Source: Chromera velia
Taxonomy: Eukaryota; Sar; Chromeraceae
Reading direction: 5' to 3'
DNA: 64,000 nt
Assembly (NCBI GenBank): GCA_018398765.1
Contig: JAHBMJ010002465.1
Coordinates: forward strand, 16,454 to 80,453
The notes beneath the pieces are model-generated. The model searched no databases. It saw only the letters and a list, made by a program, of their open reading frames with translations, and was not told the origin of the DNA. Each line of letters starts with the position of its first letter. Position 1 is the first letter of the stretch. The position numbers and the translations under genes were made by a program. Below are positions 1 through 64,000 of the stretch, one piece after another.

Positions 1-327
1 GGGGGGGGGGGGGGGTTTGCGTGCCACTGACACTCAAATAAATTTTTATATGGCCCCTTACAGAAAAACGAATGGTGTTTTCACTGTTTTGCCTCATAAA
101 AAGAACAAAACAGATAAATTTTAAAAAATAGAATTTTAAATTAAATTCAATAAATAAAGATATATATTAATAGAAAGAAAATAGGATCTAGATACATCTA
201 AGAAAAAATATGATAGAATTCATTTTCTGGGTCTTCATCGCGATCCACTCTACTAGGGTCCACTGCTTATATGGAAAAGGCATAAGTGATATTAAAGTAA
301 TTTATTGGTGTCTTAAGTAGTGTCTTA
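1..327. other. poly-G edge and AT-rich sequence without a gene
   Basis: The first 15 bases are all G, which suggests a contig edge or a low-quality homopolymer. The rest is AT-rich with short A/T runs and no credible coding frame. Confidence 0.5.
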
Positions 328-419
328 ATTATAGAACATTGTCGTCGTTTTGTCTTTTAGAGACCAAAATACAAAAATTATTAAGATCAAACAAAAAACA
401 AAAAAAGAAAAGTGAAAGA

Positions 420-750
<331 letters not shown>

Positions 751-827
751 ATCCTTTAAAACTCATTGTCTTTGAACCTGAAAATGTTCTGATGAATGAC
801 ACACTGTACCCTGGCGCCAGCTTGCAG

Positions 828-885
828 CGTCTTTGTGCATCTGGACGACATTGGCCGCGAAGAGAAGAGCCGCCTGATCGACTAA
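828..885 (+). CDS. possible terminal exon of a gene entering from the left
   Basis: A good acceptor (GCTTGCAG, ending at 827) precedes a short open frame that reads VFVHLDDIGREEKSRLID and then a TAA. The acceptor matches the TGCAG type used by all confident genes here, and the charged peptide looks like a normal protein C-terminus. If real, the preceding intron would contain the microsatellite block at 420-750 and the upstream exons would lie outside the window. The evidence is only a splice site plus 18 codons, so this is weak. Confidence 0.25.
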
Positions 886-1155
886 CGTCTGTACGTGAAG
901 TTATTGATTGACAGTCCGTTGAAGTCCAATTCTTTGAACCTACTGCGACAAGACGACCATCTCTCCTTTCATTCCCCACTACTCATTTCAAATCAATCAG
1001 CTGGTTTCCTTCCCAATGGATTCAGCAAGAATCGATCAAAAGCTAAGGTGTCCTAACTCCGATGTGCATCACGGGACCGGAGTGGTGGGTCCGTCTATCG
1101 ATCAGGAATTTATAAATTCTCTTTGCATACATATTCTCCACCTCTTTTTTGTGTT

Positions 1156-2708
1156 TCAACCCATCCCGAAGCCTCGAGAAGGGCTGGCTTGCGAGTCGCT
1201 GCCGTCAGTGAACTCCCCAAACCGCACACTCATGTCTGCTTCTGAGGTGGCCGCTCTGACCCCATGGACCCTGCAGGAGAGTTTGGCGGCACACGCGAAC
1301 TTGGCGGCCTCAACGGACTCTTCGAAGATCCAACAGATCTTCCTGTCTCGTGTCAGATACAGGACTGTGGCTTTGGTTTGGAATTCTTCGGGAATGGCGG
1401 GGAAGGCGGCGGCGATCATTTCGGGTTTCTTCACGATCCGAACAATGTCGTGAGCACTCCAGTTCATTATCTCCTCCCCTGCCTCATCTACCAGAGAGTA
1501 GGCTTCTACTGTGGAATCAATCTTGAGCAGGACAGATTGAATGTCCTGCTTACTGCTCAAAATCGCACAGGGGTAGCCCTCCAAGGTTTCTCTCCAGAAG
1601 GCACGCACCATGGCCTTCAGGGCAGCCTTGCTCGATCGTGCTTCCTTCTGATCTCTGCTCTTCATTCCCTGCACAATTGCACCAAAGTCAAATTCATCGT
1701 ACAGAAGCTCATCTTCATTTCTCTCCAATTCGGGTGGGGGAATGGCTTGGGAGAAGTTGGGAAGTGTGAACGAAGCTGAGGGGCCTTGAGCCAAAGCTGC
1801 ATACGGCGTTTCCTCCTCTGGCTGCACTTCGGTGCCGTGAGGGTTATGAATGAGCGCCTGGGNGGGCTGGCTTGCGAGTCGCTGCCGTCAGTGAACTCCC
1901 CAAACCGCACACTCATGTCTGCTTCTGAGGTGGCCGCTCTGACCCCATGGACCCTGCAGGAGAGTTTGGCGGCACACGCGAACTTGGCGGCCTCAACGGA
2001 CTCTTCGAAGATCCAACAGATCTTCCTGTCTCGTGTCAGATACAGGACTGTGGCTTTGGTTTGGAATTCTTCGGGAATGGCGGGGAAGGCGGCGGCGATC
2101 ATTTCGGGTTTCTTCACGATCCGAACAATGTCGTGAGCACTCCAGTTCATTATCTCCTCCCCTGCCTCATCTACCAGAGAGTAGGCTTCTACTGTGGAAT
2201 CAATCTTGAGCAGGACAGATTGAATGTCCTGCTTACTGCTCAAAATCGCACAGGGGTAGCCCTCCAAGGTTTCTCTCCAGAAGGCACGCACCATGGCCTT
2301 CAGGGCAGCCTTGCTCGATCGTGCTTCCTTCTGATCTCTGCTCTTCATTCCCTGCACAATTGCACCAAAGTCAAATTCATCGTACAGAAGCTCATCTTCA
2401 TTTCTCTCCAATTCGGGTGGGGGAATGGCTTGGGAGAAGTTGGGAAGTGTGAACGAAGCTGAGGGGCCTTGAGCCAAAGCTGCATACGGCGTTTCCTCCT
2501 CTGGCTGCACTTCGGTGCCGTGAGGGTTATGAATGAGCGCCTGGGGCTGTGTCTGCCTCTCCGAGTAGACCTCTGTGGGGGGCCTATGCTCGGTGTACCC
2601 TCTCTGGGGTCGGTTCAGGGTCCCCACATGGAGCTCAGACCCTTTCTGTCGAGGCGGCTGGAAACAGCAGCCACAAATGCAGTCACTCACAGACTGCTGA
2701 GCCCCCAT
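1156..2708 (-). CDS. ISP-like dual-acylated membrane-skeleton protein
   Basis: The protein starts MGAQQS, a good N-myristoylation signal (Gly2, Ser6), followed by Cys10, Cys12, Cys14 and Cys15 as likely palmitoylation sites. A Pro/Glu-rich linker leads to a C-terminal region of about 130 residues with alternating strands (for example AILSSKQDIQSVLLKID and TVLYLTRDRKICWIF) and a final helix (EESVEAAKFACAAK). This fits the PH-like fold of apicomplexan IMC sub-compartment proteins, which attach to the inner membrane complex by the same lipid signals. The frame as assembled is broken by an exact 683-bp duplication next to an N at 1863. Removing one copy gives 870 nt, that is 289 residues ending SRGFGMG. 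It is a single exon, divergent from the ARO gene. The family call rests on pattern and context, so it is moderate. Confidence 0.5.
1181..2545. repeat. exact 683-bp tandem duplication around an N (likely assembly artefact)
   Basis: The sequence from 1181 to about 1862 reappears from 1864 to about 2545 with an offset of 683 and no difference that I can see. The only ambiguous base in the window, N at 1863, sits at the junction. Because 683 is not a multiple of three, the duplication breaks the frame of the ISP-like gene. Removing it restores an open frame to a natural stop. The pattern is typical of two overlapping contigs joined without merging. Confidence 0.85.
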
Positions 2709-3410
2709 TTTAAAGATACAAAGGATACCTTAGTCAATGTCTTCTCAAGCGGTTGTCAGTGAATTCTTCTGACGCATCGATGCGTTTGTTTTCTTCTCGA
2801 GGAGGCACACTGATTGTACCGCTGATCCTGGCCGGCGAATGTCTGTCGCTGGTAATTATGCGTGTGCGCCGAACCACGAATACTTGGGTAAGCGAAAGAG
2901 AGATTTGTCAATACAGAGGTACTGAACACACTCTGATATATATACATCTGCACGCGGGCGGTTTCGGGTCATTTGATCCGAATCGATCGCTTTGATCAAT
3001 GGCCGGCTCAAATTCTTATAATTAATTAATGCATGTATGCGCACGCTTTGAGTCTGTTTTGTCGCTCGACCACAATTTGTGCGCAAACTTAAATCATCCT
3101 GCATGCATGCATGCATGGCGCGTCACTTAAAAAAAAGTCAATTAACGGCGATGCAGTGTGTATATATATAAATCGCGGTGCATCCATGTGTCCGCCTTTC
3201 CGCGCCTGCGCATGCATGCACGCATCGATCTGCATGCTGGACAATTTTCGATCGATCCGATTCGATCGACCGAAGTTGCCAATTGACGGTCAGAAGAACC
3301 CCACTGTCACAAATTCATTTGTACCCCAATTACACGCTGTATGAAGGAGAGACTCAATGGCTGTGGCCCTGACACAGAAGGAAAACTAAGGAGGTCACTT
3401 GACGGTCGCC
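2709..3410. promoter_or_regulatory. shared divergent promoter of the ISP-like and ARO genes
   Basis: This 702-bp spacer separates two head-to-head starts. It carries TGCATGC-type elements: a run of overlapping GCATGCATGC at 3100-3117, GCATGCATGC near 3210-3220 and TGCATGC at 3231-3237. TATATATA-like DNA occurs near 2937-2944 and 3162-3170, and GATCGATC palindromes occur nearby. In Toxoplasma and Plasmodium, TGCATGC is a known promoter element and a target of ApiAP2 factors. That the same holds here is inference. Confidence 0.5.
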
Positions 3411-4588
3411 ATGGGGAATCAGTGTTGCGCCACGGGGCGCGACACGAAGGTCAAGCAAAAAGCGCACGACAGGCATCTCCAGCGGTCGGATTCTGAGTAC
3501 CGTTCCGGTATGAAAAGCAGATACAAGTCAGGACAACTGCGAGGAGGGGATGACTGTGAAAGGTTCGATCGGGCGTTTGAGACCCAAGACATCCGTGAGA
3601 TGGTGCAGTTGTTGAACAGCAATCAAAAGATCGACACTCTAGATGAGGCCATGCACCCGTGGGCTTCTGACCCACAGACCGTAGGGGCTTTGGCAGCGAC
3701 TCACTTAGCGATTCTGGCATCAAGCGATAACGACTCATCAGCCAGTCAAGAGACGCAGGGCAGCAGTGGGAAGAAGGGAGGGAAGAAATCAAAGTCCTAC
3801 AGGAATGAAATCCGAAAGTGCGGGGGCATTCCTCCACTTGTGCGCTACCTTCAGTCTCAGGAGGTCGACAGGAACGAAGCTGCGGTGGTCGCTTTGTCCT
3901 TTCTGTCAGTAGACTCGTCAGTCAACTGTCAGATCATGTACGACAACGATGCGCTTCAGTTGCTGCAGAGACACCTCCTCAGCAAGAAGGAAGGAATGAG
4001 GGCAGCCACCGCGTCTACACTTCGAAACATTTACGTCCTCAACATGGACACACGGCGAGAGTTCCTGGGAGGAGAAGCGCTTCCCCATTTTCTACGCTTA
4101 CTTGACGATCCTCCGAACTCTGAAGTGAGTGGTCCCTCTCGAGTACTCGTACATGCACATGCATCTATATAAATCCACCTCTTTCTTTCCACCGACAGTC
4201 GCCTACATTTGTTTCCAACAATACATGTGTTCTCTTCATCTGTGCGCATCATTACCGGATGGAGTTACCCGTCGACATATCTGCATTACCTGTTTCTGTC
4301 ATTTTTCTCTCTGTCCGTCTGCCGGTTTTCCACAGAGAAAGGGAGGGGGGAAAACCTCTCTCCCTCTCTCTCTCTCTCCCGCCCCCTGGCCATTTCTATC
4401 ACTTCCTTCTGTCCCTCTTCCTTTCTTTCGTTCGTTCGTTCGTTCGTCCTCTCTTTCTTTCTTTCTTTCTTTCTTTCTTTTTCTCTTTTTCTTTTTTTCT
4501 TTTTTTTCTCTTTTTCTTTTTTCCCCTTTCTTTCTTTCTTTCTTTCTTTCTTTCGTTCGTTCGTTCGTTCGTTCGTTCTTTCGTTCGT

Positions 4589-4624
<36 letters not shown>

Positions 4625-5491
4625 TCGTTCTTTCGTTCTTTCGTTCTTTCTTTCTTTCTTTCTTTCTTTCCTTCTTTCCTTCTTTCCTTCTTTCCTTCCT
4701 TCCTTCCTTCCTCCTGTCTTTTGTTCTTTCTTATTTGTGTACATGAGGTAAAGAAGGGGGGGCAGCAAAGAAACGTATTGTCCGTCAGTCCGTCAATTAA
4801 GCTTGTGAGGTTGTCTCTCTATTTCTATGCCCGTCTGTTAGTATGTATGTCTTTCTGCCTGTCTGTCTCCGTGTCTGCTGACTCTTCTGTCTGTCTGTCT
4901 GTCTCTACCGTCTGTCTGCCTGTCTGTCTGTCTGTCTGTCTGTCCGTCCGAAAGAAAGGAAGCGATTCGGGAAAAGTGAAGTGAAGAAAAGACGATATAG
5001 TCTGTCTGTCTGCCTTTCTCTCTTGTCTGTATGGTCGTTCCGGTTTGGCAATGAGTGGAGAGAAGGAGGGAAAGGAAAAAGACGAGAACACAGTCTGTCG
5101 ATCTGTGTGAAAGTCTGTCTGTCTGCTTTTCCATCGGTCTATCCATCACTCTGTGCGGAAGCCCTTTTTTTGTCTTTTTGTCTGTATTTGTACATGTCCT
5201 CCTGTACGTTTCTGCACATGCATTCCCGCGTGCCCGCAGGCCGACGGTGAGAGCCCGAATTTCGACACTCAGTTCGAGGCCCTGTTCAACGTTGAGGATC
5301 TGGTCACTGTGGATGACCAGGTGGTACCGGAGTTTGCTCACATTCTGAAGCAGGCGGGGATCCTGAAGCTTCTGGTGGCTTTGGAGAAATCCGAACAGCA
5401 GGACGAGGAGGTTAGAGAATTCGCCGCAGAAATGAGAGACCGGATCGAGGCCGCGGTTCCATCGGACACCGATCGAGTCGCACACAACTAG
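3411..5491 (+). CDS. ARO: Armadillo-Repeats-Only (ARO) protein homologue
   Basis: Exons are 3411-4124 and 5240-5491, joined in phase 0, giving 321 residues. The start MGNQCCATGR matches the apicomplexan ARO signature: Gly2 for myristoylation and Cys5/Cys6 for palmitoylation. An upstream in-frame ATG at 3399 would bury Gly2 and is rejected. After a basic segment, armadillo-type helical repeats follow (for example GGIPPLVRYLQSQEVDRNEA and ATASTLRNIYVLNMD), continuing in exon 2 (FAHILKQAGILKLLVALEKS). A Lys/Gly/Ser-rich insertion interrupts the repeats near residue 125. In Toxoplasma and Plasmodium ARO coats the rhoptry surface and tethers the organelle at the apex. In a free-living alga the target membrane is unknown. 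The 1115-bp intron starts GTGAGT, ends GCAG and is filled with microsatellites. Confidence 0.85.
4350..4945. repeat. CTTT / GTTC / TCTG microsatellites inside the ARO intron
   Basis: Long (CTTT)n, (GTTC)n and (CCTT)n arrays run from about 4350 to 4715. (TCTG)n runs follow at about 4855-4945 and again near 4999-5020. All lie within the single ARO intron. The pyrimidine strand is the coding strand, as in the other repeat-filled introns of this window except the purine runs at 23452-23702. Confidence 0.9.
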
Positions 5492-6908
5492 CAGAGGAAT
5501 GGTCTTATAGAATCGTTTTGATTTTCCCGCTTTGGAACAAGTTGACAACTTTGAAATTCGTTCATTCGTTCACTCCCATTCTGTTAACTCATTCACATTC
5601 ACTTATCCCTACTCAGAATATTCACCACTTCTTCCACCTCACTTGAATCATCCATTCATTCATTAAATTCTATGTTCCGAGTCCAACTTCCATAAGTTCT
5701 ATTTAGTGATAGATTGAGTAAGCAATTGCTGCAGCCGTCAGGGTGCCACGGTTGCTCCAGCCTCCAAGCAATTTCATGATTATATATAAATGAATGTATT
5801 TTTATTATTTAGTGAATGGGCTGCTGAGTCTCGTGTGGAGTTGTTAGGAGTTGTGTCATAACTTGTGTGGAGTAGTAGTGAATAATTGTTAGAAATAAAT
5901 GTAAATTAATAACCAAATAAAGACTAAGTCTAGGACTAAGTTGCAAATTGAAGGTAAGATAAAAATTTTAAATTAAGTGTTTTTTTTTATTTCACACTTA
6001 ATTGGAACTTGAATAAAAAATTAAAAAAAGGCCATGCATTTCGTTTTCTTTTTTTATATGTGACGTCCGAGTCTGATTCATGCCCCGTTATAGAGTAGGT
6101 TGTAGATCTTTAAATTTTATTTTTCTAGCTTAAATTACCTAGATAAATTATATTCTATTTTTGGGGGGGCATTAACTTAAAGTTTGTTCCTAGCATCTCG
6201 CCTATACGTCTTTCGTCTCTTCCTTCTGTCCTGGTTGCTGCTCTCGCTGCTATCTCTCTCTCTCATTCGACCTCATACCTGACGCTCCTCCATCCGAATG
6301 CCTTCTTCAGCATTTGCTAAGTACTTCCTACCCCTCAGTCATGACCAGCGCCCTGCCTAATTATATTTTATCATCAATTAATTATAATCTTGTATAAGCA
6401 TAGTAGTGTGGAGTTACTTGGTCAAATTACTGAATATCTGACCCTAGAACAAACTGACTAATTTAAAATTCATTATTTTTTTCAGGTTTTAAGAGGCTAT
6501 TATATTGTGCGCTTTAGAAAAAAAGATGTAATCATGTTTACAAACTCTTTCTCAATGGCACATCAACATCCACATCGAGATGATCCTGCGCTCGCTCACT
6601 TTGCCTTCTCTCTCCCAAAATTCGGGCTACCTGGCCCCCCGTTAGTTGTTAATAGTTGACTGGGTAGAACATTCTCGATAAGAAGCTCTGAATGCTGCCG
6701 CTAAGAAGTACTGATACAACTGCAGCAGGACGGAAAAGAGAGAGCAGGCAAAAAAGAGCGAACAGACTGAGAAAAGTTTCTCAGAGAACGGAAGACACCC
6801 GAAGAGAAAAGACTGGTTTTGCATGAGTTCTTGACTCACTGTATACACAGAGAACTCTGCACACACATAATAGAGACATGTTTTTGTCGTCCTCTGAAGA
6901 GTAGAATA
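5492..6908. other. AT-rich spacer, no gene seen
   Basis: The spacer has low-complexity A/T runs and short ATTC repeats (5560-5670), which probably include the 3' UTR of the ARO gene at the left. No frame here has protein-like composition. A 74-residue frame on the minus strand (6642-6866) has no splice context and is not called. Confidence 0.6.
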
Positions 6909-7685
6909 TTAGGGTTAGACACTAAAGTTTTAAAGTTTTTTTTTATTAAAGTTTTTTTTTGCCCTTTAGACTTTATTTTTAAAAAATATTTTTTAATTAG
7001 TTTTTGAGTAGATTGTTAATTAAGTCAGTCATAAGTTAGACTCAGAACTAAATTAATCAACTAGCCTACATAGAAGATGGCACAAGCTTAGTCTCTTTAA
7101 ATTGAAATTTCTAGTGAAATTTATGTTCACATTGAAAACAATCATCAGCGAGATCGATCGGATCTAGCATCGGAAGAAAAGTGATCGGATGACATCACGG
7201 ATCAAAAGTTCGAATGTACTTGCACCGGGAAATAAACACTCGCAATCATTAGAATCAATGGATTTTAGATCAGGTATGCAACGCAGGAATTCCCTTTCAT
7301 CCAGCGACTTGACACAAGAACGCGCCTAAGAACGCACATAAAGAAAGTCTATGTATGAAGCCATCAAGAGATCGAATTCAAGAATTATGTACACAGAGTT
7401 TGTGCTCACAACATTCATCAAATACATGGCAAGGAGTTCAGCGATTAAGGAGTACTACATAGATTTCCTGCATGCGATAGGCGATTAACACAAATACACA
7501 CAACATGAACGAACTCGACTTTGCTTTGTCTGCAATAATATAAATGAAACCAACTTCTCTAGCAATGTCTTTTAAATAAGCTTTTACATGTCTGGTTGCA
7601 TGTTTACTTTTAAAGTTTTAAAGTTAAAGTTTAAAGTTTTGTAAGCAAACTATATTATAAAAAAAACTTTAGTGTCCAACCTTCG
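6909..7685. mobile_element. hAT-like non-autonomous DNA transposon (MITE), 777 bp
   Basis: The ends are inverted repeats. The left end reads TTAGGGTTAGACACTAAAG. The reverse complement of the right end reads CGAAGGTTGGACACTAAAG. They agree at about 18 of 22 positions including the following TTT. The element is flanked on both sides by the same 8 bases, GTAGAATA (6901-6908 and 7686-7693), a target-site duplication of the length made by hAT transposases. There is no transposase frame inside. AAAGTTTTAAAG motifs near both ends form subterminal repeats. The 8-bp duplication is still perfect while the terminal repeats have diverged a little, so the insertion is probably not very old. Confidence 0.7.
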
Positions 7686-7693
7686 GTAGAATA

Positions 7694-8585
7694 CGGGTTA
7701 CAGAGAAAGAGGGCAATCCTCGATGACATTAAAAACGGGCTAAACTCGGAGACCTCGTTAGAAAATAAGGATACAAACATATGCAGGAGCACTTAGTATC
7801 CACACAAATGCTTAAAACCAGTAGACCCAGCAACCAGCCTGTAAAAGTTGGGATAAATGCAGGTGCAGGAAGAGCCGGACACCTCTCTGAAATTCCCGAA
7901 GCCCAATTCCTTCCACTCCACAGACAGCTGCCACTACTAAAAAATAAAAGAATGCATCACCAACCATCGTCATGCACTAGAAGCTTAGTCTTTGCCCCCC
8001 TGTCGCATGCATATACAGCCACACGCTCAGTTTGCTGGGTGCGTCAGTCAAACGGACTGCGAGCTCGACCAGCTTCTCCCTCAAAAGTCCCCCTACATTG
8101 TCTGCGTCCTGCTCCGTCTACTGCTTCAAATTCTCACCTCCCTCAACTGAAAAGAAACACATTTGTTCCCACAAATTTCTGTAGCCTAGTCCGCGAGAAA
8201 CGTCATGGAGCATGGAGCGATGTAAACTACGTGTCCGCGCTTACGCCAGGCTGCGCTGGGACCGTCTTTTGACTGCACCTTCTGTAAAAGCCTGACTCTG
8301 CCCTTCTCGCAATAAATCACTAGCTGCAGCTACACTCTTATCTCCGTTTCCCTTTGCTTGACTGAACGTATTAGGCACAACATTCCCAGCTACCATCCTA
8401 AACTGACCGCTCACGTTTGTTGCTGCTACCTCATTGGCTGCTGTTCCGACTAGGAGACAGTCAGACAGCAAGACAGTGTCTCTACTAATGGCAGCAGGGC
8501 ATTTCTGTTGTGCTGCAAGGGATTTCAGGAATTTAACTGTGCCTTCTCAAGCCCTTTGTATAAAGTCGACCAGCAGTGGATCGCC
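7694..8585. other. spacer, no convincing gene
   Basis: A 163-codon frame (7781-8272, +) has no domain, a mixed composition and no splice context, and I do not call it. The right part probably holds the 3' UTR of the minus-strand membrane protein. Confidence 0.4.
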
Positions 8586-10921
8586 TCAGGGGAAGTCTCC
8601 CAGTGAAAAGTTGCTTGTAGCCTCATCATCTGCCCTATCAACAGCTGTTGTGATGTCACCGCCGATGTGAGGGTGGAGCAGCTCGAGAACGTATGGAGGG
8701 TCCTCTGCAATGGTAGGAGGGGGGGGAGGAGGGACTTCCATATGCGCTGCTTGCTCTACTCTCTCATTTTTTTGCTTTAATTCTTCTGGAGATACCTCTG
8801 AGGGGTCACCGGATCCACTGGAGAGATGGAGGGGCTGCCGTTCTACTTCTGCAGTCAGCAGAGGGCGAGAGAGGGTGACGAACCCCGATCAATCGGGGGT
8901 GCAGAAGGGCTCCGGGTGGGGGACGCCAAGAATTTCTCTCACCACCGTGCAGTGCTTAGCTGTGACTTCGCATACGTGCGCGAAGAAGCACTTCTCGCTG
9001 TCTTCTTTCCATGTGCTCTCATCTATAGAGGCCTTGCAGAGGAGAGACAAACGAATGTAGAAGCTGGGGAGAAAGGGAAACCGCATCGCTCCTGCCGGTC
9101 TTCTGGAGGACGGTCTTCTGTTTCCTCTCTCTCTGCCTCCAATGTCCTTTCAACATTCCAAGCATCGTTGAGAATAATACAGACACCCGTCACCTCGTTT
9201 TCAATATACTAAAGACATTGCTTGAAGAGGCACTGATCTTGTGTGGGGCAAATTGGCAAAAGTTTCAAACCAGAAGGGTTCTTCCCCTTTCTCTTTCCCA
9301 CCTCCACCTTCCCTTTTCTCTTCTTACCCGAGCTTTGAGAGACAAGCCACAGGAGTAACGGTTCATGTCCTCTTTTTTGCAGACGAACGCTCAACCTCTC
9401 TTTTCTGACGTGCACACAGCCGCAACACCAAAAAACTTGGAGCAGAAAACGATAATAACTAGTCATTCCCTGCCAACAACATTTTGTTTGACGGACCAGG
9501 TCCTCCTCCTCGTGTTTTGCCGTGAAAAGGCACGTCCACCTCGAAGCCCCCCGTTCTCTCTTCTCTGCCTGCCTTTAGGCCTGCCTCCGACAATCGGACA
9601 CGCCGTTTCTTAGAATGGACCCAACAGAAAACACAATGAATGCAGCCATGCAGACAAGCAGGAGGACAATCAGCCTGAGGCTCACCTTCACCCCAAGATG
9701 AACGTCCTCATTCATCACCACCTGCAGACACACATAATTCAAAAGAGGCACCCAGGTGACCCACCGAGATATCTATCAAATAGAATGGAAAACTTTGGAG
9801 ATTAAGCCGATCAGATTGACTGATCCTGAGATCCACAGCGGTAAGAAACCAGATGGCAAAAGAGAGAAATTCTATTAAATTTAAGAGACTGGATCTGTAC
9901 GGTCGCAATGCTGTCTGCAAGATGAGAAAGAGGACTGTATGGATAGTGAAGATGTCGAAGCATGTGGAAGTGGATGGAGCAAGGAGGTACAGGGGAATGC
10001 TCGGACGGCGGGCAAAAACCACCATCTCCCAAAAGAGGAACTCCTCCCGGTAGCCGCCCAGCATCAAGCTGAACTGGTGAAGGAAGAGAGCCAGACGCAT
10101 ACGCGGACTATTCTGCACTAGTCCTTCATAGCTCACAAGAAGATCTCCTTCTGAATCTCTTTTGCATTTCTGCCTTCCTCCCTTCATCTTCTTCTTTCTC
10201 TTCTTTGACCGCTCAGTCAATTTCTTTGTCATCATGTTTTGCATGCGCCTTTGTACTTCTTAGACATGCGACCTTTCTAGAATGATAGTGATCATAATGA
10301 CCACAGGAATGCCAAAAGCGATCAACAGCCGTACTATAAGCAAAACCCCCCACCAACGGCTGTATATGGGATCATCAGGGCTATATAGAACCAAAGGGAA
10401 AAAGTGGAGACGGCGCTCCTCAAGAAAGGGGTGCAGAGGCTTGCACCTCAGGGAGAGAAGGACGGAAGGTCTACCTTTACTTTTGGCACGTCTCTATTCG
10501 TTCTCATTTCGGGTAAGGGGTAGGGAAAGGGGGTAGCTGCAGCTCAGGGAGGTTCCATACACACAGGGACCATATTATTTTGTTCATTTCTCTTGAACCA
10601 GAAGCCTTAGTTTTGCAGCTCTCTGAAGAACTGCGGATCGATTCTCTAGAAGGCAGAAGGATCTCCTTGTTGGTTGCTTTGTTGTGCAAGTATAGGTCCT
10701 TGAGGGTCTCCGTGTCCGGGGTGCCCATCTTCTTCTACCTGCATGGCCTGAACTCCTCCCACTTTTCCACCCCCCCTTGATTTTGTATAAGTGGGAATGG
10801 GTTGACTCCTGTTATTTCAACGTTATGGTCTCCCTGTACAGGTGGGTATCCTGCTCCCTCTTGTTGTTCATATTTGTTCATGTACTTGCATAGGTGGTCT
10901 TTGGGAGGAATGTTGAGGAAC
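8586..10921 (-). CDS. polytopic membrane protein, TRP-like C-terminal domain (5' part unresolved)
   Basis: This gene is reconstructed from exons that mostly lack their own ATG. The likely order is: 10921-10737 (hydrophilic), 10736-10600 (hydrophilic, begins KKMGTPDTETLKD), about 10490-10262 (IYSRWWGVLLIVRLLIAFGI, a membrane helix), about 10165-9765 (YREEFLFWEMVVFARR, then two helices around LRPYRSSLLNLIEFLSF), about 9720-9570 (SLRLIVLLLVCMAAFIVF), 9208-9082 (charged tail) and 8848-8586 (acidic tail ending SLGDFP). The last two join in phase 1. The Y-x-E-x-x-x-W-E and RPYRS...N-x-x-E pattern is typical of the multi-helix ends of large TRP-like or GCC2/GCC3-type receptor proteins of algae and protists, placed in the plasma membrane. 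The N-terminus was not found and some junctions are uncertain. Confidence 0.45.
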
Positions 10922-11083
10922 TACCAGTTGTGGGGCGACTTTCGCCTTTGCCTTTGCTTTTGCTTTGCTTTTTGGTTGTGCCTTTGCTTTTATCTTTACT
11001 AATCTTTTTGCTTTGGCCTTGGCAACAGCAGCAGGAGTGGCTTTCGCTTTAAATTTTGCCTTCGCTTTTAGAAGAGGAGGCAT
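10868..11083 (-). CDS. Lys/Ala-repeat open frame, doubtful
   Basis: A 71-codon frame starts MPPLLKAKAKFKAKA and is dominated by Lys-Ala repeats, like a linker-histone tail or a simple GCTTTT-type repeat read as protein. It overlaps the proposed first exon of the neighbouring membrane protein in another frame. It could be an upstream coding exon, but no splice junction confirms it. Confidence 0.15.
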   Translation of the reverse strand: MPPLLKAKAKFKAKATPAAVAKAKAKRLVKIKAKAQPKSKAKAKAKAKVAPQLVVPQHSSQRPPMQVHEQI

Positions 11084-11620
11084 GGTGTTGTTCGTGTCTT
11101 CTAATGTCAGGGAGGGTCGGTCTACTTAGTTACTGGTCTAGGTGTATCAGGAAGAAGAGACAACTCAGACAAGGTACGAGGGAAGACGGAGGTATTGGAT
11201 ATAGATAAACTTCTTTTGAGGGGTCGTGTCAAGGCTGAGAGCCTTGCGGGTCAGAGATAAATGCCATTGGCGGTTATGAGCCCACAGAGAGTGGGAGAAT
11301 TGATCGAGCAAGATTCGTCTGAGGCTTGTAGGTTCTAGTCATCTTGGATGAAGGCGGCGTTCTTCTGTATGGCTTCTTCGGCTATGAGGTGTGCTTGTTC
11401 AACTTTGACTGTGTTTGTCTATTTCTAAAGGAATTCTAACAACAGACTTGAGAACCATGGTTGTCCACAAGATGCTCTGGTCGACGTCTTAAGTCGATGG
11501 GGGTCGTTTTAGGGGGGCCTTTTGATCGATGGGAGTGCAGTGGGCTAGGCAGTGGGAATTATGTTGGCATTGGTGTGGAAGTCAAGCTTTAGTCAAGTTC
11601 TATCTGGGTGAAAAAAAAAA

Positions 11621-11905
11621 TTGGCAGCGCTTCGTGATCTGCTCCTACTGAACGAGGAATTTGGGTAGAGGACAGAAAATACAGTTCCCTGAGAAATTTT
11701 GGTAGCGCTTCGCAATCTGCTCCTACTCAATGGAGATTTTTGGTAGAGGAAGGGAAATGGGGTTCCGTCAAAAATTTTGGCAGGCTGAGCGTTTCGCGGC
11801 GTAGTCCTGATTGATGCTAAATTCAGGTGAAGGCCAGACAAGGGAGTCTGTCAGCGATTTTGACAGCGCTTCACGATCTGGTCCTGTTTGATCTGAATTC
11901 TTCTA
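11621..11905. repeat. four diverged tandem repeats of about 78 bp
   Basis: Units begin at 11621, 11699, 11777 and 11860 with TTGGCAGCGCTTCG-like starts followed by TCTGCTCCTACT-like sequence. The periods are 78, 78 and 83 bp. The third unit is the most altered and the fourth is partial. No long open frame runs through them. Confidence 0.6.
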
Positions 11906-13744
11906 CAGTTTTCTCGTCAAGGGTTTGGCTGAAGGGGGTGGGAGCAAAGGCGTACTTGTGACTGATGGTGTGTAGGTGTAAGCATTGGGGTTCAGGAAGA
12001 CAAGGTCCAGCGATGCGATTCGGGTGCACGTATTTGTGAAGCCATCGGTGTAAGGGTTCTAGTGGTGAAGGAGAACTCGTTCAGGTAGGTCTTTCTATTA
12101 TGGTTGAGGCTCGACTCTCACGGTAAGTCACCACGTGTTCCGCGCTCCTCCTACTCGTAGGTGAACAGGCAGGAGTGGAAACTGGAAGCTAGAGGTCTGC
12201 TTAGGTGAGACGACTCTCAAGAGACTAGAAGGAGTGAAGGTTGTCTACTACTAGTGGATGAATGTATGTACAGGTATTCAGAGCTGTAGTCAATCAGTGT
12301 TCAAGTGTGTTCAAGAGTGTTCCGATTCAGATGTGAGTCAATTTGATTCGATTGAGATGAAAACATGGTTAAATCATCCGCTTGGAAAGACGAGAAAGTT
12401 CAAGAATCTTTGAGAAAGTGATTTTCTTTCATATATGTACTCTAAGTACATACTCAATTAATTGGCTACGTGTGTGTACTTGGAGGATATACTCAGTTAA
12501 TCAGCTAATCGGCTTCAGTGTGTCAGCTCATCATCATCATCATCATACGCCATCGCCATCGGCCTATAAATAGGCGTCTAGCCTTCGGCGGCAACGCACG
12601 ATCGAGGCAGTTCGGTTCTTTACACCAGCAGTTCACTTTAATTTATACTAAATTCAAACCACGATGTTTCTTTTCAAACTTTTCTACTTCCGGAGCAGCA
12701 TGCTTGCGCAATGTCAGCTCAGTCTGATCGATCCTATCTAACACTGGTTCCAGTGTGTTGGTTTCTGTCTCTTCATCCCTGACCAAGTGACTATCCCAAA
12801 TATGTGACTGCAAGCGTGACCTATGTATTACCCCCCTATATACCCGCTGTCTATAATAATACTTTCGTTTTATCATCTCTACTAAGTCTACTTTTATCAC
12901 TTTCATTCCTTCTTATTTGTTAGAGATTGCGTCCGGGGTCGATTGACGACGGCCTTTCACGGCCGCGGACCCAGGGACTTTGGCCTGGGCTCAGCGCGCT
13001 ACAAGCTGTGCAAATCTGCAACACTATAAACTGTGTATGCACCGTATAGGAGAAACTGATCGATCCACGTTGACTTATTCAAGGAGAGGCACATTCGCTC
13101 ATCCTCTCCTCCCCGAACTCTGTTCTGACACGTGAATTCCTTATATTATTACTTCTAGTATATCATTCTAATTGCTAAGAGAATGAGCGTTTTTATCTAA
13201 CATATTTTATATTCTTTTCTTTCTTCATCACGTTCTGAATTAAAATCAAACAATCTTTCAAATACTGCAATACTGCTTATAAGTTCAACATAACAAGGCG
13301 TCCTCAATTAACTTTTTTTTTTTTTTAGGTCAAAAGTTAGGTTCACACTAGGGGTCACATTTTGTGTGGAAAAGTAAGTTTCAGGGTTGAAAGTGATTCT
13401 TTTCCTTTTGGAGGCACTTAAAATAAAAAAATAAAAAAAAATAAAAAAATAATATTACGGCTTATAATTCCCAACTTTTTTTTTCTTTTTTTTTCTATGT
13501 GCGGCGCCTAGAAATCTTATAGATGATCGATTCAATATAACGATGGAATTCTCTTTAAATGAGTGAACCTAGGAGTGAACAAGAGAAATTAATGCCCCCT
13601 GGCTTGGCCGAATGCCAGTTCAGTGAGAGTTTTATTTTATCTTGAATATCTTCTGGCACTGCTTCTGTCAGTCATTCAGATTATGAGCCAAGATCTAGGC
13701 CAAGATTTTCTTTCTAGGAATCTTTCCGTTACTAGACAAACGAT
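11906..13744. other. long spacer without a recognisable gene
   Basis: The spacer contains a short (CAT)6 run at 12529-12546, A/T homopolymers at 13311-13500 and GC-richer sequence near 12920-13010. I see no membrane, enzyme or repeat-protein signature on either strand. The right end probably contains the 3' UTR of the TsaD fusion gene. Confidence 0.4.
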
Positions 13745-15072
13745 CTACATCAAACCAAGTTTTCCAGTAGTGAAAGCAGCTGCAAGCTTCCCTCCGCTTG
13801 TCGTGACGACACTCCGGGGGTCACAGGGTCCAATGGGCCAGCGGGGGAAGACCTCAACGAGTTTGTCGATGTCTTCGTCGGTGCTCTGCTGAGGGGGGGG
13901 CGGCTTGGAGAGGCCGAGCTGAAGCCTCTTGAGGGCAGTCCACGCGACCATCACCCCGTTGTCTGTGCAGAGACGGATTGGGGGGACCAGACAGGGGATG
14001 CTGAACTCCGCAGCGACAGCATCCAGACCCGCCCTCACGGCCTTGTTGGCAGCCACACCTCCTGCGACGACCTGTCAGTGCAGCGAGATGGGCAAAGACG
14101 CAGCCAAAGAGGGTTTCGAAAGAAATGAGAAATGGACGGCTCGATCTGATGTCATGCGAAGCACGAGGAGAGGAGAGCCAGCGAGAAGAACCGGGGGATT
14201 AAAAAACAGAAAAAACATACAGGAAGGCCGGAGGAAGATTTCTTCTCAGGTGGAGGCTGCACAAACACGCAGAAGGAGCGCGAGAGGGTGAGAAGCAGAA
14301 AGACAGTGAAAGGGGAACAGGGAAATAGGTGGAGAAAGAGGGGTTGAGTGAAGACTCACAAGCGCGTTCACGAAAGGTTTACCCTCCTGTCTGCAGTCCT
14401 CCCTGACCCATTCGAGGGCCCTTCTCGTTCTCTGTTGAAGGAAGGCTACAGAGACGCTTTGAAACACCGCAGCCGCATCTGCACGCAACCTCTGGAGGCT
14501 CTCCGAGAACTCTGCCGTCTCCCCCCCCTCTCCGTCTCCCATCATGTCTCTCTTCAGCTTCTCCGTCTCCTTCTCCAACAACGAGGCGACTGACGTTTTC
14601 AGACCTGAACCAGAGAGAGAAAAGCGGGAAGACACAAGTGATTGAGAGAAACAAAGCCGCAGCCTTCAGAGAAAACATCGGACCTCCTTGTTGAACACTG
14701 ACGGAGGAAGTCCAGACAAGACAAAAAGATTTGAGAGGGGAGGGGAACAAGAGAGGTACGGAAAGAAGTTTCTTTCCCGCCCGTCTACCCACCACTGAAG
14801 GAGAAATTGCAGCTGAGCCTGCTGGGTCCGTTTTGCATCGGCATGGTGATCTGAGCCTTCAGGGAGGCGTTCTGGGGGTTCCCTGAGGCTGCGAGTTTTT
14901 CCAGAGCAGGGCCTCCAGGGATCTCCTTGATGTCCATCTGCATGCATGCATGCGCGAACACACAAACAGATAAACAAACAAACAAACAAGGTACACAAGC
15001 AGGGCAACCTTGCGTGCTTTTCGTTGAAAGTGGGGACAGACAGACAAACACATGCAGATACATAAAAACACG

Positions 15073-15117
<45 letters not shown>

Positions 15118-15693
15118 GCACGCACTCAAGTACCCCGCGATAGAAAAAGACGCAGACGTCCGCGTTGACAAAAAGACGGAGAAAGTTTCGTATTGAAACG
15201 GGAAGAGAATACAGCCAGACGCACTCTAGAAGGAAGATGGAGTGCAGAGAGGAGGCAAGGAAGTCAGCCACTGGGAAAGAAACTCATCACGCGATTTCAA
15301 TTCGTCTCAAAGAAAACACGCGTAAAAGAGCCAGAGATTCATGTGACTGATGGTACTTGCCTAACTCGTTTGACGGACTGACTGACTGACTGACCACCCT
15401 GGCCACCTTATCGAAGCACTCCCCTATAGAGTCATCAAGAGTTGTCCCGACCACCTTATGCCGCCCCAGACCCTCGGAGTACACAATCATGTTATGCCCT
15501 CCAGATACCAGCAGCAGCAGGGCAGGGAACTTCACGGGCTCCCTCCTCGGACCCCCTCCCTGGGAAGGGCCGCCTTCCACCTCCACCTCGGGCATGCTGG
15601 TCACAAGCGCGTGGGCCTCCATATGATGCACTGGCACCAGGGGGACCTGGAGTCTTGCAGCCGTCTTCAAGGCGTGACGCACGCCCACCTGCA

Positions 15694-15734
<41 letters not shown>

Positions 15735-18012
15735 GTATTCAGAGAGAGAGATGGAAGGAGGAAGAAGAGACAGGACAGCTGCACGAAGAATGCTCGTGAG
15801 GAAAAAAGAACCCGCAAGACTCGATCAGTCCGTCCTTTCTGTCTCTTTTTTTCTGACAGATAGACCGAAAAGGTGGCAGCCAGGAAAGCAGATTAACAAA
15901 AATAAAGGGTCACGCGACGGGACAGAAAAGCAGGCAGGAAGACTGAGACACTGACAAGTGAAAGAAGCACAAGCACGCATACAGACCTGCAGGCACAGAG
16001 AGAGTCCTGGTCCCACAGTCACCCCAACTGCCGAAAGGGCCACTCGCCCCTCAGACACACCCGCAGCCTGCAGACACCTCTCCACTGTGCCCTCTATCGC
16101 TGCCGCATGGGCTTGTCTGGCCACGTCCGGTTTCACCCCCCCGAATTCCTCGTGCATTCCCTTTTGAGATGCGATCTCATGGGAGAGGATCAAGCCGTCC
16201 GACCTCACCACTGCAGCAGCCGTGTCGTCACACGAACTCTCGATTCCCAGAACCGCAAACGAAGCGTCACTCGAGAACACACCCCCGGAAGAGGAAGAGG
16301 GGGCGTCTGCAGAGAGGGGAGGGGCCGAGCCTGCCTGGCCCCTCCCTCCGCTCAGATCTCTGCGAGGGGCGGGGGGCGCTCCCTTTTCCCTCCAGGCCCG
16401 CAGCTTGGCACTAGAGAAGTCCTCAGAGATGCTCTCGATGCACACCAGCCTGCCGAGACCCTGAGTCCCGATTCCGCTCACAGAAACACTCAGACCTGTA
16501 GACAAACACACAAGCAAAAAGAAAGACAGACAGACAGACTCTATCGTCTTTTCTTTCCTTTTTCTTTGCCTTTCTCTCAGCCAGCCAGACAGGCAGACAG
16601 GCACGCAGGAAACGGATGCACTGCTTGATTTCATGTAATTAGACAAAAGAGACAGACACACGGCCTGTCCTGACAGTCAGACCACGGGGATGGGAATGAC
16701 AGTTGACGAAGGATGGAGACAGCGGCTCGGAAAAGTGAGCGAAGGGATTTATTAATAGAAACACAGTAGGCAGGCCTCCTTTCTTGGCAAAAAATTGTTG
16801 CAAACGCCGGCTGTAAGCATGCATGTCGCTGTGTCAAAAACTGAGAAGGGAAATTGATTCATGTCGTGCATCTCATTGGTAGATCTCAAAACTGCCTGCT
16901 TCCGTAAACTGATTCCCTTCCCATCCTGCACTTCCCTCTCGTCCGTTTCAGAAAGACAACAATGTATGGCTGGACCCTTTGAGAGGAAGACACCGACCTT
17001 TTGAGATTCCCTCCATCACCCCCGTTGGCATTTTGTCTGGCCACTCGATCAAGCACACGTGTTCTCTTAGGGCACAGTCGAAGTCGATGAGCCCCGCCAT
17101 CTTGTCTGCGTTCTTCAGCCTGAAGGGGTCCATGTGGTGGGCAGTCAGGACAGAGGACCGTGGGCTTTTCGGAGAGGAGACGTCCATGGAAGACGAAGAA
17201 GAAGGACCCCCGTCTCCCATCTCCACATCTCCTCCGGGACTCACCCCCCCAGAATCTTTTTGATAGGACAGACAAAGAAGGTAAGAAGGACTGGGCACTT
17301 CAAGAGACCCATTGTCACAGAAACTCCGAATGAACCCCCTTGCTAGAGTCGACTTTCCTGCCCCCAACTGTCCCTTCAGGAGAATGGCCGTGCCCCGATG
17401 TCCGAAGTTCTCTTCCAAAATCTGGCCGAGCTCTTCTGTCTGACTGGAGTCCTCGAGCCAAAGGAGAAAACCGTCAGTGTAAGATTCAGGCAGGGCGTTC
17501 GAAATAGAAGCAAACAAACGCCCCCTTTTGAGGTGCTCTTCTTCCTCATGGACCGCAATCACGGTTTCTTCTCCCCCCTCACCCCTCTCTTCAGGAGACG
17601 GGTCGAAAGAAGGCAGCACATGGAAATGCAGTTGCGGGACCGTCTGTCCCCCACTGGGCCCATTCTGCTGTTTGACTTGAAACCCTGTGGAGTTGGTTGC
17701 CTTCTGCACCGCTCTACAGAGAACTTGGAGATCGATCATGAAGGACGTCCACGCCTCTGCAGGCACGGGCTCTAACAGAGTGGCAACCTCATGCTTCAAG
17801 CAGAGAATGCAGTGACCCCAGCACTCAGGGGCAGGAGCCAGAAGAGCGAAGCTGTGCTCCCTCTCGAACAGTACACCTCCCGCCAAACCTGTGCCCTGTC
17901 TTCGTGAGAGAACATTCTGAGGAAAAAACTTAAACTCTGTCACTGGAAGGGACGCATTTGCGGAGGGATTCTTTTCCTGATCCCTCTTTCGCTTCTTTTC
18001 CTTCTGCAGCAT
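13745..18012 (-). CDS. HIT-TsaE-TsaD fusion, tRNA t6A biosynthesis
   Basis: Six exons: 18012-16998, 16495-15987, 15688-15395, 14937-14793, 14604-14360 and 14071-13745. All junctions fit in phase, giving 844 residues. Residues about 30-135 are a HIT domain with GGQTVPQLHFHVLP; the first His of the triad is Gln127, while His129 and His131 remain. Residues about 190-370 are TsaE: Walker A GQLGAGKST (214-222), SPSY, HMDPFRL and LIEWPD. The first junction joins the end of TsaE to its last strand and a linker. From about 417 comes bacterial-type TsaD (Kae1/Qri7 family): GIESSCDDT, metal motif HHMEAH, SGGHN, FSFSGLKTS, VVAGGVAANKAVR and CTDNGVMVAW. TsaD transfers the threonylcarbamoyl group to A37 of ANN-decoding tRNAs, and TsaE is its ATPase partner in bacteria. 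The N-terminus is Lys/Arg-rich with no clear transit peptide, so the compartment is uncertain. An in-frame TAA lies just upstream of the start. Confidence 0.88.
15073..15731. repeat. (CA)n microsatellites in two introns of the TsaD fusion
   Basis: (CA)n runs at about 15073-15113 and 15698-15731 lie in the introns after exons 3 and 2 respectively. On the coding strand the second forms the (GT)n polypyrimidine-poor stretch directly before an acceptor GTGCAG. Exon 3 (15688-15395) lies between them and is not repetitive. Confidence 0.85.
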
Positions 18013-18760
18013 TTTCGCATCCGCCTGTCCTCTGCGGAGCGTATCCTCTTAATTATGTCTCTCAAAGGAAAGACTCGTCAGGAAGAAAGGAGATAAAGAC
18101 AGCCGAGAGTTTACAGCGACTGGGATCGGATAAATTAGAGACGGCAAATCTTTCTTTGGCACTCTCGAACCTGGAAAGCTTCTGTTTGTTTTTCGAGGAT
18201 CGACGAGGTGCCTGGGCCGACCCCCATTTCTTGGCAGTTTAAAGCAACGTTAGAAACTTGCCATCTGATCTCCTTCTTAATACGGTCGATCCTCCTCAAA
18301 ATTCTCAATTAAAAGACTAGGGAAGAGACTGATTAAGCTAGCAGATCCTTGAATCAAGCTGAATTTTGCGTTGTCCTCACAGAGAACACGCGCGGGCGCG
18401 ATGCGGGCGCGGCACAAAAAAGATCGAAAAGTCCGCGTGCATGTGACAAATCGTGACAAACATGTGACAAACGAATCGCGAACTGAGTGCATGACTGATG
18501 CCAGGCTTTTTGGAGAAAGTTCAATGTCACCTTGGTTGCAATGAATTAACAGACGAAACCCCTATAGAACAGCCAGCGGACCTCATGTTAGTCCGGAGAA
18601 ATCTTCCGATCGCCGGAATGTCCGCCGGATCCTTCAGAAGTTGTGTAGAGTCCATGCGTTGTCGGAGACTGGAAGGAGACTGAGCTGTGCACTTTTTGGT
18701 TAGGGCTCGAAAATTTGTTTTCCTATTTTGTAGATCGTAGTTCTGGTGGTTTAGTCATCT
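18013..18760. promoter_or_regulatory. divergent promoter between the TsaD fusion and synergin genes
   Basis: This 748-bp spacer separates two outward-facing starts. Near its middle are three copies of GTGACAAA at 18441-18473, spaced about 11 bp, next to a GC-rich stretch (GCGCGGGCGCGATGCGGGCGC near 18390-18412). The spacing matches one helical turn, which suggests a cluster of protein-binding sites. That is inference. Confidence 0.4.
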
Positions 18761-21700
18761 ATGCAGGGACAAGATTGGGGCGCATGGCAGACCTCTGGGT
18801 CAGTTTCTGCACTTTGCGTGAAGCAGTCGGTTCTTCGTTTTTTCGCGTTGTTTCGTGAATCCGGCTGTTTTGTCACGGCTTCTTTTTTGTCCTCATCCTT
18901 CTAAATCTTGCCCCTATCTGTTGATCTCTTCAGGAACTGGGCTGCAGGCGGAGGTCAGGTCAATCAGGCGCACCCGTCTTCTCACGAAACCGCTTCCCAT
19001 ACGGGAGGAGGGATGATGAACGGATATCCCCGTGGGCAGTCTCTCTCTCCTCAAGACGCCTTCCAGTCCTACAGAGGGGTGGGGGGCGGGTTCGGGCAGA
19101 CAGCCGGTTCCCCTGCCACACCATATTCGTCTTCCCAGATGGTACAGGGGGGGGGAATGTACATGAACCAGGGGGGCGGGATGCCAAGCAGCACGTCGCC
19201 GTATCTGTCGGGGTATCAGACCCAGCAGCAGGGAGGAGGTATGCAGCAGCAGTCCCAACCCATGCCCGCCAGAAGCACAGCCCCTGCCACCCCCACCGTG
19301 CCCAAATCGACTCTTCCTGTACAGGCTGTGAAGAGTGCGGTTGATGCCCTTCCTCAAGTTGAGCGCATTTGTTACAGGTTTCTGTGGGAGCAGGCAGGTT
19401 GTACACGCACAGGGAACAAACTGCAGGGCCAGGACGCGTTTGACTTCCTGATCCAGTCCGGACTACCGCAAGGATTCCTGGCTGCCGTTTGGGAGGCAGC
19501 GGACTGGCAGAGGAAGCAGAGAGGGTGGCTGGGATGGGACGAATTCGTTGTGGCCATGAGGCTCATCGCACGAGCGCAGGATAGGGCAGGACTTATTCAG
19601 AAAGCCAAGGTTGGTTCGTTGGTTGGTTCTGTAGGGGTGGGAAAAGGCAGAAGAACTACCTTTTTTGACTTTATTGAAAATACTCTTCCGGTCGATTCTC
19701 CTCTGTTCGTTCCCCTTCTCTCTTTCCTGCCCTCCCCGTCCCTTCCACTTCCCTCTTTGATTTTCGCCTTTCCCACTCTCCCTTGTCTGCAGTTCCTTCC
19801 CGATGATAACATTCGAGAAGGCACCTCCCCCCTAACCTACCAGGACCTGAAACTAGAGAACATATTTTCCCCAGACCCCAAGACCCCCCACGTGCCCCAG
19901 GTCCTCCCAAGGTTTCGAAACCTCCACTCGAATCTCCAGCAGTTCGAGAGCCAATTCGCGCACTTCCTTTGTTCCGCCGGCCACGTGCCCCTTCATCCTG
20001 CATACGCAGGTGTGGTACCAGGAGCACAGAGTGCAACCGCAGCCATGCACACACACACCTCTGGTCCCACCACCCAAGGCACCTCAGGTCCATCGGGTGC
20101 CAATAAATGGGACCTGATCACCTCTGCATTCGGAGACGTCGTGCAACCGGGGGGCGGGCCTTCTCAACGGATCTCCTCGCAGCAGCTGCAACACACAGCA
20201 GCAATGCCACAGCCCTCTATGGGAACAGCAGCAGCGTGGCAACAGCAGCCGCAAGTAGGAGGAGCAGGAGGGGGGCTTCCCTCCATGTCCCCCCTAGGCG
20301 GAGTTTCCGCAATGTCCCCCGGCACCTTTCATCAGCCTCCAGGTGCAGGATCGGCAATGTTTGCGTCCCCATCCCCTCCGTCTGCAAGCTGCAGTCCTGC
20401 TGCCTCCCTCTTCCCTACCGCCCCCCAACCCCAAGCCGCCAACGTCAGCCAGCTGCCCCAACTGGCAGCCACCCCCTCCCCTCCTCCGATGGGCGGTCTG
20501 CCTGCATCTGCGAGTGAAGATGACGATTTTGGGTTTGGCGATTTTGTCGCCGTGCCTGCTGCCTCTGCTGCGCCCACAGGCCACTCCCGATCTTCGTCTC
20601 TACAGCAACAGCCTCAACACCAGTCAGAGAAAACAAAAGCCAGAAGCGATTCAGACGATCCATTTGCGTCAATAGACGGGGGGGCAAATCGGGGAGGGAC
20701 ACAGCAACATCAGAAGGAGCAGCCGTCTCCGTTTGCACAGAGCAACCAGGGACAAACAACGGCGGCATTCTCTGTCGTCGATGCTCCCGTGCCCTTGCAG
20801 CAGCCACGGACAGAAAGGGAGATCTCCGATGAATGGGGAGACGCCTTTGTTGCAGCTGCTCCTCCGCCGCCCCCACCTGCAACCGTACAGGCGCCGACAA
20901 GCGCACCATCAGCAAGTCCAAACAATTCATTGGCCCCCCTCCCCCATGCGCATCCCAAAGAACCTGCAGCTTCTCTTCCTGCACCGGCACCAGCCACAGA
21001 TGAAGAGGACGACTGGGGTGACTTCACTGCCTCCATGCCTCAGAGCCAGCCTGCACCCCCTGCTCCTCCTGCTCCAGCTCCGCCACCACCCTCTCAGCGG
21101 CTGTTCGGTGCCTTCGACGACCTCGTTGCACAGAGCGGCAGTGCTACTGCAAGCACAGCAGTCCCTGTACTGTCTGCAGGTGTGTCCCATGGAACTCAAC
21201 AGCCGCCCTCCGAGGCAGAGGCAGAGAGTACCGCAGTGACCAGAGCGGCGGCAGAGCCCGGGGGGCCGTCTCTCTCCTCTCACGCCTTCTCTTCCTTAAA
21301 CATGGGCACAGAGGGGGCACACCCCACAGCAGAATGGACCTCCCATCTTCAGCAGCACAGCCAGGCAGAGGCAGGGGCAGGGGGGGATCAGCTAGGTCAA
21401 GCAGATTTTGGGGTCTCTTTGGCCCAGATGGACTTTGAGATGCACTCCCCCCCCGCATCTCATGCGGGCACCAATCTGCCTAATCCTTCACCGCAGGCAG
21501 AGAGCGATTTTGTTTTAGGCCATCAGGGAAGATTTGCATTCGCATTCCCTCCTGCGGCGGGAGAGGAGTCAGTGACAAAGCCGCCTGCTGAAAAAGCAGC
21601 TGCAGAGCAGACGCAGGCAGTCGCCCATGCAGGCGGCATGTCAGGGGATTCTCCGGCCTCGCCATTCGGCGACGATGTGCCGGTACAAGCGCAGAATGCA

Positions 21701-24700
21701 AATAGTTTACAGGGGGTTGGTGGGTCGCACATAGGGGGTGCAAGTGAAAGTGTTGCAGATAAGAAAGATGACTTCTTCAGTTTGGGCGGAGGGGGAAATG
21801 CAGCGGGTGTGCAGAGGGCCGCCGAGACCGGGCGGGATTTTTTTGAGGAGACGGGGGGGTTTGGGGCAGGGGGGGGCAGTGGGGATTTTGGAGATTTCAT
21901 GGGAGCCGGCCTGAACGACGCGGACTTTGGGGACTTCCGTGGGGCCATGGACGGAGTGGATGAGGGTGAGGCACCCCCCCCCCCTCCACCTCCACCGCCC
22001 AGGCCGGAAAAGGGGGGGGAAAGTGGCGCATCATCAGCGTCGGCAGGGGGTGGTGTTTCTTCAGGTTTTGTTTTTGATGGGCTCGGGGAAGAAGTCGGAG
22101 AGAAAGACTTGGTGGGGGGTCTTGACGTCGGGGACGAACCTTTTGAATTTGTGTCCTCGTCTGGTCCCCCTGTAGACAAGGGGGAAGAGGGACTAGTGGG
22201 GGGGGGGGATTCCCCTTTTGGGGATTTCCAAGTTGGGGGTGCGGACAGTTCTCTGAACAGAGAAGAGTCGCCCTTTGGGGACTTTAATTCATTCCCTGCT
22301 CCTGCACCTGCTTCTTCTTCTTCTTCTGCACAGGAGACGGGAGGGTCTCCGTTTGGAGATTTCCCGACGGGGGCATCAACAGGGATGCAGGTTGTCCAGC
22401 AAAACAGTGGGGAGTGGGGGGCGTTTGAGGGAGGTGGTGCTCTAGCAGCAAAAGAGAAGACACCACCATTGTCTCCAAAAGCTAGCAGAAAGAAACCCCC
22501 TCCGCCTCCCCCACCTTCAGACCCACCCCCGCCCCGCCGAGAAGTGTCCCCCGTTCCTTCTCGTTTCTCGGCTTTTGAGGGTCTCGTGACTTGCCTGGAT
22601 CCGAGCGCAGATTCGAAAGGAAGTGGGAAGGGGGGGGCAGATTCTAGTCAAGACAAGTGGGCCGATTTGTTTGCGTTAGGAGAGGAGGACGGCACGGGAG
22701 CGTCGGGGTCTTCCGACGCTGTTTGTCGTGGGTTGACTTTTCTGCGTACTGCCATGAAGAGATACGATGAGGATTTGACCTTTCTTGAGAAGAACGCCAC
22801 AGGTGCCAATGAGACAGAGGAGAGTCAAAGGGGGGCAGTCATGGGATTGAGGTCAGTCTGTCTCTAGCAAGAGCAACGAACTCTGTGTGACGGGGGCAGA
22901 GGGGGAATGAGAGGTCATGTGTGTGAGTACCTGGGAGATCGGTCGCGTGTGGATGCGTCGCTGAGGTGCAGCTTTTTGATTGTGAAGTTGGTTGGGGCTT
23001 GCTTCGGTCTCCGGAAGTTTCCTCTTGTTCTGATCGCCCCCTTACGGAATATTTCTGAGCTCACTTTCTTCCTTCATTCAGAAAAGCCCCCTCTTTTTTT
23101 TGTGCATATATTCCCAATTCAATTCAATTCAATGTATTCTTTCAACGTTCCCCCCTCCCACTGCAAGTAGATGTGGGTTTGTCATTGTGCAGGCTATGGA
23201 CAGAGGCCGTCGCTGCTGCCTGCATTTATTTTCATACAGAATTTCTTTTCATACATGCATGAAAATAAATGAGTGCAGGCTATGGACAGAGGCCGTCGCT
23301 GCTGCCAAGGCCCGAGGGGACGGGTGGACAGCAGGGGTGATCGCGCGGCTAGGGGCGGTGGGAGAGGGTCTAGGAGAAGTGACGTTGGAGTGTGTGGGGG
23401 CACTGGAAGCGGCAGCGACGAAGAGCACGGAGGTAGGTCAGCGGGTTGCACGGAAGGAAGGAAGGAAGGAAGGAGGGAAGGAAGGAAGGAAGGAAGGAAG
23501 GAATCGTTGATTGGTGTCGTTGCAGACGGGGGAAAGAAGGATAACAAAGCTGTTTGCCTCAGTCTTGCCCTGTCTTCATTGACTCCTCAATGGGACAAGG
23601 AGGCCAAAAGGAAGCCACCGAACAAGCACGAGAACGAGAGATGCTCAAACAAACAGACAGACAGACACACAGAGGGACAGAGAGAGAGAGAGAGAGAGAG
23701 AGAGCGCAAAGAGGCAGGGAGGGATGAAGAAAAAAAAAAACAGGGGTGAGAAATAGGAAAGGGACAGAAAAAACAAGGCACACCGACGCAGCAGAAGTTC
23801 CTTTCCTGCCGGTTTCAGAGATTGCAACCTCCTTTCGACTGATGCATTTTCCTCTTTGACCCCTCCCTCCCCTCACAGTTCTTTCTTCCTTTCTTCTGTT
23901 CCCCTCCTCTCTGCTTCTGCAGGGACGTTCTCCCAAGTCCCCCTCCCGCTCTCCGAAGTCACCCAAGGGAAAGGGAAAAGACAAAACCGACTCGTCCCCC
24001 TCCTCAAGGCCCTCCTCTGCCCTCTCTGTCACTCCTCTCTCCTCTGCCGATGCTGCCGCTCTCCTCGCCTCTGATCAGTTCAAGGCCTTCCTGACCGGTC
24101 TCAGAGGGCTCCACAGAGTCCTCTGGCGACTCTTTACTGCCTCTGCCCCCTTCCTCCAACCTGCACAGTCGAGTACGGTGGGGGGAGGGGAGGAGAAGCA
24201 CCTTGCAGATGCTGCAGTGCAGACGGAAGAGAGCCTGCTCAAGGCAGGGGGGGCGTGGGTGCGGCTTGTGAAGACTCTGAGGGCACTTCTCGGAGACGCG
24301 CCTGCAGTCTCAACCCTGCCCTCTCTTCCCTCTCGACAGCAGACTGTCCGACTGCCCCCACTATCCCACTGGGTCCTGGTGGTCGGGGGGGGAAAGGGAA
24401 AAGACTCCCACCCTTTCTTTTTTGAGGCAGAGCTTCATGACGCACGCAACGGCATGACGTTCTCCTTAAAGGAGGCCGCGGCACTTCTTGTAAAGAGAAG
24501 AGTCCCGGTGCAAGATGGAGGCAGTCTGAAGAGCCTGATGCCCCTCGGTCCCCCTGCAGAGAAATGCGCCTTCTGTCTCCTTCCCGCGGTGCCGTCCCTC
24601 TTCTCGGACAGCGCCGATCTAATGGCAAGAAGTTGCAACTGGCGCGGAATCCGTGTCCATCTGGTATGTGCCAATGTTTTGGAAACCTACTGTGAAAGTC

Positions 24701-24732
24701 CCGAAGGGTGTGCGACAAGTCTGCAAGTCTGA
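18761..24732 (+). CDS. gamma-synergin-like EH-domain clathrin/AP-1 accessory protein
   Basis: Exons are 18761-18798, 18934-19609, 19793-22851, 23279-23432 and 23923-24732, all in phase, giving 1578 residues. The start MQGQDWGAWQ comes from the small first exon. A Gly/Gln-rich segment leads to an EH domain (about residues 155-230, with SGLPQGFLAAVWEAAD and WDEFVVAMRLI), which binds NPF peptides. A very long Pro/Ala/Gly-rich disordered region follows. It carries many short acidic-Phe motifs (DDDFGFGDF, DDWGDF, SPFGDF, DFGDFMGAG) of the type that bind adaptor ear domains. The C-terminus has CAFCLLP followed by WRGIRVHLVCANVLE, matching the Cys-x2-Cys / His-x3-Cys end of gamma-synergin and its plant relatives. 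The likely role is in AP-1 clathrin trafficking at the trans-Golgi or endosome. Intron 2 is 183 bp, a multiple of three without stops, so retention would keep the frame. Confidence 0.8.
23187..23306 (+). repeat. 34-bp duplication of a splice acceptor and exon start around a hairpin
   Basis: The 34 bases from 23187 (GTGCAGGCTATGGACAGAGG and on to 23220) recur at 23273-23306. The second copy is the working acceptor and start of synergin exon 4. Between them lies an inverted repeat: CATTTATTTTCAT near 23222 and its exact reverse complement ATGAAAATAAATG near 23258. The first copy is therefore a decoy acceptor with a truncated exon start. Confidence 0.85.
23452..23702. repeat. (GGAA)n and (GA)n runs in synergin intron 4
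   Basis: GGAAGGAA arrays at about 23452-23502 and a (GA)n run near 23679-23702 lie between exons 4 and 5 of the synergin-like gene. Here the purine strand is the coding strand. Confidence 0.85.
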
Positions 24733-26183
24733 GCGTAATGTGCTGATAAACCGTTTCTGAGCGCGCAACTGCATGCATTGAAAATTTAATTCGTAATAAT
24801 ATCCTAAAAATTTCGGGTATTAACATATATTGCCATAAAAGTAGGCAAACAGTATAGGCTGTATAGCATAGAATTCGTTAATTGAAACTTAATTCTTAGC
24901 TTGATCTTTATAGTGAAAATCCTATAAAATTCTGGTAATAAATTTGATGATTAAAAATTTTATCCTACCTTATAAATTTTACACCTTCTGTGAATAATCA
25001 ATCCATTGCAATTAAATTGTAACTAATTAATTAATATTTTTTTATGCATACAGGATTATATACAGGATTACAGGATTACATTGTGTTCGGGGCCGGAGCC
25101 CTAGACCTGCGTGCCAGTTATCTGACGTCCGCCTTACACCATATATTCATGCACATTACTCCACACCATCAACGCATACATGCAATGACACATCTCATCA
25201 CGACACATGAATTTCTTGCCTTGCACTTCAAAACCATTGCTACTGCCGGCAAACATGGATGCAGTTGAATTACGGTCCCAGGATAATATTAAGTTATGCT
25301 TGATTTTCTCTGACGAAGTGTGAATGAAAGACAGACTGACAGAAGGCAGGGGTGGAGCGATAGCATGCATCTTCTATTACTTTTATGACTTTATGCCTAC
25401 GTGCAGAGCCTGTCTCTCTTGCTCTTTTCATCTGATAAAGCATACCGATCAGATCTTCTACCTTGGAACGCGGCTTTCTGTTTCTTTTCCCTTTCTCTTC
25501 TTTGTCGTGGACTTCTGCAAGCTGTTTAGCAGTCACATCTTGAAAAGCATCCTTACGTTCTTCAGAACCTCCTCTTTACATCTCTCCCACACTCTTCGTC
25601 TCATCAAGATTCTTTTTATGAGTGTGTTCATATAGTAGTCTGCATGCATGCATATAATGCTAGATATAATGTTTTTTGTTTTTTGTAGTGCAGGCTAGAG
25701 TACAGGGCCTAGATCCATCCATATAGAAGCCATTCAAAGAATTTGAAAAAAAAAAATAATGCTAAAAATATGTTTTCTTTTTTTTTTGTCTTCTTTAAAG
25801 ATCCGTTTAATAGTCCGTTTAAAACTAGCGTTAGTACGAAAGTTTCATTTAAATTTGCCCTTAGAGGTATATTTGATTATTTTTTTAAAAATTAAATTAC
25901 TTTCTTACTAGGTTTTTTAACTCTTAAAAGCCTATACAGCTTTCGATAAGATGAAAAATTCAGAACAACTTTGAATAACGTGCAACAATACTTTGATTCA
26001 ATTCTATTACGCATTTTTTATTTCATTGGTAGACCATCATGATGACTGCTGAATCTCATGACATTTCATCAGAAGCGCTGTCATCATTCTGTCACTCAAC
26101 CAACGCGCCGTGCGCGCGTGTCCAACCGTCGCTCATCGTCGCATGGCCGTTGCCTGCGCGTGCTCGATCGCCAGTATCTCGGC
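24733..26183. other. AT-rich convergent spacer
   Basis: This region lies between the 3' ends of the synergin gene (+) and the kinase gene (-). It holds A/T-rich sequence, a GCATGCATGCAT stretch near 25642-25655 and another TGCATGCAT just past the synergin stop (24771-24779). A 103-codon frame at 25324-25635 (+) is Phe/Leu/Ser-rich and has no support. No gene is seen. Confidence 0.55.
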
Positions 26184-27695
26184 TCACTTCGGCTTTGCCT
26201 TCTCCTTGCTTTTCTTGTCTGCCAACCAACTCCCGAAACCGCTCCACGTGAGAATGAACGGATGTCTCAGCAGCGTGTCGATGGAGGGCCGCTTTTTGAT
26301 ATCTCTCTGTAAGCACATGGCCACAAAATCTCGGAGGGGCTCCGAGAACCTGCAACAGCAACAGCAACAATGGCGTCAGCAGCGAATAAGGCTTTAGACG
26401 ACGAAACGCAGTCGATCTAGTGATGTCTTCTGATGAAAACAAACAGAACCAGGACGGAATCAGAATGGCCGACGTGTAGTACATGAGTGTCACACTGTTA
26501 CCTGGAGGGATGCATCACATTCATGAGCAGGACTGTCACGCACAAAGTCTCCCACACGCGGATCGGCCTCTGTATGCTACGGAACATAGAAGATCCAATA
26601 AAAGAAGCCATCTGTCTAGGCAGAGAAAGTACTTTTTTGAAGGCAATCGGGAGCTTGTGAATGAGGGGAAGAAGTGAACGCAAAATAAAAGAATCGTGCC
26701 GTTGTCTACTTGACGAAGGAAAAGAAGAAAGGCGAGAACATTTGCAACCAAGACCTGTGTCCACAAAATCGATCAGGGCATTTCTTCCTTTCTTGGTGGT
26801 GCTCTGTAGATTCCGGTACGTTGACTCACTGACTGACTGACTTTCCGTTGTCCGGCAGCCTGGGCTCGGGCTTCTTGCAGAGAATGTCGTAGATCATCAC
26901 GGGGCTTGCTGTCGGTGGGACGGGGTGCTTACCCGTCGCCAACTCATAGATCACCATACCGAACGACCAAATGTCGGCATCGGAGGAGTATTCGTCCCCC
27001 ATCACTCGTTCGGGACTCATGTAGACGTGTGTGCCTACATAAGTGTTCAAACTGGAGAGATCGGAAGTCTGTTCAACGAGCTTCAAAAGGCCAAAGTCTG
27101 TCAGCTTGACCTGCCCACTGGTGTTGATCAGAATATTCGCTGGTTTGATGTCACGATGCATGGCCTTTGCTTTCTCCAGAGCCTTCAGGCCCGCAAGAGA
27201 CTGGCGTGCAATTGACGCAAGCAGGGGCTCTGGAAAGTCATAGGGGTCTGTGGTGTTGGACACGAGATCGCGGAGCGTGTCCAGACTTCCGAAATCCATC
27301 AATTCGAGGGCAATGTATATTTGACCCTTGTCGCAGTAGACACCGTGAAAGTCCACCAAATGAGGATTGGGTTTGATCGACAAAAGTCCAGCAAGGTCTT
27401 TCCGGAGCTGGTCTCTCTTCCCCTTCCCCTCCCAATGCACAATCTTGATTGCCAGCTTCTTATCTGATTCTCGAAGCTTTCCGTGCACGACAACGCCACC
27501 TGCACCGGACCCGATTCTCTTTTCTGGGAACACCTCGATCACGGGTGCTTTTGCGAAGGACTTGATGGTGAAGCCTGAGGTCTTGTCGAGGATTGATCCG
27601 TCTGGTGCCATAGAAAAGGAAGTTTCGTTCTCATCATCCTCCTCTTCCCCCAACACAAGCATCGGACCCAAACCCAAGCCACCTGGCTTTGACAT
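26184..27695 (-). CDS. MAP kinase kinase-like (STE7-type) protein kinase
   Basis: Exons are 27695-26842 and 26349-26184, joined in phase 2, giving 339 residues. A short acidic N-terminus precedes a complete kinase domain: glycine loop GSGAGGVV, LAIKIV with the ATP lysine, HRDIKPANI catalytic loop, DFG, then VGTHVYMSPERVMG and DIWSFGMVIYELATG. Exon 2 supplies FVAMCLQRDIKKRPS and LLRHPFI. The GTxxYMSPER stretch and the spacing of Ser/Thr before it (QTSDLSSLNT) fit MAPKK-type activation loops. The substrate would be a MAPK, but this is not shown. The C-terminus is Lys-rich (DKKSKEKAKPK). No docking or targeting signal is evident. STE20/STE11-type kinases are a weaker alternative. Confidence 0.85.
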
Positions 27696-28291
27696 TACGG
27701 CAAAGCTTGTCTTGCCTTGGAAAGTCTCGAAGAGTGGAAAAGCGAAAAAACTGGATATGTATGTATAGGATGCTGCTGAGGTTCACAATGAGTCTTCAAT
27801 TCAGAAGATGGAAGGAGGTGAGACGAACTGTTCGAGACTGAACACAAAACCCCTCTTTGGATCCAAGCTACTACTATGAGAGGAGCAAGTTCCGATCACT
27901 GCACGCGATCGATCGACGTCTTTTGATTCACTCAAGTTTGGATTGGGATTTTTCTGATGTACGTAGACGGCTGGCCGCAGGGTCGCGATCGCGGTTTGGG
28001 TCGACCGAAGTTTTGTCAGTTCACGCGCGAAGCCGCGCGCGCGCTTCGCGAGCGCGCGCTTCGCGCGCGCGCAGCTGGTCTGCATGCATGCAACTCTTCT
28101 TACCTTCCTTCATTCTTCGCCGTTGGGAGGAAAGCTCAAACTTCCTTTCCGGCCATGAAGGGGCTTGCACCGCAGTGAATTCAGCCAAAGGAAGGAAAGC
28201 AAAGCAGCAAAAACGTTGTGGACTCGCACAAAGCTGGCAAGACTCTGCGAGAAGAAGTTATTCAATCTGCCTGACACTGAGTCCTGCGTGA
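27696..28291. promoter_or_regulatory. divergent promoter with CG palindrome and TGCATGCATGCA
   Basis: This spacer separates the kinase (-) from the module gene (+). At about 28024-28074 it has a dense palindromic run of GCGCGCTTCGCG-like units, directly followed by CTGCATGCATGCAAC (28079-28093). Both are strongly self-complementary and distinct from the surrounding composition. Confidence 0.45.
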
Positions 28292-31200
28292 ATGTGGGCT
28301 GGGTGTCCTTCCTACCCTTACCCTTCCTCCGCTGGGAGGGAGATGGGTCGCGTCCTTTCAGACTTGAAGGAATCCTTTGAAAGACTTCGTCAAGAAGCGA
28401 ATTCGGGTCTTGAGGAGCTGAGAAGTCGAAGAGGTGTGCTACCTGCGAGACCGAGTTCCCCTCTGGCAACTTTTGGGAATTTGCCCCCGTCCGGGTACCC
28501 CCGTCTATCCGGGGCAGCACTTGACCAAGACCGGGGTCTTTGTGATCCAATTTATCCACGTCAATGCGATCAACAGAAAGAGGATGACGAGGCTCTGGCA
28601 TGTCTCACGGAGGGTCTTCGTCTCTGTCGTCAAGGAACTTTAATGGCCATGCGAAGCCGAAAACGGTCCCCTTCTCCCTTTCATCCGCATGCAGGAGGAG
28701 AACAAATCATCAAGGGGATACCAGACGGATCTAGTCCCTTTCATGAAGAGAGAATAGCCAATGCAAGCGAATTGACAGGAATTCTCGGAGGGACACCTTA
28801 CCGTGTCCAGTCACCCTCTCCCAAAAGCGCATGGAACCAGAACGGGGGCCTGCACCTGCCCCCAGAACAAAAGGAGCACCTGCAGTTACCCCAGAGAACC
28901 CCCCCCTCTGCCTTCATGCAGCAGGCCACAGGAGAGACACGCCCTCAGGAAGCCGTGGAGGGTCCCTCCTTTGACGTGTCCGTCCGCCTGCCGGCTTACC
29001 GACTGCATGCACGCGGAGACGCTCCCCAAGAGCCCGCCTCTGCCCGCAGAGCTTCAGAGCGTCTGCACAGGACAGGACAGGTCGGGGACGAGGGACCGCA
29101 ACTTCGGGTCCAGGTGCGAAGCCACGGGGGCGGGGGTCAGACTTTCACTACTTCCCCTCAAATGCAGTCGTCGATTGCGTTGAACGAGGGCTCCCCAATG
29201 GGACTGCACATCAATCACCTGGACTCCCCCCCCCAGATTCGCGTGCAGTCTCTGCCCCGAGAGGCCCCTCACTCGACTGCGGGTCATGTGCTCTACAGAG
29301 AGAGGGAGACGGCCTCCCCTTCCCGTTCTCATTCTCCATCTCCGTCTCCTTCCCCCCGTTTTGAAGGAACGCGCGCGTTTCCAGAGAGAAGAGATGACAG
29401 AATGCACAGAACCCGTTGTCTGTCCACACACTCTCCTTCTCCTTCTCCGGCCTTCAACATAACCACCACACCCACCCGCACCCGCCCACCCCTGTCTGTC
29501 CCGAAGAGCAGGGGCGTGCCCTGTCCGATGGTGCCTCTTCTAGATGCTGACCGAGCTAATGCAGCCCTGTGTGTACATACTCAACCAGAACCCCCCCCAA
29601 GGCCCGGATCCCCCGCCAGAGACTCCCCTGACGTCGGGACAGGGGCCCCGGAGGGACTCAGACAGAAGGGGGGGAGAAGTAGGGTTTCGCCTTCCCCCCA
29701 TGGAAGAAGGGACTATACGCCTCTGTCTGAACAGACACGGGCTGGAAGCATATTTGGACAAACAATCGCAACACATGCTGGAAGCATCTTCGGAGGGCTG
29801 CCCCCCCCCGTTGCTGACGAAGGCTTTTTAGGATTTTTAGCCACAAAAGGCACTTTTCCTTTACGCATTTCTCAGGAGTCTCCGGTGGAGGCTGCAGCCC
29901 GTCTGCAGGCCACCTCTCTCCTTCATTCCCCCGCCGAACAAACCGCTGCTGTAAAAAAGGGATCCCACGCACCACAAGACGCCTCCTCACCTTCCGGCCA
30001 GACAACCACAGTGCCCCCTGTCCCCCACGCACTGGAAGAAGACAGGTCGCCTGCACCCTTCAAGACAAGGACCTCACTGGCCACTACCTTCACCATGTCT
30101 CCGGCAGCATTCCCGAAGTTTTCAGCTTCAGGCACTCAACCCCAGGAGGTGACCTCTGGGGTTCCTGAGGGGGCCCTCAGTCGATTGGGGGACGCCAAAG
30201 CAGCTTCACAGTCACTGGGACAGGAGGGGAGTAAAGAGGCTGCCGAGACCCCAGTAGCAGGTGTCGACCCACAAAGGTGAGTGACTTGGTTGGTAGGGGA
30301 TGACTTGAATGCAACACTCACTTGCAGTTTGCGGAAACAAGGCGTGTCCGCAAATCCCTTTCAAAGACTCCATCCCCCAATTTGAACTGGTTCTGGACTT
30401 TTCTTCAGTCCCGATGCTCTTGTCGTCTGCCTTTTGTTGTCAATCGATCAACTTTCTTCCAGTCTCCCTTCTATTCCTTCTAGTCCTCCTACTCTCATAC
30501 TCTTTGGACTAAAGCTAGAAATGAAGAGGGCGGAACGTCAAAATCGAAAGAAAATGTGAAAATGAGTGATCATGATTCACCTTAGCCATACACAACACAA
30601 CCTGTATAATAAACAAATTGTTCATGCCTCACTTCTCTGCAGTGTAACTCCCCTTGCCATCGGAAAAGAAAAAGCAGCTTTTCCCAGCGGCGTCTGCGAA
30701 GCATCAGCCGCAGCAGTCTTGCAGGAAGAAATCCTTCCGGGTGAAGAAAAGAAACAAAACCAAAAGGCAGAAATCACTGCAGAGGCAGACGGTGCAGCTG
30801 CGATTGCCCTCCTTCAGGATCTTCTGCTTGCGGCCTCCAAGGGGGACCCTGAAGAGGCAGCACTCCTGTCGGCCCTCTCGAGAAGCCTCAAGGAAACGCA
30901 CAACGCCCTCAGACAAATCTCCGGAGGGCCCCGGAATGGACTGGCAGGTCCACCCACACGGTCACTCAGATACGAGCCTTCAATTTGTGCACCTATTTCT
31001 CTCTCTACTGAATTCCCTCCCTCCCTTCGTCGAACTCCACGTACGCAACCTTTCCTTCAACAACATCCAACCAGTTTGCAACCTGTTGTTGTTCAAAGCA
31101 AGAGTGCATATTCAGACATTTTCATGAAAAAGTCTACTGTCTTGAAAGTCCCGCTTGTCCTTCCTCTCATTCTTTTCTTGCAGTCCTGCAAAAGAAAACG

Positions 31201-34200
31201 ATGGAACCTCAAAGAACGAGGAGCTCCACGTAGACAAGAACGTAAAGGGCTCTGAGGTGAAAGAGACGCCAGAAAAGAAGACCCAGGAGAATCCGAAGGC
31301 AGCAGAAGAAGAAAGAGAAGCAGAAGTTCCACAACAACAAAAGAGTGGGAGCAGAAGAAGCAGTGCCGCATCGGCTGCTGCCCTGGTGGTGGCGGCTCTG
31401 CGTGTGGCCAGAGCTTTGGAGAATGAAGACGAAGTTTTCTCAGAGTCCGTCTCTCTCTTTTGCGTTCATATTCTTTTGGCATACGCCAATTCAAAAAGGT
31501 GTCCAGTTCCTTCAAGTGGCGTCGACAGTTCACAGGGGCATGATCAATGATCTGTGCCTGCATGTGTATTGCTAAGCGGCCGAGACATTCCATTTGCTTT
31601 TCAGGTGCATAAGAAACGATCCAATTACGAAGTTTATCTCCTTTTCCTGTGTCACGAACATTCTCTTTTGAGCTCGTCTTTTCATAATTCCGCTTGTGTT
31701 CTCTTTTCTGTGAGCTGTGCAGCTCACCACCCCCTGCCCCCACTCCACCACCTGTCCAATCTGCACCGCCACAAGCCTCCCAAGCTCCTCCAGAAGCACA
31801 GGCAGAAGGGACTGTTCAAAAGGAGCAGCCTCCCATAAAAGAGCCAGACACAGGAGACAGAAGAGAAAAACCAACAGGACCGTCTCCCCCCGCTGCCCGC
31901 AGAACCCTCACACCTCCCGAGAGAGAGAAGGAGAAAGAGGGCCAACACTCTTTTGAAGCCTTTGGAAGCAGACGAAGTTCTGTGGCGAGTGCGGCTGTTG
32001 GGGTCTTCCAGTCGATGCTCTCACAGATCAGGAGAAGCAGCCAGCCGTCTCAAGCGTGGAGCTCTTCCAGGTGAGTGTTTCCTTCCCTCCCATCTCATTC
32101 TGGCTGTTTTCGCCGTGTGTCCTCTGCCATGCACGGATTACTCTCTAGCATCTGATCTGCTAGATTTCTTGCGATCCCCTCCGTACCGCTGGAAAGCTCT
32201 TCTTGTTTTCCTTTTTTTCCATCTTTTGATATTCTGCTGCGCTCCCACCCCTGTATCTCACCTCATGCAGTGGTTCGAATTCTGGCCCCACAGGCTCCTC
32301 AGAGGCCCAGCGGAGGAGCAGCCTGAGAGGCGCCTCCAAGGAGGACTCCCCCCTCCCTCCCATGCAAACCTCCACCAGACCCCCCCAGGTTCCCCCAATC
32401 CAAATGATCCCATTAGACGAGGAACGGGATTTTGTCCAAACCGGGGGGGCGGATGCGACAGACTCCCTCCAGGAAGCCCCCGTTTCCCCCCATGCAGCTG
32501 CTGTGAATGCACCAGCGCCACCTCAAGACGCTGTAGAGGCCGAGGAAAGCAGGCGCCCCTCAGTTGCGAGTCATGCACGGTTCCAGACGATGCTCTCACA
32601 GGTGCGGAGGAGCAGCCAGGCGTCGCAAGCGTGGACTGTCAGGTCAGCAGGAATTGAGAAGAAATCGGGGAAGTGAATGCCCTCCTCAATCAATGTGCCC
32701 CCATGGCTTCTTTCAAGCAAGCGGTGTGCATCATGACAGAGTACTCTTACTGCACCTTTCCCGAAGTGAAACGATCGGGACCTCAGTCTTTTGAAGTGTG
32801 CTCGAAATTTTTGTCTTTTTCTGCGTCCTTCATTTAGCGATACTAATGCTAAAACCTTGCGTGAAAATGAAGATTCTCGCACCGCTTCTTTTTTCCCTCT
32901 TCCCTGCAGCGACGACGGCACTGCCACAAAAGGCCAGCAACAGGACCCCAATCCTCTTCCTGCCAGCTTCATGCCTACAACCGCTGTGCCTCCCCAAGAG
33001 ACGAGAGACGATGAACCTTCGATGCTCCGGGCAGGGGAGGGGGCAGCCAGCAGACGCACCTCTGTCGCGAGTGGTGCGAGGTTTCAGGCGATGCTTTCTC
33101 AAGTGCGGAGAAGCAGCCAGGCCTCTCAGGCATGGACCGTCAGGTCAGATAGAAGGCAGCAGGCAGGCAGGCAGGCAGGCAGGCTGGCAGGCAGGCAAGC
33201 AGGAATGCACCGTGTCAAAAAGGCTTTGAGCCTCCCCACCTGTTTGTGTCTCTGAGAGGTTTCTTTGACTTTTCCTACAGCATCGAGACATTGAAACCAC
33301 CCATTCGAGCCCCCTTTTTCATTATTTTGCAGTGAGGCAGGGACTGCACATCCCTTGCCACAAGAAGACGATCTTCAGGCTCGACTTGCAGCCACAGCCA
33401 CAACAGCAGAAGCAGCAGCACGCCCCCTTCCACCAGCACCCACAACGCCTGCAGAACCACAAAACACAAGTGAGGCCGAGGGAAGCAGGCGCCCCTCAGT
33501 TGCGAGCGCTGCCCGATTCCAGACGATGCTCTCACAGGTTCGGAGGAGCAGCCAGGCGTCGCAAGCGTGGACTGTTAGGTCAGTTGTAAGCGACAGTCAA
33601 TTCTGTGAACAAACGCCGTTCAGTCAATCCCACATAAATGAATGACAAAACAGCATGCAGTCAATCAGAGGATCCAAAACCCCAAAGAGATCATTAGGAG
33701 CAGTTTCACGGGAGAAGGAACGCGCAGGACAAATCTTCGAGAAGGGATTTGAATTCTGCATTGAAGTTCACCAGGCTGCGTCGACAATTTCTCTCCCCTT
33801 TCAGACCCCTGAAGAGTCTCTTGAAGTTTCTCTCTCTTTTTCTTTCTTTCTTTCTCTGCAGTGATATTCCAACGGGACCGCCAGAGGAAGCACGTAACAC
33901 GACGACAGAAGCTCTTCCACAGCATCTGGAAGAACTGGGAAGGCGCACATCTCCTTCAGGGTCTGATGACGACAATGTAGAGGTTTTACATCTTCAAAGC
34001 CACACCCAAAAAACCCCGGAGGTGAGGGGAGTCCAGCAACCACTCAACACAGACAACAGCGAGACAGGAAGAGAAAGGCCGCAAACAAGAGAGACGGACC
34101 CTGTGAGGACAGGAGAGAGACAGCAGACGGTTCCAGAGGGAGAAGCAGCAGGAGTTGGACCAGCACACGAGGCAGCACAAAGCAGAAGGAGCTCTTATGC

Positions 34201-37200
34201 CGGGAGCGCCATCCAGCTTCAATCGATGCTTTCACAAGTGCGGAGGAGCAGTCAGGTCCCCCAGGCGTGGACCGTCAGGTCAGACCGGAAACAAACGGAC
34301 AAGCCAAAATGACACGTGGACATATTTCGACGTCTTTCTGCCTCCATGTAGCTTTGTTGAGTGTGCGTGTGTAGTGTTTCGATTAGATCTTTTACGATCG
34401 ACCCTCCACACCCCAACTATTCATCTTTCAATTCTCTTTTCTGCCATTGGATTGATCCATCACTTGTGTGTGTGCAGCGACAGAGGAGACGAGCCCCCGA
34501 GGCGCACGGAGGCAGAGCCCAGAGGAGACCCAGTCGAAGGAGTGGAGGAAGGCACGTTCCCTTCTGCCGTGCCCACAGGGGACACCGCAGCTCTCGGAGA
34601 ATCGACCCTCCGGGATTCCACAGAAGAAGCGCACAAACAGACAGCAGGGCCTGCAGAGGTCCCCCCCCTTCCCCATGAAGCTGAAAGAGAAGCTGCAGCA
34701 GAACCAGCATCCTCAGCAGCAGGGCCCGCATCTCCACTTCCATCTGGACATACGCCTGCACCAGCACCCCCACAAAACGCAAATGAGGCCGAGGGGGGAA
34801 GCAGGCGCCCCTCAGTTGCGAGCGCTGCCCGATTCCAGACGATGCTCTCACAGGTGCGGAGGAGCAGTCAGGCGTCGCAAGCGTGGACTGTCAGGTCAGT
34901 GGGAAGGGGGGCAGAGGGCAATTTCTCTCATGCGTTTGTTGTCCTTCCGGGATCTTTCTCTCAATGAACGTCTTCCGTCGTTGGGCACGTTGAATAACCA
35001 TGGCACTTTTCTCTTCCACAGCGTTGTGATTGAGGCCTTCAATACCGTCTCAGACAGCGATGCAAAACGTGCATGACAATTTATGTTCCGCTGGTCTCAA
35101 TGTTGCTTTGAGTGCAGTGAAGCCCCCTCGCCAGAGCACCCAAAAGGGCCCGCACCGCAGGTTTTCGGATGGGAAGGGAAAAGGGACTTGAATGAGCAAC
35201 CAGAGCCGCCTGCGTCTTCAAGTGCCCCCCCTCCTGTTGCCCCCCCCACCCACGACAATTCCCCCCCTCGTTCCACAGGAGGGGGAGAGGAGGAGCCAGA
35301 GCGCGATCTGCCCTCGCAAGTGGAGCCGAGCGTGCCTGCAGATTCCCGCCTGGGAGAAGGAAGGGACGGCAGTCCCCCAGAGAGGCAGTCAGTTGATGCA
35401 CAGGGGGCAGACCATCAGAGTCCATGGTCATCATCTGTCTCCGATGGGTCGTCTGCCATTCTCCACTCCGCCCTCGCAACCGTCTCCAGAGCCATGAGCG
35501 CCGCCACGGAAGCTCTGGAGATCCGAAGATCACCAAGAAGCGACAGTTCACAGGAGTCTTCTAAAGGAAAGGAGAGACAGCAGGAGTCCAGAGACTCTGC
35601 AGGCTCAAACAGCAGAGGAGAAGTTCATCAGCCTCTCAGCAGGCCGACAGAACTGGAGGGAGAAGGGAAGTTGAACAGCCAGAAAAGGTCAGTCGGGGAA
35701 AGTTGCAATGAGATGGGATTTTCAGAGAGGTCATGTCAGCCAGGGTTGACACAATCTGGTTGGCGGTAGTCTACTTTTTTCTCTAACAAGGAAGCGCCTC
35801 TCGACTACTCTTTGTCTCTTCGGGGGTTGCCTCAATGTCCACCTGCTGTATACCTCTTACGCATGTGCATATGCGATTTTTCCCGCTCTGTTTTCTATCT
35901 TTGGACAAAACCTCGTCTTCTTCTCCTTTTGTCTGCGTAGTCATAATACCCTCTTCCCTTCCCTGCACCTCCTTTTGTTCCTTCTCTCTCAGCCAACCGT
36001 CGGCCCTTCCAGAACCTTCCAAAGACGAGAATCCTTCTGCGCCCGTCCCAGCCACCGTCCAGCCATTCCCTCAAGCAGTCAGCCCCAAGAGGGCCCCACA
36101 CAGCCGTGACAACATCGAGAGCTCACAGGCGGGGGAAAGGAGAGGCTCGAATGGGTCAATCTCTTCAAAGCTCTCTGCGGCAGCGGCTGCTGCACGAATA
36201 CGACGAGCCTCCAGGAACAGGTTGGTAGTGGCATAAGTCGATCAGTCGACATGTTCACCTTTGCATTCTGGACTCTGTGTCTACCTGCCTCCCTGTGCAG
36301 TTTTGGGACTGAGAAAAAAGTTTTCATCTTAATTCGACCTGACACTTGAGAGCGATCGATCTTCTTGAATTTTGCCTGTCAGCAAATATCGGGTTGGATT
36401 CTGACAACGACTCGAAGTGCTTCCAAGAATACATTGTCCTTTCTTTCCCTTTCCTTTCCTTCCTGTCTGCAGCTTGGAGGGTCAAGGTGTCACGGACCTG
36501 TCTGGAGGCTCTGGACATGCAGTACCAGACAGGACGGAGCTTTCTGAACTTGAGCGATCGGCCAAGGGGGCTGTGGCACAAATCCTCGTGAATGCGCAAA
36601 CAAATGTAGAAGCTGGGGGGGGGCAGAAGTCAGCTGTTGAAATGGGGGGGGGGCAGACCTCAGGGCAGGTTTCGATTGCAGCAGACGGAGGGGCGGCAAC
36701 AATCTCGTCAGAGGCAGTCGAAAGGTCGGTCTGGTTTTTTGTTGCCTACCTCTACTTCTGTCCCTCTATGTGCGTGGATTGATGTGTCTCTCTGTGTGTA
36801 CGTGTTTTTCTGTCAATTCTTCTGCGGGATCCTAGCTCTTTCTTTGTCTTTGTCTTTGTCTTTGTCCTTGTCTGCCTGTCTGCGTCTTCTTCATTTCCTC
36901 TTTTTCTTCCTTCCTTCCTTCCTTCCTCCCTTCCTTCCTTCCTTCCTTCCTATATTCCTTCCTTCCATGTCTGCGTCTTCTTCTTCATTTCCTCTTTTCC
37001 TTCCTTCCTTCCTTCCTTCCTTCCTATATTCCTTCCTTCCATGTCTGCGTCTTCTTCTTCATTTCCTCTTTTCCTTCCTCCCTTCCTTTCTTCCTTCCTT
37101 CCTTCCTTCCTTCCTTCCCATGTCTGCGTCGTCTTCATTTCATCTTTTCCTTCCTTCCTTCCTTCCTTCCTTCCTTCCTTCCATGTCTGCGTCTTCTTCT

Positions 37201-37850
37201 TCATTTCCTCTTTTCCTTCCTCCCTCCCTTCCTTCCTTCCTTCCTTCCTTCCATGTCTGCGTCTTCTTCATTTCCTCTTTTCCTTCCTTCCTTCCTTCCT
37301 TCCTTCCTATATTCCTTCCTTCCATGTCTGCGTCTTCTTCATTTCCTCTCTTCCTTCCTTCCATGTCAAAAGAAGTCCTCTGTACAAAGCCCGCCTCTTC
37401 TCATCCATGCATCTGTCTCACGTGCGTTCCTTCACGCTCGCGCTGACAATGCAGAAAGGCCGCCCAAGGCCCAGAACACCATCCCGAACCTAGGCAAGAG
37501 GCTGAGAGCAGACCTGGGCCCTCTGAAAGTCCAGCAAGCAAACAAAGTCACGAGGAGGAGGAAGAGGAAAACAGCGTCTGGAAGAGGAGCCCTCTCGTTA
37601 GAGGCCCCTCGAAGAGTTCGTTTGTCAACAGCAACGGCGGGTCTCTCAACGACATCGGGGGAGTCCTCGCAGCTGCAAGAAGCGCCTCGTGGTCATCTGG
37701 AAGCCATCGGTGGGTAAACAGCAACAAGAACAATGACTAGTTCCTGGCCTCTTTGTATTTCATGCTTGGGCGCTCTTTCTGCTCCTCACAACAGTTGTGC
37801 AGTCAAAAAGGACCGTCTGACCTGGGAATTCACGATTTGACATTTGCTTG

Positions 37851-37934
<84 letters not shown>

Positions 37935-38540
37935 TGTGATTGCAGTCGAGGGAGCGGGGCTTCTGCGGGCGCTCCCCCGGGACCATCGCATGGCGTCCCC
38001 CTCCCCGGACTTGCACCTGACACCGCTGCGTCGCCCTCAGAGGCCATGCAGAGGGCGGCACACGAGGCCGTGGAGGGGATCGCCATCGCTGCTCAGGCTC
38101 GCGTTTCCGAGATGGCAGAGAAGGAACCGGAGAATTTGTCAGGCCCTGCCTCCTCCTCTTCTGCAGTCCAGGGGGTCACACGAGGTGAGAATGAAGGAGT
38201 GGCTGCTGAGTCAAAGACTGGCGACGCGTCTCCGTCAAAGGCCCTGGATCGTCGTTCTCTTTCGTTTGCACCGCAAAGGGAAGAAGAGCAAAAGGAAGAC
38301 AAAGAAGAAGGGCATGAGGAAGAAGGGGGCAGTCCGGCTTCTCGAAACTTTTATGGGTTCAGGGACCAATCCCGGTACTCTGTTGCTTTCACGGACCGCA
38401 CTGTGGCCGCAGTCCCTGTGGTTCCTCTGGACATGCGGGCCTCTTTTTCCCAGTCCCGTATGACGTCAGAAGCGGGGTCGCGCTCCTTTTTTGATTTGCC
38501 CACAGGGGAGGCAGCAGAGAGCAACTGGAATCCCTTCTGA
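28292..38540 (+). CDS. large Ser-rich repeat-exon protein of unknown function
   Basis: I do not recognise the family. Exons are 28292-30276, 30643-30960, 31184-31498, 31723-32070, 32271-32642, 32910-33143, 33333-33578, 33862-34278, 34478-34894, 35118-35687, 35993-36220, 36473-36724, 37455-37709 and 37946-38540. All 13 introns are phase 2 and the total is 6552 nt (2183 residues). A later in-frame ATG at 28343 is an alternative start. Exon 1 encodes a disordered Pro/Ser/Arg-rich protein with some SPSPSP runs. Exons 4-9 each end in a module like SRRPSVASAARFQTMLSQVR followed by RSSQASQAWTVR. Exons 2, 3 and 10-13 end in degenerate Ala/Ser helical versions. RRPS and RRSS match basophilic (PKA/PKG-type) kinase sites. 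The last exon ends ESNWNPF, with an NPF tripeptide of the kind bound by EH domains. There is no membrane segment or catalytic domain. The exon 2 and 3 donors are weaker than the rest. Confidence 0.7.
31966..34894 (+). repeat. six copies of a 105-nt exon-end module
   Basis: The last ~105 nt of exons 4-9 of the preceding gene (ending at 32070, 32642, 33143, 33578, 34278 and 34894) encode the same ~35-residue module. Copies ending at 32642, 33578 and 34894 are almost identical in DNA, including the donor AG|GTCAG. Copies ending at 32070 and 34278 are more diverged. The 5' halves of these exons are unrelated in sequence apart from Pro/Ala/Gln-rich bias. Confidence 0.9.
36870..37370. repeat. intronic minisatellite, seven units with embedded (TTCC)n
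   Basis: In intron 12 of the module gene, the phrase TCTGCGTCTTCTTC(TTC)ATTTCCTCTTT recurs near 36878, 36968, 37041, 37122, 37185, 37255 and 37326. The copies are separated by (TTCC)n of variable length, giving a period of roughly 65-90 bp. Confidence 0.85.
37850..37940. repeat. (TCTG)n-(TC)n-(TG)n run before the last module-gene exon
   Basis: A compound microsatellite occupies the end of intron 13 and runs almost to the acceptor ATTGCAG that opens exon 14. Confidence 0.9.
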
Positions 38541-40087
38541 GGAAATGAGCATACAGAGCTCCCCCCTTTACAGTAAAGAGACTAAAGACTCCGGCCTGCT
38601 GAAACGCATAGTCTCGGCATAGATACCTTATATGCCATGCCATGGTATTTTTTCTGCAGTGAATGCACATTATAAGATATAAAAATGTTGATACTCCACT
38701 GACACTGTTTCACAACCTCAGCCTAGGTCTCAGCTTGCTTATGGTTTTACAAATGGTTTCATAACAGAATGTTTAGAGGAGATTCTAAGGAGAATCATTG
38801 TTTTTCAACTTAAGTTTGTTTGCTTTAGAATTTAATAGGTTCAAATTACCGTTCAATAAAAATACTTATATTAATATAAGTAGTAACAATTAAAAATAGT
38901 ATCTACTAATCCTAATCTTAATCCTACTAGTAGTCCCAGTCCTTCCAGTCAAACAACTGTATGTCATATCAGTGTTGCACAAGTCTCGCCGACTAGCTAG
39001 CCGATTGCGATGACATATGATAATGATCTAGATGATAATAAAAAATATTAAAAATGATAATGTTTGGTCTTGTGTTTGGTTTCATGTAATAATGTAATTT
39101 TCAATTAATTTTTGAAAATATAGTATATGCCTTACTATGTTGTACGGTAGCCACTATAGGCCCACTCCTAGCTATAGGGTAGTCATTTTTAAAAACTTAA
39201 AAGTATAGTAATAATATACTCTTTTATTTATTTTCACTGCTAAGTTAATTGTTTGAATGTGTTTCCTAGTTTATAGCTAGGCTGTTTCATTTACTTTCTT
39301 TAAGACTTTACCAATTTTACGATCAATTCATGTAAAGATACTGCTGTATGAGAAACACACACATACCACAAACTATCACAAACGAAGTCGAGAGGGTAAA
39401 CGCTAGGAACGAACCCTGATCCAGTCACCCCCCCAGCCTCTTTGGCCGTCTTTGCATGCAAAACCACGCAATCTGCCAGTGGAACTCTCTCCACATGCCT
39501 ATTGTACATGGCAAACTTTGAAAGAGGTCTGCACAGTCTGCCACGCTCTGAAAAGAGATACGTCAGATCAGCCGCATTACCTTGTATTTCATAACTTGGA
39601 AGAGACGAAGACAAGGAAAGCTATACAAAACGCTTCAGTGCATACCGTGCCCCCCGGCCAACGGTATGTTAAAGTGCCCGAACTCCCCGCCCCCCCACAC
39701 CAAGATGTACGCGCGGCCGCATAAAAAGCCCCGGCATATTACTCAAGATTGGCCCAAACATACGCGCGGTCTTGCAATTTCGAACTGCGCTTTCTCACCC
39801 CGGCAAGACTCTGACATCACAGCTACCGCCGGCCAACGGCTTGCATCATGTGCATGAACTTCAAGGGTGAGGGCATGATCCCTTGGAGTATCACAGTACA
39901 TAAATGTGTTTACTGATACCCACCCTACCCACCCAACCCACCCACCCCCCGAGTAAAGCCATGCAGTTCAAGCTCGCCGCTCGAGCCGAAGACCGAGGGA
40001 AGAGATTCAATGGGGAGAAATGAGGAAGGCCAAAGACCATTCTTTCTGTGGGACTTTCTTCGAACGGTTTGAAAAAAAAGCCGAACC
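38541..40087. other. AT-rich convergent spacer with two doubtful frames
   Basis: This spacer lies between the module gene (+) and the minus-strand transporter. Up to about 39290 it is AT-rich with no frame. From 39300 to 39900 composition is more gene-like. A minus-strand frame of 104 codons (39614-39300) contains no recognised domain, and I list it only here. CCGGCCAACGG occurs at about 39655 and 39828. A C/A-rich ACCC repeat lies at 39920-39950. Confidence 0.4.
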
Positions 40088-40219
40088 TCATTCACTTTCC
40101 ATGTGCACGTCCTCTCTTAACTTGTCGTAGGTCTGAAGCAGCCTGATCGTACGCGTGTCTTGTGTGACGGAATATGCATACGCTTCCAGCGACGAAAAAT
40201 ATTCATTGAAGAGTACTGT
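40088..40219 (-). CDS. possible small terminal exon downstream of the transporter
   Basis: An open frame of 43 codons has protein-like composition (SVTQDTRTIRLLQTYDKLRE, ending HMESE and a TGA) and follows an acceptor-like GAACAG. It could be an alternative last exon of the transporter gene or a remnant of another gene. There is no domain evidence. Confidence 0.2.
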   Translation of the reverse strand, partial: TVLFNEYFSSLEAYAYSVTQDTRTIRLLQTYDKLREDVHMESE

Positions 40220-40594
40220 TCACCTTTACAAACAAACAAGCGGACTGCAATTTGGTTTGACTGTACTGAAGGGGGGAAGAGAATGATCACTCACACACCA
40301 AAAAAGTGCTTGCGGTCATCCAATGTTCACCTCTTTTTTCTTTGGAAAAATGTGCATGCACAAAACTTCACATACTATGCACGTCTGATTGATCTGTTGG
40401 CGGATTGGCGAGAACAGTTCAAAAAGAAAAGAACGGGAAGATACAAAAATCTGATTTCTGAAGGACTTCATTGAGCTTGGACGAAATGAGGATCTAAAGA
40501 CGTTTACCCGAGGGCGAAGCAGAGACAATTGAAGCAGAGACGTCAAAAAGAACGAGAGGCATCCAAACTCTTCAAACACTCACACCTTCTCAAC

Positions 40595-43500
40595 TCACAA
40601 CCCAACCACTGCTGCTCCTTCCCCTTCCCTTTGCCGACTCTCAAACGACCTGCCAAGCAATCGTGGCGGAGGTGCACATGCAGAACCCGAAGCAGGCGCA
40701 CTTGACCTGCCACCCGCTGTGGTCGGTGCTGTTGATGGTACTGCAGTACGTGGTTTCGCTCGATTTTTATCTGCAGCCGCGTCTGTGGACACGCTCCCAC
40801 GGGTTGCACCACGGGATGATGCCTCCCCCCCCTCTCCATTCTCGACGTCTGTGTGGGGCGCTTTCCTCCATTCGTACCACCTTTTCAGCAGCGGATTGAT
40901 TTCTCTCCACCATCTGCCCCTCGGCTGACAAAGCGGGACAACTAACAGTGGCACTACAGGGAGGAGCGCGATGATTACCGTTACAGGACACACCCACCGG
41001 GTGGACTCTCTGCACTCCGGAGAAATTTGACTGTTTACCTTCTTGCAGACTAATTCAGCAAAATCATACGTGGCGAGGTGGTAGACAGCCATACCGAAGA
41101 GACATGGAAGTATGGCCGCAGCAAGCCAGAACATTCTTCGGAGGACCGGATTTCTGTCCATTTCTGCTGCTGAATTGCCAAACCTCATTCAATCATTTTC
41201 AGCAGCCGTGCAATAGTTGATGAAGCGTTTACTTCCATAGAAGAACACAATTCCCCCACTTTTGACGGAGAGAATGAAGAACAAAGCCACCGAGAGGTGA
41301 CTGCTTACTATGCCGAGATAATACAGTCCACCCCCCGTGACAAAAAAAAGACCCAAACCAAACGAACTCACGCAAACAAGTGCGAGCACAACCCACCTCT
41401 TCCAAATAAAACCAAAATCTCGCAGACCGTACTCAACAGTATCGACCACTGTTTCAATCAAACCGAAAAGCGAGCCAAAACCCAAAATGTCCAACGCCAG
41501 GAAGGTTACGATGCCCCAGAATACTGGAGCAGGCATGAGGGCGAGTGCTGTGGGGAGAGATACAAAGGCCAACTGAACCCCTTCTAGGTTCAATTTTGAA
41601 AGTGGGACGTCTGTATGGTGGGAAACAAACCCAAGGACAGAAAACACCAACCCCCCAGCTACGAACGAAATAGAGGTATTTACGACCGGAACCAAATAGG
41701 CGAGTTTGAAAACTTTGTAGTCCTTGTTCCACGTACTACGGGCAGCAAACGTGGTGTATGCCCCAAACCCAAGAGACAGAGAAAAAAGTACCTGCTCCCC
41801 CCACCTCCAACAATCGATTCCATTCAGGTTGACAGAAGAACTTTATCCCCTCCCAACTGCCCTCCAGCGTGACTGCCCTGACAAGAATTGCGAGAAGGAT
41901 AGCGGGCGGAACGAACGCTGTGGGGTATACACACTTTCGAAAGGATTCCATACCCCGGAACAAAACCCCCCAAACTACCGCCCAACAGACTCCCAACGCG
42001 ATCACAAGTCGCCCTTGGAGATCGCCGATCTCGTTCCCACTCTCGCTGACGTTGAACACTGTCTTCATCAGATAGAACTCTGCCCCGCTCATCTGTCCCT
42101 TGTCGCATTCAGCACACGCGGCATCCCACGGCAGCTTCGAAGCCATGGAATTAAAAAGGTAAAGAAGACAGATCCCGATGAACACAGTGTACCAGACCCC
42201 CACGCAGAAGGAGAGCATAGAGGCTGCCAGGCCAGCTCCCGAGGTCCAGGGAGACAGGCCCCTCCAGATTTCCGTCACACCTGTGGGCAGGAAGAAAAAA
42301 CAACCGAATATGCTCAAGACCGCTGGTAAGGCACACAGAACGTGCAAAAACACCGACTTGAAGGTACACAAAGATATTTGAAGTAAAAGAACACTTTTCC
42401 TGCCGACCTTGGCTGTTGTAGATGAATCCAATCCCCAATTCCTGAATCAGGAGGGGGACACCGAGGACGAAAGTCAAGATCAAGTAGGGGATCAGGGCGG
42501 CCAGTCCACCGTTTTGGTGAATAAAGTCGGGAAACCTCCACACATTGCCAAGGCCGACGGCATAACCGACGAGCGCGAGGATCAGCTCAGTCTGCAAGAA
42601 GGGAAATGGCAGTGAGCCATGGAGGGGTGTGAAGATCTGTATGAGACACGCGGTCAGATCAAAAAGAGGCACTAGGGTAACGAGTTGAGGGGCAAACCAT
42701 CGATTCATTTCAAAATGAAGTATGAGGGAAAGACTGTCCCTCCGAAATAGTATGAGAGGAACAGCAAAATTTCGTCGGAAAAGGGCAGCTCAATCAAGTG
42801 AAATGATTTCATTTTCGGTACATGAAAGAGAGAGACAAGCTCAGATGAGACGAAATTGCCGTTTGAGAGGACGGACCGGGTTTTTCCACTCCTTTTTCTG
42901 GGGTACGGATTCAAGAAAATCCGGAGCAAGGTCGGCGCAGATAGGATTCGGAGCCGTCGGGACTGGCGAAGCATCTGGGGTCAGCTTCAACGTATCGGCG
43001 GGTTTCGCCACTATGCCACCCCGTACGGTAGACCCAGAGCTTTCCGTCTCTTGCCCTGCTTCGCTGCTGGCAGCCTCGCCTTGACTCCGCACCTCCTGCT
43101 CTGCTGTACCCCCCGCAACCTCGCCTGGGCTTTGTATTTGCTGCCCTGCTTCACTGCTGGCAACCGGCTCAAAGGCTTCTGCTTCCTGTTCTTCTGCAGA
43201 CCGCCACCTAGTATCAATCTCCAACCGCTGGGCACCCTCGAGCGCATCTGCTATCGCTTCACCAGCGAGAGACTCCATCAAATGTCCTCCTAAAGCGTCG
43301 GATGAAGAGGACACAGCAGACGGGGAGGAAACATGCCCACTGAGAGTTATTGGAGCCCTGGTGAAATCGTTTCTCTGCCTGTCCTCAGAGCTCTGAGGAG
43401 ACGATGGAAAGGAAACGGGAGACGGGGGGGGGTCTGGTCGCAGTGTGCTGAGACTCGGTCCGGTGGCCCTACGTGCCCCTTGATGGACTGAGGAGACGAA

Positions 43501-43614
43501 GGTCGTGGTCTCCGAAGCATTGGTGAGATTCAACAGAGAGTCCGTGAAGTCACTGTGTGATGCAGCTAATTGTTCTATCAGGGAGGCGGGACTCTCGTCA
43601 TCAGTCCCGCTCAT
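40595..43614 (-). CDS. SLC6-type sodium:neurotransmitter/amino-acid symporter, one frameshift
   Basis: Exons are 43614-42877, 42591-42408, 42280-41233 and about 41166-40595. The family hallmark GYAVGLGNVWRFP of helix 1 is in exon 2, followed by IPYLILTFVLGVPLLIQELG. Exon 3 gives VTEIWRGLSPW, the LPW segment after helix 3, and then QVLFSLSLGFGAYTTFAA, the conserved helix-6 region. Exon 4 supplies the last helices and a Thr/Ala/Ser-rich tail. The ~246-residue N-terminus is Ser/Glu/Ala-rich and cytosolic. At 41797-41802 a run of six C (G on the coding strand) has one base too many; with five the frame continues, giving about 846 residues. The last intron is only 66 bp and skips an in-frame TGA. 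Such carriers use the Na+ gradient to import amino acids or related solutes; the substrate cannot be read here. Confidence 0.75.
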
Positions 43615-44060
43615 CCTGAGAACTGCACAGCTATGTTTCCGCCTTCCCAGGCCACAAATGGACGTTCAGCTTCCACCCGAGTCTCCCGCTGATGAACTGA
43701 GCTAGAGTGGACTCATGTGTACGACTGGACGTCCATCCAGACATATATTTTTTGTGACAGTGTGAACATAGTATTGAGGTTTGAAGTGCCTGCATGGGTT
43801 TAGAATCTTTAGATTGAATGCATGGCTCGGCCTGCCTGCCTGCATGCATGCAGGCCATTGCAGGCCTATATTGCAGGCCTGCAGGCCTGCATGTGCATGC
43901 GAGCTTAATTATAGCACGCGGGCCACGCGTGCAACATGCATGCATGCATGGCCCCGGAGGGCGGAGCGAGTGGCTTGGAGCCTGTTCGAACCGACGTTAA
44001 CTAACTTAATTGCGCGTGCATGTTGCGTGCATGCATGCAACACCGCACATGACAAAGGAG
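43615..44060. promoter_or_regulatory. transporter upstream region with TGCATGC and GCAGGCCTGC palindromes
   Basis: Upstream of the transporter start there is a dense cluster of palindromes: TGCATGCATGCA at 43841-43853, GCAGGCCTGCAGGCCTGCATG near 43870-43895, ATGCATGCATGCATGG near 43936-43951 and GTGCATGCATGCAAC near 44026-44042. The GC-rich palindromes stand out from the AT-rich flanks. Confidence 0.4.
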
Positions 44061-45413
44061 CCAAAAGCCGCTAAGCGTGCAAAAAAATTTACGCGGCATG
44101 CAGAAAAAAACCCTCAGTCATCATTTATGGATGTAAAGAAAAGGTTTAATAAAGAAATGTTGAGGAGAAACAAATTTTTTTAACTGGCTAAGGAACCCAT
44201 TGAAGAAGAAGTCGGGGAAGGGAAAAGGAAGACCACAACGCTCATCTATAGATAGGTAGAGTTGACTACGCAAACACGTAGAGAATGAAAGGTATTAATT
44301 TTTATCTATCGTGGAGTAGTATAAGCTAGATGTGGCAGCCTAGTCCGAGGGGCTTGCGCTTACAACAGATTGGCCATAATAGACGGACAGGACCTATGCG
44401 GCTATGCCTAGGCAAGATGCATAGTGGTTTGACAAAGGACCAGAGAGACACTAAAGAATTAATTTTTCTTATCACCTCCCCGGGCGTATATTGGTCTGGT
44501 ATGCATAGGTTCAGTTCATATTTCCGTCAATCCTAGTTGCTCTACATAGGCACCCCACATGGTCTTTATGCCTGCCCCCAGAACTGCCACAAAAATTCCT
44601 TCCTGCGAGATGTGCTGAGGTCCCTATATGCCTAGGGCCTTGCACTCTTAATCAGTCCCTGCCTTGCTGGATATATTCGGGTGATCTATCGATTTGATAT
44701 GAAGGTGGGATACAAAAATAGAGACTGATCAACACTTCCTCCACTGATCTCCCCTTCTCCTGTTTTTCTTTCCTTTTCTGTTCCTTGTGTTGATACTGAA
44801 TATTTCAAAGAATTCTTTTCTCTTCAACAGTGTTAGTCCTTTCTTTCCCTCTTCATGCAATTAACCGTTGCAACGGGTCTCTTCAACCTTAAAGAATGCA
44901 TGCAGCGCAGCGTGCATGCACGTGCAACACACGCACGCGCGTGCATGCAACATTCAACTGCATGTGCATGGCAAAAGCGACACTTGAGTCATGCACTCTG
45001 ACACGCACTCCACCAACCTGAGGGTGCATGCTGAAACCGAGTCAGCAGATTGGAAGCGAAGGACAAAGAAGATCTTGCAAGGCCCCTTCAGTCCGATAAA
45101 GACTGTTTCTTCCTTCCTTTGTGGTCAAGAGCCCTCTTATTGAGGAGCCATGTGGGCTTATTTTAGGGTCTGCGGTCGAGTCTGCATACGACTCCAATTG
45201 CACGTAAAGACTGCAGGAGACCGGTTCTAACTTTTAATATTCAGACATGAACGCTGCTTTCTGTCCCGTGGGACAACTCTGTGGGGGTCTCTTGCGGCCA
45301 ATTCTGGCGCAAAGCACAACTTGACAGAGAAGCCGTCACGACAGGTTCAAGCACAATCGAAACAACACCTCTAAGCACACCGTGTCCTTGCCAAGACAAT
45401 CCACCCCGCACAG
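44061..45413. other. spacer and upstream region of the GTPase gene
   Basis: No gene is seen in 44061-44880. At 44896-44975 another TGCATGC cluster occurs (ATGCATGCAG, GTGCATGCACGTGC, GCGTGCATGCAAC), about 450-520 bp upstream of the GTPase start. The last part should contain its promoter and 5' UTR. Confidence 0.45.
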
Positions 45414-48400
45414 ATGCAGGACGACCCCTTCCCTTCTGCCATGGAGGGTGACTTGGCGTTCCCCGAGATGAGGCGACAGTCTCTGTTGGAGATGAGGGAG
45501 GCAGCAGGGGCGGCTCTGGGGCAGCCCCCCGTCTCCGTCTACGCATCTGCGCCTCCAGGTGGGTGCATGAACAAAGGGAGCACCGAAAAACAGGAGAAGA
45601 AAGGCAGCAAAAGAGAAAGGGTAACATAGGGCAGCCGAGGGTAAGGAAGTGCGAGGCAGGCAAGAAGGACAGGGGGCGACAGGAAGGATCATCAAATATC
45701 TGACAGAAGGAGAGAGTGCATGAAATTAAGAAGCATCCCGCAATGCCTGCGCAGTCGGGCGCTCATGATATATACACATGATTGACTATTGACCCACCTT
45801 CTTTCCTGTCGTCAAACTTAGCCTCCAGCTTTCTTTTATCATCTCAGATCTTCTTTGTCTTTCCTCACACGCACTGCTCCATGCAACCCCCCCCCGCTGC
45901 AGAAAAGGGATCCTTCGATCCCCCTGAGAGGGGCGCCGCCCGACGCTCGAGCACCCTGAGGGCAAGGGAGAGGAGGTCCAGCACTCTGGGGCAAATCGCA
46001 GCCATTGCAAGCGACGCAAAAACAAAACCCGCGTTGCCCCTAGCGGACTCAAGCGCAGCAATGCAGAAGGACGCTTGGCCAGCGGTGCGTTGATTAGTGA
46101 CTGGTTGTCTGTGCTTCAATTTTTTGTCTGGTTGCGTCTGTGGTCATCTTTTTTTCTACTCTCTCCGCAGTCGTTTTCTGCCCGTTCTGCTTGTGTCGTC
46201 CTGTTGGCCTTCTTGCCCCTGTGGTGTGAGGCCTCCTCTTTGTCCATATCGACCGGCTCCTTTTCCCAGAGGCCCCCAGTAACAAATTGCACTCAGCAAA
46301 AGTGAAGTCCGTGTACTTCGTGTGTGCATTACCTCCTCTGTATGTGCTATTGCAGAACTACGTCCAGCCAAAGACAAAGCGCGCCCAGCCTTCAGGAGTA
46401 GGGGACGAATTCTCCCCTGCGTGGCCCTCGAAGGCAGACGTGAGGGCGATGTCGGAGTTCGGCTCTCTTCCCGTCACCGCATCCTTCGCAGGATCGAATG
46501 TAGCAGGATCAGCTGGGTGGTCTCCTGTGGGTGCCTCCTTCCGACAAGACAGCGCCCTTGGGAGAGGACCGGCAGCAGCGGCGGCGGCAGGGTGGACCCC
46601 CGCGGACCCGAACCCCGACGCCGACGTCATTCAGGCCTCTTCTTCGACTTCAGCCAGAGCGAGGGGGGGTGGGCTGACTGGCCTCTCCAAAGGGGGGGTG
46701 TTGGCAGAGAGTTCCCACAGATACGGGTGGATAGACACGTATCCGAGTAGAAGAAAGGGAAGAAGCATATCGTGGTTGGACCGTATGGCAGGAGCAGTAA
46801 GGGGAGTGATGAGGGCAGGGGCTCAAGGAATCGTGCAACCGTTGCAGCTGGTGGCGGTGGAAAGAGACGGGGGGGGTGTAGATAAATTGCGACTTTGTCA
46901 GTCAGTGAGTTTTTGGCAGGATGCGTACCGCAGCTGTTGATGCTAGCAAGATTTTCGGAGCAGTTGAAAAATTGTGCCTTTTTTTATTTTCCATTTTCGT
47001 CGTTCAGTTTTTCTTGGTTTCGTATGTCTTTTTTTTCGTCATATGACTTTCTGCCTGTTTCACATCTCCAAGGAAGCCCGTCCTCAAAGCACTGCAGTTC
47101 ATATTGAAACAAATAAGGAGACGAAAGAAACATATGTCTCTCTGCTTTGATCGTCTCTGTGCAGGTCCAGAGGGAGTGGAGGCTCTTCAGAACTTCCAGG
47201 GGGGTCCCTTGACTGTGGTTGCCTTCAGTGGGCAGGTGCAGAGTGGGAAGAGCCTGCTGGCCAACCTGGTGACCTCAGAGTTTGGATATCTGGGAGACCC
47301 CTTTGAGGCTGCAGAAGTGCCGACGAGAAGATGTACAGAGGTGGGAGGGGGGGGTAGTTGGGTTGAGGGAGGATTTGGAATGCGTTTTAGTGCAACGCGA
47401 ACGTCCATTGGCAAATATTTAGCAAGAGAGACAAGAAATACAGTTTATCTGACAACAAGTGAACAAAAAGTGATGAGAAAATAACCAGAAGTCCGTCAAT
47501 GAAAGAGCGGTTAGTGGATTTGCCTCTGCATGTAGTTACTTTCCTTTTGAACTCGCTCACGCCTTTCCTTCCCAGAAATGAGTGAGGCCAAAATGCCGAG
47601 TTGAGCTCATCTCCTCTCTCCAATAATCAATCCTTCTTTCCTCCCTTCCCTCAATTTGTTTTCTGGATGCCATGCAGGGTATCTGGATGCTCCTCCCCGT
47701 TGACAGGGGGAGCCGCGCGTTTTTATTTCTGGACTGTGAGGGCGTGCAGACAGTGTAAGTGTGTGTGTTTGGGGGGAGGGGAGCGAACGAAAAAAGACAG
47801 GGGCGGCGAGAGAGAAATGCTCTATCCGATCTAGTGATTGACTGAAACGTGGGCGAGGGAGGGAGTGAGGGAGCGAGTGAGTGCTCGTGTAAATGTTTCC
47901 GTCCATCTAAGCTTGAATGATAATGGGAAGGTCTTTATTGTATCTTTGCGTGCCTATCACCTACAGACTTCCGCAATGCTGCTTCCTCCCGCCGTTTGCT
48001 TACTTCTGAATGATATGATGAATGCAGGCGGGCGAGCGATTCCCCCGTCTTTGCTTTGGTCAGTTGGTTGCTGCTTCACTCATTTGATGATTCTCTGCAG
48101 TCTTTGAAGAGAAGCGGCAGTTTTCCACTTTTGACCTTCCACTCCCGCACGTCTCTCAAATGTTCGCCTATTTGTGCATGGGTTTCTCCACTATACAGTC
48201 AGTCCTTTTCTTTTCGCATGGCACTTACGTACTGCTGACCCCTTTTCGATTCCCCTCTCCCGACATTTGACCGTCTCCAGAACACAAGAGGAAGGGCAAA
48301 AAAATAAACAGGTACATTCGCATTCTATCGTTGAACCGAAGGCTATCCTTGCTGCGTGTCCGTCCTCTGCATTTGCATTTCTTTAGTGACACTGATCGTC

Positions 48401-51400
48401 TCTGCAGGCTTTTATGATCTCCTCCTGTCTCGTGTATAATGTGGACGGTCAGTGGCTGAGTGCGCATGCGGAGAGAGTTGAAAGTTCCGAAGGTGAACGA
48501 GGAAAGAAAAGCAAAGGTCTCCAAAAGGAGCACAGTCGGGAGTATATGTGCAGCATTGTGTGCACGCGAAGGAAATGTACTCAGGGCGCGTTTTCATCCA
48601 GAAGCCAGGCTCTATTCTGCTCTTTTCTGATCAGTCAGCCTTTGAACTCTTATCTGTGAATGTTAAGGAACACGAAGGAGGCCGGCAGTCAACTGAAGCA
48701 GCAGACGATCTTTGAGGACACGCAGATCTGCAAGAGGATGCAGCCATCCTGGCTCAGTCTGTCCATGGCACTTTGACGCCTGTGGACTTCCTCAATCAGA
48801 TCTCCTTTTTATTTGGATAGGAAATTGGGGCTTGGGGAAAGAAATTGAAGTCCCCTTTATTTTGATGCATGTCAACGTGCGTAACCAGACTTGTTTTATG
48901 CTCCACAATGCCTCTGTTCTTTATGACGTTGCACCTTTTTTCCCCTCTGCAGGTCCGCTGAGTGCGACTTCCATCGGCCCCCTTGCTGACCTCCCCTCCC
49001 CCCCCCAGCTTGCCTCTGTGCCGTCTCCTGAGGACCCGAACGCCTCCAGTCAGAGGAAGTCTGTCGGGTTCTCTCTGCAAGGCTTATTTGGGGCACAGGA
49101 GGGGGGAGGGGAGGGTCCAGAGAAAGAGAAAGACCAGGGGGCGGGAGGGGAGACGGCCGAATTCGGAGAGCCTCAGAGGGAGTGGAGACCCCCCGCTTGC
49201 GTGATTTGTGTCCGAAATTTTGACTTCAATTTTGATGAGAAGAAAGCCAAAGTGCCAACCGACGCGCGAACGGTCAGTAGAGTGAAGGCAGACATCTGAC
49301 GGTTGTGTGGAGCACAAATGAATCAAAGATGGACCACAGCGACCCTCCCTGCCTCCCTCCCTCCCTCCGTCCTTGCAGTATCTAGACACAGCCATCGAGA
49401 AGTACCTCAGCCCGACTGCGAGGTCCGTTATTTCCTTTCGAGGCAATGAATTTCTTTGCTCGTCTACAGCAAGAAAAAGGCTCAAGGCTGTCAGAAGGAT
49501 TGCATTTCTAGGCGGAGAATTAAATGATGAAGAAATATGTATGAAGAGGCATTCTTGCGAATACAGAGGATTTGTTGAAGTTTTTCAGGGACTCAAGAAA
49601 ACATTCGGCGCTGCCTTTTGGACAGGAATGCTTGCGGCAAGCGTCAGATTTGCATGTCCCTCCCAGAATGACGCAGCTGTAGTCAGCAGATTCGACTAGG
49701 AAATTTTTCGTTTGCCTTGCATTGTGTCTGCAGGGAGGTTTTGCGTACAACTGCAGACCGTCGGGAGGCCGTGACATTTGTGAACCCTCTTCGGAACTTT
49801 TCAGGAGGGTCCAAGCAAAGACTCACGCGAATGGCACTGAAGGATTTGCCTCTGGAGGTTTGTCTGTCAGAAGACGGGAGGGAGGGAGGGAGGGAGGGAG
49901 GGAGCTTGTTTTGAACAAGATCAAGCCCGTCTGTGTTGTTTTGCGGGTCATGCATGTAACATGAAGCAGTGTTCATTCACTGGTCTCGCTAAATAGTATT
50001 GAATAGTCTCTGTACGCCTTTTGAACCTTGACCAGTGTGCTCCTCAGCTCTGCGTTCACACCTTCCTGCTTTCCTTGACTGTGTCTCCCTCCCTCTTTGC
50101 AGTTTCAGCAGTCCGTCTTCGAGGTCCGGGACCTCGTTGAGGAAGTGGCGGCCGCAAACGGACAGCACGAGGCGTTCAGAGTGACCAGTGAGTCCCCTCA
50201 CCCGCCTTCAGTATTTGAGGATCCTTTCCATGACAACGCCAGGCAGTGGGAGGACCCCGGGAGGAAGTTCGTGCTCCCTGATGGAAGAGAGGGAGGGAGC
50301 CAGCGTTTGTTGAGGGGCCTGCATAGTACGTGTATGTTCCTTCATGGGCTGGTCGCCGTAGTTGTATTTTTCTGTTGGTTGAGATGCAATCAGCTTTTTT
50401 TGCGGTTTCGGTCTCCTCAAGCTTTCTTCATTCTGTCTCTCCCCCCTTCTGGCGTTTGTGTGCAGGCAGAGCCCTGATCAGATTTCTGCACCACGCCATC
50501 GGCCTCCTGAACGACACAACGATGCCGGACCCGGAGGACGACTGGAAGAACGCAGCGGAACCGGACCTGAAACCGGAAGTCCAGAGGGCAGGGGACGCAT
50601 TCAAACACAGAGCGCTGCAGGCAATTGTCAGTCTGTCTCGATCAGTTAGAGTAGTTTCATGGGCACTGAGAGATTCAGGGCGTTCGGGTCAACTGTCGAG
50701 TAGCGTAGCGGCGTGTGTGCATGGGTAGCGAGGGAACCTTCGTAGATGAATGGCCATGATTCCATGGCTCTCAAGTTTGGTCGAGTCGAACCCCTCTTGA
50801 ATGCTCCTTGATAATTCTCAGTAATGACAGCAACGGCATCGCAGTCGTCTAAAACTCCCCTCTGATCCCTCTGTTCATTTTCAGCTTTTGCAAAGGAAAG
50901 GCGCTCTTTGAGGTTCCTTCTGAAGGGAAGAAGGTGTGTCTGTTTTGTCGCCCGTTCTTTCTTTCTGGCTGCATGTTACATACGTCTGTTTCTGCTGCAA
51001 CAGGAGGGAACCCCCATCGATGAGCGGGAATTCACTTCCCGTCTGGAGTTGGAGAAGCAGAAGACTTTGGAGTCCTTCTACGCGAGTTTGGGAGGGTCCA
51101 GGCTTCAGAGAGAGGCTGCGGAGCGGCACTTGGGACGTTCTCTTCGGAACACCCAGAGACATTCATGGAAGTTGAATGAGAGGAAGGCGGCAGAGGAATG
51201 CAAACGGGTGTTGAAAGGAAAGTTCTCGGATGTACAGACGAAGGCAGAGGGGGGGGACTATGCGGGAGTGGAGGCGCTGATGAGTGAAGTTGCGGAGAAG
51301 AGAGACGAGTTAGTTGCATGGTCGTTGCTCGAGATTCCACTTTGCTTACCCTTCCTTCTTCTGGCCTCACTTCTTTCCCTCCCATTTTATCATTTCTTCA

Positions 51401-53668
51401 TGGTCTGTCCACCCGCCTCCATTTTTCCCCCCTCAGTCTCATGAACAGACATTTGCTCCGCTTCACTCTCCCTCGAGTAACACATGGTAAACCAGCACTG
51501 CGCAAATCTGTTCCCTTTCTCTTTATGCCTCTTGGGGAATGATGAGTCGTCACCTCTTTCACCTCGATCAAGGAAGGTCCTGAGTACAAACATTCCGTTC
51601 CTTGAATACATGCAGATGGTTTCATGAGCACATTGGAAGTCTCCTAATGCTGTGTACCTCACTCTGCATGTCTGTGTGTGTGTATGCATTAATCGATCCA
51701 TGCATTTGTCGACCCATCACCTCTTCCGTACATCAGGTTCCTCAAGGAGACGGCAGGGCCTCCCGAGATCAAACACGCCGCTTTTTTGGACTTTATCTCC
51801 AAGTTGCAAGCGAAGGGTGAGTGCCTGGGGGGGCATCAGCTCGTCGATGCTGCATGCATGTGCGTGTATCACTGCGGGGTCTCAAAACACGTCACGGTTA
51901 ACCGCTGGAAGAAGAGACGGAAAGGAGAGGAATGGAGAAACTCATTCCGCCAGAATGGGAAGTGGGGACATGGGCAGAATAGAACAACAGAAACACCCAG
52001 GAAGCATGTGCAGCGTTTTATTTTTCTCTTCTTTCCCTGTCCCTTCCCGTGTACTGACGTTACCGCCGTGGAATCCTTTTTTGAGTTCGGATTGTACGTT
52101 CTATGCTGTCCTTTCATCTGCATTGCCCGAAGCGCCTTTCTCCCCCTTGTGTTGATGCCACTGCATGACCTGCAGCGATGGTGGCCTTAGTCGACGCACG
52201 GGTGCAAAAGATTCGAGAGGCAGAGGGGGGTGCAGGGGAAGGGTGGGAGGGGGTCGGGAGTCCGGTGGAGGAGGTGAATGCTCTGAAGTCGGAGACGGAG
52301 AGGCTGCGGGAGGAGATAGAGAGGCTGCAGGAGGCCCTCAAAGAAGCAGAGACCGCGGCAGACAGGGCAGAGGCAGACTTGGAGAGAGAGACGGCAAACT
52401 CAACGTGGGTGTACGAAGTTTCTTGGCAGGAACGAACACTGGCAGGTGTACGCGTTTTCAAAGTCCTCTTTTGACATCCTGCAGGAGCATGGGGGCGGGC
52501 ACCGCAAAAGAGGCAGTAGGGGGTACACGGCATCAGGCGGCATCCAAAAAAGAAAAAGAGAGTGAGGTAGGGAAAGGACAGACGTCGAACGAGAAGGGAA
52601 ATGCAAGCAACCAGAGAGTCTCCGTTGGTCAAACAAGGTAAATGAAAGGAAACCTTCGCATAATGCAACCAACGCACACGGAAAGTCAGCTAACCGACAT
52701 GTACTTTCCTTTCCTGGCTGCTTCTTATCCACCTTCCTTCCTGACTGTGTGGTTGCCTGCCTGCAGACAAGAAATCATGCGGAAGAACCAAGAAATGTCA
52801 GCAGTTCCACTTAGTGTACCTGCAGCGATCTTTTTCCGGAGCATCAGTAACAAAAGAAAGTCACTTCACTGACGTACTCGTGCTTTTCGTGAGCGTGAGT
52901 AGAAGTATGAGAGCGCGCTTCTGTTTGGATTCGGCGGTCGATTCATTGACTTCGTATCCCGTCATTCAATGTGCTTAACTGATTTTACGTGTTCTCCCTC
53001 TCTTTTCATCGGTCCAACTGCCTGCCCTCCTTCCTGCGTCTCTCAAAGGAGAACGCCGACTGCTCCCTCCCTCCGTCTTTTATGCAGCCGCCACCTCCAG
53101 CAAGAGAAGGAGGAGGAGATACGAAAAGCAGTCGAGGACTCTAATAAGGTGAAGGAAGAACTAAAGGAAAAGGTCAGTCAGTCTCATCGAGGAAGAGTGT
53201 ATGTCACAATCATCTTGAATTTCGTCCATCTAGACTCAATTGCCATCAATTCTATCAAGCTGCCTGCCCCTATACAAGTCTGAAACGTGCCACCTTGGAG
53301 GGAAGTGCGGAGAATCGATTTCTTTCTCAGCACCTCTTTTTCTGCTCGCGCAGATGTTTCCTGCTGCAGTGCTGGGTCTCTATTTTCTTTTCACATTCCT
53401 CAACCTTGCTCTTGACGGCCCTAAGCAGCTCACTGCGCCTGCTCTCGGGTCTCATGTCTCCCTCTACCTCCCTCGACGTGTGCATGAATGCGCGCGTTCC
53501 AGCTATGTGTGTCTCTTCAATGCTTTTTATGAAATGCAGGAGAAGGCACTGGAACAACAACAAAAGAAGGAAGCTTCGGCAGAAGAGGAGAGACGTCGGA
53601 AGACTTGCTGCGGATGTATTTGCCCATGCAAATGTCCATGCAGTCCATGCAAATGTGTCATCATGTAA
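45414..53668 (+). CDS. guanylate-binding-protein-like large GTPase with CaaX box CVIM
   Basis: About 21 exons. Well-supported ones are 45414-45558, 45903-46084, 46356-46896, 47165-47340, 47678-47754, 48028-48058, 48408-48447, 48953-49272, 49379-49422, 49734-49857, 50103-50187, 50466-50626, 51004-51308, 51737-51816, 52176-52404, 52485-52637, 53088-53172 and 53540-53668. After a long disordered N-terminus comes the GBP core: QPLQLVAVERD, P-loop FSGQVQSGKSLLAN, TEGIWMLLPV (the TxGIW motif), DCEGV (switch 2) and SDSPVFALAFMISSCLVYN. The guanine-specificity motif reads CVRNF where GBPs have LRDF, so Asp is replaced by Asn. Then follow the helical middle domain, a coiled coil (RLREEIERLQEALKEAE) and a Cys-rich end finishing CVIM, a farnesylation-type box. 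It is likely a membrane-attached dynamin-superfamily GTPase. Exons between 48448 and 48952, one near 50885-50932 and one near 52767-52859 are not settled. Confidence 0.78.
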
Positions 53669-55610
53669 TGTGTTTTTCAATTTTCTTCAACCTTTTCAAA
53701 CATTTTTTTAATCATGATGTAGCGAAAAAAAAAAACAATTAAGTGAATTTAACAAGTTATATTTTTGAATCTGCGGTAATCCGCGGTCTAAAATCAAACT
53801 TTAAATTTTATTTCACTTTAAAACTTTACATATTACAATCACAATCAGATGTAAAAAAAGATTGATTCCTTATGACTGAATGTTCAACTAAGAATAAACT
53901 ATGAATGAACTTAAAAGACACTTAAATTTTAAAGAAGAAATTGAAGAGAAGAAAATAAATAATTGACTGTTAAAATGAGATAGAAAATAATGAAGAGAAA
54001 CGGCTTGGTGCCTAGGCGTCGGCTAAAGAAAAAAAAAAGTGATCAGAGAAGATCTTCTTTTTTTTTCTTTCTTTTTTATTTTTTTATCCTCAACAACACC
54101 TAACAACAGTTGTGTAATACATGAACAAGACCTGTATAACACTTGAACAACAGTTGTTTGATAGTAACTTTGACTGAAAAAGAAAAAAAGAAAAAAAAAG
54201 AAAAGAGTTTGGGAGGATCTTTTTTTTTTTTTCTTTAGCTGACGCTTAGCTTGGTACCGCTTGGTTTCAGTAACATAACCTGTTACATAGTATAAATTAA
54301 GGTCGTATTGACCTAGGTATTGACTTCTTTCTCTTCTTTTTCAAACGTTTTCAATCCATTTAAAAATCTAGAGCAGTGCAATCCATGCAAGCTAGGCTTT
54401 GACCCTAGTTGCGATCCTTTTGGATATATTTTTAAATACTAAGAGGCGCTAGTCACTTTTACATGCAGCCTGTTGCATGCAACTTCTTGATCAAACTGGC
54501 TGTCAGCATCAGTTGCTAGTAAAAACTTACTAAAATTATATACAGAGGAATGACTCGAGAGAGTGAGCTAGAGAAAAGCAGAGAAGAAAAGACTAGAGAA
54601 AAGAAAAGAAAAACAATAATGAGTAACACAAGAACGTGTGGTAACAGAAGGGAAGGAAACCAACTAGGAAGCCAAGACTTCTTCAGGCTATAGGGTTAAG
54701 ACTGTGACTGTACATGTCCTTAAGGGGGAAAGGGCTCGACGGGAGGTTTGTGTAGTGTATGCCAGCTAGTGAACTAGTGCGCATAAATAGCTAGATGAAT
54801 GGTTGCTGCCAGACTCTTCTTTCCCTTTCTTTCGTGAAAGAGGAGAGGGGTCAAGAAGTTGAAAATAGGAGTCCTTTCTGAGCGTGCTCCGCAGAGATGG
54901 CGTGTTCTATGTTTTAATTGAGACTAGACATGTCATTGATTGCTTTATCTCAGGCTCCTAGCCCAGGTTGCACATAAACTGCATGCATGGGTTGCCGTTT
55001 CTAGTGCCGTTTATCTCTGGTTTCGGAGATTTTAGGCTAAACCGCCATTAATCCTGAGTAAAGTATACTAGAAAGTATACGTGTTACTCACATATATGAA
55101 AATATCATAATTTGGACATAAACTGATCACTAAACTAATCTAAGGCTATATTCGCTCACATGTTAATTTTGATTTTATATACTGTATTATTATTCTGCAT
55201 ATATCTCTTACAGTTTCCATATAAAAGATTCTAACCCAGGTAGTAACCCTAAGCAATTCGATCTAATCATAATATATAAATTCAAGTCCATTATTATAAA
55301 TACTAATAAATCTAGGATGATCCTTGATATATGTCAGATAGTTTACTATATATTTGCAGATCATTGGTTTAATTGTTGCACAATGCATTATGTATAACAT
55401 TATTAATGTAGCATTTCTATCTATGACTGGAGTATGACATCAATATGTAAATAAAAAAAAAAGTACTATAAAACTGAATACATGAATTTGAATCAATCCA
55501 GGAATCAATTTACTATAGTAATGTGTGGCTTTTGCTTAATACCAAGCTTAAATGCCGCTTAATAGAATAAATTAATTCAATTCATTACACAAAGTGTCAA
55601 TAAAATTAAA
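53669..55610. other. AT-rich convergent spacer, no gene
   Basis: The spacer has A/T homopolymers and poly-purine tracts (53728-53740, 54020-54070, 54180-54235). A short repeat of AACAACAGTTGT lies near 54096-54112 and 54146-54158. No open frame with protein-like composition was seen. Confidence 0.6.
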
Positions 55611-58464
55611 TTACAACTGTTTTTCATCCAAACCGCTGGACGAAGAAGGAAGAACACCCCGAAGCATGGACCGGGTCTCGGATGAAATCTGTGGATTCCC
55701 TCTGAGGTCTACATAAGAGAGAGAAGGAAACCGTCGGGACCCCACCAAATTGGCCAACGACCGCGCTGCCTTATCCCCTAGAGACGTCTCTCGAAACTTT
55801 AACCGCTCGATCGGAGGGGGGAGAACAGACCCCCACACATTCGAGAGGGTTTCAAAGGCGCTGTCACTCAGGTCGTTCTCGCTGAGGTCCAACTCCCTCA
55901 ACTGAGGCAGCATCTCTACAGTGAGCACTTCCGCGACACCCTCAAACTCGCTCAAGAAGTTCGAGGACAGGTCAAGGACACGGAGACGTCTCAAGTTCCC
56001 TCCCACCATCCCCCCACACAAAATGTTCATCTCCGAGTCAGTTGCGTGTACATCGAGACGGAGCTCTTCAAGAGAGAACAGCCGACCCGACCCCAGACCT
56101 CCCGACAGAGCGACAGCCTCTGCTGAGCCAAGTCTGCCAATACCGCCACTGCCAGGCACTGTGGAGTATGGAGGAGGTCGAAACATAAACAATTCCAGCA
56201 CCCTCAGTGCTGCGATGTTAGGGGAAGCCAAAACACTCGAAAGGGATCGAATTTCCTCTATCGTCATGTCAATAATATTCACAACGAGCTTTCGGAGACT
56301 TTTAAGGTTCCCCCCCTTGACACCTGCCGCAAGAGCAACGGCTAAACCGTCCTCCCAATCCTCCCCCCCCCAATCTTCTTGCAAGCACAGCGTGTGGAGT
56401 CGAGGCAAAGCACAACCACCCAACACGACACCCCGCATCAACCCACCCACCCCCGGCATTGGTCTGACCACCGACCACCCCTCCGACTCCGGGACCCCCT
56501 TGTCCCCGAGGAATCCGAACGAGAGACTCTCGACATGCGCGCATCGACTTTCAGACTGTGGCAAAGCCTGCCCAAACATTCGTGCAGTCTCAGTACTGAG
56601 ACTCTCCTCGTCTCCCCTCACTGCTACCTTTATACTCTGCACACACCCCAATTTGCCCTCACGCATCCCCACCGCAAACGCCCTCACAGTTGCGTCTGCG
56701 TCCTCCCCCCTCCCCTCCTCGTCCAAAACCAAATCCACACCAACCTCAGCCCCCAACCCCCCCCCGGATCTACCCAATCCTTCTGCAAGACCAATGGACC
56801 CCTCGGTGCATCCACACTCAAGCCTCACCTTACGGAGAGACGGCAACGCTTCGCGTGTCCCCAACGCCCCCCCCAATTCCCTGCACCCCTCTTTGCCTGA
56901 CTTCACGATCTTCAGACAAATAGTCTCAAGGGACAAAAGCCCACCAGAACGAATGCCCTCTGCCCACCCAACTGCCCCCAAACCCCCCCCCTCGGCCCAC
57001 ATCAGGGAAAGCTTTTTCAGCATACTACCACAGCCCCCCACTGCCCTTCCCAACTCACCCAAACCCCTACTTTCCCCCGACTCTGACAAAACAACCCCCT
57101 CAGCCACCAACCGGAACTCCTCCAAAAGAGGAAATCCACCCGAACGAAACCCTCCAGCCAAAGCACGCAAAGACTCATCAATCTTATTCTCGCCCTCACC
57201 CTCTCCACCCCCCCACGCCCCGCCCAACTCCAGACAAACGAGCAGAGGGGCCGTCCCCTTCCCCAACGCCTGACACACATCCAACAGGCACTGCCCACGC
57301 AGACCCCTCAGCCTCTCCAGTTGGAGGGAGACCAACTTCGAAAGATAACCAGCCTCCCACACACGACCCAGCCCAACCCCCCCGTCCCCCCCTGTCCCTC
57401 CCCCCACTTCAGCCCCGTTCTCCCCCGACAATCTCAATTCTTCTATCCCCCTCGACTTCCCTGCTTGCAGAGCCCCTGCCAGACCCGAAAGGTCTCTCGG
57501 ACCTCCTGCAGACTCAAAGAGCTTCAAACAACGCAGCCGCGACAGTCTGCCCTCGGCAATCGCTTTTGCGCACTTGCATACCACCCCCGGCCCCCGCCTC
57601 TCCCCCAGCAATGCCTCATGGCTCAGGTCTAATTCCTCCAACGAGCTCAGACTTGTTGAGCAGAGAAGCTTCTCAGCAACGGTTACGCTTGGACCCGAGG
57701 GGAAGTCTGTGAGACGGTTGTGGCTAAGAATTAGAGAACGCAATAGAGGCGGCGCGGCTGCCGAGTCCGACAGGCCCCGTGCCAACGCTTCCACCCCCTC
57801 CACCTCCATCCCCTCCGCGTTGTCCCTAAGGTCCAACGACTGCAGACACACCACCCTTCCTGACCCCAACAACTCCCCCAAAGCTTCCATCCCCCCCTGT
57901 TTGAGCACAGTGCCCCCAAGTCTCAACGTCTGCAGAGGGAGAGGGAGGGTGCTGCCAACTGAAGCTACCGCCAGGCCCCTGCAGCGCGCAGAGACCCCGG
58001 AAGGCCCCAGAGGATTCCCGCTCAGGTCCAGGCACAGAACGGAAGGGAGCCAGCCGAGAGACAGCGCAGAGCTCAGGGACTCCGCAGCCGCTGTGCGGAG
58101 TCGGTTGCCTGCAGAAAGAAAGGCACACAAGCGCCCGGGCAGGCAGAGACGGATGCGATGATCTTCTGAGAAGACTTCTCAGCGAGAAGCAAAACGGAAC
58201 ATTTTGTCAGGGCAAAACAGAAGAATCTGAATGTCAGACACATGAACGACCGACACGGCGGAAGAGGAGTCGAGGAAGCGAGAGAGGAGAAAGAGGAACA
58301 TTCGGACTCGAGGGAGGAGGAAAAGAAGAAACGGAGGAGAGAAAGAAGAACAAAGCAGGGTCGCAGGACGAAAGAAGACAAATGAAGAAATCATACCGCA
58401 AAAGAGAAAGAAATCCTCGTACGAATTGCTCAGAACTCATGACGGACGTTGCTGGCGAGGGACA

Positions 58465-58499
<35 letters not shown>

Positions 58500-60877
58500 G
58501 CACACGGAAGCACAGACACACAGCAACACAGGGAGAGAATCAAGACGAAAAAAAAAAAAAAACAGTTCACCGTACAGGGGGAGGAAGGAAAGATCCCACG
58601 AACTCCAGCCCGGTCATAGATGTAACTACAACGAAAATAATTCTTTCTCAAAAGAGAAGGACAGGCACGAGGCTTCCTCCCTCCCTCCCTCTGGATTCTT
58701 CGTCGTCCCCCTCCCGCCTTCTCTTTTTCCTCTAACCGGCAAATGGATGAAGGAACCAGTGAGGAAGTGAACCAATGAACGAATGAATGAATTAATGAAA
58801 TGTCTGCTCCTCCTTGATTGAATCCACTCGACTCACTCACCGCTGAGGTTGAGTACTTCAACGGACGCCGGGAGAGAGTGGAGGAGCAGCACGGCCTCTG
58901 TGTCACTCAAATCGCAACCTGCTCTCACACACACGCACACACAGGTGAGAGGGTGGGGTGAAGAGCAGGTACAGATCCAAACACCAATGCTCAATGTTCA
59001 TCCACTCACACACAGAGGAAGAAGTGGTCGGGCGACGAGTAAAGGGAGAGTGGTCGGAAGACAAACAAGAGAGATCAAATGAATGACACACAGGAAGCCT
59101 CCCAGAACGCCCACGCATCATGACTGCAGAGTCCCGCGTCTAACCCCCCTCTGACTGAGTGATTCACAGACAGACCCGCCATGGAGACCGTCTTCAAGCA
59201 GGACGAAGAATCAGCAGTCCCCCCCCCGGCACTGTTTGCTCGGAGGCGCTGAAGGAATTGCGCGAGGATGGAGAGAGAGGGGCCAGTGCAGATGCCGGGG
59301 CCTGCAGGGCAATAGTGAAAATAGGGGAAGAGGGGGACAGCTTGATGAGAGCAGGCATGAAGAACGACTACCTGGATTTCGTGGGTTCTCGACAGAGAAA
59401 GTGTCGAGTATGAATGGTCCCGTAAGACAAAACTGTGGCAGGCAGCCAATACTGTACCGCATCCAGCAAAAGCACCAAGCGGCATGCACGCAAATGCACT
59501 TGAGGAGAGCGACGAAGCGACGAAAAAGCGAAAAACAGAAAGGCTGGCCAACGAATAAGTCATTCCCTCCCTCCCTCACCCTCTCACCGACCGCAGATGA
59601 GAGTTTCCAGAGATCCCAAAGGCCCCCCCCGGACGCTCGAGGGCGACAGAAGGAGACCCAACTTCCCCGCACCCAGTGGGAAGGCTGATCGACAAACAAA
59701 GAGAGACAGACAAGAAGATACAAAGAGGAAATCGACGCGAACTCACGCACAGCAAGCAAGTCCAAGAGAGAAAGAGGGAGGCAGAAAGAAAGAGGCACTT
59801 GAGAGAAAGATACACGTGGTTACTCGCGGAAGAAAGGCACTCGGAGATTCATCACATGTACTTGGCAGAAAAGACGGGCGAACGGGTCACATCGCATGCA
59901 TTTGCTCCCATCAAAATGCAGCTATCGAAATCAAAAAAGAGCACAGAGGCATCACGAGCAGAAGGGAAGTCTGCAGGCGGGTGCAGAAACCGACGAGGGG
60001 AGAGCAAAGAGACAAAGGCCGGTTGATTGGTAGGGAGGGAATCCGACGACAGGAGGGGGAGGGGTGCCGGAAACAGAAGGACTCACCAGAGAGGTCGAGG
60101 GTCTTCAAGGGCAAATTGCAGTACCCCTGCAGATCGTCATTGTGGCCGGGAAGAATACTTCCAGTCGTTGCACACATGCAGTCACGCGGGAAGGCAGACA
60201 GACGAGGAAAAGAAACAACTGGGCGGGCAGACTGACGATAAGGAAAAGAAACAAATCGACGAAAAAACAGACAATGAGGGCAGAGAAGCAGAGAAACAAA
60301 AGGACAGACCGACAGACCGACCGACAAACAGTCAAACTGACCAACCAGTCTGATGAACGACAGAGAGAGCCACGCGAGGCCGAAACTGTCCCGTGTCGAC
60401 GCCAGGTCAGAAATCATCTGCAGCATCCACTCGGTTCAAAACAGAGAGGACCCCAGAATATTTTCGTCCAGAGAGAAAAGAAAACAAATCCAGCCGAAGT
60501 TTCTTCTCTCTCTTTTTTGCAGAAATCCTATACGGAGGGGCTTTGGCTTTTTGATATTTCATTTGCTTTACTCTTCAGCTGACCTGGGGACAGGAGGAAA
60601 AATTTGAAAGGACGGAGCAGAGGGCGGCGGTTCCAGTGGGCATCGAGAGGGGGTCCACTTCTTCCAGGGAGCTCTTCTGTGTGTGCGCACCCTCGCCTTC
60701 TGATTCCTTTCTGCCTGGAGACTGTGCAAGAGACTGATGCCGTCTCCTTTCATGATCGCCCTGAGAGACGGATGAGGGGGCACGGACGCTGGCTAGGGCT
60801 GTCTCTGTCTGCATGGGGACGCTCTGGGATTCAGGGGAGGATGCAGAGAGGTGTTCTCGGAGATCGTTCCGCATCAT
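55611..60877 (-). CDS. leucine-rich-repeat protein, ribonuclease-inhibitor type
   Basis: Exons are 60877-60584, 60417-60346, 60126-60087, 59301-59176, 58918-58841 and 58108-55611, all in phase, giving 1035 residues. The first ~98 residues are Ser/Glu-rich and disordered. Repeats begin in exon 3 (PLKTLDLSG) and continue through exon 5 (VEVLNLSGNRL across the junction) and the large last exon (LPSVLCLDLSGNPLGPSG, LQSLDLRDN, LEELDLSH, LRVLDLSSNFLSEF, LRELDLSENDL). Repeat units of about 28-30 residues with LxxLxLSxN and intervening helices match the cytosolic ribonuclease-inhibitor/NLRC3-like class. No NACHT, kinase or membrane segment is seen, so it is most simply a protein-interaction scaffold. 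Three successive introns are phase 1 and cut after the Gly of LSG, a boundary that suits repeat duplication. Introns carry (CA)n. Confidence 0.82.
58464..58500. repeat. (CA)n microsatellite in an LRR-gene intron
   Basis: A pure (CA)n run of about 34 bases lies in the intron between LRR exons 5 and 6. It is followed by GCACACGGAAGCACAGACAC and a poly-A run at 58549-58562. Confidence 0.9.
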
Positions 60878-60889
60878 GCGCTCGATACA

Positions 60890-61316
60890 TTAAAATTTGA
60901 AAGTGTGGCAAAGTTTGTGAGAACTCAACTGAAAATTGATACCGCACTTCCAAGACTGAACCTCTCCAAATGAAGCCGAGCAGTTTTCACTATTAATAAG
61001 CTTGATATATAAAAGCAATTGCAAGGGAGGGTCATCGCAGGTGTCAGATTCACTGCATGGTTTGTTGACTTTTTTCTGCATGAGATTTTCTGAGTGCATT
61101 CCCGAATGGTCCCCGCGCGATGTTGCAATGATAGCGAACACGACCGTGCTCACAGATGGCCACTCCTCCGCAATCCTTGCACTGAGAGCGAATGCAACCA
61201 TGGTCGCATCGTGGTCGCAGATGCCCTTCCCTCCGCACTCCTTGCACTTGTTTCGCTGCCGGCCATGCGGACAGAGGATCCTTCCGTGTCCCGTCTCCAA
61301 TTTTTCTTTGTGTCAT
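60890..61316 (-). pseudogene. broken Cys/His (KECGG-type) repeat gene fragment
   Basis: Two overlapping minus-strand frames encode pieces of one repeat: CPHGRQRNKCKECGGKGICDH in the first and CDHGCIRSQCKDCGGVAICEH in the second. This C-x-HG(R)-x-R-x-x-CK-x-CGG unit occurs in tandem in proteins of various algae and oomycetes and looks metal-binding; its function is unknown to me. The break coincides with an 11-bp direct repeat (TGCGACCACGA then TGCGACCATGG, near 61190-61212). Removing one copy would make the repeat continuous. It lies between the LRR gene start and the ankyrin gene and has no clear start or end. Confidence 0.5.
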
Positions 61317-61478
61317 GCAGACTGACGATGGATGGTCGACGACCTCAAATTATGATGATGCGAAGTTTGCTTGATTGGCGTTCGACTTCTTTCAACGATA
61401 TGCCTTCAGTCGTCTCTTCTGCTCGTCATCCTTCCTCCTGCTTCCGACGCTACCGTGACGTAAAGGTCTGCCGAAATT

Positions 61479-62927
61479 TTGAGTACCTCTGACACCTTGA
61501 GTCTTTCGATTTTTGATTTTGAAGATGGAAGAGACGGCTCTCAACCCCCCCCCACAATCGAGACCTATCTGGAAGGGCTGAGAGCAATACGAGCCTCTGT
61601 CCTATCTGACTTCGAAAGACAGATAGAGCTTGTTGAGAATACCTTGAGAGCTGAAGGAAAAGGTGAGAATTCAGAGGTCCCGCGTGTGCGCCCCGAGGAC
61701 GTTTCTGTTCTCGGTGCGCTGGAGGGGACGGCAAAAGAGTTCTCGAAAAAAGTGAGGGGGCATACAGGAAAAGTGATCAGCGGACACTCCCGCATTGATG
61801 TGGGGCTGCTCAACGAGATGAGTATCGGGGGGCTCATTCGCGAGTTCCGTGCCGTGTCGCCAGAGATGTGTCAGAAGGCTCTCTCTGACTTTCTCAACGG
61901 TACCACAAACGGAGACGATCTTCGTCTGTATGTGAAGGCGGGTGCAGACGTGAACGGACTTTTTGAGGGTCAGACGGCACTCATCAGAGCCATATGTGCG
62001 GACAACGTGGAAGCCTTCGAGATGATTCTGAGTGACGGGCCGAACTTAGAGGTGAAGGCAGGGGAGGTGCCTGCAGGCACTGTGGGAGTGCTTGTTGGGG
62101 ACACGGCTGTGATCGTTGCCTGTCGTCTGCGTCAGTGGGGAATGGTTCGGTCCCTGGTTGCAGAGGGGGCAAATGTGGATGCAGTCGGGCGAGATGGCAA
62201 GAAGGCTCTGCAGGTCGCATGTGAGGCTGCAGAGAAACAGCTGGACCCCGACAGTCAGGACAGTAACCCCGACTTTGACCCAGAAGACTGTCTCCGACAG
62301 CACTATGAACCTCAGCAGGGCGACCCTGTGATTCGGTCTGCTGTGAGCGATGCCCTGAAAGACCTACTCACATTGACTTCCGACGTGGCTGGTATGAAAA
62401 TCAGCGCTCGGGACGAATGCGAGGACGAGTCTCTTGTCAGCTTCTTTTCCTGGCATGAGTTTGAAAAGCTAGTGCTCCTCTCCCTGTCTCGGGGGGTGGA
62501 CATCGATTCTGTTGACGCGTCAAGCTATACAGCTCTGCTGAACGCTGCCTCGAGGGTCAGGCCTTACTATGTCAGTCTTCTTACCGAGAACGGTGCCGAT
62601 GTTAACAAACAAACAGCGGTGCCGATCTTCAGTACCGTGCTCTCCCCCGTGACAGAGGAAAGTCGCATTTTGTCTGCGTTGAAGGTTTTTGAGATTATGC
62701 TCGATTGCGGTGCAAATCCAAATGTTCAGGATTTTGTGGGTGACACAGTTCTTCGTGAAGCCGTACGGATTGGTACTATCCCTTCTGTGGTTCGTTTTCT
62801 GGTTGAAAAGGGTGCCGACTTGACCATGCAAAACAATTCTGCCAAAACCCCTCATGCGTTGGCAGTGGAGCTTTCCAGGTCTGCGGAGATAGTCGCATTG
62901 CTGATGCCATCTGTTAACCAAGAATGA
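61479..62927 (+). CDS. ankyrin-repeat protein (5' end unresolved)
   Basis: The open frame runs 482 codons without an ATG near its beginning (the first in-frame ATG is at 61819, MSIGGLIREF). A 5' exon must therefore be missing, or the protein starts there. The first ~110 residues are helical (TYLEGLRAIRASVLSDFERQ). Ankyrin units follow: KAGADVNGLFEGQTALIRAI, GDTAVIVACRLRQWGMVRSL then EGANVDAVGRDGKKALQVAC, NGADVNKQ, and DCGANPNVQDFVGDTVLREA with VRFLVEKGADLTMQN. An acidic spacer (DPDSQDSNPDFDPEDCL) separates the repeats. It is probably a cytosolic protein-binding scaffold. No enzyme domain or targeting signal is visible. Confidence 0.75.
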   Translation: MSTSDTLSLSIFDFEDGRDGSQPPPTIETYLEGLRAIRASVLSDFERQIELVENTLRAEGKGENSEVPRVRPEDVSVLGALEGTAKEFSKKVRGHTGKVISGHSRIDVGLLNEMSIGGLIREFRAVSPEMCQKALSDFLNGTTNGDDLRLYVKAGADVNGLFEGQTALIRAICADNVEAFEMILSDGPNLEVKAGEVPAGTVGVLVGDTAVIVACRLRQWGMVRSLVAEGANVDAVGRDGKKALQVACEAAEKQLDPDSQDSNPDFDPEDCLRQHYEPQQGDPVIRSAVSDALKDLLTLTSDVAGMKISARDECEDESLVSFFSWHEFEKLVLLSLSRGVDIDSVDASSYTALLNAASRVRPYYVSLLTENGADVNKQTAVPIFSTVLSPVTEESRILSALKVFEIMLDCGANPNVQDFVGDTVLREAVRIGTIPSVVRFLVEKGADLTMQNNSAKTPHALAVELSRSAEIVALLMPSVNQE

Positions 62928-64000
62928 TCAACTATCCTAGTAACTGTCGATCATTCAAAAACATGTATGTACGTCGATATATGCATTTTAAAAGCTAATT
63001 GATTGATTGATTGATCTAGTGATTGATTGATTGATCAACTAGTTAATTGATTGATTGATAGGTTCCGCACTAGGTCTTCCCACTAATCATAACGTTGGCA
63101 AAAATTATGCCAAAATGAATAGAAGAAGAGGGTGTCGTGAAGGAGACATTAATTACAGGAAGAATGACTAGACTATAGGCTAGCATATAGACTTTCTTTC
63201 AATGCTTGACTTTATTCTGAAATTATTCAGTCATACTGTTAGACTATACCAGTGTATATGCTAAACAACAAAGTTTATGGACTAGTTTATGTAAATATTT
63301 AACGGTTTGTAGTATGTTTGTAGTTTATTATTTTTGAACAATTTTTCTAGTAGCTATATAGTTTCCTGGTTGATTTCAAAATAATTTATAACCTAGTTTA
63401 TAACAAGATTTCAGTTAGGATTTGAAAACACATTTCACAGTTATCAATCTCTTACACTCTGGGAGGTCGCACTGCAAGCTTTTACATACTATATTGATGA
63501 TTGATGCAACTTGTTTATGTTCGGTAATGTACGGTTAAGAAAAATTTAGAATATACTCACTAGCATAATCAAAAATTACTAAAAAAATTAAAAACCATAC
63601 TAGTATACATAGAAAAGATCGTAAATTCATACTGCTCATGATGATGATGATGTTGATAGCCTAATCAAGTAACAAATTTTAAAAAGTTATAGAAAGATGG
63701 TTATACATGTGAATCTGTGATAATAACTAGGATGATAAAGAGTCTATTAAGGACTCAGAAGTTTGAATTACGATGATGGTGAAATGAGTTAAATGTGGGG
63801 TAACAGTAGCCCCGGAGTAGGGTTCTAGGTAGAGTTGGATCCTTGATGCAGCAAGGTCAAATCCTGCTACAATGCAATGGCGGGTTAAAATGATCTGCAA
63901 AGGTTGCACGCATCTCCCGTGCACGCGTTCCATTCCCCTGCGTTGTAGCAAACATACATCGTTCGAATATTTTGCAGCTTGTATGCAGCTTGTGAAATGT
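62928..64000. other. AT-rich sequence with (TTGA)n, no gene seen
   Basis: A (TTGA)n repeat with interruptions lies at 62997-63060. A short (GAT)n is at 63637-63652. The remainder is AT-rich without a credible coding frame. A 74-codon frame at 63727-63951 (-) has no support. Confidence 0.55.

Follow-up and report, generated by a model that had tools for sequence, protein, structure and literature searches.

Does a eukaryotic gene that joins HIT, TsaE and TsaD domains encode a single protein, and for which tRNAs would such a protein make t6A? The question arises from a locus in a 64,000-nucleotide stretch of Chromera velia DNA (the window), in which an earlier note, made from the bases alone, read all three domains in one frame. 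The t6A modification is close to universal, and KEOPS is regarded as general in eukaryotes. Two reviews (PMC9654439; PMC11648230) distinguish three routes to t6A: bacteria use TsaBDE, archaea and the cytoplasm of eukaryotes use KEOPS, and mitochondria use Qri7.

One gene encodes HIT, TsaE and TsaD

The spliced gene model has seven exons on the minus strand; its ATG is at 18012 and its stop codon ends at 13745. It has the following features.

16998..18012, minus strand: exon 1, with the start codon, an NLS-like KEKKRKR at 18003-17983, the HIT domain and the TsaE core
17605..17874, minus strand: HIT domain, residues 47-136 (PF01230, 52.2 bits against a cut-off of 21.5)
17634-17620, minus strand: HIT motif QLHFH, within the HIT domain
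16998..17475, minus strand: TsaE domain, exon 1 part, residues 180-338 (PF02367)
17373-17350, minus strand: TsaE Walker A GQLGAGKS, in exon 1
16496..16997, minus strand: intron 1 (the questioned junction 16998/16495), GTCGGT..CTACAG, all three frames closed by stops
15987..16495, minus strand: exon 2, with the TsaE end, the linker and the TsaD start
16371..16495, minus strand: TsaE domain, exon 2 part, residues 339-380, the last strands and helix
15395..15688, minus strand: exon 3, TsaD, with the metal motif HHMEAH at 15628-15611
14793..14937, minus strand: exon 4, TsaD
14360..14604, minus strand: exon 5, TsaD
14221..14256, minus strand: candidate exon 6, 36 nt, 12 aa, in frame, missing from the transcript protein
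13745..14071, minus strand: exon 7, TsaD end with the CTDNG metal Asp and the stop

The predicted product has 856 residues with the 36-nt exon (14256-14221) and 844 without it. An open reading frame from an MMETSP transcript (P0001, 844 aa, marked 'type:complete'), compared as protein and not as bases, is identical at all residues to the product that skips exon 6. The HIT-TsaE-TsaD fusion is real, because this transcript-derived protein matches the spliced gene residue for residue, and the 844-residue model is thus the form for which there is transcript evidence.

A predicted structural model contains a full TsaD fold and a full TsaE fold, and the latter spans the 16998/16495 junction, with the exon 2 part supplying predicted strands at 339-345 and 354-360 and a helix at 363-376. 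The linker between TsaE and TsaD has low pLDDT at residues 390-410. The transcript protein and the TsaE fold both cross the junction, as the earlier note had proposed, and together they rule out two neighbouring genes joined by misreading.

Conserved residues in the three domains

In a Pfam search of the spliced protein, of the kind that the earlier note had called for, HIT, TsaE and TsaD each score above their cut-offs. The TsaD domain reaches 214.4 bits with PF00814 (cut-off 24.8) and 229.2 with the gcp_kae1 subfamily model TIGR00329 (cut-off 207.8). It is of bacterial type, as the earlier note had read it. The top scorer among TsaD and Kae1 models is the bacterial TsaD equivalog TIGR03723 at 276.8 bits, below its cut-off of 296.1; the Kae1 model TIGR03722 gives 139 bits, below a cut-off of 375. 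The TsaE domain, which the earlier note took to be complete, exceeds the PF02367 cut-off and has the P-loop and the predicted TsaE fold. It contains a long low-complexity insert and scores 40.0 bits with the TsaE equivalog TIGR00150, below the cut-off of 60.1.

Comparison with E. coli was made at a set of positions, presumed catalytic ones among them. TsaD is identical at 22 of the 27 positions compared, including D11, H111, H115, D167, G180, N272 and D300, and differs at E12, I15, G114, S184 and R273. Its metal residues are kept as H530, H534 and D773, equivalent to E. coli His111, His115 and Asp300, which we take to have metal roles. TsaE is identical at 16 of 21 positions, including G38, G40, K41, H78, D80, R83, E108 and W109; the differences are at D36, T42 (Ser in the fusion), T62 (Ser), T64 (Leu) and V107. 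Between E. coli and the window protein, TsaE keeps its P-loop and its HxDxxRL and EWP motifs. Across 73 aligned fusions, H293, D295, R298, L299 and E323 do not vary, and conservation of Gly and Lys in the P-loop is at least 90%.

The HIT domain matches FHIT chains, and like FHIT-like hydrolases it has Gly-His, Gly-Gln-x-Val and two of the three triad His, the middle one and the last; these are presumably FHIT active-site residues. It differs in its attachment to TsaE-TsaD and in lacking the full HxHxH triad: the window protein has QxHxH, with Gln for the first His and the other two kept, just as the earlier note had read it. Gln-Leu-His-Phe-His is found in 13 of the 15 HIT fusions listed below, the others being P0008, with His first, and P0010, without the last His. 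Gly-Gln-x-Val precedes the triad motif in 15 of 15, and Gly-His is present in 13 of 13 aligned rows, an alignment that omits P0014 and P0018, both of which start inside HIT.

Distribution and phylogeny of the fusion

A homologue search with the fusion found 522 proteins at E<=0.001 among 7998 candidates scored, and the best 120 of the 522 were classified by precomputed Pfam domains. These 120 comprise 15 HIT-TsaE-TsaD proteins, 66 TsaE-TsaD proteins and 39 TsaD proteins with neither addition. One of the 15 is the window's own, and another 12 come from 10 named green algae of the genera Chlamydomonas, Pleodorina, Gonium, Astrephomene, Volvox, Haematococcus and Tetradesmus, which we take to be Chlorophyceae. 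The HIT-less fusions include those of Vitrella, Symbiodinium, Prymnesium and Amoebophrya (the last covered in PMC12005148). Thus the architecture is not peculiar to this genome: many algae and protists have TsaE-TsaD, and green algae have the HIT-TsaE-TsaD order as well. The Vitrella protein is only 43% alike over 76% of the window protein. The nearest TsaD-only relatives among the listed matches are plant and algal GCP1-type proteins.

A TsaD tree was built from 85 rows (of 140 prepared), including 20 bacterial ones, by a quick method with SH-aLRT support and no bootstrap; its eukaryotic rows are those retrieved by the fusion search, plus the second C. velia TsaD (C1545, described below). One clade (SH-aLRT 97) unites all 46 fusions sampled with four other rows and is nested in a eukaryotic TsaD clade (SH-aLRT 99), separate from the 20 bacterial rows. 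Three of these four other rows are fragments, since they start inside TsaE. The remaining one, P0078, carries an oyster label and is probably a contaminant. The position of the sampled fusions within eukaryotic TsaD, away from the bacterial rows, argues against acquisition of this TsaD by a separate bacterial transfer. The bacterial loci are a sample, the best 80 of 579 confirmed as ranked by likeness to plant TsaD, and a rough count of words in titles or assigned ranks places 59 of the 80 in the Alphaproteobacteria. When C1545, a long and partial row, was constrained to group with the fusions, the likelihood was above that of the free tree (AU p 0.66).

The window protein falls in a 12-row clade (SH-aLRT 99) of green algae and three HIT-less rows, with Vitrella outside. 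Among the HIT-less rows, P0011 starts inside TsaE and may be only a fragment; P0016 and P0017 are without HIT, which suggests loss of the domain. Vertical descent with Vitrella was rejected: the window and Vitrella proteins as one clade, a pair chosen after the tree was known, gave an AU p of 0.005.

Searching with the TsaE region of P0070, which reaches only relatives with shared exact words, yielded 15 proteins from 697 candidates. Thirteen are TsaE-TsaD, with no bacterial fusion apparent among them, and the four that are new are nearest to known fusions by BLAST. The same search also returned a TsaE-phosphotransferase (P0245) and a TsaC-TsaE protein (P0246).

We put forward, tentatively and with rather less than even confidence, a history in which TsaE was fused a single time to an organellar-kind TsaD of eukaryotes, and the product relocated to cytosol and nucleus, took the place of KEOPS in several lineages of algae and protists and was transferred among them. 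The last step is proposed because the window copy groups with green algae and not with Vitrella. According to PMC10321239, only Chlorophyceae among green algae, such as Volvox, have Sua5 instead of TsaC, likely by transfer. Because bearers of Sua5 and of the fusion coincide in this class, the two may have entered green algae together.

Other t6A genes in the C. velia genome

A PF00814 search of the 177.8-Mb assembly gave 6 exon matches and found two TsaD genes and no more: the window fusion and one on contig C1545. TsaE gave a single match, in the window. The Kae1 profile produced 4 matches in the genome contigs, all on the two TsaD genes (best 39.4 bits), and an Arabidopsis Kae1 query produced 3 at E<=10, again all on these genes (best 27.8 bits). 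Kae1 is well conserved, with 539 bits between the human and Arabidopsis proteins. The whole-protein cut-offs (375 bits for Kae1, 125 for Bud32) are out of reach for single exons, and Elp3, a tRNA modification protein common to archaea and eukaryotes that served as a control, also fell below its own, although it was detected at two loci, where the best exons scored 143 and 98.5 bits. A score under the cut-off thus carries little weight, and what counts for the absence of Kae1 is that every match falls on the two known TsaD genes. A further Kae1 query, PDB 9x4g, is nematode-like by its matches; it is uninformative on algal Kae1, because the named matches among the best 120 of 7985 are all animals.

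Exon-level profile searches of the assembly gave no matches at E<=1 for Cgi121 or Pcc1; both proteins are small and fast-diverging, and their size limits the sensitivity of this search. The Bud32 profile matched 101 kinase-like sequences (best 35.3 bits), and human TP53RK reached a best E of 0.07. Eight of the Bud32-search loci were read: two have an HRD-type kinase motif and none has HGDL, presumably the Bud32 motif. No match is clearly Bud32, though a diverged one may be present. The failure to find KEOPS refers to one genome, searched exon by exon in an assembly of uncertain completeness.

The TsaB profile (TIGR03725) had no match at E<=1 in the genome, whereas the same search matched 14 of 14 control genomes. 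This profile weakly matched the spliced fusion (17.0 bits) and left its locus in the genome unmatched, so the genome search is less sensitive than a protein search, and a diverged TsaB may be present. Sua5 is represented by one gene with the Sua5 C-terminal domain. Its start is hydrophobic and resembles a leader, and a second, inner Met directly precedes the domain, an arrangement that looks suited to two compartments.

The fusion lacks an organelle leader

The C1545 protein starts MRTGRRHFLCVLAWMVLAPLVCAGSALAF, with a signal-peptide-like stretch, ALA|F and then a basic, arginine-rich stretch, which we take to be the form of a complex-plastid leader. This TsaD therefore looks made for the plastid. 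The fusion starts MLQKEKKRKRDQ, and neither hydropathy nor reading of the sequence revealed an N-terminal hydrophobic stretch of the kind an organelle leader would have; the best 13-residue Kyte-Doolittle mean is 0.46, against 2.56 for C1545. The transcript reading frame starts at the same Met as the gene model, and only 12 codons separate this ATG from an in-frame stop in the genome.

Most HIT-less fusions also have no room for a leader, since Walker A begins by residue 50, near its E. coli TsaE position, in 53 of the 64 rows with the motif (66 are listed, a few of them fragments). By comparison, TsaD-only proteins have at least 59 residues ahead of the GIE motif in 36 of the 38 listed rows that carry it (39 in all), four of the 38 being fusion-clade rows. 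NLS-like patterns, by our own definition, were counted against the number expected from shuffles: 6 of 15 HIT fusions carry one in the head (0.7 expected), and 43 of 66 HIT-less fusions carry one in the tail (19.4 expected). These patterns are weak evidence, because TsaD-only tails are enriched too (14 of 39, 5.3 expected).

An organellar role is probably wrong, because C1545 has a plastid-type leader, the fusion has none and no Kae1 was found. A fuller version, in which TsaE was added to the TsaD of a plastid or mitochondrion and KEOPS is present but escaped detection, strikes us as unlikely. It would account for the place of this TsaD among eukaryotic ones, plant GCP1 for example, of which some have records marked mitochondrial, and for the N-terminal extensions of the TsaD-only relatives. 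It would also suit two euglenid-like fusions, P0043 and P0055 (identity read from record names), whose hydrophobic N-terminal stretches (2.48 and 2.83) mean that some fusion bearers do not fit a cytosolic reading. Against it stand the leaderless start, which the transcript shares and the nearby stop confines, the leader on the other TsaD, and the failure to find the well-conserved Kae1 when the Elp3 control was found.

A single gene serving both cytosol and mitochondrion, for example through alternative starts or weak targeting, is quite improbable. If the mitochondria of Myzozoa import their tRNAs, as is generally supposed, a mitochondrial t6A enzyme should be superfluous, and the leaderless N-terminus again speaks against it. 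The seemingly dual-destined Sua5 of the same genome is in its favour, as is PMC6723311, which predicts targeting to all three compartments for a quarter of the aminoacyl-tRNA synthetases of C. velia; the same source describes a reduced Chromera mitochondrial genome.

With C1545 apparently made for the plastid and no third TsaD found, the fusion alone would be left for all other tRNAs, and, barring assembly gaps, no other candidate enzyme for t6A in the cytosol was seen.

A proposed one-chain t6A transferase

We consider it reasonably probable, on sequence grounds, that the fusion replaces KEOPS here and, as a single chain and without TsaB, transfers t6A's threonylcarbamoyl group to nuclear-encoded (cytosolic) tRNAs. 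The product of the single Sua5 gene would make threonylcarbamoyl-AMP, and the TsaD domain would transfer the threonylcarbamoyl group to A37. TsaE, tethered by the flexible linker, would bind and hydrolyse ATP as a switch, swinging on and off the TsaD active site and resetting TsaD after each turn. A pair of TsaD domains may form, in the manner of Qri7, and a possible role for HIT is to remove adenylate that is unused or broken.

As described in PMC9654439, TsaE binds TsaD-TsaB and not TsaD-TsaD, TsaE and tRNA are mutually exclusive, TsaE is released by ATP hydrolysis, and Bud32 is the corresponding switch in KEOPS. In the fusion, the covalent tether would substitute for TsaB, the bacterial requirement for TsaE-TsaD binding: a leashed TsaE would find its partner without TsaB, yet could leave for tRNA entry. 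The earlier note's proposal that fusion removes the need for assembly thus stands only in part. TsaB, which bacterial TsaE needs to bind TsaD, was not found either, and the fusion may compensate for this missing partner. That TsaE and HIT are passengers, with TsaE idle and TsaD acting alone as Qri7/OSGEPL1 does in mitochondria (PMC9654439), would suit the failure to find TsaB but is very improbable given TsaE motifs shared with E. coli and key residues kept across the aligned fusions.

Known systems resemble the fusion in part. It shares most compared residues and, in the predicted model, the TsaD and TsaE folds with bacterial TsaBDE (E. coli YgjD, YeaZ and YjeE), and differs in its single chain, the extra HIT domain, the eukaryotic host and the lack of a detected TsaB. 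Qri7, OSGEPL1 and plant GCP1 are alike in that GCP1-type proteins are its nearest TsaD-only relatives and that Qri7 acts without TsaB (PMC9654439); the fused TsaE, the missing leader and the separate TsaD with a plastid-type leader set the fusion apart. KEOPS (Kae1-Bud32-Cgi121-Pcc1) would be its counterpart by analogy, with presumably the same job of cytosolic t6A under an ATPase switch, and the archaeal Kae1-Bud32 fusion (3en9, 2vwb) is an analogue of TsaE-TsaD. The KEOPS switch ATPase is nonetheless unrelated, Kae1 comes from another branch, and KEOPS parts were not found here. TsaN of Pandoraviruses (TsaD-TsaC-SUA5-TcdA; PDB 8ide), which makes t6ADP/t6ATP according to PMC11077089, has other partners and no TsaE.

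We found no description of a TsaE-TsaD fusion or of algal KEOPS loss in the literature covered, which leaves out many subscription papers, and neither is mentioned in the portions consulted of PMC9654439, PMC11077089, PMC8469502, PMC10321239, PMC11648230 and PMC6723311. If the proposed reading is correct, a eukaryote without detectable KEOPS and with a one-chain, TsaB-less enzyme of bacterial type would break the three-way scheme of t6A synthesis. Such a protein would be a natural minimal t6A machine, in which the function of TsaE could be tested directly, as could whether any role of KEOPS other than t6A is indispensable.

Genes for threonylcarbamoylation in the Chromera velia genome

A second TsaD gene and a Sua5 gene, the latter encoding the presumed maker of threonylcarbamoyl-AMP for t6A, lie outside the window:

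L104 (G000:C1545:19500-27500), minus strand: multi-exon TsaD gene; N-terminus resembling a signal peptide, with ALA|F and then basic residues
L105 (G000:C3448:68500-74500), about 1868-3559: Sua5 gene, PF01300 and PF03481

The TsaD encoded on contig C1545 lacks TsaE and is probably targeted to the plastid, as judged from its signal-peptide-like start, the ALA|F motif and the basic stretch. A single Sua5 gene was found in the genome, that of L105. Its product begins with hydrophobic residues (MRCLWVLCLLPSLVIDSASF) and contains a second, internal Met immediately ahead of the domain, so that the gene could possibly supply both plastid and cytosol.

The fusion gene and its neighbour

Two further features lie in the window:

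14256-14221, minus strand: candidate exon of the fusion gene, 36 nt, in frame, PPPEKKSSSGLP, with GT/AG splice sites
18905-22867, plus strand: open frame of 1320 aa, Pro- and Gly-rich, with an EH domain (35.3 bits); divergent neighbour of the fusion gene

Comparison with the transcript-derived protein reveals that the 36-nt stretch is left out, which may reflect alternative splicing, or the stretch may be no exon at all.

Related fusions

TsaD record P0078, filed under the oyster Magallana gigas, is placed within the fusion clade of the TsaD tree and is probably contamination. P0246 (357 aa) carries a TsaC/Sua5 domain and TsaE in one protein and, by this domain content, is a further t6A fusion. 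The N-terminal half of P0090, a TsaD of 1023 aa, weakly matches CTU2 (22.8 bits, below the cut-off), part of the tRNA 2-thiolation system; either this record is a further fusion of tRNA-modifying proteins or its gene model merges two genes.

The named green algal bearers of the fusion (among records P0002-P0018) are Chlorophyceae. Sua5 among green algae is reported to be confined to Chlorophyceae (PMC10321239). These algae may have acquired Sua5 along with the fusion.
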